Part shown: positions 1 to 64,000 of the stretch, piece by piece | How positions within the stretch are numbered: position 1 is the first letter of the stretch | Layout: every line of letters starts with the position of its first letter | Origin: Prosopocoilus inquinatus | Lineage: Eukaryota; Arthropoda; Insecta; Coleoptera; Lucanidae | DNA length: 64,000 nt | Direction: 5' to 3' | NCBI GenBank assembly: GCA_036172665.1 | Contig: CM069870.1 | Location: 28,680,001 to 28,744,000, forward strand | Position numbers and translations under genes: made by a program | Notes under the pieces: generated by a model | What the model was told of the DNA's origin: nothing | What the model saw: only the letters and a program-made list of their open reading frames with translations | Database searches by the model: none

Positions 1-1889
1 AGTGTGAATACGTAATGCGGCCGATTTTAAACTGTACAAAGTTTCTTTATTAAACTAAAGAAATCTTAATCTATTTAATTAGAAATTGAAAGACAATTTA
101 TTACTTGCGAAGGTAATAATAATATCCGGAAATAAAACGATGAATGACGGTGATGTCATTATTTAACTCATCCGCATTTTTTGCCCAGTAATTAAATCGG
201 TTTATAATTTGAAAATACCTAAAATTGTAATTACTTGGAGCGAAGTGGCACTTGTTTTAATTAATCCATGCGCTTTGTGAGCGGGTTTAAAATGTTTCGA
301 CTGTTACGATCTATTAATAGGCCTCATACGAATGAAAGAGACGTTCGTTTACGACATCGTAAAAAACTGACGTATATTAAAGTGACACAGGCAAGGCGGC
401 GTACCGTCCAGTCGTTAGCTATGCCAGCAGTTCTCAAACGGTTTGGTGAAAATCTTCCAATGCATTTTTCTCGAAAACTATTAACTTCATGTTAAGGGTA
501 CATAAGTTTCATCGTTGCTATTTATAGTGATTATATTTGCACACAGAGTAAAAGAACACCCTGTGTAACACGAATAATTTCTGAATACAGGTAGGTGTTG
601 TCTTGCAGTAAAATTAAATAAGATTTATTAAATAAATAAAGAAAGTTTGAAATAAACAAATAAAACTATATTAATTCCGGTAGTTTTGATACCGGAAAGA
701 ATGTTTGCTTTTTACATATTCCTATTATTTATTACTTAATAGGATACCTGAAATTCGTTAATCTCTATTTCAATTATAAGTAATGTTTCAAAGTGGTTAA
801 TTGAATGAACATCTATGTAATTATTTACATTCAATTAAGATAAGGGCTTATGTTAGAAATTGGATTTTAATTGCAATCGACCTACTTTAAAATGTCAACA
901 AATTGCAAGGCTCGTAATTTGAGCAGAAGTATTTTGTACATATAACATGAAGATAAAAATATTAAAATATTAAAAAGTTTATTTTGTTTATGTTTCGAAC
1001 CGTTAATAATATTTTCATAGCACTATGATTTTTAATATTCTATTTATGTATGGGGGTAGTTTTAGATAAGATACCGTAGAGCAAATGCTCTACAAACATT
1101 CTCTTAAGCACGTATAGCTACCTGTATGCTCATACGTATTAGTAGTTTCCAGCGTAGATTGTAAAAATGTGCAAACCTGATTTATACATAAAAATGTTTA
1201 ATTAACTCAGACGGTTTTGTTAAATGCGCATCTGGGATTTTCTTTTCGGAATTGTCTTCCTTATTTGCCAACCAATATGTATTTGTTAAGCGGAGTATGT
1301 ACAATTTATCACGTAGTCCCAAACCTGTGATTTCTTAAGTTCACTCTCTGGTTACATGCACATTTGGTGGGAAATGCCGGTGATTCAGAACTGGCTGTTT
1401 CAATGCTTCCTTTAGGAAAGACATTAACGAATGGTGTACTGTGTTTCTGACTTACCTTTATGTTTAGATCTATCAATATTTCAATGTTTGTCTTGTTTTA
1501 CTGCGAATAGAAACTTAAATAATATAATAATAAATAAGAACAATAGATTATATTAAGCAGTAAAAAAAATGAGGAAAATAGATAAAATATTTACGTTGTT
1601 TGTGGTATCGAAATTTATTTATTTAATACTTGGCAGTATTTTGTTTAACTAACCAGGTTTGTTTGAATTAGACGCGGTTTTATTAATTTCGAGGCCCTGG
1701 GCGAGAAATTTGCGGGATCTTTGGTGTAGAGGAAAAAGTTGTCTGTCCTCTTTGCCTTAGAGCAGAAAATATTATTTAAATAAATTTAAAAAAGTTATTA
1801 AAATAATTTGAAGTGACTGATACTTGACATGTTTCAATTTTTAAGATATGTCGTCAGTTGAACACTTGAAATGCAACTACGGAAACGAA
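1..1889. other. No gene recognised
   Basis: AT-rich; one 75-codon open frame at 268 with no homologue recognised and no splice logic. Confidence 0.4.
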
Positions 1890-2560
1890 GGAGTGTAATT
1901 GCGAAATAAAAATATGACTATGAAATAAAAAGATGACTATAAAATAAAGAAATGTGTATAAAAAAGGAAAAAAAATGATTAAAAATAAAAATAAAATATT
2001 TTCAAATCTAATAAAATAAAAACAAAAGACGATTATAGATGAAAAGTATAGGACGAAAATAAAAAGTGTAAAACTAAGAATAAGTCAAATTGATATAAAT
2101 ATTGACAACTTTAAGATTTAATCTGTAAATATTAAGGATTAAAATGTAAAATTACATAAATTCAACTTGAATAAATGAAAAAAAAAACAACAATAGTAAA
2201 TCCAAGTGATAATTAAAAAATAAAAAATTAAACGAAAAAAAAAACAAGAAACAAAAGATGACGAAAATAAGAATTATAAAAAAAATAATCATTAAATCTT
2301 AATGGAAAATATAATTAGAAAATAAAATCAAATCGCATAAATATGAGAAAATAACAATAGCCATCGATTGAGGGGATTAAAATGTAAAAGAAACTCAAAT
2401 CGAATAAATAAAAAAAAACAAAAGACGATCAAGTGATAATTAAGAAATAAAATCGTATCGAATGAAGGATAAATTGATAAAATAAAAAATAAAGTAGCGG
2501 ATAAGTTCGATATTTTTAAGATGCTTAATTAAAAAAAAAAGCGCTCGTACTCGTCAATTT
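1890..2560. repeat. A-rich degenerate minisatellite-like block
   Basis: Recurring AAAACAAAAGACGAT, GTGATAATTAA(A/G)AAATAAAAT and CAAATCGAAT(A/T)AA with no fixed period. Thinner continuation to about 3000. The same vocabulary occurs at 38540-39440 and, on the other strand, at 11720-12560. Confidence 0.5.
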
Positions 2561-3482
2561 TGCCTAATTATTGAAAAATTAAAACAACTGACACTCGCCC
2601 AGCTTTTTGCAAACTGTAGGCTCTCCTGGAAAGGGCAAAAAAATTAATTGAAATCCATGATATCGAACGTATTTTGAAAAAAACTGATCGTCTTGAAAAT
2701 ATCGTGTTTATCCGCTACTTAGTTTCCACGCTGTATTAAAAATTGAATTAAATAAAGTCAAATAAGAAATTGAAAATGCAAAATAAAAGACGATCGTTGG
2801 TGAAAATAAGACGAAAGTAAATATTCTCTAACATTCAGTCAAATCGAATTAAGAGTACTAAAGAAAAAATCAAAAGGGAATCAAACTGATAATTCAAATA
2901 TAAAATAGAGTCAAATTAGATCAAGTAAAGACAAAGTATAATCGGTTTATAACTGAAAAAAATGAAATAAAATCAAATAGAATCATTACATCTACACATA
3001 CTGTTTTAAGAACATTAATAAAATTTGAGCTAACCTATTAAATTAACGAAGTATAATGTGGAGAGTTTAAAAATTTAAAAACTAAATATAAACTGCAGTA
3101 ATTTTACTTAATCTTACTTGAACATATTTGAAAGTAGAATGCAGACAAGCAAACTTAAATTCTATGCAGAGGCAAAAAATATTGCAATCATTGAATCCAC
3201 TCCTCATATGCAGATATTATTCTAGGAATAAGAGCTGCTCGAAAATGTTGTTTCTTTAAGAGTACGATTTGTTAAGGACGTCTATTTGTTTTTATGTATT
3301 CTTTGTTTATATGTTTTACGATTATTATTTTTCTTGTTGACTGAATAGAGCTTCTAATATATTCATGATATACAGATTCGCAAATATTTTCGTGTTTATA
3401 TGATTTAAGCAGATATTCGATAATTTTAATTCTGAGTGTACTATCGTGGGTTAAAATATTGAAAAATTCATGTATTGCGCAT

Positions 3483-3553
3483 GGCACAGAGCCCTTAGAG
3501 CTTGGGGCCCCGGGCGGCTGCCCAGTTCGCCCGCCTGTAACGCCGCCACTGTA
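3483..3553 (-). mobile_element. GC-rich terminal fragment, hAT-like
   Basis: A 70-bp island (CAGTGGCGGCGTTACAGGCG... on - strand, with GGGCAGCCGCCCGGGGCCCC) in AT-rich DNA. Its start CAGTGGCGGCG resembles hAT termini seen in animals. No partner end found. Confidence 0.35.
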
Positions 3554-4706
3554 TGTAGTTATTTATTATTACATATATTTTTTTCTTTTTATTCTATTCT
3601 AAGTTGTTGCTCGTTGATAATTAGAATTGGCATGAAACATAAAAGACTTTAGAAGCTGAATATATAAGTTTTATTTCCCTTTATCTTGAGGTTTCGCAAA
3701 CCGGTTTGTTTGCTTTATTGAAAATTGAAGAAATTTTTTTTAGCAAGGGAGTCTTAAAAAAGAAGTGTGTATATAATTATTATGTAATTATTTCTAAGAA
3801 AGACGTTCTTTTACACACGGATTAATCCTTACTTTCCGCAAAAATTCAATCATGATCGGTAATCCCCTTTCCCCTTTGAATCACTCTATTTTTAAGACTC
3901 GTTTGGATTGAACCGCAGTTATTAACAGGTGAACTGTAAATCAATAATTCAAACATTTTCAAATTTTGCTGCAATAACAATAGAATCCAGATTCAAACTA
4001 TTCGAAACAAGATTTAAACTTTTAAGCGAAAGAAAGCAGTTATTGACTAAATTTTAAATGTGAGGGCCTCAAGCGTGTGATGCGATCAAAAAATTCAATG
4101 TAATTTTTGTAAAGCCTTTAGGAAAGTGAGAATTATTATTCATTTAGCGGACCGTACTTAAAATATTTTACAGTCGTAAATAAATCTACGAAATAAAAAA
4201 TCAAAACATGATGAAAAATTTTACAGTGTTTTCAACTAAAATGCACTAAATTTAAATTAGGGTATATCCAATAAGGTCGGTTAGACGATAATACACCGTA
4301 CCTATGTACAATCCTTCAATTCTCCCTAACTACTGTGTTGGTGAAAGCTTATTATTTATTACAAAAACAAACATGTCTTTATTTAATGCAAGAACTTTTA
4401 TGAAATGTATGGTAGAGGGTTAGTCTTATTAATGCGAACCTCTCTTTATTTTAATTAATAACAAATATAAAATGATAAAAAATAGTCTTTTTCAGTTTTT
4501 CAATAGCAAAATATTAGTATAATAGTAGTAGTTTTATATATACATGATGCTCATGGGAAGCCGCTATAATAACAATTTTTTTTATTTGAAACTTGAATTA
4601 GAAAAGTTTCAGGACCTTTCCCGTTCGATTTTATGGCAACGTCAAATTAATTATATTTTTAAAATCTCATCTCCCAAAGCCTACTATTTTATTAAGTGAA
4701 ATTGTA

Positions 4707-5371
4707 CAAGGTGGGGCAAAAAGATGTTAATGTTGTATGGGTGAATAAATATTTTTTTGACCGAGCATCCGAAGGAAGTTCTAGAGCACATGCGGGATTC
4801 CCTCAAGGTGTACGTTTGGTATGCCCTGAGCAAATTGGGAGTGATTCGACCCTTCTTTTCTGAAGAACAGACCGTCACGGGAGAGAATTACCTTGCCATG
4901 CTCGGCACGTTCATGGAGGAGAACGCATCATTTACCATTTTCCAGCGAGAGTACTTTCAGGAAGACAGCACCCCTACATCACTTACCATTTTCCAGCGAG
5001 AGTACTTTCAGCAAGACAGCGCCCCTGCCTATTACAGTCTGATGTTACCTGAACAACACGATCGGTAAACGCTGGATTGGTACAGATGGTCCTCTCCCAC
5101 GGCCAGCACGTTCAGCCAACCTGATGCCATGCGATTTTTGACTGTGGAACATGGTCAAGGATCGGGTCTACGCCAACAAACTTCGCAACTTGGACGACCT
5201 AAAACCGCATCACTCACGTCATCGCTGGAATTCCTGCCCAACAAAGAGCAGACCCTATAAGTGCATTGAGAGGGATAGGTGCCAAATTGAAACCCTGTAA
5301 CCAAATCCGTGCCTTGTAATTTAAAGTTATTAAATACCCATTTAATGTTAACATTTTTTTACCTGATCCTG
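4707..5371 (+). mobile_element. Internally deleted Tc1/mariner element with terminal repeats
   Basis: Ends match as inverted repeats for about 30 bp (TACAAGGTGGGGCAAAAA... against ...TTTTTTACCTGATCCTGTA), flanked by TA at 4705-4706 and 5372-5373. The transposase remnant (about 4757-5290, +) keeps the C-terminal catalytic part: YVWYALSKLGVIRPFF, FQQDSAPA, WIGTDGPLPRPARSANL, VKDRVYA. The DNA-binding half is deleted right after the left repeat; a TGA interrupts DF-LW. A 51-bp segment (4931-4981) is tandemly duplicated in frame at 4982. Confidence 0.75.
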
Positions 5372-5848
5372 TATAATTTATTTGCTAGTTTTTGCGTTAT
5401 TCATCCAAAAATAGAGAAAAATGAAGCTAACGCGAAAAAAAAAGAAAATTAAAACTAAGCAGAAATTAATTTTTGTGCAAGTAATTTATTTATAGATACA
5501 CTATTGGTATCGCAAAGACTGTTTATTATTTATAGTGAGTAACAGAAACCACACGAGTAAACGAAATAGCTATAGACATAAATCTGCGTTGCCAGTTGAA
5601 AGCACGAGGCTTAGGAAAAATGTCAGCTACGACAACGTACAACGTTGTAATATCTCTATTTCATTCCCACACATGTTACAATCAGCCTGACTTTCATGTA
5701 CTCACAGTAAAAGCATCGAAATTTGGTTTAAACTTTAATGAAAACACTCCAACGAAAAACGATGACTACTGCTATTTTTTCAGCTGTTTATGGCAACAAA
5801 TTTTGAAATAATTTCTTGCAACATTTGTATAGATCGATTAATTACAAT

Positions 5849-6051
5849 CTACACAGTAAACAAAATTGTAGTAAAATACGGGAGAGCTACAATTGCAGCA
5901 AATTTTCTTACAAATTGTAGGGCATTTTACTACACACACATGTTAAATTCGTGAAATTTACTACAATTACGTGAAAATTCTCTACAATTTGTAACTATAA
6001 AATTTTACTACAAATTGCAGTAATTTTTATTACACAGTTTCTTCTGTGTAG
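5849..6051. mobile_element. Short element with repeated ACAATTTGTAG motifs
   Basis: Begins CTACACAGTAAAC, ends GTTTCTTCTGTGTAG (short inverted ends); inside, ACAA(A/T)TTGTAG-type motifs with TAGTAAAAT recur at least five times on both strands. Confidence 0.45.
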
Positions 6052-8039
6052 CATCTATTTCGGACATTTCTAAACATTATTTATTTAACATACCCAAACA
6101 AAATATTTGATTGAAAATTTTATTGTGACAAAAAATTGTATGGATATGCTGATGTTTAGGAGGGTGAGTAGCATACACCACTGATTGTATAAATAAAAAA
6201 TTGAAATTGCGTAGGTATATTCATTTGAATTTTGAGATCGGAGAAAAACTCGTTTCTCAGTTCTGAATAATTCAATTCTCGTTCAAGCACGTAACATTAC
6301 CTGATTCAAGGTTTTATAATTTTCATTTCCGGAATTCTGTTTAAAAAAAAATCATTCATTGCAATATAAAATTTTATTTGTTATTCACGTTTTGCAATCC
6401 AGTAGGAAGTCATAAATAAATGTTTTCCCACATAAATGAAAGTACATAAAACTGTTATTGCATCTTATTGTAAAACTAATGAGATTATAATAGGGATGAC
6501 AGCAGTTTTTAGCGCTATTAGAAAGTATTATGCATTTCTTTTTTATCTTGTGTTATCTTGAATAGTATACAAGAAACATTCGTGTAATGATTGTAATAAA
6601 ACTAATGGAGCAAAACGTCGAATTTTTTTAACCAGATTGATAGTATATTTTTATCTTTATAGTTACATAAAATATTCCAGAGTTCTATAAAAAAAATGCA
6701 GTGTACAGACTCACGACAATAAAGTTGATTTTTCGTGAAATTTTTCTATACAATCCTAAATATTTTTGTAACGACTGTTGAGAAAAAAATACGCTGGCTA
6801 GAAAAAAGTATGTAACAGTAATTTAAACATTTACATAACAAATAACAAAAATAAAAATTTTCCATACTTAAGTTGTTCATTTTAATTAATAACAATAAAT
6901 GTTGCATAAAAGATTATGTTGCACGAATCTTTTTGATTATGTTCTGAGTTATCGTATTTATTTATGACACAACAGGATATTATTAGCAAACGATTACAAT
7001 TTTTCTAATTTGTTATATAAAATGTGGAAGGTAAACCGCAGGGAGAACTCCTTCCCGCAATTGTCACCAGTTATAAAACGAAGAAAAAAAAGTTCAAGTA
7101 GAAAAATAGAGAAATACAATGTGGTTTCTTACAAAACAGCAGGAAGTATCATCTTTTTGCCGAGGACGTAAGATTATTATAAATCTGATATATTTTAGAA
7201 ATTTAAGTAAAAAAATCATATATCTATTTATTTGGTAGGAGATATTGTATAAACTGCAATTCAGTGAGTTTTAAATGAACTGGGACTCTTACCGTTGTTA
7301 CGTCGAAAGAAAACGTATTTATTATTTTAACAAACAAGTGACACTGGAATCCTCATATAAATAATTTTGTAAGTAAATGTTCACAGTTTGCATGCAAACT
7401 TGTAAACAAAACTACATCTGCAGGTCGGTTAGGAAATAAATACCTAATCAAAATGTCAGTATTGACCCAATTAAACAGTACGTTACGTATGTACATATCA
7501 ATGGACAAGGGTTTATGATACATTACAAATTATAATTTATCAGATGTTAGGAAAATTTAAATAATTTCCTTATTAATACTTTTTGTACTAATGTTTAAAA
7601 TAAATAGATACAAATATTTTGTTTAACGTATTTAGCACATAATCAGCTTCATTAGAACGTATGCGTTAAAAAAAGTATAACTAAATAATTAAATTGCTGT
7701 TAGAATCGTATTGTTTATCTAATGATGATTTTTTTTTCAATTTCAATTTGGTTTCGATTGGAGAAAGAAGTGTTATATGTATATTTGCTGTTTGAAATAA
7801 TTTTCGTTGAGTTTTCCACATTTAAATTCATCAACTGCCTTAATAGAAGACAATCTAGACATAATTATCTCTGTAAGTAGTATTTTAATACCCTCAACAC
7901 GACTTTCAAATATTTCCCTTTCTTTCTGAATTCCATTGAAAGGTTTTTTTTTTTGGTCGAAAGTATTTTTAAAGATGTATTCCATCAGTTGCTGTTGACT
8001 TGTTCGGTAGTGTCAAAACAGTTTCGAACTTGTCAGAAA
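6052..8039. other. No gene recognised
   Basis: AT-rich unique-looking DNA; open frames are short and without features. Confidence 0.4.
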
Positions 8040-8640
8040 CTACTGATGAATAAAGTAGGATATCTGGTAAAATTAATATAAAAATAAATAAAGCAAAGGC
8101 ACAGGTTTCAACGTCTCCACTGTACCGTTTAAATGCGCGAGGCACTTTCCATCCTCGCGCTCATCGCACAGAATGAAGCGTCTGTTGTAAACTACCTTTG
8201 GTTATTTCGTAACAGAATTCCTATCAAATTAATAATTATGAATTAACTTTTAAAAAGACTGGTATAATACATTTAATTTATAGTAATTATGAAGCGTCTG
8301 TTGTAAACTACGTTCGGTTGCAATTTTTTTATTACGTAATAGAATTGCCTATATAGTTCCCATCAAATTAATAATTATGAACTAACTTTTAAAACGACTG
8401 GTATAATACATTTAATTTATGCCAATTATACTGCTATCACTGCAAAATGAATGCGTGTGTATTTGGTATGCTTTCGGTTATATGAACAAGCTTTTATATC
8501 CAGTCGGCCAGAACTGTAGAGGTTATTGTGTGTCGCCTATAGGGGGGACGGGGTTCAACTTGTTTATTGTTTTGCTTTTACAGCGGAGACACGTTAAAGA
8601 TTCGTATTTTTCACAAATATGACTGATTCAGCATATTAGT
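8040..8640 (+). repeat. Unclassified ~0.53-kb repeat, copy D (diverged, internal duplication)
   Basis: AGGATATCTGGTAAAA to GATTCAGCATATTAG; a ~117-bp segment (GAAGCGTCTGTTGTAAACTAC...TTTAATTTAT) is tandemly duplicated at 8175 and 8290. Confidence 0.55.
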
Positions 8641-9028
8641 TGACATGTTTGTCTTTATAAATAATTAAACTTTTTATCTTGGAACCAAATATATTTGCTA
8701 CCTTTTCCGATTCTAAACGGATATTAGTTATTAAAGTACATTTTTAAATTATTAATAGTATTCTACATATGATTTTAACCTTAACGGTTTTCGTTATTTT
8801 ACTGCATAAAATATTTTTTTGTTAATTTAAGCGTCTGCTGTTGGTAGTCAAGCACATATTTAACACTCACAATCAGTATTGTTCATTCTTAATTTTATTT
8901 AAAGCGTAATGAAATAAAATGCTTTGGTAAGCGAATATATGGAATACAAATATGCGTTATATTAACAATAATTTCGAAAAAAATCTTATTTGATCTCTTG
9001 TAGATTCAAATAAATTATAAATTTATTA

Positions 9029-9181
9029 CTGAGTTTAGCTCTTGTCCGATGAAATATGTAAGAAACGCTCTACGTTTTGCTATCGCTTCGTCACTCCTGA
9101 CGAAGCTGTCAAGCGGTAGCGAAACGTAGAGCGTTTCTTGCGACTTTACAGTTTCCGTTTTAAAGTTTAAAAACTAATTTC
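9029..9181. mobile_element. Short inverted insertion with outward hammerhead-like motifs and 14-bp TSD
   Basis: Two copies of one sequence joined head-to-head at 9088-9104 (axis CTTCGTCA-CTCC-TGACGAAG), each reading outward as TGACGAAGC...GAAACGTAGAGCGTTTCTT. Exact 14-bp duplication TTATAAATTTATTA at 9015-9028 and 9182-9195. The + copy has CUGACGA (9097-9103), stem II GCUGUC/GGUAGC, GAAA (9121-9124), palindromic ACGU stem III and a GUA site; stem I is cut off at the inversion. The - copy has lost C3. Confidence 0.65.
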
Positions 9182-9600
9182 TTATAAATTTATTAAATAA
9201 TACTTTTAGTATACAGGGATATTCATGGTGAGTGGCCTATTGGAATGTATTGGAAAGTATACCTTACAGGTCGGTGAAAATTTGTACAGGGTAATAACTA
9301 ATGACTGATGAACTATCCAAATAATACAAAATGTATTTTCGGAAATCGTTACTAACTGTAACTTTTATATAGATCGTCCCGTATAGTATTACATTTTTGG
9401 ATTCTCGAAATTCAGTTTATTGTATGTTCTTTGTTTAATCACTTCTGTACAAGAATAGCAACAACGTAGGGGATTAAAAGTTTCTAACAATATAGAAAGA
9501 AAAGGTATTCAAACCCGAGGTATCCGATTCAAAGCCGAAACGACTATGCAGTTTGTTCTATTGTTTATTGTATATTTTTTTATTATTTCCCGTAGAAGAC

Positions 9601-9675
9601 AAGGCATTAGAGAAATATTTTTATGCAGACGATACGGTTTTATTTGCATCTTCAAAACCTGTAGAAAAAGTGTAA
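9601..9675 (+). pseudogene. Reverse transcriptase YADD fragment
   Basis: KALEKYFYADDTVLFASSKPVEKV then stop: the catalytic YADD block of a non-LTR reverse transcriptase. Flanks are too decayed to read. Confidence 0.6.
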
Positions 9676-10562
9676 AGTTACACTTAGCAAAGCTGACACA
9701 AGAAAAAACCACAATATTTAATATTTTCTACTAAAACATCTCGAAAAATGACCACTAAATTATTAGAATTTTGAAAGCACTTTATTGTGGAGGATATATA
9801 CTGAAAAGCAACTTCAGCAAAATTAGTTTCTGCAATACTCTGCTTCAGAGTAATTTAAAAACTAATTACGAAATCGCAAAGTCAATTTACTATTCTAATT
9901 TCAACGCCGCGGCTGTGCATTGCTTTATCATGTGTGGCGGCTCACTCATACATATACTGTCTCCGCACAAAAAGGTGGACACTTTTTCTGATGTAAATTT
10001 AATCATGCTAAGAATTTTGCTGGGAGGCTGTAATTATGAAGTAACACTTATAGACTGGAAGCCAGTGGACTCTTTTGACAAAGAGTTTTATACCGGTTGA
10101 AATTTCCTGTGAAGATATTTGGCGCTTATCTGAATACGAAATCGTCGTTCTGGCGGGGCAGATCCGTGCGCCAGTATACTTAAAAAAATTTTGAAATTGC
10201 ACAAAAAGACGTTAAATAAAAGAGAAGTATACCTCTTCACATTTTAATACTTTAAATTTAACACTTTTTAAGCCATATAAAAAATTGATAGACGTCCTAG
10301 TCGAACGTAAGTTGCTGCCAGACCATTGCAAAGTTGCGTTCTTAGGCATCGTATTCAAAATGTTTTATATCCAATTACGGATGATAGTCATTATCTCATT
10401 TTGGAAATATTAGTCATTCAGATAAGGTAAAAATGGAAAATGACTTCCCTTAAAACGGTTAATTTGTTTGTCATTCGTAACAGTTCGTAATTACAGCTAC
10501 CCAGTAAAAGTTTTAGTGTTGTTAAATTTACGTCAAGAAAAGCATTCACTTTTACCTGCAAT
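9676..10562. other. No gene recognised
   Basis: A 109-codon open frame (9771-10100, +) has no conserved motif I know; it follows the reverse-transcriptase fragment and may be decayed retroelement. Confidence 0.35.
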
Positions 10563-10790
10563 TGCAATGTCAGGTCAAAAAGCGATAGTAAGATGTCGCT
10601 ATTTTATCTGTTCATCATTCTTACATCGCAATTGCGAATAAATTGGACAAGTCGTTTTTGTTTGCAGTGGAAATGTCGAGCTACGTCTCTGATGAAGAAG
10701 TCCCAAGCAGGGCTGAAACAGCTGTCCAGAAGCTGTTCGAGGTTTTCACCGCAATCAAAAACGATTTGCACAAAATTTTTCTAGAAAATT
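10563..10790 (+). mobile_element. Diverged single retrozyme copy
   Basis: Matches the 312-bp monomer from GCAATGTCAGGTCAAAAAGCG to the TTTTTCTAG region with scattered substitutions. Aligned ribozyme 10686-10732: the core is ATGAAGA (invariant C3 lost); the shifted CTGATGA at 10689 is out of register with stem I. Stem III palindrome and GUC (10724-10726) are kept. No clear target duplication. Confidence 0.75.
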
Positions 10791-11719
10791 TTGGTTGCCA
10801 TCTCTCAGCCTGCCGCAGCCAGTTGCAAAAAAGGTATCTTTCGTTGATCATCTCGGCTCATCTTCTATTGGAAGTCAGTGTCTACGTCCAGTTGCACTTT
10901 TTAACATTTTTAATTTATTTTGGTTTAATTACTGAAAACTTTGGCTTGTTTAAGGTCGTTTCTTCCCCGTATTAAATTTGAAACAAAATGAAGCAGTAAA
11001 TTCGAATAAAACCAAATAAAAGCAAATAAAAGACTAAACCCGGAGATAAAGTTAAATTGTAAACTGAGTGGCAGAATACGTACTATGTACTTCAAAATTT
11101 TAAATGATGAGGAGACTTGCTTGCTTCCAGTGAAATTATCAGTTTTCAGTTTCTGCATTTTTTTTAAATTACGTATTGCGGTATTTTTTAAATTTATTAA
11201 TATTTTGTTGTCCAAAAAGGGGTTCATTATGCTAACTTTCGTCTCTGTTTAGAGCTCGACCGAAGATTCGATTTCGGCAGTACCTGGTACCTACATACCA
11301 GTGCTGCTAATCAAATTGACAAAAAACCCTTTTTCGGCATAGAGTATTCCCCTAGAATTACCAAAATTAATCAGCGAAATTTAAATAGATCAATGTTAAA
11401 AATAGGATTACAATAAAACAAAAAAAATCATTAACATAATAAGTAAATTTATAAAATTTTTCTTCAATAAACTATTAAAACAAACAAAACAGAAGTATTA
11501 AAACAACTTAACCTTACACTTTGATGATGCACTTGGCAGCACTTAGAAGCAGTACTGTGAATTCATCAAATTCCGAAGTTCGTGCCTTTTAGAAAAAAAA
11601 AAAGAAATCGTATATTGAAGCCAAAAATCGTATTATCCCGAGATTAATAAGATGAATACTATTGAATAGAGAGAGATAGCGTTTTGGTCAGATTTTTTTT
11701 GTTAGCAGTTTTGTTTTTT

Positions 11720-12560
11720 GAATGTAACGCGATCGTCACTTGTTTATGGATTATTGCCTTTTAAGCTTTAAGCACGTCTTCAAACTTCCGTCCCTTTTTG
11801 AATTTTTTCTTGCAATCATCATTTGCTTCCATCTTCCCAAAGTATTCCTATTACTTTCTATTTTTTTTTGTAGTTATTGCCATTATTGTTTGAAAAAAGA
11901 CCGCCTTGCGGTAGTTTTCTTTTTCCTTTTTATTTATCTCCTAAAATTATTTTTTCCCTTCGTAAATATTACGATCGTCATTTGCTTTTCCTTGTGGTTT
12001 GATGTCGTGAAATTCACGATCGTCATTAGTTTTTTCCTTTTCGTTCTGAAATTAATCAAGAACTTTCTGCACTTCTTTCTCACTTCGAGAATAATCATAC
12101 GAAATTTTCATTGCATAAGTAAGATTTGTTTGTTTCTGTGAAGTTCCAGTTATTATTAGTCTTGAATGTTCGTTATTATATTTTGAATTTTAAATTTGCG
12201 CTTCGTTTTGAGTTCTTTTCTTCTGTCATTTGTTGTACGAGACCTTAATTTGCTTTTTCCTACTTCTGTCAGGAGTTTTTGTTTTTCTTTGATTGTCATT
12301 TTTTTAAAATTGTTTCTAATTTTTCAGAAATCAAATATTTATCTGCCATTTCTTTGGAAATTTTAATTTTCCACTTTTATCCTGTTTTTGAGTCATTAAA
12401 ACTGTACTTGGCTTTTCTATTGTTTCTGATTGTTTGCCCTTTTTCGTGTTATTCTCGCAAATTGCAGGGATTATCTTTTGTTCCTCCTTTTCCTTTTCTT
12501 AATCTGTGAACTTATTTTGAATGTTGATTATTAATTACTCCAACTTTTTTTGAGAAATTT
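11720..12560. repeat. T-rich block (complement of the A-rich family)
   Basis: Repeated ACGATCGTCA(T/C)TTG, TTTCCTTTT and similar; the two long open frames here are low-complexity Phe/Leu runs without family features. Confidence 0.45.
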
Positions 12561-12759
12561 TGAATATGATTTTTTTTTTAATTTATTTTCCTTCAAAATC
12601 CGAAATATGTTTGTTAAGAAATATTTAAATAAAAATTGTAGTGGTAAAAACTACTAAATACGCATACCATTAAAATTGTATGGTTGGCAACATTGATCTG
12701 AAGCAATGGAACGAATCAGCGTGAACAATTGGCGGTTTGGCTAGACATAATCACTAAGG

Positions 12760-13273
12760 GTCGGACATTTCTAGGATATCTGGTAAAAACCAGTATAAAG
12801 ATAAACAAAGCAGCGGCGTAGATTTCAACGTCGCCACTGAATGGCTTTTATGCCCGATGCACTCTCACTCTCGCGCTCATTGCATCAGAAGCAACCGTTT
12901 GATGTAAGTTACGTGTGTAACATAATTGCCTTTATAGTTTCTTTCAAAATTAATAATTATGAAAACATTATAATTCTTTAATGTAGCTTTTAAAAAGACT
13001 GGCATAATACATTTAATTCATATCAATTATAGCGCCGTCACTGCAAAAAGAATGCGAGTTCATTTCGGAATAAATGGATTATGTAAACAAGTTTTTATAT
13101 CCAGTCGACCAGAATTGTAGTGGCTACTGCGTGCCGCATAGATTTCTCGGGCTTCGACTGGTTTATTGTTTTGTTTTTACAGGGAAGACGCGTTAAAGAT
13201 TAGAACTTTTTCCGACTATAATTGCTTTAGTATTAGTAGTTCCTCGTATATTTAACTTCCGCCTAAAATGTGC
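12760..13273 (+). repeat. Unclassified ~0.53-kb interspersed repeat, copy A
   Basis: Starts GGGTCGGACATTTCTAGGATATC, ends CGCCTAAAATGTGCCCAGGTCTG. Flanked by TGATTAT (7 bp) on both sides. No terminal inverted repeats, no ORF; AT-rich middle with ATAATACATTTAATT. Confidence 0.65.
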
Positions 13274-13463
13274 CCAGGTCTGATAATCATCAACACATCA
13301 AGAAATGAAAACTCTAAAATAAGAAATATTTAGTTTCTTTCGAAGAATTTCAATTAAGAAATTGAAAAATTCCCTAGTAATGAATTTTTGCAATTTTTTT
13401 TCCATTTTGTTTGATTATTCCCAGATTTGACGATTTTATCCCTAAGTTGGCAACACTACTAGA

Positions 13464-13640
13464 TACTGACTAGTTTCGGTTTTTGTTGTTTCGGTTTCCG
13501 CCGGTTTCGGCCATAAAAACTGGTTCTGCCAAAGTTTCGGTTTCGGCCGAAAAAGAGAGCCGAACTTTCGGTTATACCACGCCACATATTTGTGGCCGAA
13601 ACCGGTCGAACCCGAAACTGAATCTTCGGTCGAAATCTAT
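13464..13640. repeat. TTTCGG / CCGAAA motif cluster
   Basis: At least eight TTTCGG or CCGAAA hexamers within 180 bp, on both strands, after ACTGACTAG. Possibly the end of a hAT-type element. Explains the two open frames that overlap here. Confidence 0.45.
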
Positions 13641-14192
13641 TTTTGTTTTCAACAATTGCAAATTCAATTCCCACATTCGTGAAAGCTTGTGGAAAAAAGT
13701 AGAACAATTAGATAATGTTAAAATGTCTTATAATAAATGATAAACGATAAATTTAATAATTCATTGTTCCCTGTTTACTTTCTTAGAATGAAAAACAAAT
13801 TCTATTGTAAACAAGACACGTGCTGAGGAATCGCGGGAGATCAAAGACCGTATTTACATTAAAATTATCCTAGCCTTCCATGCGCATTTTGTTTATCTTA
13901 GAATTACTGTTAATACTCATACCATAACATCTTTTATGTTATATTAAATGATTAGCATAGTTAACTACTTAAAACAAGGTGACATATTGAAATACAAGTA
14001 TTATTTAATTTTTAATTGATTTCATAAATATTTATTTAACCACTGTTTCTAATTTTCTGTTACTTTAAACGTCTATTAATTAATTGAAGGTTATTAATAA
14101 TAGATCTTAAATCCTTGCGGTCGTAAATGCTCTGTTCAAATTATGTGTGATCAACGTGGAATATTACTCCGTTGAACTATAATGTGCAGGCC

Positions 14193-14719
14193 TAGGCGCA
14201 TTTTAGGCGGAAGGTTTCGTTAAATATACGAGGAACTACTAACATGCTGAAGCGATCATAGTCGGAAAAAGTTCAAAATCTTTAACGCGTCTGCCCTGTA
14301 AAAACAAAACAATAAACCAGTCGAAGCCCGAGAAGTCTATGCGGCATGCAGTAACTACTATAGTTCTGGTCGACTGAATATAAAAACTTGTTTACATAAC
14401 CGATTCATTCCGAAATAAACTCGCATTCTTTTTGCAGTGACGGCGATAAAATTAATATGAATTAAATGTATTATGCCAGTCTTTTTCAAAGCTACATTAA
14501 AGAATTATAATGTTTTTGTAATTATTAATTTGAAAAAAACTATAAAGGCAATTATGTTACACACGTAATTTACATGAAACTGTTGCTTCTGATGCAATGA
14601 GCGCGAGGGAGAGAGTGCCTCGGGCATAAAAGCCGTTCAGCGACGACGTTGAAATCTACGCCGCTCTATTGTTTATCTTTATACTGGTTTTTACCAGATA
14701 TCCTAGGAATGTCCGACCC
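14193..14719 (-). repeat. Unclassified ~0.53-kb repeat, copy B (inverted to A)
   Basis: CAGGCCTAGGCGCATTTTAGG... to ...CCTAGGAATGTCCGACCCTTA; about 90% like copy A by eye. A 0.1-kb fragment of the family follows at 15072-15175 in the same orientation. Confidence 0.65.
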
Positions 14720-15207
14720 TTAAATATGTGACACCAGAGCAATTATGTCCTCAAGTAGAAGGCAATAAAAGTGCAATAAAAAATTATAATTGCATAAAAA
14801 AAATCTTTTTCTTTAATACGTAAACATCAGTGAGTTGGTTGGTGTCCAGGGAATTGCTATTACGTAAGACCTTCGCTCCGACATATTGGTGCGTACTTCT
14901 GTCAAATTGACAGAGCAGTTTTTCATTTTCATTCCTGCAGTAAAACCAAATTCGGTTTATTTCTTTTTATTTAGTTTTAAGAAAAAAAAAAGGTGTCTTG
15001 TGCTATTCGTGTATGATGCAGCAGAAAACAAACAATAGGCTATTATCTGAAATATCATTTCATAATCAGAACTGGGCGCACTTTACGCGGAAGGTCTCGT
15101 TAAATATACGAGGAAATACTAGCGATACTAGCGATCATAATCGGAAAAACTTTGAATCTTTAACGCGTCTGATCTATCCTTTATCATCACCGCTTCGTTC
15201 ACCCTAA

Positions 15208-15471
15208 GGGTACCAACATGCCGAAGATGCCTCGCTGTTCACCCTCGATGTTTAGGTCGCGCTCGATACCGATACCACCTCGATGTAAAACAAACGTACT
15301 GTTTTAAATGGAACCGTGCATATCGAAGATCAATAGCAGCGCGCATTTTCGATGTACACGATTCCACTCAAGACTATAAGTTTGTTTTACATTGTGAGGT
15401 GATTTCGCAGTATCGAACGCGATCTAAACATCGAGGGTGAACAGCAAGACATCTTTGGCATGTTCCTACCC
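15208..15471. mobile_element. Harbinger-type MITE A
   Basis: ~95-bp imperfect TIRs (GGGTACCAACATGCCGAAGATG... / ...CATCTTTGGCATGTTCCTACCC), TAA on both sides (15205-15207; 15472-15474). Confidence 0.7.
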
Positions 15472-15474
15472 TAA

Positions 15475-15721
15475 GACAGGCGTCACACTTAGCGTGCCTC
15501 GACGGGCACCGGATACAACCGCTCAGTTCGACTTTTTGCGACAATATCATGTATTATGTTGTTCGTAAAATGTCGAAATCCGGATATTCGGTCAGTTGTA
15601 ATCAGGCTTATAGAATTTATGTCTAAAAAAATTTAAAACTTTATATCTTTTACACAATCTTATGATAAAATTTTGACCGTCCGTTGATGCCTGTCGAGGT
15701 GCGCTAAGTGTGACGCCCGTC
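15475..15721. mobile_element. Harbinger-type MITE B, abutting MITE A
   Basis: TIR GAC(A/G)GGCGTCACACTTAGCG with 31-bp imperfect match, TAA at 15472-15474 and 15722-15724. It shares its left TAA with MITE A. Confidence 0.7.
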
Positions 15722-15916
15722 TAATGTTAGGAATTTATTTATTGTTAACTTCAAATTTATTTTACTCATTAAGAGCATCTAATCGGTAGCAAATGAAATG
15801 AATAAGCAAAAACTTTTCAAGAGAGTGTATTTTGTGTAGGTGACACAGATGATTCATTTAAAAATAAAGTAACACAAACACGGGCAATTTCAAATTTGTT
15901 TATGATGATGGAAACT

Positions 15917-15997
15917 TATATAAAAACAAACTTAATAAGTAACCGTGGTGTATTCTACTTGTAACCGTCGAAAATGAAATAGTTAAGGTTCGTCAGT
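15917..15997 (+). promoter_or_regulatory. Putative core promoter for Nos exon 1A
   Basis: TATATAAA lies at 15917-15924, about 150 bp before the exon 1A ATG. No good initiator sits at the expected +30 spacing (about 15948); a TCAGT is further down at 15993-15997. Weaker than the exon 1B promoter. Confidence 0.35.
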
Positions 15998-16066
15998 GAA
16001 TTTCCCTGCAATTCCAAATTCGTGTGTTGTAATTTTAATTATTTTTAATGGGAAAGTAAATTCAAC

Positions 16067-16159
16067 ATGAGGAGTCGAGAGAAATCTATTTGTCTAAAAA
16101 ATTTACTTGATAGAAGGAAAGATTTATATGATACATTATACAAACAGCGAGAAGAGCTG
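16067..16159 (+). CDS. Nos: Nos alternative first coding exon 1A
   Basis: ATG at 16067, 31 codons, donor GTAAGT at 16160. The peptide contains KSICLKN followed ten residues later by YDTL, matching the family N-terminal pattern V-x-LKN...YDTLH that precedes the zinc cysteines. It aligns without gaps to exon 1B (11 of 31 identical: M, R, K, S, C, L, K, D, Y, D, L) and has the same length and phase, so the two exons are duplicates. An upstream TATATAAA is at 15917-15924. It would splice either to exon 2 at 56248 or, less likely, belong to a separate truncated copy. It is too short for standard ORF filters. Confidence 0.72.
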
Positions 16160-19100
16160 GTAAGTTTCCATATTTTTAATAATTCTTAGACTAGTATGAT
16201 TAGAATTCATTGAGGATCTATTTTTGAAAGAAAGTCTGGTATATTTTCTGTAAGTTTTTGTTACTTTTTCTGTAACTTACATTAGTTGTCCTTAAGCCCT
16301 TATGATACGGTGATATTTCTTGTATTAGATTTGTGATAAAACTGATAGAGAAGCCGATTTAACTTTTAATTTTTTTTATCTTCGTTCATAACTTCATTAT
16401 ACAAGGTTTTTGTAAAATAAATGCAAAATTTTTAACCACAGTAAGCGAACAACACAAGAAAAATTGAAAAGAAATTAGTATCACAGAAAGAAAATTCCTT
16501 GCTTCTCTGATCGTAGATAGTAAACATCACGGCGATGACAAATAATACCCAACATACTCATCGAATTTCATCCGTGTGGAGGATAACATTTAAACAAACG
16601 TTCACTATTAAACAAATGTTTATAACAATTGTTTGACGTGGCGTCCATCATTAGCGACACACAGACGAGTTCCGCGAAAAAGTGATTCTTGTTTTCGTAT
16701 GCATGATAGGATTAGCGCAAATACTGTCGATGAATACACTCCTCTGAAATGCAGTTCTTTCGCCGTTTGCGGCATTTTAATAAGTAATAATACTATGTAG
16801 ATAGTAATCGTATTTAGCCTTAACTTGTTCAATCACTTTTCACAAACTAAACTGTTGATCCCAAAGAATACGGAGCAATAAATTGAATCGATGAGTGCAT
16901 AATCGTGTTCAGTCCAAATTGACTGTGATGAGAAAACAACAAATAACTTTCTAGATTTTTATGTTAAGTGAATTATTGGCTTAAAATTCTTTCAAATAAG
17001 GATACCTGAAATCTCCTGAAGCCAATAATAACTTAAAATAAAAATCTAGAGAAAGTTATCTTGAAATTTTTGGTTACGAGTAATGTCAATTTATCTTGAA
17101 ATTTAAGTTACCAAAATAAGCGTCGGTATCATAACAATGGCAACACACTTAGACGAATTGGACTTGCCGCATATGATATATCAATTCAGCTGGCCGTGCT
17201 TTAAACAGTTCAGTTTAACAATATCAGTTAGAGAGTAAACTGCAAAATGTTTAAGTATACTTCACGAAATTTTGTTGGATAAACTTTATAACTAAGACCT
17301 ATCATCTGTTGAGACTCTTAAATATTGTCCTGAAATATTTGTTTCTAAAGTTAATTATTATATTTTAGAAAAAAATTTTGTGCAAATCGTTTTTGATTGC
17401 AGTGAGAACCTCGAGCAGCCTCATTCTTACATCGCATTTGCGAATAAATTGGGCAAGTCGTTTTTGGTCTGCAGTGGGAATGTCGAGCTACGTTTCTGCT
17501 GAAGAAGCCCCAAGCAGGGCTGAAACAGCTGTCCAGAGGCTGCTCGAGGTTCTCACTGCAATCAAAAACGATTTGCACAAAAAAATTTTCTAAAATCTTT
17601 CATTATGCTTTGACAGCAAGCATGGCCGCCTTGCATGGGGGACTCATTAGGAGCAAATCCCGCTTCAATTTGTCTATCCTACTGCAATGTTAGGTCAAAA
17701 AGCGATAGTAAGATGTCGCTATTTTATATGTTCATCATTCTTACATCGCATTTGCGAATAAATTGGGCAAGTCGTTTTTGGTCTGCAGTGGGAATGTCGA
17801 CCTACGTTTCTGCTGAAGAAGCCCCAAGCAGGGCTGAAACAGCTGTCCAGAGGCTGCTCGAGGTTCTCACTGCAATCAAAAACGATTTGCACAAAAAATT
17901 TTTCTAAAATCTTTCATTATGCTTTGACAGCAAGCATGGCCGCCTTGCATGGGGGACTCATTAGGAGCAAATCCCGCTTCAATTTGTCTATCCTACTGCA
18001 ATGTTAGGTCAAAAAGCGATAGTAAGATGTCGCTATTTTATATGTTAATTATTATAGTTGTTCTGTATATATTTATATCAAGTTCTGAGAAATAACAGTT
18101 CATTCCAGAATGAATCAATGAAACAGTCATTTTCACATTATTCGCTGACGCCATTCCCACAAGTGGATCTACAGTCGCTGCTATTATGGCTACTAAAAGT
18201 AGGATTTAATCGTTTAATGACCATTACGTATATGCATTACTAGTATTATATCATAAAGAAATCAAACCGATATTTTAACAACGTCTTAATTCGCCTGTAA
18301 TAAACAAATTTATAGTATCAGCCTAAAATTTCGAAATAAACTTTTGTCAAAGTGGCATTTTCTTTATAATGAAGTATAACTTTGGTTACCTTGGAAAACC
18401 GTTATTTACAAAATACAAAAAGATGTGTTTACTGTGCATTCTATTTCTTTTGATCTGTAGGAAGGTTCACTGCAATCGAAACTGACTTGCAACTAATTTC
18501 TTGCGTTTCAAAACTCGCCACATTGCGTTAAAGTCGCTTTACACTATATCTGATTTTACATTTGATTTTGAATTTGACTTCAGAAATATTATAAAATATA
18601 TCCCTATTCGTTCGAGATATTATTTGAGTTGCGCGGTTTGATTTTTTATGTGACTTTTACAAAATAGAACCGTACCTAGTCTCATTTGATTTTACAAATG
18701 GACGTACGTCGAAGTAATAATTTTGAACTTTGCGCGCCTATGCGCTCCAAGTGGTAAGGAACCGGCTTTGCAATCGCATGGTTGTGGGTTCCAGTCGCGA
18801 TCGGGATGTTTATCGGGAGTGGTCGATATCCGCTTCAGGAACCGTTCAATGTTGAGGAGAAAATTGGACACTGCTTCCCCGTAAATGGCAAGAAGATTTG
18901 GAAGTAACAAAGTCATGGAACACTTTAAACACGTAAAAGCTACATTTTCGCTCCTGAGGCCTTGACAAGTCTATGACTTAAGACTCCGTTGGGCAACCGA
19001 CACAGATTTAAAAAAAAATTGTGGCACTTACATATGAAACTGTTTCTGAAATTATACGAAAATAATAATTAGTAAAAGAAGTAAGAAGGCGTTGGGTTCC

Positions 19101-22100
19101 GTTAGAATGTTGAGATAAAACGAAAGGTAATCATATTTAACAACATACTTTAATTTTATTAACCCCGTGATTAAGTATTAAGTATTAAATAACTACGTAT
19201 GTGTGAAGGGCTCCATGGTTTTACATTAGTCAAGAGGTCAAAAGTATAACATGGATTTTATCAAGTCGCAGTTTCTCAAGTCTGAAGTTTGAACAGAAAT
19301 GGTTTGATTTTATTAAAGATTTTCTCACAATAATGGACACTGGACAGTCAAATACAATATACAAATACAACATAACCTAGAGCACATATGAAATGACGTT
19401 TCATTTGACACACGATACTTCCAAAACTCAAAAATAAATCAAAAGATGTAACAGGAAAATTTTATAATGACGGCGTTGGCTATTTAATATTCTCAAATGA
19501 TTTTATCAAATTCAAAATGAAATTAAAAATCAGCTAGTGTAAAATGGCGCTTAGCGTGATTTGATCGTTTCGTGCGGGATGGTATTTTAGATAACAAATT
19601 AGTTGCTATCTGTCATCCTGACAGTTTTTGGTCAAAAAATTGCCTGCAAGACGACGTTCCTAAACTGTTGTCAACACTTTCACTCGATTTCGAGATAATC
19701 TGGACAAGTCAGTTTGATTTCAGCAATTCTCGAGCTACTTACTTGTTGAAGAAACAGCTGTATAGAGGATATTCAGGAGGTCGGTCCACAGCAATCGAAA
19801 CTGACTTGTAACTATTTTTCTTTGCGTTACAAATTTGCCACAATGACAGGATGGCATTATTAGGTAACAAACAGGTTTCTATCTGTCATCCTGACTCAAT
19901 TGTGGGCAAAAAATTGGTCGCAAGTTAACGTACCTAAACTGTTGTTATAAAATTCAACTATATTTGAAATCCCATGTTAATTGCCTACAGCTCAGATATT
20001 TTGAGATACACTGTATATACTGAGGATGACAGTTTAGCTGTTGAAATACGTATTTAGATTTTGGAGCTTTTCAAAATTAAGGATTATATGATATTACTTC
20101 ATAAATAAATTTCGACCACCGAGCACATCGTTCCGATATTCCATTTCCTGATATTTTTTTTAAATTACGTATGATTAGCGGTGCATAGATTTTCTCTTGG
20201 GGAAAGACTTCGGCTATAAGGCGTTTAATTTAATTAATTAATTAATTTAAAGTTTATACAGGGTTCGACGAAGTTTTGAATTTGATCATCTACAAGATTA
20301 TTTAAGAAGATACTAAAAATTAAGCTGGGTCATAAATACCAGGGTAAATGTCCACAATTAAAAATTATTTTCAATAATACACGGTGCTCCATAAAGATAC
20401 TGTGGACCAAAATTACATTTTCTTAAATAGAACATCCTGTATGTGATACACTTTTTGAAATATCGTGATTCTGTCCTTTCTAAAAGTATAAAGGTTTAAT
20501 ATTTTATATTAAGTAGTTAATAAGTTATGACCACTTTTGTCTAAAAATTAGCATAACTTTATAACGTCCTCTCTAACGTCAAAAGTTATTTTCAAATAAA
20601 CTTTGTGACTGTTAGTGTACACAAGTTACAGTGTGATAAAGTCTGTTTGTAAAAGTGGTCATAACTTATTAACCATCCGATGTAAAATCTTAAAGCTTTA
20701 TATTATTTTAAGAAAGGACAGGATCAGGACATTTAAAAAAGTGTATCACATACAGGGACTTAGGTCCACAGTAACTTTACGAAAGAGCCTGTAATATTAA
20801 AAATAATTTTCTATTGTGAAGATTTACTCTGGTAATAATTAATAATATGCCGCAGATTAATTTTTTGTATCTGTTTAAATAACTTCATAAATGAACAAAT
20901 TTAAAACTTTGCCGTTAATTGATAATTGAAGGAAATCCTTGTTACAACAATTAATTAACTTTAATGCAAAAATATAAGAACCGGTTTTTTAGTTTAAGGT
21001 TGATAAGATATTTCAGTTTCCGTATTTTTTTGTAGTAGTTTGTAGTTTAACCCGTTACAAATTATGGTAGGTAATATCGTGGTTAACCATGAATAGAAAT
21101 ACCGAACCTAAAAGATCACATTTACGCTACAAAATATGATGGACCTATTGGAACTACTTTTTAACTCTTTATGGTAAGTAGTTCCCCCGAAACCATTCGC
21201 GCAAAGTGATTTAAGATTTGCAAACTATGGAGAGATGAATTGAAATTTTTTTTCAGTGCATCTACATCGCTCCTCCTCACATTTTATTGCGTTTTCGTAC
21301 TTTAAGCTTCTTACGAGTATAACATAAAAATGTCTTATATATTAATAACGGCCAATATTTATTGAATAGCGAGAAACTGAATATGATATGTGGTTTTTGT
21401 ATTAGAGCTTCAATTTTGCTCATATTGTACCGAAGAAACCAATAAAATAAACATAGGAAATAGTGTAACAGTGTGCTAAGGAATCATTCGAGCACAAGAG
21501 CTAGACAGAAACTATTCGCATTCGTATATATTGTTGCAATTTGAAGGACCGTTTATAGAACGATGAACATTCAAGCATAAAATGTAAGGAAATGTTTTGA
21601 CACAGAAACGGAAATTACCGTCTCCGCATCTGTGTGTTTGAAGACGAATTGAAAATGAATTAAGCTTATAAATTGTAAGAAAAATTCTAATTATATCAAA
21701 ATAATAACGATATATAATTAGTTTAGACTTAGACTGTTTGCTTCAGATCCGTTTATCCGAAGCTATACAGTTCAATTCAGGAACGAATACATGCACGTCG
21801 TATACGGAACTCGTCTATTTCAACTTACGTTAATGAGTTATTAAGAATTATTAATTTTGTATTTGAACTTGATTTTATGATGCATTTCCGATACATAAAG
21901 GGTTGATTAACGTAGTGTAACCACCTGAAATAGACGACTTCCGTATATGATGTGCATGTATTCTTTCCTGAACTGAACTATACATAAAAATCTAAAGGAA
22001 CATTCTTTCACAGGGCGGCGGTTAAATGGTAGCAAAAAACACGTTTTTAAAGTTTAATCGAGCTTTTCGCAAAGTTTAAAAGAACAAACAGCAAATTCTT

Positions 22101-25100
22101 AAATAAGGTGAAAGAGGGAGAAAGTGAAAACATTATTCTGCGGACATTTTGGAAGAACTTGAAGGAGCCCAACCGAAATTCATTTCGAAAGAAAAAGTCA
22201 AAGGATTTGTACGAGAAAGAGTATGAAGAGGCGATGTGCAATTAGGGATAAAAACGAGGGTCAAGCTGAATTTATTGAGAATAAGAAAATCTAGCAGGCC
22301 TTGAAAAACAAAACATACATTGTTATTCAGAATACTTTTTATCTGTCATTTGAAGTTTAGTTGCTGAATCTACGTTTGGTATAACCGAAGTTATTAATTT
22401 TTAAAAGTGACAGTACAAAGTACAAAAATTGAATTAACCAGAGAGCATTTTCGAATCATGATTTATTATGATTTTAAAAAAGGCTTAAGCGCTTATGACT
22501 GCAAGGAGAGTTTAGATTCGGCTTTCAGTGAACAAGCACCTTCCTTGGCTAGAATTTACCGATGATACAAGGAATTTGAACGCGAAAGAAATTCTGTTCA
22601 GCATCAAAAAGGAGCAGGGCGTCCTCCTACGGCTGTTACCGACAACAATATTGCTGCTGTTAAAAAAATAATTGAAGAGAACAATAAAGCCACTTATGCG
22701 GTAATCGAGCATCAACTCAAGATTGGATCCTCAGCTGTGAGAACAATCTTATACGATCACCTATATTTAAAAAAAGTGGTTAGTCGTTTTGTGCCGCATC
22801 AACTTTCCGACTTCCAAAAAGCAGAACGTGTAAGGATTTGCCATGAAACTTTAAATTTCTTAAACAATGGTGGCCACCAAATTTTTTCCAAAATAGTGAC
22901 AGGTGACGAAACTTATATTCCATTTTTTGACATACCAACCCGCCAAGAGAGTCGTGTGTGGATTCATGAAGATGAGGAAACTCCAACAATAACCAAGAAG
23001 CTGCGAGCTACGAAAAAAGTTATGAATGCAGTATTTTTTAAAAGTACTGAGCTAGTAAAAGCAATTAAGCTAGACGGATAAAAGACAGTTACAGCTAAAT
23101 GGTACACTGAAAAATGTTTGCCTGAAGTATTCAGTAAGGTTCCAAACAAGGGAATTATTCCGCACCATGACAATGCATCATCCCATACTGCGGCTTTAAC
23201 TCTCCAGTTTTTGGCTGGAAAAATATAAAAATAATAGAACATCCGCCGTATTCACCTGATTTAGCTATGTGCGACGTCTGAAGAAGAGATTGATGTCGCA
23301 GTTCACACTTATTTTGACGGTATTCCGAAAGAACATTGGTTGGGCGCTTTTAAACAGTAGAAAGAAATAATGGTTAAGTGTATCATTGGTGAAGGGAATT
23401 ACTTTGAACACATCTAAAATAAAATCATATAAAATAGCGACATCTTACTATCGCTTTTTGACCTAACATTGCAGTAGGATAGACAAATTGAAGCGAGATT
23501 TGCTCCTAATGAGTCCCCCATGCAAGGCGGCCATGCTTGTTGTCAAAGCATAATAATTATGCTTAACTCTCGTATAAGTAAGTCAAATGGAGAGACTTGT
23601 TAGTGTTGAAAGTAACTGCACTTTCGATTTCTATAAATTTTGTTCTAAAAAATGTAATTATTTTCAATATTAAATATTAACATTGTTATAATGAATAGTT
23701 TAAACAGCGACATCCTACGATCGCTTTTTGACCTGGTACAAAATTTCTTATTGTTAGTATGCGTAAAGTTATTTTTGCTTAGCAACTTTAAAGCCCTAGG
23801 GCAACAAACGCCAAATGATGACCTCATTTGGATGCCAATAAACAAGATTATGATTCCAAAATAAAATAAAGATATTTACGTACGCATAACTTGTGTAATG
23901 GTAATGAAGCAGATGAAGCTAGCAGGTGAATTCCGGAAACAAAATCATTTCACGTCCAAGGCAATTACGGGCAAATAACTAATTTAAAATCTTATAAGAA
24001 AGCAGGTTCCATTTTGATATTTTTAGGAGAACTGGAAGTGGAATGATAAATAAAGGCATTTCTGAAATTTAATATTGAAGGTTAAGTTCCAAAGTTTCAA
24101 ACTTAGCAATTATTTTTATATTCATATTTATTTTTTGTTCTGCAACTTTTATTTCTACCAAACCGACATCGTTTGAGCATTGCTGTAATAATGTAAGGAA
24201 AACTTATTTCTGTCGTAAGCCAAGGCAAGCTATAAGAGTTAACAAGATAATAAATAATGTAATAAAATACTGGGTGATTTTAATAGTTGTGCATTTTTTG
24301 AAATCGGTAATATATAGTTTATAATAAATTGTAATAATTGAGCTAATACCGGGTGATCAACGGAATTCATAATTAGAAGAGGTTGTGAATGGTGTTATTT
24401 TATGCTGTGTGATTGGATACACTAAGAAACAAATAATAAATTGACAGTTATCATATTTGAGGTTACGCTCCTGCTTTGTACAATCTTTATTTTGTTATTT
24501 TATTTTGTATGGAGACTGGTTTAAATCCTTTTTTTGGAATATTAGGGCAGGTTCCATAAGATAAATTCTTAATATTAAAGGAAACTTTAAACAGAAATTC
24601 GCTCAGAATTTATTTTAAAGCCTCCTTTAGTTCAATTATGAAACTCGCCCTTAGAGAGAGAAAGCGCAAACAAGCGAGGCAACAAAAATTATTTTGCACA
24701 GCACATTTGAACTCCTAATCGAGGCATACAGATATCATTGAATTTTTTGCAAAAATCCCTTTCACTCTGTATTATCTTTCAAATATTAATGTCTAAACAA
24801 CAGAATTTTTCAAGTTCTGAGAGTGTCATCCATCAAAACATTTTGAGTGGAAATAAAGTAAAGTACTATGCACAAAAAAATAGGAAATTTCGATGTTACA
24901 TTGTATTTACATAATCTGTTAGGAGTTCGATACAACTGAGCCCGCAGAATGTTTAAGATTAGTCACATCTGTATGTATGCAGGCCATTGCACGTATGTCA
25001 ACGAATTTTACAAGAAACTTCTTACGGTGACGTCATGAAAATAAGCAAGCGGGTAAGCCCGAGTTTTGTGACTAAAAGTCGGTGTTTTCATTGGTCGTGG

Positions 25101-28100
25101 TTAACACTATATATACTTCAGGATTTGAAAACGTGACTTCAGTAATCAGTTTTAAGCAAAGTGCGTCCTCAGTAAAATTTGTATTTGAAATTTTTATTCG
25201 TGCGAGTGACATTGAAATTTCAAATCGCCGCGTGTATTTTACTGTATCGAAAATGAATAACCGCCAGAAGTCAGTTTGTTTAAGACACATCGGTGAGGAT
25301 AACAAGGACACGTATGATAGTTTAAACAGCGACAGCAATAAGGTGGTATGTAATTAATTGATTTTTAATTAGTTAGTTAAATTATTCGTATATTTACAAA
25401 ATCTTCTTGCATTTTACCGTAGATGTAAGTAGGTACATATGATACTTTGCGGTTTAACTTCCTAAACATTATGATAAGATTAATTGCAGGTGTAAAATTA
25501 AAAAAAGAAATGTTTTAGTTGTCATCGATCTATCATCAGTATTATTATTATATATCTAAATAATTTTGCTACTAAAAGTCAAACTAAAATTATTTTATAA
25601 CGTATTTTCTGTCTGATCATATAATTTTCAAGATCTATGGTAAATACAATGACCGAAACTGAAATATTTTTCCTTAAATGGTGTTTTCTTTTTCATTAAG
25701 ATACATAAATCTGTAATGTAACTTTTATTTAAAAATCACCTCATATTAACAGCTATTGTTTTTTGAATAGCTAAAACATACGTTTTCTAAGCCACTGCAT
25801 ATAAGACGGTACATTTTGAAAGCTCATTAAAATTTAAGAACCAAGAAATTATCGCTTAAATAATTTCTATAGTAGTTTCATACAACAAATTTTATTAAAA
25901 CAAATATTTCATGTATGAAGGATTTTGTTGACCGAAATTAGTAAACAGGCCTAGGCGCATCTTAGGCGGATGGTTTCGTTAACTAATATGCTGAAGCGAT
26001 CATAATCGGAAAGAGTTCGAATTTTTAATGCGTCGTACTTTAAAGAATTATAATGTTTACATAATTATTAATTTGGAAGAAACTATAAAGGCAATTATGT
26101 TACACATATAATTTACATCAAACGGTTGCTTCTGCTGCAATGAGCGCGAGGGTGAGAGTGCCTCGGGCATAAAAGCCGTTCAGCGGCAACGTTGAAATCT
26201 ACGCCGCCGCTTTGTTTATCTTTATACTGGTTTTTTATCAGATATCCTAGGAATATCCGACCCTTATTAATAAGACTTGTTTATAACGACTAATGAGGAA
26301 TCATTGAGCGCTTTTATATAATCGGTTTTGAGTTAAAAATAGTTTATTAGTCCTTCGTTCAGGTTAATTTTAATCACAATTGCAAATTTATTATTGCTTA
26401 TCATTGTGTCAATTTATTAAGGTGCGTTTAGATTTGAGCACGCACGCACTGATCCTCCGCGAACGCTCAAGTGTAAACGGCTATGCGCGCACGCTCACGT
26501 TGTGATTTCCTGTGCGCGAACAGCCGCGAGCTCGAATAGCCGTAAATATAATTCCCTTTGGTGCATTTAGACGAGCACGCATGCACTGATCCACCGCGAA
26601 TGCTCAAGTGTAAACGGCTATGCGCGCACGCACATCATGCGCGAATGGCTGGCAGAGCGAGCCGCTTGGTGTCGGTCTCGGGTATGTGCTCAAAGGAATT
26701 AATTGCTTCACGCATGAATGCGTAGTTTGAACGAGAAAAAAGTCGCATATTGAAAGCCAAGCGACACAGTCCTCGCAGAAAAGGTTTCTGAATTTTCAGT
26801 TAGCCATGGAATGGACCAATAAAACAGCTTCGTTGCTTTGCAAGATTATGAAAAACTGCCTATTTTATGGAATGTGAAGCACGCAAAATATTATTTTTAA
26901 AAAATGACCTACCAGGAGCTTGTGAACAAATTAAATATTGAAAATTTTGACAGTGCGGAAGCACAAAAAAAGATAAAATGTTTCTTGGGGCGATTTTAGT
27001 CATTGTAGTAAAATTTTTGAATTACTTATGACAACTCTCTGACACTAAATAATAAGTAGAGTAATTTATTTTGTCTCTTATAAAAATTAGGCGTTTGCCA
27101 CGAAAGTCGATGTCTCGTTCGAATTTCTTTTTTTTTTATTAAAATATGAATCACAATTATACAGCCGCTACTATTTTGTCATCCGTTGTGTGCGCGAACA
27201 ACTGGATCAGCCCATGCGCCAGAAAATAAATGCTGGTGAGCGCGAACGAATGCCGTGCGCGTATGCTCAGCTCGTTCGTGCTCAAATCTAAACGCACCTT
27301 TACACTATACAGCATATTTTTCTCCATACAATTTAATTTGAGTCCGAATTGAGTTTTTATTAGTTTTTGTATATGAAGATATAAAAGCTTTTATTTCTTT
27401 TTAAACGAGAATGAAAATAAAATATTGAAACTACTTTAAGACTAGTGGTTCAATTTGTTTCCTCTAAGGAGCCCCCAAAATGTTTAAAAAAAATGAAATG
27501 GGCACACCACGTATAAAAAAATTATCATAATAAAGTAGTAGTATAAAGTGTCACGTTCTTGAATTTAAAATTAATCAAGTTAAACCAAATTAATGCAACC
27601 AAGAAATTTTTTATACAGACTGAGTCATAAGTATAGATTTATGATTTTTCTTTTACAATTTAATTTAATTCGAATTTTCACGATCACGACCTGCTGCTGA
27701 TTACAACTTGTAACCAAATTTCCAGTGATTCTAACATTTGTATTTTTAATTAAATGTCAAAACTGTATCAACATTTCAATATGCAAATCACATTTAGCGA
27801 AGTTGAAGGGATTGGAGTGTTTACAGCTTGACAATGACAGTCGTCATGTGAAAGCGTCCTTGACAAATGTCATTTGATTAATTAAAGCGCCGGATATTCC
27901 TAATTAATTTATGTACAGTCGTTTCTAAGATGCAACACGATTTAGTTTAATCTAATGGATAGATAAGCTGTAACAATCTTGTCGTTCTTTAAGTTATGTC
28001 AAACGTCTGTCAGATAGATAAGTCAACACAACACATCCGGTTGCAGTGTTTAGAGAAAAAAAATGTAGTAAAATAGGAACCAGATGCAAATATTCCTATA

Positions 28101-31100
28101 GTTGTGTATTGCGTCACAGTTGGTAATAATTCTTTTATCTGGTTTCGACAAACGTACAGTGGCGAACAATAAAATCCGGCCATGTTATTTCCACAACGTA
28201 AGCTTTTAACTTAATAAATTTAATATTTTTGAAGGTAAGCAAATTTAATAAAAAATTTTTTGTTTTGTTTATTTTGTATTTTGAGAAAATGATTGGTTTA
28301 AATTTTGCTCAAGAAGTAAGAAAAGCCGAAAACCGGCTCGTTTTCTGCTCCCTTGTTACTCCTCCAGTTGCTTAACCTTCATGCTTTATATAATTCTAAA
28401 TAAGGTCCACAGATTAACCTTTTAGAAAAGAAGACTGGATGCACCAGAAGTTGCCTTAATTTTTAACATATTGGAAACATACTAAAATGAATAAAATACA
28501 AAGTGTTTAAGAATGAGTGTCTGAGTAGGAAACAACGATTTTTATTTTGTTTAATTGACACTGTCATTTGACATTTCAAATTCAACATAAAACGCTGGAA
28601 ATTTCTAATTAATTTATTTAAAATGATTCTGAAATTTAGTTTAATGCACCATTGCTGTCTAAATTGTTATTCACATAACTTACTGTCTTGTAATAGTCAT
28701 AGTTGTTCAAGTTGTTGATATTATATCAAATGTCAGTCAGGCAAACCATAACAAAAAAAAAACACATCAAGTTGCAGTCTTGCAAAATACCGAAGAAAAG
28801 TAGTACTCTTAATTGTGTTGCTAACTCAAATGGTCATTCTTGTCATTAGTATAGTATTATCAACTGGTAATTTTACTGTATGCATCACAATTAACAATAT
28901 TGCTTTTAGGTACCTGGTTTGGACAAAAATACAGTACTATAGCCTGTCGCTACTTATGGCTCGCTTTCTCAACTTCAAATTTTGACATTTATTATTATTT
29001 GCATCACATGTGACTCATGGATTTTAAGTTTCGCTCTTTTGTTTGTGAATTTTCTTATTAGAAGGCTTTGCAACCCGGCGACTTGAGGCACTAGTTACGC
29101 CACCTTATTGTCTTTACTTTATTAATTTTCAAATCAAATGCAACTATACTTGAAACTTTATGTTCGACTAAACTGATAAATTGTACAGCACGTCTGTTGA
29201 AAATTCGAGACGATTTTTTCAATTTTTTTTTATCTGTGGTGCTTGCCCCTAAGTCATAGACTTGTTAGGACTTCAGGAGCGGAAGTGTATTTTTTTGTGT
29301 ATAAAATGTTCCAAGGCTTTGTTACTTCCAAACCTCGTCGCCGTTGAAGGGGAAGCAGTATCGAATTGTATCCCCATTACTGAAGGGTACCTGAAATTAG
29401 TAAACCACCTCAAAGAAATACCTCGAGCGGGGTTCGAACCCACGGTCTTCTTACCACTGCTCCATTCAGGCGTATAATTAAAATTTAATATTAATTGTTG
29501 GCGTAATATAACTTAAAATGTTCGTGTTTAACATTAAATACAGAATGTTTCAACCTTCTTGCTATAAAGATGAATTTTACACTTTAAATTTATAGTTTAC
29601 ACTCTTTTAAAACAACAGCAAACTAAACGGATGTACTTGCATTAATGCACTTGCACTACGGTTAAACTTCCTACTTGTATGGAAATTTTAAAACTTGTTT
29701 CATCCTAATTGAGCGTGATTTAATGCATGCGAAAATTAAAGTGCATAATTCAAGAACTATTTTGAAACAACGCCCTCGGATTGAATATCGTATCTAATTT
29801 GCTCGCGAATGCCGCCGGTGAAATGCGGTCGTAATTTGAAGTTTTGCTCTAAGTAGTTGAAAATTACCGTCAAATTCTTTTATAACTGACAGCAGTTTCA
29901 TAAGTAAGGAAGAAATTCGACGCATTCGCGGAGAGCTCCTTAAAAAAGGGAAGTTATTATACTCCCATTTAGTTTTACGCGAACACATGGGGTAAGCAAT
30001 TTCGGATTGGCGTTAAGGCTATTATGGCACACAAAAACTTTTATTAACAGGGTTTTTCGTACAATAATACCAAAAAATTCAAGGGATTGAGTGAGATAGA
30101 ATACTACAATTAAATTTTACCGCGACAAAACTCTGTTCATACAAATAGAACAAAATTTAGACTTACATACCGCGTGTTGCATGAAACCTGGAAAATAGCA
30201 GTGATAGAAATAAAATGAAACGAAATGTTCGTTTGATCACTATGATACCACTGCTTTGCTCTATAATTTAGAAGTAAAAGGAGTTATACGGTATACCTGT
30301 CAAGTGACTGTCGACGTACGTTTCGGTCTTACTGGACCCCATCGGGACAGTGTTGACAACTTGTGCTTCATTGTCCAAGTTGTTAACATCTTACACATCT
30401 TATATACGGCCCTAATGAGGGTCTAATAAGAAAAAAACGTACGTCAACATTTACATTCCTTGCGAAGTATGCCGTTAATAACTCCCTTTATTACTAAATA
30501 TTTTCCTGGAGTTAACCTTTTTACCTTGAATCTATCTATATTAAAGCTAGACACAAATTTCTTATAAAATTCTAAGAATTTAAATCAAAGCACTCAGAAT
30601 ATACCCATACGTTTTCAAGTCAAAATAAAGCATTCGGCACAAATTTTTTAAAAGAAAGAATTAAACTTTATGACGCCATTCATACATACACATGTACTTA
30701 TATATTCATAAGCTTTTAAATCTCTCATCGAAGATGTCTTATTTGCTTTGCCATTACGTATTGCATACGCATATTGTATACATTATAATATTTCAACTAA
30801 ACAATATCAGCAAGAAACAGATGTAAATCATGACATAACATAAACAAAACCGAAAAACTCGGCTTTCATGTTGAAGCCGATACACGCAATTATTGCCATA
30901 TTTTGACGAAGTCGGAGTGTGTCCAGAACACTTTATTATACAAAAATGTTTTTTTTTTATTAGTTCTTAGAGCGAAAACATATGGTATAACATTAAATAA
31001 AGAGTTTTTTTGTGATATAAAATGTAAATTTAATAGTTGTGCAAATATTTGAACTGGTAACTGGTAACGACAAAACATTGAGATTCACTCAGAGTGTAAT

Positions 31101-34100
31101 GGAAAAGTTTCTTGAAGGACCAAAAATTATTATTTCGAAGACCTGTCAGTAAGAAAGATATTTGACCACGCAGTATGTACTTCGGAAAAAAAAAACACCC
31201 TTGAAGCTAAACGATATGTATATTAGAGCAATGGTTTCCAAACTACGTGTACAGGGTGTTGAAAAATTCTTTTGCCAAATTTTTAGGCCAAAATAAGACT
31301 TCTTTTTGTTACATAACATACGGTCACAAATTAATAATTACCTTTTGAAACTGTAGAAATGACTTAATGTTGCAGAATCTTGAAGGAATTATTAACGTAC
31401 CAAAACGAGGTAATTAAATGAATAAAATTTTTATTGTCCAGGGATTTGTTTACAGACAATTTTTTGATGTTTTTTGAAGATCTTAAAATCTAAAAACAGG
31501 TATTCGCATTGAATTTTCCGTCAAATATTAATCTAGAATGTGCTTGTTCAATTCTTTGTTTATTTTGAGCGAACAGAACTGAACCATGAAAATAAACGTG
31601 TCACAATTACAAAAGATATGGATGAAGAAAAAGTAAATCGTATTTACGTATGAGATTTTGATACCATTATGTGTAAAATGTGTTAGGTGTACACAAATAC
31701 ATAAAAATACGGAAACACAATACAGCAAATAATTTCATTTGGAAATTTACCGCAAAAACCGCGATTACGTTGACTTTTAATTAAGGAAAGCAGGATATTG
31801 TTTAACGCAGATGCATTTTGTTATCAAGTGCGTTGGTGAAATTTGGAAATTACAAAATTTTTCTCATAATGATACTTCACGTCTGCGGAAAACTTCAACG
31901 TTGTTAATGTGGTTACACTCACGTAACATAATTGACGTAAATACTTAATGATATTACGATTAGGTATTACTTTTTTTCTTAATCATTTATCATACTTTTC
32001 AATGTAATGCAATCAAAGTTGGGATTTTTTTCTTTTAAAGTCCAATCGGTTGTGCATTTTTACGCGTACGTGTAGGCGTGCACATGCACGTAAATCATTG
32101 GGAAACGTTTTTCTCATATGCTATAAATTATCCAGAATTACACGATACTTATTCCCAAATCGATGCCCATTAATATTGCGGTATTTGGTTTGGTTTAGTA
32201 ATTGAAAAAAAAACTCTTCAATTTCGTTAACAAAACTACTTCACGGGAGAATTTAAAATAAATGCAATTACATTAATTATACAAATTTAATTTTTTTCAA
32301 TTACCAAATTAAAAGAAAATAATAACGCCGCTAAACTGCTTATTGTAAATATTTAAATTGATTTAATAATATCTTCAACATGCGAATTAATATTTTAATT
32401 AAAACATTTATGTACAATATTCGTTTTTTCCACTTCAGTTCTTTATTAATTGCTGTCTGTTTTCAAGTTTCTTTTTTTATTTCTTACTATCGTATCCCTT
32501 CATAAAATCTTTGTTTTACATTCTTTAGTTATTCTTTGTTATTCACTTGCATGAAAACAAACAAATATTGAAAGAAATAAAGTTTGACTCTAATGCGATA
32601 TTATACCAATATCTAGTTTAAAAAACCCTTTATTCCTGCTAAATTATTGGATTTTTTTTTAATTTCGTGTTATTATAAAACGATTGCAATAAATTTAAAC
32701 GGCAACATTTACTAAATTGGAAATCTAATGAAAACCGTGATATAGTTAATCAACTAATAGTTTTACTGATTTTTTGGATATGTTTTTTTAATAAATGGTA
32801 TAAGGTTGCAAAGTTTTTATGATTGAGTAGGTAATACCAGTAATTTGTTATTAAATGCAGAATTGGTTTACTGGAGTTTAAATAATATACGTACATATCT
32901 GTTCTACGATGAAATGTGATAGTCAATGGCGATAAAATATTTCCCTGCAAGAGCAAACCTTAACAAAGTCATTACTTCTAAAAATATTCAGCTGCATGAA
33001 TAACATAACAGATGTTTAAATATTGCAGAACTATGAGCAGAATACTAAATAAATTTTGAATCCAATTTCTAGGTACTAAATTAAACTAATAAAGCGTGTT
33101 TGTAAAATCGATTTAAGTATTTCAGAAGATTAATCTCTCACATAAATCTTGTGTGAGTTAAAAGTGTACCTTGCTTTTATGGCCAAATCGGCACATCACA
33201 TAAATAAAAATTTTATTACTACATAAACTCACATCACAATGAACGCCTCCTAATCCAATTGATTAAATCCATGAATTTAATACGTCCGAGACTGTTTACT
33301 AAATATTCAGAAATAACATTTATTGGCGAAGCAGTCACAAGATGAAATTGGTCTTAGATTTCCCAAAGGAACTTAAGATCTCACTACCTACTTATCAGGT
33401 GCATGAATGAGTCTTTAACGAAAAATTTATAAAGCATATTGTTGGACTATGAAAAATTAAATACAATATCAAATAAACGAAATTGTAGAATTTCTTAACC
33501 GTGAGGCAGGCAGGTGCAGTTTCTTGCAGAAATGTACAGGTAGAAGAACACCTAAGCTATTTTCTATTGTTCTTTTTGGAAATACAATAATTTTGTAATT
33601 TACTGGAAACTTTTCTTGGAGACATTAAATTTTTAAAGAAGTCAAGCGTACTTTACTAATATTTTAATGTACAGAAGTTTATTTGACAACTTTAACATCA
33701 GGTGTGAACATCTAATTTTATTTTTCTGAGAGATAATAGCTTATATTCTTTGCATCACTACATGGTCGTATAAAACTACGTTTTCGTACATGTCAGTCTG
33801 TATTCTGATTCTTGAACTGTTGCTGCCTGATGGCATCGCAGGATCTACGCAAAGAACTTTGCGGTCGTATCGATTTTGAAACAGTAGACCTTTCTTGGGA
33901 TCTACTATCACCTAAAACAAACGGCCAATTAAAATCTGTTTAGGGTAATCACACTTTTAGATAATTAATTCGCATATTTACAATTTGAGAATGAGATGTT
34001 ATAGAGTTTGCGCAAAGGGACCGTTACGTTATAAATGCATCGTTATAAATTAGAAAGGGTAGTTAACATTTTAAAAAGAAGAGGAAAAGCAAAAAAATTG

Positions 34101-37100
34101 GAAAATGTACGCTTAAATTTAGATAATATTTGAGTAGGGTGCTTCTCCTGTTCGTTTTCAAGCAGTAAATGCATTTTTAATTTCATAACGTTTGCATTTA
34201 TAACGTAACGATGTGTTTGTGCAAACTCTATGTTAAATGTTACAAAATTCAAAACGCAATTTGCTTAAGGGAACTCAAAAAATAAATGTATCTTCTTGCG
34301 TGGAAAGATACTATAATATGGAGTATATCAACTATGTTATGATAAACATTTTAATTAATTAATTATTTATTGTTTATTTTATTCTCTAATTTCAAAGAAA
34401 ACTTTTATCTCGTTTATGATTAAAAGAACTCTAGTAATAATCATAAAGGATTATTACCATAGAGGCATGAGGATGAAACAGCTCATGTTAAGAATACTTT
34501 GAATCTTGATGTGTATGAAAGATAATAAATAACTTTATTTTTGACAGCTTAAAAGTCGTAAATTTCTTTTATTTTTATTAATAGTTAATTCTGAAGAAAC
34601 TGTGGAGAAACATAAAAATAGTAATAATTACAATCTTTATTTCAATGCAGTTTTGTAACAGTTAATTCCAAACGGCCTGAAATCATCAAATACAAACAAA
34701 AAAATTACAAACAAAAATTAAAATTGAAACTAAAACAAAATGAAACAATAACGAGAGAAAAAATATAATAATAAATTAGAGAAATGACAATAATATTTAC
34801 AGAGAATAAGCATTAATAAAAAAGTTTTTTTTTTTTAAATATCTGTTTCCTAGATATTTAAATTATCGAATTATTTCCAACATGTGTAGTGTTCTAAATC
34901 TTTTAAAAATACAAATAACCTTTTTTTAAACTGTTGATGATTTTTTAATGTTTTCAGGTGTCCTGGTAGGCTATTGTAGAGTTTCATGCACATATACATA
35001 TAAAGCATCGCGTTCTAAGTTAACAAGTACCGATGTACTGGTATGGTAACTGAGAGTTTTAATAAAGAAGCTCTCAGAAGCAAATTTTTTGCAAAGAGAG
35101 TTAATGTGGCGCTGGCACTGTGGTTGAACTAAAGTACAGGTAGTTTTTGCTGTATTAAGAAACAGTCCGTAGCAGTTGTATCAGTTTTCCGCTCTGTCCA
35201 GTATTTCGGAATCACGTTATAATATCTCCATGAAATTCTTTCCGATAACTGTTATGCTTGCATCGCTTGCGTAATTAAGAACATTACATCCATCCGTTTT
35301 TAATGCAGTTTATAAATCGTTTAAATACTGGACAAATAGGAGTGATCTTAAAATACTCTCTTGTAGTACACCAAGAGTAACATTTCGTAAAAAAGATTCT
35401 TGAACTCCATCGTAATTACGAATAATTACCTTTTGAACTATATTAAACAGGTAAGATTTCAACCATTGCATGTCAAATTTTTCCATTTTTTTTCTTTTAT
35501 TCTTGTTAATAGTCAATCCTGAAGAAACTGTCAAGTATTAGAGAAACATAAGAAAGTTATTAGGAAATTGTTATATGGGTGTCCACTTTGATTACTCTTC
35601 TTAGGAATTTTTATTAATTGTAAATTCCTGCATTACTGTCGAGTAAATCAGCATTAGGCTTAATTCTCACATGGCAGCGCGTCACATCGAGTTATTTTGA
35701 TTCCTATGATTTTATATGTAATTTTTTGACATAAAATGCTTCCGAATGAAAATTGCTTCGTTTTAAACCGTGACAACTTTTCGAGGCAGCAAAATGACGG
35801 GACGCGACGCGCTTCCGTGTGAGAATTGACCCTTAAGCGACATAATACGTTATATCTTTGTATTATGTATTAGTGTTTACCTCTTTCAAATATTTGGAAC
35901 TTTAAATTTTTAACGTAAATTAAATGGCTGACATTTTTGAATATTAAACTTTTAATAAAGTTTTGTAATAAAAATAGGAACATCAAATAAAATTTGCGTG
36001 GAGAAACTGTTATTTATTATAAATTAGCAGATACTGAACTAATTACTTAATTCGCCGATTACGTAATTTACGGCCAAACAAGGTTCATAGAAGTTTTTAC
36101 AAAGTATTTAACATTCCAGCACCTTTCAACTCGTAGCAGTTTGACAATTTTAAATGTGTCTGCTGATGATTATTGGGGCTTATGTTCATAACTTCGTTTC
36201 CTAGTATAGTAGTAGTCTTTGCTAGATATACCTGCATAATCTTATTATTATGAGGGGGACAACAATTAGTCTGGAACCAGAATCAAATTTCCTCATCATC
36301 GTCATCCGGTAAAGGAGTCAACTCTGTTCTAATAAATTCAAAAGTTTCTGCCCATTTAAGTTTGTGCCAATAAATTGAGGCCCAATGACGAACCAATCCT
36401 GCCCAGATATTTAATTTTTAATTTTCTTTTGCTTACTCACATTCTTGAAGTTTCGATATTTCGTCCATTACGTAAGGTGAATGCGAACTCATCCTAAAAA
36501 TAGATATTTTTAAATTCAAATAAAATTGGGACTTCTTTCGGCAACTTCAGGCAGTAAGTAACTCTTGATGATTTTGGTATAATTACGTTGAGTACTTCGA
36601 TTCTGCCCAAATTTTATGTACTGCGGATTTTGACAAATCGGCACAAATAGCAAATGTTCAAACACTTAAGTGAGGATTATTTAAAATTCTTTTTCATTTT
36701 CAATTCTCCTTTACTGTCTTTTTGCAGTTATACGTCGCATAGTACCAACCAATATAACTCACAAACAAAATTTTTCTGTAATGATTATTTTTCAAGTTAC
36801 AAGAGTATGAATTTGCGTTTACCACAAATTGTTGAAATTATTTTTTAGGGTAAATTTTGGAAAAATAATGAATATTTTCGAGCTTAAAAAAATATTTAGC
36901 AACTGTGAAAGTACTTGCAATACGTTTAATATTTTATAGAAACTAATAATATTTATAAAATGTTTGAGACAGCCTAGTCTACAAAGAAGAAATAAACTGA
37001 AAATGAATTGTAATTATGGAATTTTATTAGTTTTTTTATGAGAAATAACCTGTTGAACATTTTTGAGTAATTTATGGTATTTCAATTTACATCTTCAAAA

Positions 37101-40100
37101 TTCTCGTGCAGAAGAAAAAAATCCTTCAGCTCGTAATCACAATGTCACTTAACGACATGGTCGTCAGCTTTTTTTAATTCGATTTCTCCCACATTCGGAA
37201 AGTGAAGCCGCACGACGGACGTGAGAAAAGCAACTGACCCGTACTTTCCTTAACACGATTCTTGTTCCATCTTCCTGTTTTCACATGTAATTTAATTTGG
37301 CCGTGTTGATCTAGCTGAAAATTTTGTATTCACCGCGGACTGAAGCGATCGCTCGCCGTTATGTACACATCATCAAGGAATTCGTTAATAAAAATAAACA
37401 CTGCACTTACAAAAATGACGGCAAGATTAAAATTAATTAAACTCGTTGCGCGACGTGAGAAAGATTAAAGGGAAAATACTGTCAAATTTGAATTATAAAT
37501 TGAAAACTCGGCGAGTTAATTTACCACAGATTTGAGTTAAGAAATTTTAGGAGTGTCAGTTTTAAATTATGTTTGATTAAAATGAGTTCGCTTTTAATAT
37601 TCTTATACTATAGTTAAGAAGTTAGAAATTTAAACCAGGGTTTTCATGTAATCAAAAATAATTATTTTAGAATGTTATTTTATACTGACTACAATATCGT
37701 TTCACTTTTTAAGGAAACACTCAAGTATACATTATTGAACTATTTTCCGTTCACGTTAATATCCTATCAAGGATACTAACCGGCAGTTAAATTTATCAAG
37801 ATGTGGTAAAATCGGGCCTAAGTAACGAGCTGAAACTGAACTTATTTTTTTATTTACTATCTGTTCTGTTTAATGTACTTAGTTATTTTTAATTTGTTAT
37901 TAAAATACACTTTGATTAATAACGACGACATCTTTTAGCAAGTTCCTTGTAAATTAACCTGCCTTGTAAGTGCAAAAAAAGTCTGCCTGTTGTTCAGCAT
38001 TACGTACAGTCGACAGTTTCCTGTAATTTTTCTTTTTTCGAAATAGTACTGTTTAATTAAATACGGTTTCACAGGTGACGCTTAAAAATTTTGAAAACTG
38101 TCGTCGGATTTGACAAGCTCGAAAGTTTGTCAAATCTATGAAATCGTATATTTTTAAATTTAAAATTAAAAATTAATTAAACAGTACAATTTTGGAGAAA
38201 GAAAAACTACATGAAAATGTAATTATCTACTATTTTTGTGGTGCTTTTTCGACCGTTCGAACGAATGTTAAAATGATTGCAATTACGTTGTCGTTTAATT
38301 TAATGTTCATTTTAAGTTTAAAAACGAATTAAAAGATCCTAGCTTTTTTTTTTAATAAATAAAGTATAGCTTACACGTTCTTTGAAAAAGCATTGTGTAC
38401 GTCAAGGATTTCAAACGGGGCTAATAGACACTAGATAGGGGTCGATGAACCTATAGGGGTTAGCTGGGGAGCGATGAACATCTAGGTGTCTTCTCTCTAG
38501 GAGTCTAGTAAACTATTAGTGATAATGTAAATCGAAATAAATTTGTTTCGAGTAAAAGAAGAAAAAAACAAATTGATAATTAAAAATTAAAAAAAAACAA
38601 ATAAACATAAGGATAATTCTTTTGTCTTTTTTGGTAAAATAAACAATGTCAAGAAAATCAAACGAAATACAGTAGAATTACACTTTTGTTTCTTAATTTT
38701 TAATTATCAATTCATCGTCTTTTGTTTTTTTTCTTTTGAAACAAAGGAATTACACTTTCGTTTGATTTTATTTGACGATTTTTAATTTTTAATTATTGAT
38801 GAATTGATAAAACTTGAAACTTGGGTTAACAATGAAAATCCGATCGTAAATAACTCAAAAAAACAAAAAAGCAAAAGATGATCAGTTGATAGTTAAAAAT
38901 TTAAAACAAATCAAATTAAATTGACTAAAAAAGGAAAGAAAACCAAAGCCTATCAACTGATTATGTTAAAAATTGCAAATGCGGAAAGAAAAAGAAAACA
39001 AAATGAAATAAAAGATGGTGATAAAATTAGGACGAAAATAAAAATAACATCGAAGCAAATCGAATGAATTAAAAGATGGCAATCAATCTACGAGATGAAA
39101 ATGTAAAATGAATTAAACTCAAATCGAGTGAAAGCAAGAAAAAAAACACAAAAGGTAATCAACCAATAATTAAAAAACTATAATTAGATCAAAGAAAAAA
39201 CAAAAACAAAAGATGGTAAAAATTGATGAATTTCGTCATGCCCCGAAAATTACTCTGGATTTATAAAACAAACCCACAAATTGATAATTAAAAAATAAAA
39301 TTGAAGCAAATCGAATTAAAGATGGCAATCAATCGATGAGATGAAAATGTAAAATGAATTAAACTCAAATCGAGTGAAAGCAAAGAAAAACAAAAAAAAA
39401 GCTAAACACCAATAATTAAAAAAAATATCAAACAAAAGGAAAGAACAAAAACAAAATATGGCATCCAGAACAGGCTATGTTAGGGTGACATTTTGTTGGT
39501 ATCACTAAAAATATGTTATAGAAAAATTTTGTGCAAATCGTTTTTGATTGCAGTGAGAACCTCGAGCAGCCTCTGGACAGCTGTTTCAGCCCTGCTTGGG
39601 GCTTCTTCAGCAGAAACGTAGCTCGACATTCCCACTGCAGACCAAAAACGACTTGCCCAATTTATTCGCAATTGCGATGTAAGAATGATGAACATATAAA
39701 ATAGCGACATCTTACTATCGCTTTTTGACCTAACATTGCAGTAGGATAGACAAATTGAAGCGGGATTTGCTCCTAATGAGTCCCCCATGCAAGGCGGCCA
39801 TGCTTGCTGTCAAAGCATAATGAAAGATTTTAGAAAAATTTTGTGTAAATCGTTTTTGATTGCAGTGAGAACCTCGAGCAGCCTCTGGACAGCTGTTTCA
39901 GCCCTGCTTGGGGCTTCTTCAGCAGAAACGTAGCTCGACATTCCCACTGCAGACCAAAAACGACTTGCCCAATTTATTCGCAATTGCGATGTAAGAATGA
40001 TGAACATATAAAATAGCGACATCTTACTATCGCTTTTTGACCTAACATTGCAGTAGGATAGACAAATTGAAGCGGGATTTGCTCCTAATGAGTCCCCCAT

Positions 40101-43100
40101 GCAAGGCGGCCATGCTTGCTGTCAAAGCATAATGAAAGATTTTAGAAAAATTTTGTGCAAATCGTTTTTGATTGCAGTGAGAACCTCGAGCAGCCTCTGG
40201 ACAGCTGTTTCAGCCCTGCTTGGGGCTTCTTCAGCAGAAACGTAGCTCGACATTCCCACTGCAGACCAAAAACGACTTGCCCAATTTATTCGCAATTGCG
40301 ATGTAAGAATGATGAACATATAAAATAGCGACATCTTACTATCGCTTTTTGACCTAACATTGCAGTAGGATAGACAAATTGAAGCGGGATTTGCTCCTAA
40401 TGAGTCCCCCATGCAAGGCGGCCATGCTTGCTGTCAAACCATAATGAAAGATTTTAGAAAAATTTTGTGCAAATCGTTTTTGATTGCAGTGAGAACCTCG
40501 AGCAGCCTCTGGACAGCTGTTTCAGCCCTGCTTGGGGCTTCTTCAGCAGAAACGTAGCTCGACATTCCCACTGCAGACCAAAAACGACTTGCCCAATTTA
40601 TTCGCAATTGCGATGTAAGAATGATGAACATATAAAATAGCGACATCTTACTATCGCTTTTTGACCTAACATTGCAGTAGGATAGACAAATTGAAGCGGG
40701 ATTTGCTCCTAATGAGTCCCCCATGCAAGGCGGCCATGCTTGCTGTCAAACCATAATGAAAGATTTTAGAAAAATTTTGTGCAAATCGTTTTTGATTGCA
40801 GTGAGAACCTCGAGCAGCCTCTGGACAGCTGTTTCAGCCCTGCTTGGGGCTTCTTCAGTAGAAACGTAGCTCGACATTCCCACTGCAGACCAAAAACGAC
40901 TTGCCCAATTTATTCGCAATTGCGATGTAAGAATGATGAACATATAAAATAGCGACATCTTACTATCGCTTTTTGACCTAACATTGCAGTAGGATAGACA
41001 AATTGAAGCAATTGCGAATAAATTGGGCAAGTCGTTTTTGGTCTGCAGTGGGAATGTCGAGCTACGTTTCTGCTGAAGAAGCCCCAAGCAGGGCTGAAAC
41101 AGCTGTCCAGAGGCTGCTCGAGGTTCTCACTGCAATCAAAAACGATTTGCACAAAATTTTTCTAAAATCTTTCATTATGCTTTGACAGCAAGCATGGCCG
41201 CCTTGCATGGGGGACTCATTAGGAGCAAATCCCGCTTCAATTTGTCTATCCTACTGCAATGTTAGGTCAAAAAGCGATAGTAAGATGTCGCTATTTTATA
41301 TGTTCATCATTCTTACATCGCAATTGCGAATAAATTTGGCAAGTCGTTTTTGGTCTGCAGTGGGAATGTCGAGCTACGTTTCTGCTGAAGAAGGCCCAAG
41401 CAGGGCTGAAAGCTGTCCAGAGGCTGCTCGAGGTTCTCACTGCAATCAAAAAAGATTTGCACAAAATTTTTTTAAAATCTTTCATTATGCTTTGACAGCA
41501 AGCATGGCCGCCTTGCATGGGGGACTCATTAGGAGCAAATCCCGCTTCAATTTGTCTATCCTACTGCAATGTTAGGTCAAAAAGCGATAGTAAGATGTCG
41601 CTATTTTATATGTTCACTAAAAATATGGAAATCAAAAAATTATGTTAGAATTTCATAATTATTATTTCTGAAGATTGGAACTCCCACTAGTAAATGTTAT
41701 GAATGATTTAATTTTCTTTAAGCTTACCATTACCGACCATGATAAGCACTCTTCCAAATCATTACCACAGTCATTATTACAAAATAGAAAACTTTATAAT
41801 TTTTGACATATCGAACTTTGACTTCTGTCAAATTACATGCATGTAACCCAACGAAAAGAAAGCATGGCCTACTAGAATGCCAGAAAATCGTAAATGATTT
41901 ATACAAGATGTTTAATTAAATTAATTGTGTATAGCAGACTGTAGCGCAATCCAGTGATGGAACTGTTATGTCGTACAGATTAAATTTCATACTTGACGTG
42001 TGTGTCCAAATTATCTAAGTGTAGTTCGCTCATTTATACATATAGCTATCACGATGACGGCACATACAATGAGTGATAAATAACTTTGAATTGTGGACAC
42101 GGTCTATCTGTTATAATGTCTCGCAACTGTATAAACACCGTTCTAATGATATTCCTTTTTGCAAGTTTGCGTCTAGAGCGCCGGAGTTGGATGAAAGTTA
42201 TTCCTAGGAGAATTTAAATTATAGATTGCAATCGTAAATATGCGCTACGGAAGCGCTTTAAATCCAAAATCTTCTTTCGACGTTAATATATGTGGATTTT
42301 CGTAAAAATATTAACATTGCAGTTCGCGCAGGATGATAAATGTGTTGCGAAATGGAAGAGTAACATAATTTTTTTCTTATTACCTTATACAGATTGTATC
42401 GTGATTAACCGGCAGCAGACAAAGTATTTTATAGACAGACGAGAACCCACATTTGCAGTTATAATTTCAAGCCCATGTCGCACGATATAAATTCTGTTAC
42501 AATGTGATAGGTGCAGGCTACCAGAATGAATGTTTATTGCTTAATTTGGTGTTTCTCATTAACCTTGTAAATAATTTGTAAGTAAATTTCTCATCGTGTC
42601 AGATAGTCCTTACAGAAAAATATTTAATAACACGTAAAGGAATGAAAATTGTACAACAGAAGTAAACAAGTGGCCCATGTGATGCAGTACAGCGACTTTC
42701 CGTTAATAAATGTCAAAGGTCTTTGAAATTTATATGATTTATGTTTGTATCTAAATACTTTAGATAACATTCCACAAGTTCAAAATCCTACAACGACCAA
42801 AGTTTAAATATACTGACTGACAAAGTTAAAGAACACCAAGAAGTAGTCATTCAATAGAACAAAGTTTCATGTATTGTATTTAAGTGGTCAAAATAAGTAA
42901 ACGATCAATATTTGAAAGAAAACAAGAACAATATAATGCGTCGCCCCACCGCCACCATGGTGCTCTATGCATTCCCTAACACTTCGCGCATCGTGGCCTT
43001 GAGTTGATGAGGTTATCAATTTCCTCCTGGGGTATTTCACTCCATGTCACTGTATTTGGTGTCGGAGCTCTTCCAGAGTCTGTGGAGGACGAAGTAACTG

Positions 43101-46100
43101 GCCCAGTCGTCTGCCTATAATATCCCAAACACATTGGATTGGGGCTAGATTAGAAGATCTTGGAGGCCAAGGAAGGAGGGTGACTTCAGCTTCTTCAAAA
43201 CAAGTCATAGTAACCCTGCCAATATGCGGTCGGGCATTATCTAAAAAGATGAGGTTCTGTAATATCCGGAGCGCATCGTTGAGCATTCATGGTACCCCTA
43301 ACGAACACCAAGGATGATCTACTACCATACCACCACACCCAATTGCCCCCCATACCATAATTCCAACATTTTGGTTTACAAGGAATTCCACGAAAAACTG
43401 TGGATGTCGCCGTTCTCCACGTCATCTCCTAACCCTTCTCTGACCATCGTTCATACCCAAGCAAAATCGGGATTCTTTACTAAAGACCACCTAGTGCCAT
43501 TCTTCATTCCACTGTAACCTTTCTCGGCACCACCTTTTTTGTGATCAGCGGTGAGTGGTAACACAAAGTGCGGCCGGTAAGACATGAGTTCCAAAAATCT
43601 TATTTTCGTCTGCAGATGTTCTAGTTGTTATCCTTCTGCCTTTTTTTCCAAACCATTGGTCTACCATGGAACGAGTGAGACAAAAAAACGATTCCTCACA
43701 GCCAGCAGTCGTAGGCGACGGTCATGACATACTGTTGCTTGTCGGGGCCGCCCCGAACGTCTGGCTCATTCGCGTCCTTCCTCTGACCAAACATGATAAC
43801 AGTTCACCACAGCTGACACTATTCTCTTTAAATGGGCTGCAATTTGGCGAAAAGATAAACCCTCTTCTCGAAGGCCCACTACTCAACCGCGCTCCAAATT
43901 ACTTGATTGTCTGAAATTGGGACGCCAACGAATTCTGGGCATTTTAAACAATACATCAAACATGTCGAAGTGACATAAATCATCAAACCCCCACATATTG
44001 CGGCAAGTTTTTCTTCAGCATAAAAGATTTTAAAAAAATTGCTGAAACTACTGAAGGAATAGAGATAAAACTTTAATCAATTTTTATTTTGGTCACTCGC
44101 AACTGATATACAAAATTGCATTAAAATATGGGTGTTTTTTTTTTACTTTTGCCAGTCAGTATAAATCGTTATGGCCTGGTTCCATAAACGCAAGAAAATT
44201 TACGGCACACTTTAATGGCTTATGTAGTAACTACTGGTTTTACAATAATTAATAATAATTGTTTCCACAATTATTATTAAGGCATTAAATTACAGTAAAT
44301 CTATCTTGTGTTTATGACCCCGGCCGTAGGACGTATGTTTGTATTAGAGTGAATTCAGTAATTCACATTCAATACTATTTTTTATTAGACAGCTGTACAA
44401 CAATAATGGCCAATAATACATACGTAATTACGTTACAGTTCGTCAATGGACTGCATAAAAATTGTATAAATTGTACCGATTCGCTTTACGTTTGACAGTT
44501 TCACTCCTAATGGAACGGTCAATCGATATCGATATCATTGAAACGTTTGCGGCCGTTATAAAGTAATGCCGAAATTATTATACCAATTTTCATCTGACAA
44601 GATTTTAGTCGAATTATAAAATTCGTGTTTTAAAAATATAAAACAGAGAATTCTACAAAGACGAAAACTACAAATACATAGATATAAGAAAATAATACTG
44701 CAGAACAAGTAAAATATACAGTCTGTTTAATTATAGAAGATAACTAACTTATTTTTGCTTAAACACCAGTAAAGTGTATATTAAATTAGATGGGACGTTG
44801 TTTTCTTGAGAATGAAGTTAAGTTATTTTTTTTGTCTACACTGTATAAAAGTGAACTACATAAAATTTTGTGGTCTTACATACAAAAATTTGCAAAATTT
44901 CAAAATATTGAAAAAGAAAATAAATTAAGAAACAATTTTAAAAAAATGTATAAACGAAACAACCAAAGATTAATGAAACAATTGCAAAAAATGTCAAATT
45001 ATTACCATTCTTATGTTGTTTTGAGTGAATTAAGTGATTTTCTGAATTTTGCGTATACTTTACACTTTTTCTAATGTGATATCATGAGTAGATAATATGA
45101 CAATGAGATCATTGACAACGCTATTTGCGTCTCGCCAACTCTATAAAACTCTATAAAAAAAATTACTCTAATCCGGAATTCATTTGAATTCATTCGTTTC
45201 ATTTAAACATATAAAATAGCGACATCTTACCATCGCTTTTTGACCTAACATTGCAGTAGGATAGACAAATTGAAGCGGGATTTGCTCCTAATGAGTCCCC
45301 CATGCAAGGCGGCCATGCTTGCTGTCAAAGCATAATGAAAGATTTTAGATTTTGCATGGGGGACTCATTAGGAGCAAATCCCGCTTCAATTTGTCTATCC
45401 TACTGCAATGTTAGGTCAAAAAGCGATGGTAAGATGTCGCTATTTTATATGTTCACCATTCTTACATCGCATTTGCGAATAAATTGGGCAAGTCGTTTTT
45501 GGTCTGCAGTGGGAATGTCGAGCTACGTTTCTGCTGAAGAAGCCCCAAGCAGGGCTGAAACAGCTGTCCAGAGGCTGCTCGAGGTTCTCACTGCAATCAA
45601 AAACGATTTGCACAAAATTTTTCTAAAATGTTTCATTTAAAATTTGAGAAGTTAAATGCAGTTTTTTGAGTTTTTTCAAAAATGTGTTTCTGTATGTGGT
45701 TGAAAAGGGAAAAGGATATTCTACTACTACTATTAATATTTCGCAAGAAAATATTATCGTGCCATTTAAAAAAAAATGTCAATGACGTTATGACTATACA
45801 GTATATGTAGACCAAAAAAGGTTTTATTCTTCGTTCTCTAGAAAGCAACGTCCGAAAAATAAATGAGATACAGCTTGGGACCTTATAATCAAACAGATTA
45901 TATTTAGATGTTTCAAATATCGTTAAAGATATGTATACAAACGCAATGAATGTCTCCCTGAGTGACAGTTAACACATTAATAGATTTTTGTTGATTTTTA
46001 CATTGTTATCATGTAATAAATTATTTATTTGAGAAAACCCATTGTTTATTTAGAGGAACTTCATGATTTAGATAATTTAAAGAAAATAATATTGAAGCAA

Positions 46101-49100
46101 GTAAACTTGCGGACAAGAAAACTGACCCATCAAATTTACATTTAAAGACGACTTGATTATATTTTCATAGTTCCTGAAGTTTTGGAGGTTATAATAAATG
46201 TCATGCACATTAGGAGTTATAATAGTAATGTGATACATCATCATGACAATACATCCAATAATTTACTACTTTGGCAGGTCGGAAATGTATTTGCAATACA
46301 AAAAAAGACAATGACAACCGAAATATGTATGGCCATGGCGTATGAAGTTAATATTTGAAAATGGATTCTTAAAGAGCTCTCGAACCTGCACCTTTTTGCT
46401 ACTTTAAGCATCTGTCTACCTTTTCAAACACAAAAGTTGACTTTGTTGTACCTACAATACCCGGAGATACTGTGTATAGTTTATTTAAATTTTCGTTTTA
46501 CCTAAGACAAATTCTGAAATTCCATCTTCGTTTAATAACTTATTATTTTTTTTTTGCTAATGCTGGTCCTTTTCTGCTTTTTAAAATTTCTTTGAAAACA
46601 ACGCTGATAATTATGCAGTTCAACATTTGAGAACTCTAAATTTAACATTAATTGTAATTTAATTTTAACTGAATTTTGCAAAATCTATATGGTATTCCAA
46701 ATAAAATATTAAAGCTGATGAGATTTAAATATATTCTGACTGACACAAACTGAACTTTCAGAACGCTGTAAGTAATGCTGAACCAAAACTTACACATGGA
46801 GGAATAAAAATCATACAACTGCAGGGTTCATAATAAAAACCATACAATTGCAGGGCTCAGAAACGTATACTATCAGATTCTAAAATATGTTTAAAATAAA
46901 AAGGCACCATATTATTATTCAAAAATTTAAAAAAATAATAATTTTCAGATGTACACAGCCTATTTATTGTTTTTTTCTTTTTTTTGTAAACGTTTCACAG
47001 CCTTATTAGTCGCTTCATCAGTACAATCTACAAAAACAAAAAAAAATATGTTTACGAACCAGGAATTTACAAATCAGTTAATTAAACATCGTCTATCCTA
47101 AATATAAAGGGGGACATAACAAACACTTTACATTTTAGTAAGACGATGTATAATTAACTGATTTGTAAATTCCTGGTTCGTAAATACATTTTTTTATGTT
47201 TTTGTAGATTGTACTGGTCAATCAGCTAATAAGGCTGTGAAACTTTATAAAAAAAGCAATAAATAGGCTGCGTACAACTGAAAATCATTATTGTTTTCTA
47301 ATTCATCCCAGCCAACAAACATCGCTCAAATATTCAAAATTTAAAACTGAGAGCTAATTTCACCGTAATACATATAAATATCAGTTTAGTATAAAAGAAA
47401 CAGATACATATAAAAGATATAAAAGAAACAGATATAATAACGCGCATAGACGATTAACGTACCTTATAATTTTTTGAATCATTGCAGTAACTTTTGTCAA
47501 CTCTCCAGTGGTAGTAGCCTAAATCAGTAGGTCGGGGCCAAATTTTTTTATTTCCTGAAATAAACAATTTCTTTAAGCAATAAAAAAAAACTTTATTTCT
47601 AGAAAAACCGATACTCCATACTCCTCCTATTATTGCTTATGGCTAGTAAATACTTGATAATGGCGCCGTTTGCAGATTCTAAATACACCAGAAAACACTG
47701 ACCTTTAAAAAATGGTCCCCAGTCTTCGTTAATCAGTCTTTCTCCATAGTCAATATATCCAGATACTTCGAAACCAGTTTTCGTAAAATGTCTCAAGAAA
47801 ATTATAGTCTACGGAAATTAAGTCCGACATTAGTAACTAACATACAATTGATATTAATGAATTAATAATTTAGAAATGAAAGATCGGGAAAGGTTTAACA
47901 TAAACAAGTTTGAAAACTCGAAATTTACATAAGCCCATCGAATTAATTTTAAGAATAATTCGGAGCTTTTGTATCTGTAAAAAATTACCGTGGCAAATAC
48001 ATTAACGTATATCGCATAATAACACACAGTAAAAAATGCTATAATTCCGAATTTCAAAAAATGTACGTGCTCAGTAAAACAAAGCAATTATTTTAAAATA
48101 TAAAGAAAAACTTATTTTGAAAGGAGAGGCATAAACTAAATGCTCTTAAAATTTTAGATAGCCTTATTCTAAATATGATAGAGATACCAAAATTGCTAAC
48201 TAGCGCGAACTTCAACACTGTCGTGTAAGAAAACTACCGAGTCCGAGGAATTTTCTTTTACAGTTTTGCTTTCAATACAGGTAGAGGAAATCTCTTACCT
48301 AAAACTTTAAGGCAATTAAATTAGGGAATTCTGTATAACAAACGACGGAAAAATAAAAGAAAGTTTAAACTAATTACAAACAAAAATTAAACAATCAACA
48401 ACAAGTACATATAATTTTATTAGTAAATATTCAATAAATTATGATAAATTACAAATGAATTTTTGCTCTCCTCTTATAAAAACCCCACGTATCATAAATA
48501 ACAACAGAGTTTCGGGTTTCTGTCCCTTAAACCGCAATGCCTCCATTATAAATTCATTCGAGCTTGCTGCCAGTAATTTGCACCGAACAATATAAATCAT
48601 ACGACAGCAAAAACTAATTGGGGATAGTAAAACCAAAGAAAAAAATGAATTTACAAATTCAGGTACACGAACTTGTTTGGGCTGTTTGCGTGCAACATGC
48701 ATATGTCACAGAAAGTATTTTTGTTTATCGTTTTGTTTTATACTCAACGTAACTCTTCTGATCAAATGTTCGAATGTGGGAAAGAGAAATTATCCATTTG
48801 TGTGAGTGCGAAAGTCTATATTTTGGAAGGCGACAAGAAAAAGCACTGCACCGTTAAGTAATGGGGAAATATATGGTAATTGAATAATTATGCTGAGCTT
48901 CCTTCACAGTTTCTTCGAAGTATGAAAGGGTGGTTTTATAACTGTACCTTGGGGGATTATGGTTACCTTTTGGTACATTATCACGCATTTCTGTAATACA
49001 TATTTATTATCCATTTATGTAATAAAATATCTCTTCAATATGTATACTTGCAGCTTGCAGATTTGCAGAAAGCTATAAAAGAGGGTTAAAGGATCCGGAG

Positions 49101-52100
49101 AAATTAGATGATGTTAAAGAAGAAAATAATTAACTGAAAATTTTCTGTTAAACGGAAATAAAATTATCATTTCAATGTGGACATTATTCACTTACAAAAC
49201 GTTGTACCGAATACAGGTGTACGCGATATCAATTTTTTAATGTAGATTATTGAAAACTTAAAAATATCAAAAGGTAGACAGCAATTCTTATGGTCCTGCA
49301 TTTTATCGTTGTTACGAGAGTTTCCGATTTAAAAATATCTATATTTATCCAGAAAGAAAGAAAGAGTTGCATTTTATTTAGAACATTTAAAATGAGTAAT
49401 TTCCGTCTCTTCTATTTTGACATACATATTTTTTTATGTTTTTAAATAAATTTGATTGCGTCATAAGTAAATATTATATTCACTTTCAGTTAAAATACAT
49501 TGTATATTTATTAAATATTTTAACTTGTATAGGAAATTTCGTCATCTACTTGTTCAAGAATGTGTTACTAATTATCATGCAAATGATAGGGTTAAATTAA
49601 TTAACCAATACCCACTGCGTGGCAATTCTTAACACACGCGAACAATGGGCCGCTGGATTGATAATCGAGTTACGTTTAATTACATCTTCCACTAATTACG
49701 ACTTGTTAAGCTGTTGCATCGAATAGTTAGATGCATCGTTAGTTGTATATCCCGAAGTAATTATCTTATCGTATCCTTGTACATATCTTTGTTCAGTACG
49801 TATCTAACGGTGCGTATTTAATGTGAAATGAGGTAACAAAATTTATTTTGAACAAAAAACACAAACGAATATATACATCAACTGTTCATTTCATTTTTTA
49901 GCCTTTGAAAGGGCAAACCCCAAGTGAAGTAAATATTTTTGTTTTACTTCTTTCTCTTAGTTCGTCTTTGATACAGGCTTACCTTCAGAGGATGTTTTAT
50001 TTTTTTAATTCCTTTCGGGTCAGCTCGTTTCGCTTAGTTTTTGTAGTTTGGTTTTTATATATACAGTCATGCTGGGAAACTCACCGGTTCCGTCTATCGT
50101 AAATTCTAGAAAATAGGTACTAAGGAATTTGTGATGTTCATTAATATTAAAATATTTTAAATCACATACACGTAGATTTTTTAATGAACTGTCCGTTTTC
50201 AAGTGTGCAGTTTCAGAAATTTTAGTTGTTACATGTTACAGTTACATAATGCATAACTGACTTATGTATATACATCTATTAGATGGACAAAAGGCAAGTC
50301 TATAAATCATAAAGGATTACAATTTGACTGAGTAAATTATACCAAAAAATTCTTCAAATAAGTGGTCACTGCCTTTTTTGTGTTTTCTTTAAACACAATA
50401 TTTATATGTCTCGCCTCATGGGAGAGTGTTAAGGCTGTTTTACATTGTACTAATTTATGTTACGAGAAAATAGTGCCAAAAAATATTTGCAAAGAAATGT
50501 TATGAAATGGACACAAATACAATAATTTGTTTAACTGTTTTACACTATCCTAAACCTTGATATACCTTTTTCTGGTACCATTTTACATGATAAAGTAAAA
50601 CAGGATTTCAGCATTTTTTTACTTGATTGTACTTTAGGTAATAAACAGAAATACCGGGTGATCAACGGAATTCATAATTAGAGGATGCTGTGATTGGTGG
50701 TATTTTATGCTGTGTGGTTGGATACACTAAGAAATAAATAATAACTTGACAGTTTTTTAAAATATTAGGGGAGGTTCCATAAGACAAATCCGTTTATTAT
50801 CAATCATTTAAAAACTCACAACTCTGACATTTCAAATTTTTAATTTCAAACTGCAAGCTTATTACCAACTTTTGGAAAATATCACAGCCTACTCTAATTA
50901 TCAATTCTGTTAATCGCATGGTATTATTGAATTAGGCTCGTGTGGCACCATGCATGCAAGACTTGATTTAATATCTTGTACTAAGTGAGAAAACATTCAT
51001 TGGTTGATTCTATACTTCTCTCTCACTCTACACAAGATTTTGTATTAAATTCTACACGGTGCAAGACCTTTAGAAAAAAAAATCACAGAACAGAGAAGGT
51101 AGACTTTTAGATGTAGTTGTGACCAAGAGATTTGTAGAATTTTACATAATTTTTTACATTACAATTACACAACAAAAATACTTAATAAACCTTTGGAAAA
51201 AAGAGAAAGTAATTTTGGCGAGAGAAATTTTTAAAGTAAATTCAATTTATGCATAATCAGATATTTTCAAGAGAAAGCAAACCATTTCAAACACGGAAGA
51301 AAAAAATTAAATAAAAATCCGATTGAATCAAATCATAATAATCACTGAGTAGAATATACAGCGGGTATTTTAACATCTGGCAGATATCCGCACCACGCTA
51401 ACCTACGTTAAAAATTGTGCCGAAAATTTTGGTACAATTTTCCACTTATAGTTATTGAGTATTAGAAATTTGTGTTAATTTAATAAGACCTGATAAATTC
51501 GTTAAAATTATAAAAAATTAGTTTTCAATCTTTACCCGGACACAATTTTCATAGTGTCCGGTCCTTACAAATTTCATCGGATAAGAGTCGATTTCAGGTG
51601 TTAAAATTATACTCCTGTTAAGTATGCAACAGATTAATTACTAAATAATACTTTCGCTTTATTTTTCCTAGTTAATTTATAGCAAAACTAAGCAAACTTA
51701 GAGAACCGATTACTGTTAATATTTGCCTGTAGTTCTAATACACCCTGTCTAACTTAATTAAAAACCACTAAAATCTATAGTTTATCAATAATTATTTTTA
51801 AGATAAGAAAATGTTATAACAGAGAAGATGTGTGGAATTTATAACTTCAACGATATAATAACGGTAACACCTTTCCTGTAATTACATCGAACAAATTGAT
51901 GGAAATGAATTTAGCATAAACATTTTTCTTTTATTCTGGATGTATTATTTATTTATGTAAATTTTTATTATTGTATAATCACAATGTTGTGTAACAAAAG
52001 CCCCAATAATCCCAAAACAAACATAAACGTTTAGGTGTTTTGTTTTCATTTTCTCTTTTAAATAATGCATTCGAACGTCCGCCAAGCGATCGGGAAACGA

Positions 52101-55100
52101 TGGCAAACAAAAAAATAAAAAGGAAAATCCTCGTTATTTACGTCGCCGTTATCGACGTAGGACTGAGTCCGTTAATTTAAATGCTCGTTTCTTACCGACA
52201 AAGGAAATTACTTGCAGCAACGACCTAACAAGATTTTAAAATGCTTCGTTTAGCCATGAAATGCCTTGAGACGACAATTTTGAATGACAGCGGATACTGT
52301 ACACTTTAATAGGAGTATTATTTATTAATTACTAGGGATCAGAAACTTAGGCTTCATGAAGAGTTATTGTACATACCCACATACGTGAATCGAATGTGTC
52401 TAGAGCTTTTGCGATCAAGTATGATGGAAAAACTTCCAAATGTAGAATCAAAAGTGTTTTATTTTGAAATATATGAATTGGTCATTCATAACCACCAAGT
52501 AGTCAGAAATTAAGCAGCCTATTTGACCGAACGTTGAACAAGCTTCGGTAAGGCTATAATATTGGTATTATTCAACTAAAGATAGAGTGTAGCCTTTGCT
52601 CAACTAGACATGAAACCGGCTTTAAAGTATTATTAATATACACGTACGTTTGCCGATTATTATAGGTATGTAGATTAAACACTTTTAGGTCACGTGGTGG
52701 TTTAGTATTTCACAGGTAGGCAACTTTTTATAATCGCTATAACTTTTATAAAAATCCATTTTAAATGCACTGATCCTTACTGATCTAATAACATTATGTT
52801 TTCCCTTTTTTATATTTCAGAGTAACACAAAAGTTAACTGTTTAAGAATCCCTTTTTCAGCAGATTATTTTAACTACGTATATTTTTTGTATTTCAAAAA
52901 AAAGCTTAGAATTTTTTTTTTTTTGAAATGAAAGAATTACCTCTATCCTACCTCTCGAAAAATATTTTTTGCATACAAATCAGAATACACATTTTATTAT
53001 AGTTGTTGCCATTATATTGAATTATTTACTATAAGACTGGTTAAAATAAGGTAACCATTTTTGAAAATCTAAAAAAACTTGACAAATTCCCCAAAATTCC
53101 GAGCCAATAAGGAAGTGTATATTCTATCCAAAGAACTTAATTAAGAAAAAAATGTGCAAGTTCGCATCCACAACTCAAAATTATTTTCAATTATACCAGG
53201 TGTTTCTTTATTAAGAAGAACCAAATTTATCTTTCTTGAATGGAAAACTACACGCATTTTATTTTATTTGAACTTCTTTTAAGTTGAATTATCGTAAGAT
53301 GAACGAGTTACAGTTCGCGAAAGCGACTGTTGTTGTTATAGCCTTTTTACGAAAAGAGAATTTCTCCCATTTTCTCATTTCGTATTTGTATTTTAAACTA
53401 CAAATCGTATCCACTATTTCATTTTCTTTCTTCTTAGATAAACATTGCTTTAAAGCGTGATGAAGTGACAAGTAAATGTCATGTTTAACCACGATGATCA
53501 CAAAATTAAAACGTTTATGTTTTACTGGTTATGAAGGATGTTACTCATTTTCTGATTAATTCGCATAATATTTAAAAGCATAATACTTACGGCAATAATT
53601 CCTAAACGATTGGCATTTTCCCGCGTCGCCAGTTCTTGAATCAGTGGCTCTGTGCTTTGAGTTCCAAAGCTTGCTAGGACATAAGGCTTAAAGGAAGGGT
53701 AAAGAAATTCCTGTACACCGCCACGTCGTCGTAGAAATTGTTCTTCTGTTAACGTATCTCCTGCACTTCTACAATTTTATATTGGGTATTCATATTATGT
53801 CGAATAAAAAAATTCTTCTAGAAAAAAACGTTTATCGAACACGTAAGTAACATAAAATTCCAGCGCCGTAATAGACCTTGGAGGCGTAAATGTGTCAAAT
53901 AATACTGTAAGAAAAGATATTCGTTTAAATATCTTCCAATAACTTCTGAGGTGACGGAACTTTATGATCATGTTACATTCTAATTTCATATTCCTTGATC
54001 TTCAAATATATTCATTTTAATAAAAATAAAATGTATTGGCATTTTTTTTTGTTTTAAAATCGGGGACTTATATAGAAAAAAAAGGATAACACACTAAATT
54101 GATAATATAAAACACTACTCAAAAAATTAACTGGATTTGTTAAAAAAATTGCATTGCCTAAACTTATGGATTTTTAGATCAATGCTCCAACGCACTCTGA
54201 AAGTATCTCCATCCCCTGTTATTACATGAGGTTAAAACAAGATGGACTATTCTGCTCTAAAGTAATTAATTGAAATTTTATTTAATTATAAACCAATTTT
54301 AAATATATGTTTCCTACAGCACTCAATTGTAATTTAAGAAGTATAATCTGTACTTAAAAATTTCTTTTAAAAATAGAATTTTTGTAACAGAATGTTATTT
54401 GCATTTACATCAGATCTCAGATACGCACCATAAGTCAATTCGTTCGATATATTTTAGTGGTCCTCTCCATTTGTTGATTAGTATAAGTAGGAATTTGAGA
54501 AAGATGAATTCGTTTTAGGAGTAGGACTTAAAAAGGTTTTATTGATTTTAATCAATTCTGGTGGCAATTATTTATTGTGTACCTGTAGCCTAAACTAGCT
54601 ATAACCCGTCCAAGTTCGGTACTTTGCAGATAGCAATGATCAGCATCAGTTATCAGAGAATTCAGATATTCATCGTAAGTCTTGTATGCTATTAGTCTTC
54701 TATCTGCTTCTATCTGTGGTGTTGCTCCTTTCTCGTCTACCATGTCTACTTAACGCTTTGTTAAAAGCGTTAATAATTTTTTTTTCCTGGAGTTATACAA
54801 AAGTTTCCATATTGTAGAAAATGTCTGAGTGACATTTAACATGACTCGTTGCTTATTACATATAAACTGAAGCCTACTATATCAAAATTAAAAGAATTTG
54901 CGGTAAATTCTTGCTCAATTTGCGTTTGCAGGGTATTAAAATAATTTGTAATCTGCCACTTTAGTTTCTTTTCCATATTACTTAAAAAATATATATTTTT
55001 AAATTAATTATTTTAATAAAGAAAGAAGTTGTTCCATAAAGTCCTTGGAGACAATTCTATCGACAATGGTTTCTAAGGATATGATTATGAAAACGGCCAT

Positions 55101-56381
55101 GGGCATAAAGGTAAACATAATTTCGAATCTAGAAAGTAAAAATAATATCTGTATGCAATAATACAATTTAAATGATTAATATTTTTGTTTAATTAATTGG
55201 AGGCACTAAGTGAAGGGCACAAGGCGTCGATAGTCATGTCGTCATATGGGTTTAAGACATAAAATTCCATGGCGGCTCAACATCTAAAATCTTATGAGCA
55301 TATGTTAATCCTTACTTGAAGTCGACTCTTGTGCGATGAAAATTAGTTTTTAAAACTGTAAAGAACGCTCAACGTTTCACCATCGTTTGATAGATTCATC
55401 AGAAGTTAATCTTTACGTAGCTTTTGACTTACAGGATGTCAAAAAAAATATTTTCGTTCACTTAATAATAAAATAAACACTCAATTTTTTCCATTAATTT
55501 GAAATATTTTTGCCTTGTATAAATTTATACATTATTATTATATTTTCTTCTCGGTCAAATCTTAAAACTTAATATTGTCTAATAGTACTTAACAGCAAAC
55601 ACGCCTAAGCGGTTAGACCTTTCTCGAGGAGCTAGCTCCTACTTCCAATGAAAGTGAGTCTGTGAAAGGTATTCCTTCGCTAGCCCGTACATTAAGCTTA
55701 AAAGACGAATAGAGGAATTCTTTTACAGCACTCAACCGGCTTTCAAATTCTTCCACGAATTCTTGCAGTAATATGCATGTTTAGTAGTACAATACAAAAT
55801 ATTCAGAAGTATTCTAATAATAGTATTGAGAGTACGTCTAAGAATCTCTCGTCACGGTGAACCCAGTAATCATGTTTCATGATTCAATTATTAAAGTAAT
55901 TCTATTCTGATATATGTTATTCAGAAAGTGCACTTTTTACAACAGCATAAGATGCCCTAAAATATCAGTTGACAGATCGAATAATTTGAACTGCAGTATA
56001 ACGTAATCAGTAGTTACAAACATCAATACTGTATGTACTAATTGATGTTAATTTATCAATATCAAATTTACTAGATCTACAGTTATTTATTTAATTGTAT
56101 TTAAAATTTAAATTGGGGATCTTCTTTAGCAAAAATAAAGTAAAATTATTTTGAAGAGAATGAAATTGGTGTTGCTTGTTTTTAAGTTTCGTCTTTTCAG
56201 CAGATAGCTTTTCAAAATTAATATAATTTTTTTTTAATTATTTGCAGGAAACGCCTTGCAATAATTCAGTATGTTTGGGAAGTCTTATGAGACAAGGAGG
56301 ACCATCGAAAGTACGAAGCCCTTCCGAAGTTCTGTCGCAAGCAAAAGCTTTCTTGGACCAGTACTTTACTTCAATAAGAAG
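16067..56381 (+). CDS. Nos: Nitric oxide synthase gene, 5' part (two alternative first exons plus exon 2)
   Basis: NOS oxidises L-arginine to nitric oxide and citrulline as a haem- and BH4-dependent dimer fused to a flavin reductase; in insects it serves neuronal signalling and immunity. Seen here: exon 1A (16067-16159) or exon 1B (25253-25345), then exon 2 (56248-56381). Both first exons end in phase 0 at good donors (GTAAGT, GTATGT), and exon 2 opens in phase 0 after TTTGCAG, so either joins cleanly. The joined start gives about 75 residues ending in the DQY-x5 helix that precedes the oxygenase core. Cys35 and Cys40 (C-x4-C) match the zinc tetrathiolate cysteines at the NOS dimer interface. 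Known insect NOS proteins are over 1,000 residues, so most of the protein lies past the right edge; I found no further exon between 56382 and 64000. The intron from 1B is about 31 kb and contains CFAP299 on the other strand. Joining 1A and 1B to exon 2 is inference from phase and family alignment. Confidence 0.8.
16618..16760 (-). pseudogene. Possible Tc1/mariner transposase C-terminus
   Basis: - strand CIRKQESLFRGTRLCVANDGRHVKQLL resembles the RRL-x-C-x4-G-x-H-x-E-x-LL tail of Tc1/mariner-superfamily transposases, ending in TAA. No catalytic part found. Confidence 0.35.
16943..17059. repeat. Short inverted repeat
   Basis: ATAACTTTCTAGATTTTTAT...ATTATTGGCTT against its reverse complement, ~40-bp arms, ~37-bp centre. 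Confidence 0.6.
17493..17539 (+). ncRNA. Hammerhead ribozyme, 17-kb insertion unit 1
   Basis: Core CTGAAGA 17499-17505, GUC 17531-17533, all stems as in the reference. Confidence 0.86.
17807..17853 (+). ncRNA. Hammerhead ribozyme, 17-kb insertion unit 2
   Basis: Core CTGAAGA 17813-17819, GUC 17845-17847. One outer stem change (CGACC for CGAGC), outside the core. Confidence 0.86.
18523..19560. mobile_element. Inverted-repeat element inserted in the older satellite
   Basis: The left arm at 18535-18592 (TTACACTA...CTGATTTT...ATTTTGAATTTGA) is matched in reverse complement at 19508-19555. It interrupts the 272-bp repeat unit (GCCACA.../...GGATGG on either side). A SINE lies inside. No coding remnant recognised. 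Confidence 0.5.
18731..19021 (+). mobile_element. tRNA-derived SINE, copy 1
   Basis: Pol III B box GGTTCCAGTC at 18787-18796 about 30 bp after an A-box-like GTGGTAAGG; body GGAAGTAACAAAG...GCTCCTGAGG...CAAGTCTATGACTTA; ends CACAGATTTAAAAAAAAATTG. Same family as 29220-29474. Confidence 0.72.
19570..19950 (+). repeat. Older 272-bp relative of the retrozyme repeat
   Basis: GGATGG...TAACAAA...CTATCTGTCATCCTGAC recurs at 19577 and 19849 (272 bp apart). The unit aligns to the 312-bp monomer (CTCGAGCTAC, GAAGAA, ACAGCTGTATAGAGG, GCAATCGAAACTGACTTG). The ribozyme is broken: stem II and GAAA are deleted and the cleavage triplet reads GUA. A partial unit lies at about 18455-18525. Confidence 0.6.
20339..20832. 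mobile_element. 494-bp foldback MITE with TA duplication
   Basis: CCAGGGTAAATGTCCACAA... and ...GAAGATTTACTCTGG, TA at 20337-20338 and 20833-20834; arms of about 200 bp share GTATGTGATACACTTTTT and AAGTGGTCATAACTTATTAA. No coding. Confidence 0.7.
21766..21982. mobile_element. ~217-bp MITE with ~60-bp terminal repeats
   Basis: CAGTTCAATTCAGGAACGAA...ATACGGAACTCGTCTATTTCA is matched in reverse complement at about 21922-21982. TA-like ends; internal AT-rich, no coding. Confidence 0.62.
22443..23417 (+). pseudogene. Dead mariner (DD34D) transposase
   Basis: Mariner-family cut-and-paste transposase. Readable from EHFRIMIYYDFKKGLSAYDC through the HTH region (ARIYR, GRPPTAVTD), catalytic TGDET (Asp at 22905), HHDNASSHTA, and HPPYSPDLAMCD with 34 residues between the second and third Asp. 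Broken by TGA at 22563, a stop at about 23079, a 1-bp deletion before the last Asp block, and loss of about 20 residues after it (FFLF block missing); the C-terminus IPKEHW...YFEHI ends at 23417. Terminal repeats not located; a retrozyme piece starts right after the stop. Confidence 0.85.
23427..23552 (-). mobile_element. Truncated retrozyme piece next to the dead mariner
   Basis: Starts at terminus A (CATATAAAATAGCG on + strand) ten bases after the mariner stop and ends at GTCAAAGCATAAT. Lacks the ribozyme half. No duplication seen. A second, more diverged terminus-A fragment is at about 23698-23738. Confidence 0.75.
24349..24565 (+). mobile_element. Partial copy of the 50.6-kb MITE
   Basis: CCGGGTGATCAACGG..., GATTGGATACACTAAGAAA, ...ATTAGGGCAGGTTCCATAAGA, with a ~100-bp insertion relative to the other copy; the right terminal repeat is missing. 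Confidence 0.6.
25028..25143 (+). promoter_or_regulatory. Nos exon 1B promoter: CRE, inverted CCAAT, TATA, arthropod initiator
   Basis: Seen: perfect palindromic CRE TGACGTCA at 25028-25035; ATTGG (inverted CCAAT) at 25089-25093; TATATATA at 25108-25115; TCAGT initiator at 25139-25143, with the +1 A at 25141, 33 bp after the TATA start. This is textbook arthropod Pol II spacing. The CRE would make CREB/ATF control plausible, which is known for mammalian neuronal NOS; that link is inference here. Confidence 0.65.
25253..25345 (+). CDS. Nos: Nos alternative first coding exon 1B
   Basis: ATG at 25253, 31 codons, donor GTATGT at 25346 (a weaker donor, GTGGTA, three bases earlier would drop one residue). 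The peptide has KSVCLRH and then TYDSL, matching the NOS N-terminal pattern and exon 1A. Read into exon 2 at 56248 it gives a continuous NOS-like start with no gap relative to the family. A TATA box, an initiator and a perfect CRE lie just upstream, so this is a true first exon with a leader of about 112 nt. A longer upstream in-frame ATG at 25082 exists but lies before the TATA box, so it was not used. Confidence 0.78.
25947..26267 (-). repeat. Unclassified ~0.53-kb repeat, copy C (internally deleted)
   Basis: Both ends are present (CAGGCCTAGGCGC; CCTAGGAATATCCGACCCTTA); about 200 bp lost near 26035. Lies ~600 bp after Nos exon 1B. Confidence 0.62.
26420..27299. mobile_element. PIF/Harbinger-type element with MADF-domain remnant
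   Basis: Perfect TIR AGGTGCGTTTAGATTTGAGC at both ends and TTA target duplication (26417-26419; 27300-27302), the PIF/Harbinger signature. Near the left end the first ~70 bp is repeated at about 26561-26632 (an internal TIR copy). The middle (26808-26999, +) translates to MADF-like pieces, MEWTNKTAS / DYEKLPILWNVKHAKYY / YQELVNKLNIENFDSAEAQK, with one frameshift and a stop. MADF/Myb-like accessory proteins accompany Harbinger transposases; no transposase is left here. Confidence 0.72.
27850..28940 (+). repeat. Two diverged direct copies of a ~0.35-kb unit
   Basis: 27850-28170 and 28550-28940 share in order: TGTCATTTGA, CTAATTAATTTAT, TAGTTTAAT, TCAAA(C/T)GTC-GTCAG, CACATC-GGTTGCAGT, and CTGGTTT(C/G)GACAAA-GTACAGT. 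Family unknown. Confidence 0.5.
29220..29474 (-). mobile_element. tRNA-derived SINE, copy 2
   Basis: On the - strand: A box TGGAGCAGTGGTAA (29464-29451), B box GGTTCGAACC (29440-29431, perfect), then the family body and A-rich tail at 29220. It contains an open frame of 71 codons on the + strand, a shadow of the SINE. Confidence 0.78.
29881..29996 (+). other. Possible orphan exon ending at a strong donor
   Basis: An open + frame reads FISKEEIRRIRGELLKKGKL...LREHMG into GTAAGC; higher GC than its flanks; a possible acceptor (CTGACAG) at about 29888. No family recognised and phase does not fit Nos exon 2. May equally be a 5' UTR ending ATGGG, or chance. Confidence 0.25.
30270..30495. mobile_element. 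Inverted pair of hammerhead-like repeats
   Basis: Left arm (-) and right arm (+) share CAAGTTGT(C/T)AACA, GGGTC...AATAAGA or GGTCCAGTAAGACC, AACGTACGTC and ATAACTCC. Left: CCGAUGG, stem II GGUC/GACC, GAAA, ACGU, GUA. Right: CUAAUGA (30412-30418), stem II half lost. Both point outward. Core changes predict no activity. Confidence 0.45.
30496..33716. other. Intergenic/Nos intron, nothing recognised
   Basis: AT-rich DNA between the 30.3-kb element and the CFAP299 3' end; CAGGGTGTTGAAAAATTCTTTTG at 31254 may be a transposon end. Confidence 0.4.
33717..33722 (-). promoter_or_regulatory. CFAP299 polyadenylation signal
   Basis: AATAAA on the - strand, about 20 nt after the exon 5 stop. A very short 3' UTR. 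Confidence 0.65.
33741..33911 (-). CDS. CFAP299: CFAP299 exon 5 (terminal)
   Basis: Acceptor TTGTTTTAG, phase 0; 56 codons and TAA. Contains GLLFQNRYDRKVLCVDP and VVLYDH, the conserved C-terminal blocks. 13,551 bp from exon 4. Confidence 0.9.
   Translation of the reverse strand: MIVDPKKGLLFQNRYDRKVLCVDPAMPSGSNSSRIRIQTDMYENVVLYDHVVMQRI
33741..54743 (-). CDS. CFAP299: Cilia- and flagella-associated protein 299 homologue, complete five-exon gene
   Basis: Exons (- strand): 54743-54583, 53768-53591, 47808-47703, 47554-47463, 33911-33741. Exon lengths 161, 178, 106, 92 and 171 join in frame to 235 codons plus stop, against about 233 for the human protein. Conserved blocks as I recall them for the family: YKTYDEYLNSLIT...YLQ and LGYR (exons 1-2), ATRENANRLG (exon 2), VSGYIDYGERL-x2-ED (exon 3), RPTDLGYYHW (exon 4), GLLF-x6-DRKVLCVDP, then SNSSR, TDMY and VVLYDH (exon 5). 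All introns are GT-AG: 814, 5,782, 148 and 13,551 bp. AATAAA follows the stop by about 20 nt. The family is conserved in ciliated or flagellated animals, linked to sperm flagella; in insects a testis or chordotonal role is expected, which is inference. The gene is nested antisense in the Nos intron, and its fourth intron carries the ribozyme array. Confidence 0.92.
34880..35530 (-). pseudogene. Non-LTR retrotransposon (LINE) reverse transcriptase fragment
   Basis: - strand: WLKSYLFNIVQKVIIRN, GVLQESILRSLLFVQYLNDL (GVPQGSILGPLLF block), LNYASDASITVIGKNF (YADD changed to YASD), and the C-terminal KLYNSLPGHLKTLKNHQQF. Stops and one or two frame changes. Jockey/CR1-like by these motifs. Confidence 0.75.
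35657..35832. mobile_element. Harbinger-type MITE C
   Basis: TIR GG(C/G)T(T/C)AATTCTCACA(T/C)GG with GCGCGTC inside, TTA duplications at 35654-35656 and 35833-35835. 176 bp, no coding. Confidence 0.65.
35840..38539. other. CFAP299 intron 4, nothing recognised
   Basis: AT-rich; a less AT-rich patch at 37130-37440 could be regulatory but shows no exon. Confidence 0.35.
38540..39440. repeat. A-rich degenerate minisatellite-like block
   Basis: AAAGATGGCAATCAATC(G/T)A(T/C)GAGATGAAAATGTAAAATGAATTAAACTCAAATCGAGTGAAAGCAA, or shorter variants, occurs twice almost exactly (about 39070 and 39318); related A-rich phrases fill the rest. It ends at the retrozyme array. Confidence 0.55.
39502..39515. repeat. 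Target-site duplication, left copy (array at 39.5-41.6 kb)
   Basis: 14-bp exact match to 41614-41627; bases on both sides of the match differ between copies. Confidence 0.85.
39570..39616 (-). ncRNA. Hammerhead ribozyme, array unit 1
   Basis: Identical core, stems and GUC site to the reference copy; cleavage falls between 39576 and 39575 on the - strand. Confidence 0.87.
39882..39928 (-). ncRNA. Hammerhead ribozyme, array unit 2
   Basis: Identical to unit 1, 312 bp further on. Confidence 0.87.
40194..40240 (-). ncRNA. Hammerhead ribozyme, array unit 3
   Basis: Identical to unit 1. Confidence 0.87.
40506..40552 (-). ncRNA. Hammerhead ribozyme, array unit 4
   Basis: Identical to unit 1. Confidence 0.87.
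40818..40864 (-). ncRNA. Hammerhead ribozyme, array unit 5
   Basis: As unit 1 except one stem I change (UUUCUA), which unpairs the base next to the core; likely weaker. Confidence 0.82.
41067..41113 (+). ncRNA. Type I hammerhead ribozyme (reference copy)
   Basis: Stem I inner: UUUCUG (41067-41072) with CAGAGG (41108-41113), six pairs with two G-U. Core CUGAAGA (41073-41079) fits CUGANGA. Stem II AGCCC/GGGCU (41080-41084, 41091-41095) with loop CAAGCA. GAAA 41096-41099. Stem III is ACAGCUGU (41099-41106), a perfect palindrome with no loop, so it is stable only as a double hammerhead between two units. Cleavage follows GUC at 41107. Outer stem I pairs 41048-41061 with 41117-41130 (13 of 14, with G-U) across a 5/3-nt internal loop, and pairing extends outward to about 41033/41150. 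Internal loop and loop II are placed for the tertiary contact of natural hammerheads. Confidence 0.88.
41379..41423 (+). ncRNA. Hammerhead ribozyme copy, probably inactive
   Basis: Same layout as the reference but two bases are lost in stem III (GAAAGCTGTC in place of GAAACAGCTGTC), destroying the palindrome, and stem II has a C-to-G change. Confidence 0.75.
41614..41627. repeat. Target-site duplication, right copy (array at 39.5-41.6 kb)
   Basis: 14-bp exact match to 39502-39515. Confidence 0.85.
42811..44161 (-). mobile_element. Degenerate Tc1-like element (DD34E) with terminal repeats
   Basis: TIRs TACTGACTGACAAAG... and ...TTTTGCCAGTCAGTA, flanked by TA (42809-42810, 44162-44163). The - strand transposase is readable in pieces: RRLRLLAVRNRFF and MVWKK (about 43700), VRGTMNAQRC, FLDNARPHIG (catalytic Asp), LPWPPRSSNLAPIQCVWD (Glu replaced by Gln in NPIE), end near 42930. 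Several frameshifts. Lies in CFAP299 intron 4, same strand. Confidence 0.78.
44162..45195. other. CFAP299 intron 4, nothing recognised
   Basis: A lysine/asparagine-rich 94-codon frame at 44790 looks like AT-driven chance. Confidence 0.35.
45208..45629. mobile_element. Retrozyme insertion with one ribozyme unit and inverted piece
   Basis: 45208-45351 runs on the - strand from terminus A; at about 45352 it flips and runs + to terminus B (TTTTTCTAAAAT). Exact 12-bp duplication GTTTCATTTAAA at 45196-45207 and 45630-45641. Same architecture as the 17- and 40-kb insertions but with termini A and B exchanged. Confidence 0.86.
45528..45574 (+). ncRNA. Hammerhead ribozyme, 45-kb insertion
   Basis: Core CTGAAGA 45534-45540, GUC 45566-45568, stems identical to the reference copy. 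Confidence 0.86.
46932..47329. mobile_element. Inverted insertion with decayed outward hammerhead motifs
   Basis: Arms about 46932-47087 and 47142-47329 (shared TAAATTCCTGGTTCGTAAA, AATAAATAGGCTG(T/C)GTACA). - strand left arm: CUGAUGA (47021-47015), GAAACGU, U17, and a perfect UUGUA/UACAA stem I (47026-47022 with 46988-46984); stem II is weak. The right arm keeps stem II but its core is CUGGUCA. ATTCAAAAATTTAAAA (46916) and ATTCAAAATTTAAAA (47330) flank it, a likely TSD with one-base slippage. Confidence 0.55.
47463..47554 (-). CDS. CFAP299: CFAP299 exon 4
   Basis: Acceptor TTATTTCAG, completes the Gly codon, then NKKIWPRPTDLGYYHW; ends NYK at donor GTACGT, phase 0. Only 148 bp of intron separates it from exon 3. 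Confidence 0.88.
47703..47808 (-). CDS. CFAP299: CFAP299 exon 3
   Basis: Acceptor TTCCGTAG; starts TIIFLRHFTKTG and contains EVSGYIDYGERL, the best conserved block. Donor GTCAGT; ends one base into a Gly codon. 35 codons plus 1 nt. Confidence 0.9.
47809..50651. other. CFAP299 intron 2, nothing recognised apart from short frames
   Basis: A 62-codon + frame at 48673 has a hydrophobic start but no exon signals. 49600-49800 is less AT-rich and could be regulatory. Confidence 0.35.
50654..50921. mobile_element. 268-bp MITE, TA-flanked
   Basis: TIR CCGGGTGATCAACGGAATTC.../...GAATTCTGTTAATCGCATGG, about 40 bp imperfect; TA at 50652-50653 and 50922-50923. The left ~200 bp matches 24349-24565. Confidence 0.62.
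50924..53590. other. CFAP299 intron 2, nothing recognised
   Basis: AT-rich; 52060-52260 is less AT-rich, with GCGATCGGG and palindromic CGTCGCCGTTATCGACG, perhaps regulatory. Confidence 0.35.
53591..53768 (-). CDS. CFAP299: CFAP299 exon 2
   Basis: Acceptor ATTGTAG then AAGTGCAGG; the nearer AG at GTGCAG breaks the frame with exon 1, while this one restores LGYRSAGDTLTEEQF. Ends LGIIA at donor GTAAGT, phase 0. Adds 60 codons including the shared first one. Confidence 0.88.
54583..54743 (-). CDS. CFAP299: CFAP299 exon 1
   Basis: ATG at 54743-54741; 53 codons plus two bases; donor GTACAC after LGY-AG. Contains KTYDEYLNSLIT, the conserved N-terminal block. This Met is used because it is the first in the open frame and gives near-exact family length. 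Confidence 0.88.
55330..55410 (-). mobile_element. Single copy of the 9-kb hammerhead-like repeat
   Basis: - strand CUGAUGA (55402-55396), imperfect stem II, GAAA (55378-55375), CGUU, GAGCG; downstream sequence matches the 9.03-kb element (TTTACAGTTTTAAAAACTAATTTTCATCG, CACAAGAG). Core intact; stem I only three pairs. Confidence 0.5.
55594..55761 (-). pseudogene. Decayed paralogue of CFAP299 exon 2
   Basis: On the - strand, just upstream of CFAP299, translation gives EEFESRLSAVKEFLYSSFKL, then after a frameshift RERSNRLGVFA. This matches exon 2 (VQEFLYPSFKP...TRENANRLGIIA) in order and spacing. The donor position reads GTTAAG rather than GTAAGT, and one frame change is needed near the middle. 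No partner exons were found nearby. Likely the remnant of a tandem duplication; a diverged second gene with exons outside the window is possible. Confidence 0.6.
56248..56381 (+). CDS. Nos: Nos exon 2 (zinc-cysteine exon)
   Basis: A 134-bp exon between acceptor TTTGCAG (ends 56247) and donor GTAAGA (56382). It encodes ETPCNNSVCLGSLM, a charged linker, then EVLSQAKAFLDQYFTSIR, ending two bases into the next codon. CxxxxC followed by xGS[LI]M, and an (A)xxFxDQY(F/Y)xSI(K/R) helix, are diagnostic of NOS just before the oxygenase core. Codon use is more GC-balanced than the surrounding intron. The next exon is not in the window. Confidence 0.9.
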
Positions 56382-57758
56382 GTAAGAATTAAAACTAAAT
56401 TCAATCGTCAACAATTAAACCAATACATTATTGTACATTTTTAACTTAACGAATAAAGTTTTGCATCACGATTTAAAAATAATGACCCTTGGATAAAAAC
56501 TAAAGGCTGAGCCATTTAACTTTCTTTTAAGTTACCGGTAAATTAAGTGAAAGAAAAAGCCTATACTAAATGTTACGCATCTCTTTTGAATTAAATAAAA
56601 TGATTGCAGCTATCTCAATAATATGAAGAGAATGTAGTCAGAGTCAAACAAATTATTTTATAAATGTATTTGAAGTATTAAACATTACTTATTATAAAAA
56701 ATTATCAACTAATATACCATTTTTAACTCCAGGGAAATTGGAATTTAATACTCTAGATTCGCTACATAAAGTATCCTGAAAAATCTGAGAAGAAAGACAT
56801 CAGTAACTTCCTTGATATACCAACCTTTAGCAGATATCTGTAACATTTACACAAAATGAAAATGTTTAAGTCATTCTCATCTTAATTTTCAGATAGTAAG
56901 ACTATTGCCAGCAGCTATAGTGTTCTATCTGCATTTTTATATTCCATGGAAATCGTGAATACAAATACAAATAAATGCGTCAAGATGATTAGTTAGAACA
57001 TTCTATTGTTAGTCATGTTACCTAGTTACCTTTAAACTGTACAGTATGAAGTCAAAACGAAACTTTCAGAAGAAAATGTAGATGGAACACTATAATTCTC
57101 AGGTGATGATAGGTCTTTTTCTGTTCCCTGTTTACTAAAAGTTCTGGAAGCGATAATGGCTAAACGTATAATAATGTAGTTCTTTAACATACCTAATCAC
57201 TCATCAGTTTAGTTTTCGTCTTGCAAGAAGTGTTATTCTGAGTAGTCTAGGAATTATATCTTTAGCATAAAGGGCCATTGTATGAAGTAAGTCTAAATTA
57301 ACATATTCTATTTGTGTACGTGCAGACATATGTACTCTTTGGTACGTGCCATTGTTAACTTTATCGAATTACATCTAACGACAACGACGTGTGTCAACTC
57401 AAATATAACTTCATAAGTGGTTTGTTCTGACAAATCTAATAAGCGCGTCCGGCCTGGAGATCTCTCCTTGTAGTCTGGCCCCGTAAATTTCATTGTTACA
57501 GCTCGCAACAACTAACAACGAATGTGATACGTTAGTGTTACGAAAAAAAATGCGTATATCAAGTTTCTCTTGTATAAAAAAATAACTAATGACATTAATA
57601 AAGTCGTACTAATCCGAAGTTTACACCTCTCATAGTCCACACGGTTTTATAAAACAATTCTTAATATTATTCTTGAATTTTACCAACAGAGCGATTTGGA
57701 TTGGAAAATATTGGAAGATTTTCGAAAATTAATTCTAGGAATATTTAAAATTTAGTCG
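56382..57758 (+). other. Nos intron 2, no further Nos exon seen
   Basis: Scanned for the next NOS block (W-R-N-A-x-R-C-I-G-R) without success here or to the right edge. Confidence 0.5.
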
Positions 57759-57760
57759 TA

Positions 57761-59453
57761 CAGCTGCGGAAATAGAAAGCGGGACAACAGAATTTTGTAT
57801 TATTTAGATGGTGTAAACTTCCTTAGTGACGGTTGCTATATGTAGTTAATTTATTAATGTCAGGAATAATTTGTCAAATTAATGTCAGAAAAATGTATCG
57901 TCACGCTAGTGAAAATGTCAGGGAAAGGATTATACAAGGGTTAAAGGATGGGTGTATTATAGACATATTGAGGAAAAATTCAATATAAGTAAAAGCATTG
58001 TGAAAAGAATTTTTAAAAAATGGAACGAAGAGCAGTGTTAAAAGAAAAGCGGGAACTGGACGAAAAAAGAGCATGACTGACCAGGAAGATCATGCACTGC
58101 TTAATTTTTTAAGAGAACGCCCGTTTGAGAGCGCAGTGGGTACTTGTGCAGCCGTTAATTATCAAGCTACTGTAAGAACAGCTCGCAATCGGATTAAAGG
58201 TAGTGATGTCACCTGTCGGTCAGCTGCTCGGAAACCCTTTTTATCCGAAGAAAATAAACGTGTGAGGGTAAGAATTTGCTGAAGAGTTTTTGGAAGGGGA
58301 AGAAGATTTTTGGAAGACAATTGTTGTTTCTGATGAAAAGGTTTTCCAGTCGTTCAGCAATGGACGCATTCGGGTATACCGGCAACGAAATTGTTGTTTT
58401 GAGGAAAGGTATATCCATAATATTCGTGCGAGTGGCCGTTTTTCGGCAAATATGTGAGGATGGATAAGCTACGCAGGTGCTGGTGTGTGCTGGCATATAG
58501 ATGGTAAACTAAACGGCGAAATGTATTCATCTCTACTGGAGGATATTATGTTAACATCTGTTCAGATTATGCACGATGAACAATTCATTTTTCAACATGA
58601 CAACTAACTAGTGCACACATCTCGCGTTGTGCAAGAATGGTTCCGCAGGAATGAAGTGAATAGATTACCTTGGCCGTCAAGAAGCGCAGACCTGAATCCA
58701 ATGGAAAATGATTGTGGGCAATGATTGTCAAAAAATTTTACACTCAACATTTTCGACCCGAGAATCAAAGAAAATTAGTAAACGCCGTAGGGAAAGCATG
58801 GGATAATCTAGGTACAGACTACATTCAAAGTCTTATCCAATCAATGCCCCTCGCCTACGCTCATTGATTCAGTCAAATGGTTGCATGACAAAATATTAAG
58901 AATTTCTACTTTGTTTAATTTCTTATTAAGTTTGTTTCATAGTTTTTATACTGTATAATTTTGTTTTATTTTATATTTCGTTTACTACGTTCTATTTTAC
59001 AGTGCGTATATTTTATTTCACTTTTGCTCAATATTATATTGTGTTGAATGTTTTATGTAACTTTGACATATATTAAGTAAATTTAACGAATATTAATTCA
59101 ACAATTTAAATAAAAACTGCTGCTTGACATCTTCCTGTAAGTTATCTAAGACGATATAAATTGTTACATTTGGATGATATTTGTTGGATATAATTTTTTA
59201 TACAAATACAAATTTCCGTAAGCTCGGTTAAACTTTAAAAGAGTATTATTAACCATTTTTACTGCAACCCAGTTACAGAATTTATTCTAAACGGAGTGAA
59301 AATTTTTTGTTAAAGGTAAAGGTTGATGAGTTACCATAGTTACCGAAATTTAGAAGTAACGTAAAAGTTCATGAGTTACCGTAGTTACCGAAATATAGAT
59401 GTTAGGTTTAAACCAGCGAAAGTTTACTGTCCCGCTTTCTGTTTCCGCAACTG
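57761..59453 (+). mobile_element. Dead Tc1-like element with intact terminal repeats
   Basis: TIR TACAG(C/T)TGCGGAAA(T/C)AGAAAGCGGGACA at both ends, TA duplications at 57759-57760 and 59454-59455. Transposase pieces on +: start near 57895 (RHASENVRERIIQGLKDG), KRKAGTGRKKSMTDQ, IRVYRQRNCCFEERY, GEMYSSLLEDIM, FIFQHDN, LPWPSRSADLNPMEND. Multiple stops and frameshifts. Between the coding part and the right TIR a GAGTTACC(A/G)TAGTTACCGAAAT motif is repeated. Confidence 0.78.
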
Positions 59454-59790
59454 TACATTGGAGCAATATAAAAAAACAGAAGAGCTACGCAAAAATATGG
59501 ATGTAACGATAATATCGATATTACAAATCTATTATGGAATGTCGATAAGATAAATTAAAACTATCCATGTATCTATTAATAGATATATCGATATACGCCA
59601 TAACACCGATAGTATTGGTATATTAATATTTTGTTATCGTACAATCTTTATACTCTCAGGTATATGATAGTAATTTATTAAACAAGTATTTTATAAGGCA
59701 AACAAGTCACGAGAGGAATGTTTAATTTCGAGAGCTTGCTCATCTTCTTGAACGACTTATTTGCTGTTAAGGCACGACTGTAATACTTAG

Positions 59791-59915
59791 TTTATTATGA
59801 AGTCATAATAATGCCGATTTTGTATAACCGTTTAATTATGGGTTCATAATTCCACTAGTGTTTTATAGACCTTACAATACATTCAAAATCGGTATTATTA
59901 TGACTTCATAATAAA
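59791..59915. repeat. Short inverted repeat
   Basis: 32-bp arms (TTTATTATGAAGTCATAATA... ) with one mismatch and a 61-bp centre. Confidence 0.6.
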
Positions 59916-60318
59916 CAGGTGTTGGATAAGACTATTTATGATTTATTGTAATTCTTTCAAGAGAGAGAGAGATAAGAATTACAAGTATTATATTTGCGCC
60001 GCATTTAAGATATATGCATCCAACTAAAACTGTAAATGATATGGTCTTTATCAAGTAAATAACGTGTAAAAGCACTGACATAATTTAAAACAATTTACAA
60101 AGTGTTGCTAATTTGCACTCGTGAATTATACTTACAAACTAAGTACTAGAAGTAAAATGAGAACACTCCTACAAATAATGATAACGTTGATGAAAAGTCT
60201 GGGAGTTTATGTTAGTTGTCGTGAATACTGAAGTATAAATGAAGTATTATTCTAAATATTCTTTTCTTAAAATCGTCATAAATTGTACTCCTAATTTTCT
60301 GTTTTGTACTTCTATATA

Positions 60319-62146
60319 CAGGGAGATTCATGCAACTCTTCCATTAAAAGTTTACGGACTTCTCCATTGAATTTCTGTTTCATATTTTACAGTTATAAGT
60401 TAACGATATGGATCTATCAAAATATAATATTTTCAAATTACGGACACTTCGACTTATACCGGAAGTTGCTATCAACTTTCTTATTTTAAATAGAATACCC
60501 CAATTTTTAATGCTTATTTGAAATCTTCATAAAATTCAAAAAATATTTTGTGCAACATGTCATACAAGAAAAATTAACCGCTTCCGAGATATTTTCATTC
60601 TTTAAAAATAACTCAGATTTGCAGATTTTGGTTATGATACTGCCATCTTTGTACATCAAAAACCACGATGCCCATTTTAGGCCTGTAGTAGGCTATAGTA
60701 ACATTCTCTCAGATCATGTCCAGTTTTGCACTTGATTGCTTACAGGCTGGTTGAAAAGTAACTTCTATTCGAACTAATTTCAATTGTCGAAAAGTCATGC
60801 TTTTTTAAATGGAACGCCTAGTATATTTTTATACCATGTCACTCAGGATTAAATGTTCTCTCGTCCTGTATTGGCATTCCCTATACCTATCTCTTATAGT
60901 TCACTCGTTATCGATGATTTCTTTTTATCACGTTATTTTTTTTTCCACTTTTCGGTATTATTTTTAAATAGTGGGCTATGAAAACTAGCGAAATTATAAT
61001 TTTTGAAATCATCCGTTTAGTAGGAATAAAAAAAAACAATTTAATCGCTACGAAGAACCAAAAAATGAATAATCAAACACAGACATATTAAATGTATTTG
61101 ATGATAAAAAAATCGACAATTCAAGAAGTTAATAAAAAAAGTTGTTATATCGAGAAAAATGCGTTATTACTTAGATACAGTAGAAAGTTATTACTAATAA
61201 ATAATAGCCGAGGACAACTTAGAGCCAAAATTATAATCAACAATTTGTGTATTATTTTTAATATTTCCGATTTATTTATTAGTTTTCATAAAATTTTGTA
61301 TTGTAAGGGTAAATTTCTCTTTGTAAATGTGTAAAAAGTCATACCAAGAATTCTAATACATACGGCATATGTAAATAAAAAATTCAGGTGATAGATCTCT
61401 ATTTAAATATTATTTTTTGGTTTTTAAAATGAAATTGATATTACAGTCATAAATTAATTTAAAAAACCTTAGTTTATTAAATTTTCATAGCACACTATTC
61501 AGGAATAATACTGAAAAGTGAAAAAAATTGATGTGTCAATTAGAATATCATGAATAGAAAGAGAAAAGTAAGAGATGAGTATAGGGAACGCTAACACAGT
61601 TCGAAAGAACATTTAATTCTGATTTCTATGGTATAAAAAAATACTGGGTGTTCTATTTAAAAAACATGACTTTTCGACAGTTGAAATCAGTTCGAATAGA
61701 AGTTACTTTTCAACCAGCCCGTAAACGATTTTTTGTAAAATTAGGTATGACCTGAAAGCTCATGAGCATAGCCTACTACAGGCCAAAAATTGAAATTACG
61801 GCTTTTATTACATAAAGATGGCAGCATCATAAACAAGGTACTGCAACTTTGAACTCTTTTTAAAAAATGGAAATATCTCTAAAACGGCTCATTTTTCTTA
61901 CATTACATATTACACAAAATATTTTTAGAATTTCATGAAGATTTCAGAAATTCAATAAAAAATTGGATATTCCATTTAAAATAAGAAAGTTGATAGCAAC
62001 TTCCGGTACAAGCGGAAGTGACCGAAAGTTGGACATATTATATTTTAATAGATCATTATCGCTAATTTATAACCGCAAAATATGAAATAGAAATTCAAAG
62101 AGGAAGTCCGTGAACTTTTAATGAATAAGTTGCCTGAATCTCCCTG
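60319..62146. mobile_element. 1.8-kb foldback element with ~0.66-kb inverted arms
   Basis: Ends CAGGGAGATTCA... and ...TGAATCTCCCTG flanked by TA (60317-60318; 62147-62148). Left arm about 60319-60985, right arm about 61487-62146, recognisably complementary throughout (AGCAACTTCCGGTA, CTACTACAGGCC, AACTTCTATTCGAACT blocks). The ~500-bp centre is A/T-rich with no recognised protein; an 80-codon open frame at 61092 has no family features. TA duplication suggests Tc1/mariner mobilisation. Confidence 0.72.
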
Positions 62147-62148
62147 TA

Positions 62149-64000
62149 TATTTTTTAATTTCCTTTTTTTAATATTACTTACTTCAATTAAGCCAGTTAC
62201 TTAATAATGCAATTAAAGGATTGTACATAAACGTGCGTTCTCAGGACAAGAGAGAAAGTCTTGTTTTATTCCCCCGGTGAATTAGAAGTGATTTCCGAGC
62301 TGAGGGAATTTACCAACCTTTCTCAGCCGCTGCAGTAAAAATCGTACGTTGACACCGTACTGCTTGCTGGTTATCTAACAAGAAATGATCCTCCAAGGAA
62401 CTCCGGAGACTTGCTCTACGGCCATTATAATTAAATGAAGCAGCCAGGAAAGAAAATTAAAATACATTTACAGAGGTAGATTATGCGTATAAAATTAGTG
62501 CAAATGTTTTCTTTTTCTTGTAAGGAGTAAGGGTGCTGGTTTTAAGCGGCCACGTTATCGCATAAAAATTTCACATCGAAGCATTTAAACATTTATTTGT
62601 TTTCGTGGGCCTACATAATTTATCAGCACCGGCGAAAAACAGTATTCGTGCTGGTTTTATATCTGAAGCGGAATTTTAAGGAAACCGAAATCAGTAGTCG
62701 TTGAAAGTAAATGTTGGTTATTATAAAAAAGGGAAAATTTCTTGTAAAAACTGCCACATCTTTTTAAAATAATAATAAGCAACTACTAAACATAAACTAT
62801 GCAATTATTTTAAAATGCAACAAGGGATACGTTGAAGCATCGTCTGTCGGATTAAAACCGAGAACTAAAATTTAATTTGTATGTGAAAGGATCAAAATTC
62901 ATCGTGTTTCTGTGAAGTTTTAAAATTAATACAAAAGTGCAAAATAAAAGAAATAATAAATCGAGGAGCACAGAGGTACCGTACCAACATATGGCTATGT
63001 TGCATTTTAAAATAATTGCATGGTATTTAAGGTATACGCAAACGTAAGACACAATTACGTAAATCATAATTTTGTATTTGAAAATAATGACGACACATTT
63101 TACATTTAATCATATTACCAAGCTTTTATTTATAACGTAACGTGACATAACCTAAAGTGAGATTTAGCAAGAATGTAATTCAAGACCTGCTTCATAATAC
63201 ATATTATGAAAAATTCAAAGACCACCAGATGAATTTTCAAATGAAGACTATTAACTAGCACGCCTATTTGTAAACAGAATTTAGTCATGTACTATTCCAC
63301 ACTTAAAATTTTGCACGATTCAGTTTTTCGATGCAAATACGCTTTTTAATAACATGTTAAAACTGTTTAATCATTTTGTAAGGCAATTTTCAAATTTGAA
63401 ATTTGAAATTTTTAAATTCCGAACATATATATTTTAAAATACAAAAAGGTTTTGCTTAAGTTCCTTTTATTTTTCTGTTAAATTACGACTTCCCTTCTAA
63501 AACCTTATGCTGGGTTTCCACATATCCGGCGTTCGAAATCCTATTCGTGATTGATTGATTTAAAATTTCTGAACATTGAAACATTCAGAAATTTCAAACC
63601 CAGCATTACTTTCCTGCTGTACTTAAAATAGTATAACTATTAAGCACTCACACTTTGTTCTCGTCAGAGTAGGCGAGTTAGGGTGACATTTTTGTTGGTA
63701 TCACAATGAAATATAGACGTCAGATGAAACGGTTGTGTTTTTTTTGAATTTCAAGTTTATGATTTTAGTATTCATATTCACACCAACTCAACTGCAGTGG
63801 TAGGTACCTTATTTATGCCAGAGTCGGTCGCAGACGGGTGCTTCTTCGTATTTCGCAGTATAGTTAGATTACTAGTGTAGAATTGTCATAATATTTTTCT
63901 AATCAGATTCTAGCATCTCAGATAGCTCCCACAATTATTTAGATATCCTTGCCCGTCCTTGATCAAGATAATTCTTGAAATCTTGTAATCTATACAATCA
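62149..64000. other. Nos intron, nothing recognised
   Basis: AT-rich. GTTAGGGTGACATTTTTGTT...TATCAC at 63678-63705 repeats the sequence at 39479-39505 just left of the retrozyme array. Confidence 0.4.

Follow-up and report, generated by a model that had tools for sequence, protein, structure and literature searches.

A stag-beetle retrozyme inserts head to head with two unlike ends, a pattern shared with a Penelope-like element of the same genome

The repeat unit and its ribozyme

What kind of element is the 312-bp tandem repeat in the 64,000-nt stretch of stag-beetle DNA analysed here (the window), and what moves it? An earlier note on this DNA had described a type I hammerhead in the repeat, and for 39516-41616 Tandem Repeats Finder confirmed the repeat and a structural descriptor the hammerhead. 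In the window we found arrays with a period of 312 (39519-41009, 4.8 copies), 310 (41008-41616, 2.0 copies) and 314 (17421-18053). A 35-nt string spanning core, stem II and stem III occurs in the window nine times exactly and once with two mismatches (mean of 0.00 matches over 100 shuffles), so the count of nine intact among ten units in three insertions given in the note was right. The tenth copy, near 41383 in the plus arm of insertion A, has stem III bases missing and an altered stem II; an eleventh, diverged copy at 10692 begins ATGAAGA. Only eight units of the window match the full descriptor, because one of the nine exact copies (40824-40858) lacks the closing pair of stem I. The descriptor matched nothing in 20,000 dinucleotide-shuffled versions of the unit, and 1 of 200 shuffles of the whole window, searched on one strand, contained any match.

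Hammerhead_1 of Rfam aligned over its full length (1-45 of 45) to 17440-17600 in insertion B with 23.8 bits (E 6.4e-4 for 161 bases), which is below the gathering threshold of 34, and at gathering thresholds Rfam gave no match anywhere in the window. The core of insertion B, at 17493, has the same letters as that of insertion A. With relaxed limits, HH9 was the sole family of the hammerhead clan listed for 39000-42000 (14.5 bits, E 8.4). The top Rfam scores on these 3 kb under relaxed limits belonged to plant MIR169 families; the best two of these matches sit on the long hairpin spanning the head-to-head junction described below and were taken as chance.

Stem II of hammerheads is usually closed by a G-C pair, and the A-U pair at this place in the beetle unit counts against the reading preferred below. 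The stem III sequence ACAGCUGU could alternatively form a stem of two base pairs capped by an AGCU tetraloop. A 2-bp stem with a tetraloop is described as resembling invertebrate ribozymes (PMC7229834), and most invertebrate ribozymes are described as cleaving as monomers (PMC7761336). A 2-bp variant from the axolotl cleaved as a monomer to only 22 % in one hour, and its dimer cleaved better (PMC7229834). Cleavage as a dimer owing to a loopless stem III, as the note had proposed, is putative rather than established; by analogy, the axolotl variant counts in its favour.

The unit has 312 bp and a GC content of 0.43. Its longest stop-free stretch is 103 codons over two laps, and it has no long reading frame and encodes neither reverse transcriptase (RT) nor GIY-YIG. 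The type I hammerhead, the tandem, low-GC, non-coding unit within ~150-450 bp, the dispersal with duplications of more than 4 bp and a predicted, highly self-paired circular RNA fold compatible with the hammerhead identify the element as a metazoan non-LTR retrozyme, an already known kind. The type I hammerhead in the unit and the retrozyme identity, both suggested earlier, are supported.

Copies in the window

The copies are listed in Table 1, where P1 and P2 denote outer ends near positions 60 and 199 of the unit. Insertion A consists of two oppositely oriented arrays that meet head to head. This inverted, two-ended architecture was absent from the earlier note, as were copy E, fragments D and F, and the left arms of insertions B and C. 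The segments of insertions A to C are 97-100 % identical to the reference unit; together with the 12,493 exact cores and the exact target duplications reported below, this makes the recent activity supposed in the note likely. By eye, a short plus-strand stub may follow fragment D, the flanks of which show no clear target duplication.

Table 1. Retrozyme copies and their parts in the window.
Feature	Position	Strand	Description
Insertion A, left arm	39516..41009	-	4.8 laps (312-nt unit); minus-strand ribozyme; outer end unit 60 (P1)
Insertion A, right arm	41008..41616	+	2.0 laps; ribozyme on plus; outer end unit 199 (P2)
Insertion A, head-to-head junction	41008..41009	.
Insertion A, target duplication, left copy	39502..39515	+	TCACTAAAAATATG
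Insertion A, target duplication, right copy	41614..41627	+	3 bases common to the mapped element end
Hammerhead core, stem II and stem III	40200..40234	-	more exact minus copies at 39576, 39888, 40512, 40824
Hammerhead core, plus arm of A	41073..41107	+	copy near 41383 damaged
Insertion B, left arm	17362..17422	-	unit 61 to 3; outer end P1
Insertion B, right arm	17421..18053	+	2 laps; hammerheads at 17499 and 17813; outer end P2
Insertion C, left arm	45206..45349	-	outer end P2
Insertion C, right arm	45352..45637	+	outer end P1; hammerhead at 45534
Fragment D	23426..23554	-	outer end near P2 (195)
Older copy E	10563..10786	+	94 % identical; core begins ATGAAGA; end at unit 60
Old fragment F	23688..23734	-	83 % identical

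Two unlike ends of retrozyme insertions

The exact 31-nt core was found 12,493 times in the stag-beetle genome (650 Mb), a reversed control pattern had no match there, and viral contigs yielded no match to the exact core. COX1 of this genome matches Lucaninae at 98 %, on which ground a hemipteran host, suspected from COX1 by eye, was rejected. Neighbouring cores within 1.5 kb formed 21 minus-then-plus, no plus-then-minus and 6 same-strand pairs; the corresponding numbers for the P1 pattern were 24, 0 and 14.

We scored 89 insertions from the window and 73 loci, which were drawn from the first 100 hits in the list for contig C1 and are not a random sample of the genome. By eye, at least two pairs of entries (L005 and L009, and both entries of L058) have a flank in common, perhaps from one insertion duplicated later; all were kept in the counts. 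Two arms in minus/plus order are present in 69 of the 89, and 61 of these 69 have one P1 (~60) and one P2 (~199) outer end, with P1 on the left in 36 and P2 on the left in 25. The exceptions among the 69 are three insertions with two like ends and five with P1 and another end. The full pattern of two unlike ends is absent from 28 of the 89 scored insertions, which counts against the rule. Leaving out 18 single-arm insertions, two complex ones and two with an extra break gave 67 simple insertions, in which 108 of 134 outer ends map no more than 5 nt from position 60 or 199, as do only 7 of 134 inner ends; the inner junctions are scattered round the unit. The head-to-head, two-ended insertion rule of the retrozyme is new, and we found none reported for retrozymes in the available parts of the open-access literature.

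Target duplications of at least 10 nt (10-16 bp) were found in 52 of 59 retrozyme insertions, compared with 5 of 1161 mispaired flanks, and 29 of the 52 are exactly 12 bp long. The target is palindromic, AAC[12]GTT. Sites with exactly 12 bp (29) score 4.34 of 6 for AAC/GTT and 1.4-1.7 when shifted, and all 48 sites with duplications of at least 12 score 3.96 in the best frame and 1.8-2.0 when shifted. The site matrix correlates with its own reverse complement at r 0.71 in register and at most 0.31 when shifted.

At the inner junctions microhomology averages 2.41 nt vs 0.72 nt for comparison, and 30 of 41 clean junctions have 2-5 nt; for this count 13 of the 67 simple insertions were excluded for large overlaps or extra bases, and 13 of the remaining 54 had more than two mismatches.

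A Penelope-like element with the same insertion pattern

The genome also contains a Penelope-like element (PLE), for which locus L142 served as the main copy. Its unit of 2604 bp has a tail that runs into the next lap, and its intact ORF of 785 aa contains RVT_1 (2e-14, residues 319-511) and GIY-YIG (9.4e-7, residues 685-767). It is classified as a PLE by RT and a C-terminal GIY-YIG in one ORF and by tandem or inverted pseudo-LTRs with the tail at one end. A candidate minimal hammerhead of the pseudo-LTR was seen by eye at L142 7197; Rfam lists no match up to E 5 on L142 4400-4800.

Neighbouring PLE copies comprise 47 minus/plus and no plus/minus pairs. We examined 36 pairs picked from the 47, and all 35 resolved insertions have one short end, one tail end and a duplication of 11-16 bp (10 or more in 2 of 680 null comparisons); because the pairs were picked as minus/plus, only the end types and duplications are unbiased here, not the orientation. 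L142, retrieved in full, is not among the 35; its two ends are likewise one of the tail and one of the short type.

Since back-to-back, two-ended insertion is common to both elements, we consider it likely that the repeat is a non-autonomous retrozyme moved in trans by the PLE, the sole retrotransposon compared, on a template that crosses the ribozyme site and is probably a circle. The retrozyme inserts like a PLE yet is not one. Several observations count against this reading. The AAC/GTT match of PLE targets (best frame 3.26 of 6, shifted 1.7-2.3) is weaker than that of the retrozyme, chiefly on the right side, and P1 and P2 are 139 nt apart, compared with ~38 nt for the PLE sites. Pieces of the PLE have no significant sequence similarity to the retrozyme unit (best E 2.6), and recognition of retrozyme RNA by the PLE is therefore only putative.

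The same ends bear on two other routes. A DNA element with two fixed termini (cut-and-paste or a fold-back satellite), its ribozyme a relic and its inversion produced by DNA rearrangement, would suit the fixed termini, the symmetric target and the nearly constant 12-bp duplication, all transposase-like. We regard it as very improbable: the inner junctions are scattered round the unit, arms of more than one lap require a circular or tandem template, and the pattern is common to an RT-encoding element of the genome. L1 twin priming also produces head-to-head inversions, microhomology and target duplications, and a LINE might have acted in this ordinary way on a tandem RNA by chance. This origin is just as remote, given a pair of fixed internal start sites of which the two arms use one apiece, duplications that are mainly 12 bp long, a palindromic target and GIY-YIG PLE copies that obey the same rule.

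Head-to-head inverted pseudo-LTRs with an optional tail at one inverted end are also known from Penelope elements of Adineta vaga, with duplications of 8-10 bp in the cases quoted (PMC3846280). There, the inversion is attributed to self-priming on an antisense template, in which the cDNA folds back and copies itself; as far as that account goes, two unlike ends are not predicted. In favour of such snap-back, the inner ends are at most 14 nt apart in 5 of 7 fully mapped PLE insertions, 6 of the 7 having been picked for small size. However, the ends are unlike in all resolved PLE insertions and in most two-armed retrozyme insertions, and the 67 simple retrozyme insertions show no excess of coincident inner ends (7 within 10 nt of each other, 4.4 expected, P 0.15). 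A self-copied cDNA should give two like outer ends, so snap-back is disfavoured for the retrozyme and we hold it to be improbable overall.

The template

Arms exceed one lap in 29 of 134 cases and two laps in 3, whereas 105 are of one lap or less, so that only the smaller share of arms calls for repeated passage round a circle. Of the P1 arms, 63 of 66 pass the cleavage site by at least 5 nt at loci selected by core, which biases them toward crossing; at loci with a P1 flank and without an exact core the number is 8 of 12 (one further locus, L036, is cut by the edge, and the P1 end of L152 is outside the stretch). We rejected a linear, ribozyme-cut monomer as template, because P1-primed cDNA would end at unit 1 on it, and 71 of 78 arms cross by at least 5 nt, with 6 stopping short and 1 within 5 nt. 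Variants of the left arm recur in the right arm in 58 of 129 cases after trimming (mispaired arms: mean 11 %, maximum 19.5 %) and in 71 of 195 untrimmed (10.6 %, maximum 18.9 %).

Instead of a circle, the PLE may have primed at two sites on unprocessed, linear multimeric transcripts, with the hammerhead trimming them or dispensable. Any template left uncut would let cDNA cross the cleavage site, and most arms need at most one lap. For the Anolis PLE, hammerhead mutants are reported to insert normally in vitro, with unprocessed RNA as the main substrate (PMC11167929). A variant at unit 73 is common to two adjacent units of insertion A and absent from its other units, a pattern that copying of a single circle alone would not give; later exchange or a multimeric template could. 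On the other side, the sample contains few direct tandems that could serve as template for arms of more than two laps, and circular RNAs have been described from related retrozymes (PMC7229834). Most sampled copies are head to head, so read-through transcripts should often bring an inverted junction into new copies, but an extra inversion is present in only 2 of the 89 insertions (L024 and L047). On balance we think the multimer unlikely, and prefer the circle.

The predicted circular fold of the unit has an MFE of -112.1 (z -7.9), or -106.1 with the hammerhead enforced, and leaves P1 and P2 unpaired. Covariation is modest, with 12 double-compensatory cells at pairs 19-257, 22-254 and 43-232. 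Where a single base has changed, pairing is preserved in 54 % of cases vs 19 % for random changes, a figure that includes any transition bias, and the low core divergence in this set is biased because the loci were selected by core.

A possible insertion mechanism

In the preferred reading, the 312-nt repeat would be transcribed, cut by the hammerhead to a 312-nt RNA and circularized by a host ligase, as is known for relatives. The RNA is predicted to fold into an extended rod that has the hammerhead at one of its ends, and P1 and P2 in two unpaired stretches at its foot. A two-fold symmetric PLE protein, modelled on a published PLE, would cut both strands of AAC[12]GTT with the 12-bp stagger seen in the duplications. 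Each of the two cut strands would then start its own cDNA, one from P1 and one from P2, on templates identical in sequence, as the outer ends and the variants shared between arms suggest. The cDNA would pass the cleavage site and might circle repeatedly, and the two cDNA 3′ ends would be linked, most often through 2-5 nt of microhomology, giving the head-to-head arrangement.

More tentatively, at slightly under even chances, retrozymes and Penelope elements may share one integration machine unlike the target-primed reverse transcription (TPRT) of LINEs, in which a protein dimer would cut a palindromic target and the two cut ends would start reverse transcription at separate fixed internal sites of a hammerhead-made RNA circle. 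If so, rolling-circle cDNA would explain tandem units and pseudo-LTRs, two start sites the tail, and joined antisense cDNAs the head-to-head inversions, and these three peculiarities of PLEs would be accounted for simply; the role of the hammerhead would be to make an endless template. The mobiliser and template of animal retrozymes are so far a hypothesis in the available literature, and can now be tested with one protein and one 312-nt RNA. The shared signature of two unlike ends, ~12-bp duplication, AAC[12]GTT and junction microhomology ties the retrozyme to the PLE in one genome.

Related elements

We know of no description of the integration ends of the satellite hammerheads from cave cricket and newt. 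These (pDo500 in the cave cricket; both named in PMC7229834) are likewise tandem repeats with type I hammerheads, but are described as satellite DNA. Plant LTR retrozymes also bear hammerheads, are non-coding and form circular RNA, as the beetle element probably does, and differ by a type III ribozyme, LTRs with PBS and PPT and a 4-bp duplication (PMC4918200).

Metazoan non-LTR retrozymes (Cervera & de la Pena 2020, PMC7229834) share with the beetle element the type I hammerhead, a tandem unit of ~170-400 nt, GC below 50 %, the absence of LTR, PBS and PPT, duplications of more than 4 bp, a highly paired RNA and PLEs in the same genome. Their mobiliser, a LINE or a PLE, is hypothetical in the available text of that account, which gives no two-ended rule, whereas in the beetle the rule was measured and is shared with a PLE.

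Poseidon of Anolis resembles the beetle PLE in its RT and GIY-YIG ORF, its A/T-rich target, the tail between two internal RT start sites and, if the candidate seen by eye is real, its hammerhead; its protein cleaves the two target strands and extends them from the two internal RNA sites that bound the tail (PMC11167929). No difference in start site between the strands is reported in vitro there, whereas each resolved beetle PLE insertion carries one of each; the beetle retrozyme differs in encoding no protein and in the wider spacing of its sites.

The repeat unit and its hammerhead

The 312-bp repeat fills the window interval 39516-41616 (insertion A). On the ribozyme strand, numbered from the base after the GUC, stem I pairs positions 1-47 with 228-277 and contains internal loops; it is followed by CUGAAGA, stem II (AGCCC/GGGCU, loop CAAGCA), GAAA and ACAGCUGUC. 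The core is exact in nine units spread over three insertions of the window, in agreement with the count in the earlier note. The type I hammerhead proposed there was recovered as well, as the complete descriptor was satisfied by 8 window units and by none of 20,000 shuffles of the unit. In Rfam, Hammerhead_1 aligned in full length to the core of insertion B (17362-18053), but with 23.8 bits against a threshold of 34, and for insertion A the only hammerhead family listed was HH9 (14.5 bits, E 8.4).

At the base before the cut (unit position 312), 57 of 67 sampled insertions have C and the other 10 have A, and the NUH rule permits both. Stem II of hammerheads usually has a G-C closing pair. Here it is A-U, and we therefore rate the putative self-cleavage as only plausible. 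The cleavage as a dimer put forward in the earlier note is a conjecture. Judged from sequence, the RNA can in principle adopt the ribozyme fold.

Hammerhead_1 also matches eight other places in the genome (one of them in the table, plus seven more), seven of which are above the cut-off, among 74 scored of 83,220 candidates. They may represent other hammerhead families of the beetle.

The features of metazoan non-LTR retrozymes that are accessible by sequence, as given in the part of PMC7229834 consulted, are all present in the 312-bp element. This places it among these retrozymes, a known kind, as the earlier note had read it.

Positions of the features discussed in the text (L numbers, sampled genomic loci; C numbers, contigs)
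Feature	Position	Strand	Remarks
Insertion A, left array	window 39516-41009	minus	mapped to unit
Insertion A, right array	window 41008-41616	plus	mapped to unit; head to head with left array
Penelope-like element L142	G000:C2:41411250-41418750		head-to-head arms; 785-aa ORF with RT and GIY-YIG
Hammerhead_1 match	G000:C4:54091586-54091631		
Diverged retrozyme copy	L009 1971-2203		
Diverged retrozyme copy	L005 1474-1706		
Junction hairpin	window 40875-41055		MIR169_8/MIR169_2 match
A/T-rich stretch	window 39000-39470		immediately left of insertion A
Open frame, 171 aa	window 22566-23081	plus	
Mitochondrial DNA (L156)	~G000:C6:31279764-31281104		nuclear contig

Arrangement and ends of the insertions

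The window spans C2:28680001-28744000 of a 650-Mb genome, in which there are 12,493 occurrences of the exact 31-nt core. From 100 of these places listed we sampled 73 loci and added the window; 89 insertions were scored and 3 at edges were excluded. The inverted architecture of insertion A, absent from the first description, is the rule of the family: 69 insertions have two arms, minus then plus, 18 have one arm and 2 are complex. Some of the one-armed insertions probably conceal a stub too short for BLAST, as seen by eye at L019. Neighbouring P1 flanks (P1 being one of the fixed outer ends), among 100 places listed, showed the same polarity as the core, with 24 minus-plus pairs and no plus-minus pair.

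In 61 of the 69 two-armed insertions one outer end lies at about unit position 60 (P1) and the other at about 199 (P2), in either orientation; three of the remainder have two like ends and five combine P1 with an aberrant end. The inner ends are scattered round the unit with no fixed position. Snap-back self-priming (PMC3846280) makes head-to-head copies too, but unlike ends are not among its predictions.

Two copies at L009 and L005, 84-85 % identical to the window unit, are a sign of an older retrozyme wave; as they share the left flank, they may be a single insertion duplicated later. The hairpin at the head-to-head junction of insertion A gave sub-cut-off Rfam matches to MIR169_8 and MIR169_2 (E ~1e-7), and inverted retrozymes could be mistaken for plant-type microRNA precursors.

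Target site and inner junction

A direct duplication of 10-16 bp flanks 52 of 59 unlike-ended insertions (exactly 12 bp in 29), against 5 of 1161 mispaired flanks. Outside the duplication, AAC to its left and GTT to its right match on average 4.34 of 6 positions where it is exactly 12 bp (29 sites; 1.4-1.7 after a shift) and 3.96 in the best frame over the 48 sites with a duplication of at least 12 bp (1.8-2.0 shifted). In register, the site matrix and its reverse complement correlate with r 0.71, whereas no shift gives more than 0.31, so the target cut is two-fold symmetric. At the inner junctions (67 in total, 54 scorable, 41 clean), the clean ones show microhomology of 2.41 nt on average versus 0.72 expected, with 2-5 nt in 30 of 41. 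The A/T-rich stretch beside insertion A carries, by eye, its own short imperfect repeats.

The RNA template

At loci picked via the core, 63 of 66 P1-primed arms pass the cleavage site by at least 5 nt, and 8 of 12 do so at P1-flank loci without the exact core (counted from the listing). Only one of all 78 P1 arms stops within 5 nt of the site. Of 134 arms, 29 exceed one lap (a full unit) and 3 exceed two, the longest being 1494 nt. The template was thus unbroken across the site. Of 129 left-arm variants, 58 reappear in the right arm, compared with 11 % (maximum 19.5 %) for mispaired insertions, and 7 of 39 variants private to one insertion recur in the other arm. Both arms therefore copied the same sequence, which falls short of proof of a single molecule.

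The unit has a predicted circular fold of -112.1 kcal/mol (z -7.9; -106.1 with the hammerhead enforced), in which P1 and P2 are both unpaired at the rod foot. We infer that the RNA would cleave itself and form circles. The main alternative, a linear multimeric template, seems rather unlikely. It has in its favour that unprocessed RNA may serve as template for the Anolis Penelope-like element (PLE) in vitro, according to the part of PMC11167929 consulted, and that a variant at unit position 73 is common to two neighbouring units of insertion A and absent from its other units, which speaks against a single circle and requires either an exchange after insertion or a multimer as template.

The resident Penelope-like element

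We searched the genome for GIY-YIG domains and scored the best 150 of 2232 candidates. Among these, neighbouring matches formed 47 minus-plus pairs, one same-strand pair and no plus-minus pair. One tandem PLE, L142, apparently intact and recently inserted, has a unit of 2604 bp and arms of 1.56 and 1.18 laps that are 99.97 % identical over 3075 nt and both carry the 785-aa frame. The short end of L142 is found some 47 nt past the cut of a candidate minimal hammerhead, read by eye and with no Rfam match listed; its tail end is roughly another 38 nt on, the tail being the beginning of the next lap.

We examined 36 head-to-head PLE pairs. Each of the 35 resolvable ones combines a short end with a tail end (the short end is on the left in 19, the tail end in 16) and has a duplication of 11-16 bp, mode 12 (null for at least 10 bp, 2 of 680). 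The target motif is the same as that of the retrozyme, only weaker (best-frame match 3.26 of 6, versus 1.7-2.3 shifted). Seven PLE insertions were mapped in full, and in five of them (L076-L080) the arms meet at most 14 nt apart in mid-insertion, as near-perfect palindromes; unlike these, the retrozyme insertions show no significant excess of coincident arm ends.

As far as the consulted part of PMC11167929 goes, Frangieh et al. (2024) found that the purified Anolis PLE, a predicted dimer, cuts and extends both strands, and that its cDNA begins at two internal sites bounding the tail; they observed no difference in start site from one strand to the other. At the level of genomic sequence, the two fixed ends, the duplication, the target, the junction homology, the template continuity and the same rule in the PLE are all established. 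The retrozyme acts like a substrate for an Anolis-type enzyme, and the PLE is the likely enzyme moving it; each start site would be used by one primer strand, on one RNA. We found no account of the two-ended head-to-head rule and its match to the resident PLE in those parts of the open-access retrozyme and PLE literature that were examined, and within that literature both are hence new.

Other features of the window and genome

The 171-aa open frame resembles, by eye, what we take to be a fragment of a mariner/Tc1-type transposase. The long mitochondrial stretch at L156 contains an open full-length COX1 frame in the invertebrate mitochondrial code, apparently a nuclear copy, and COX2 and ND2 frames recognised by eye. 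This COX1 frame shows 98 % identity to a Lucaninae cluster, and we accordingly regard the host as a stag beetle. Additional COX1 pieces occur elsewhere in the beetle genome.
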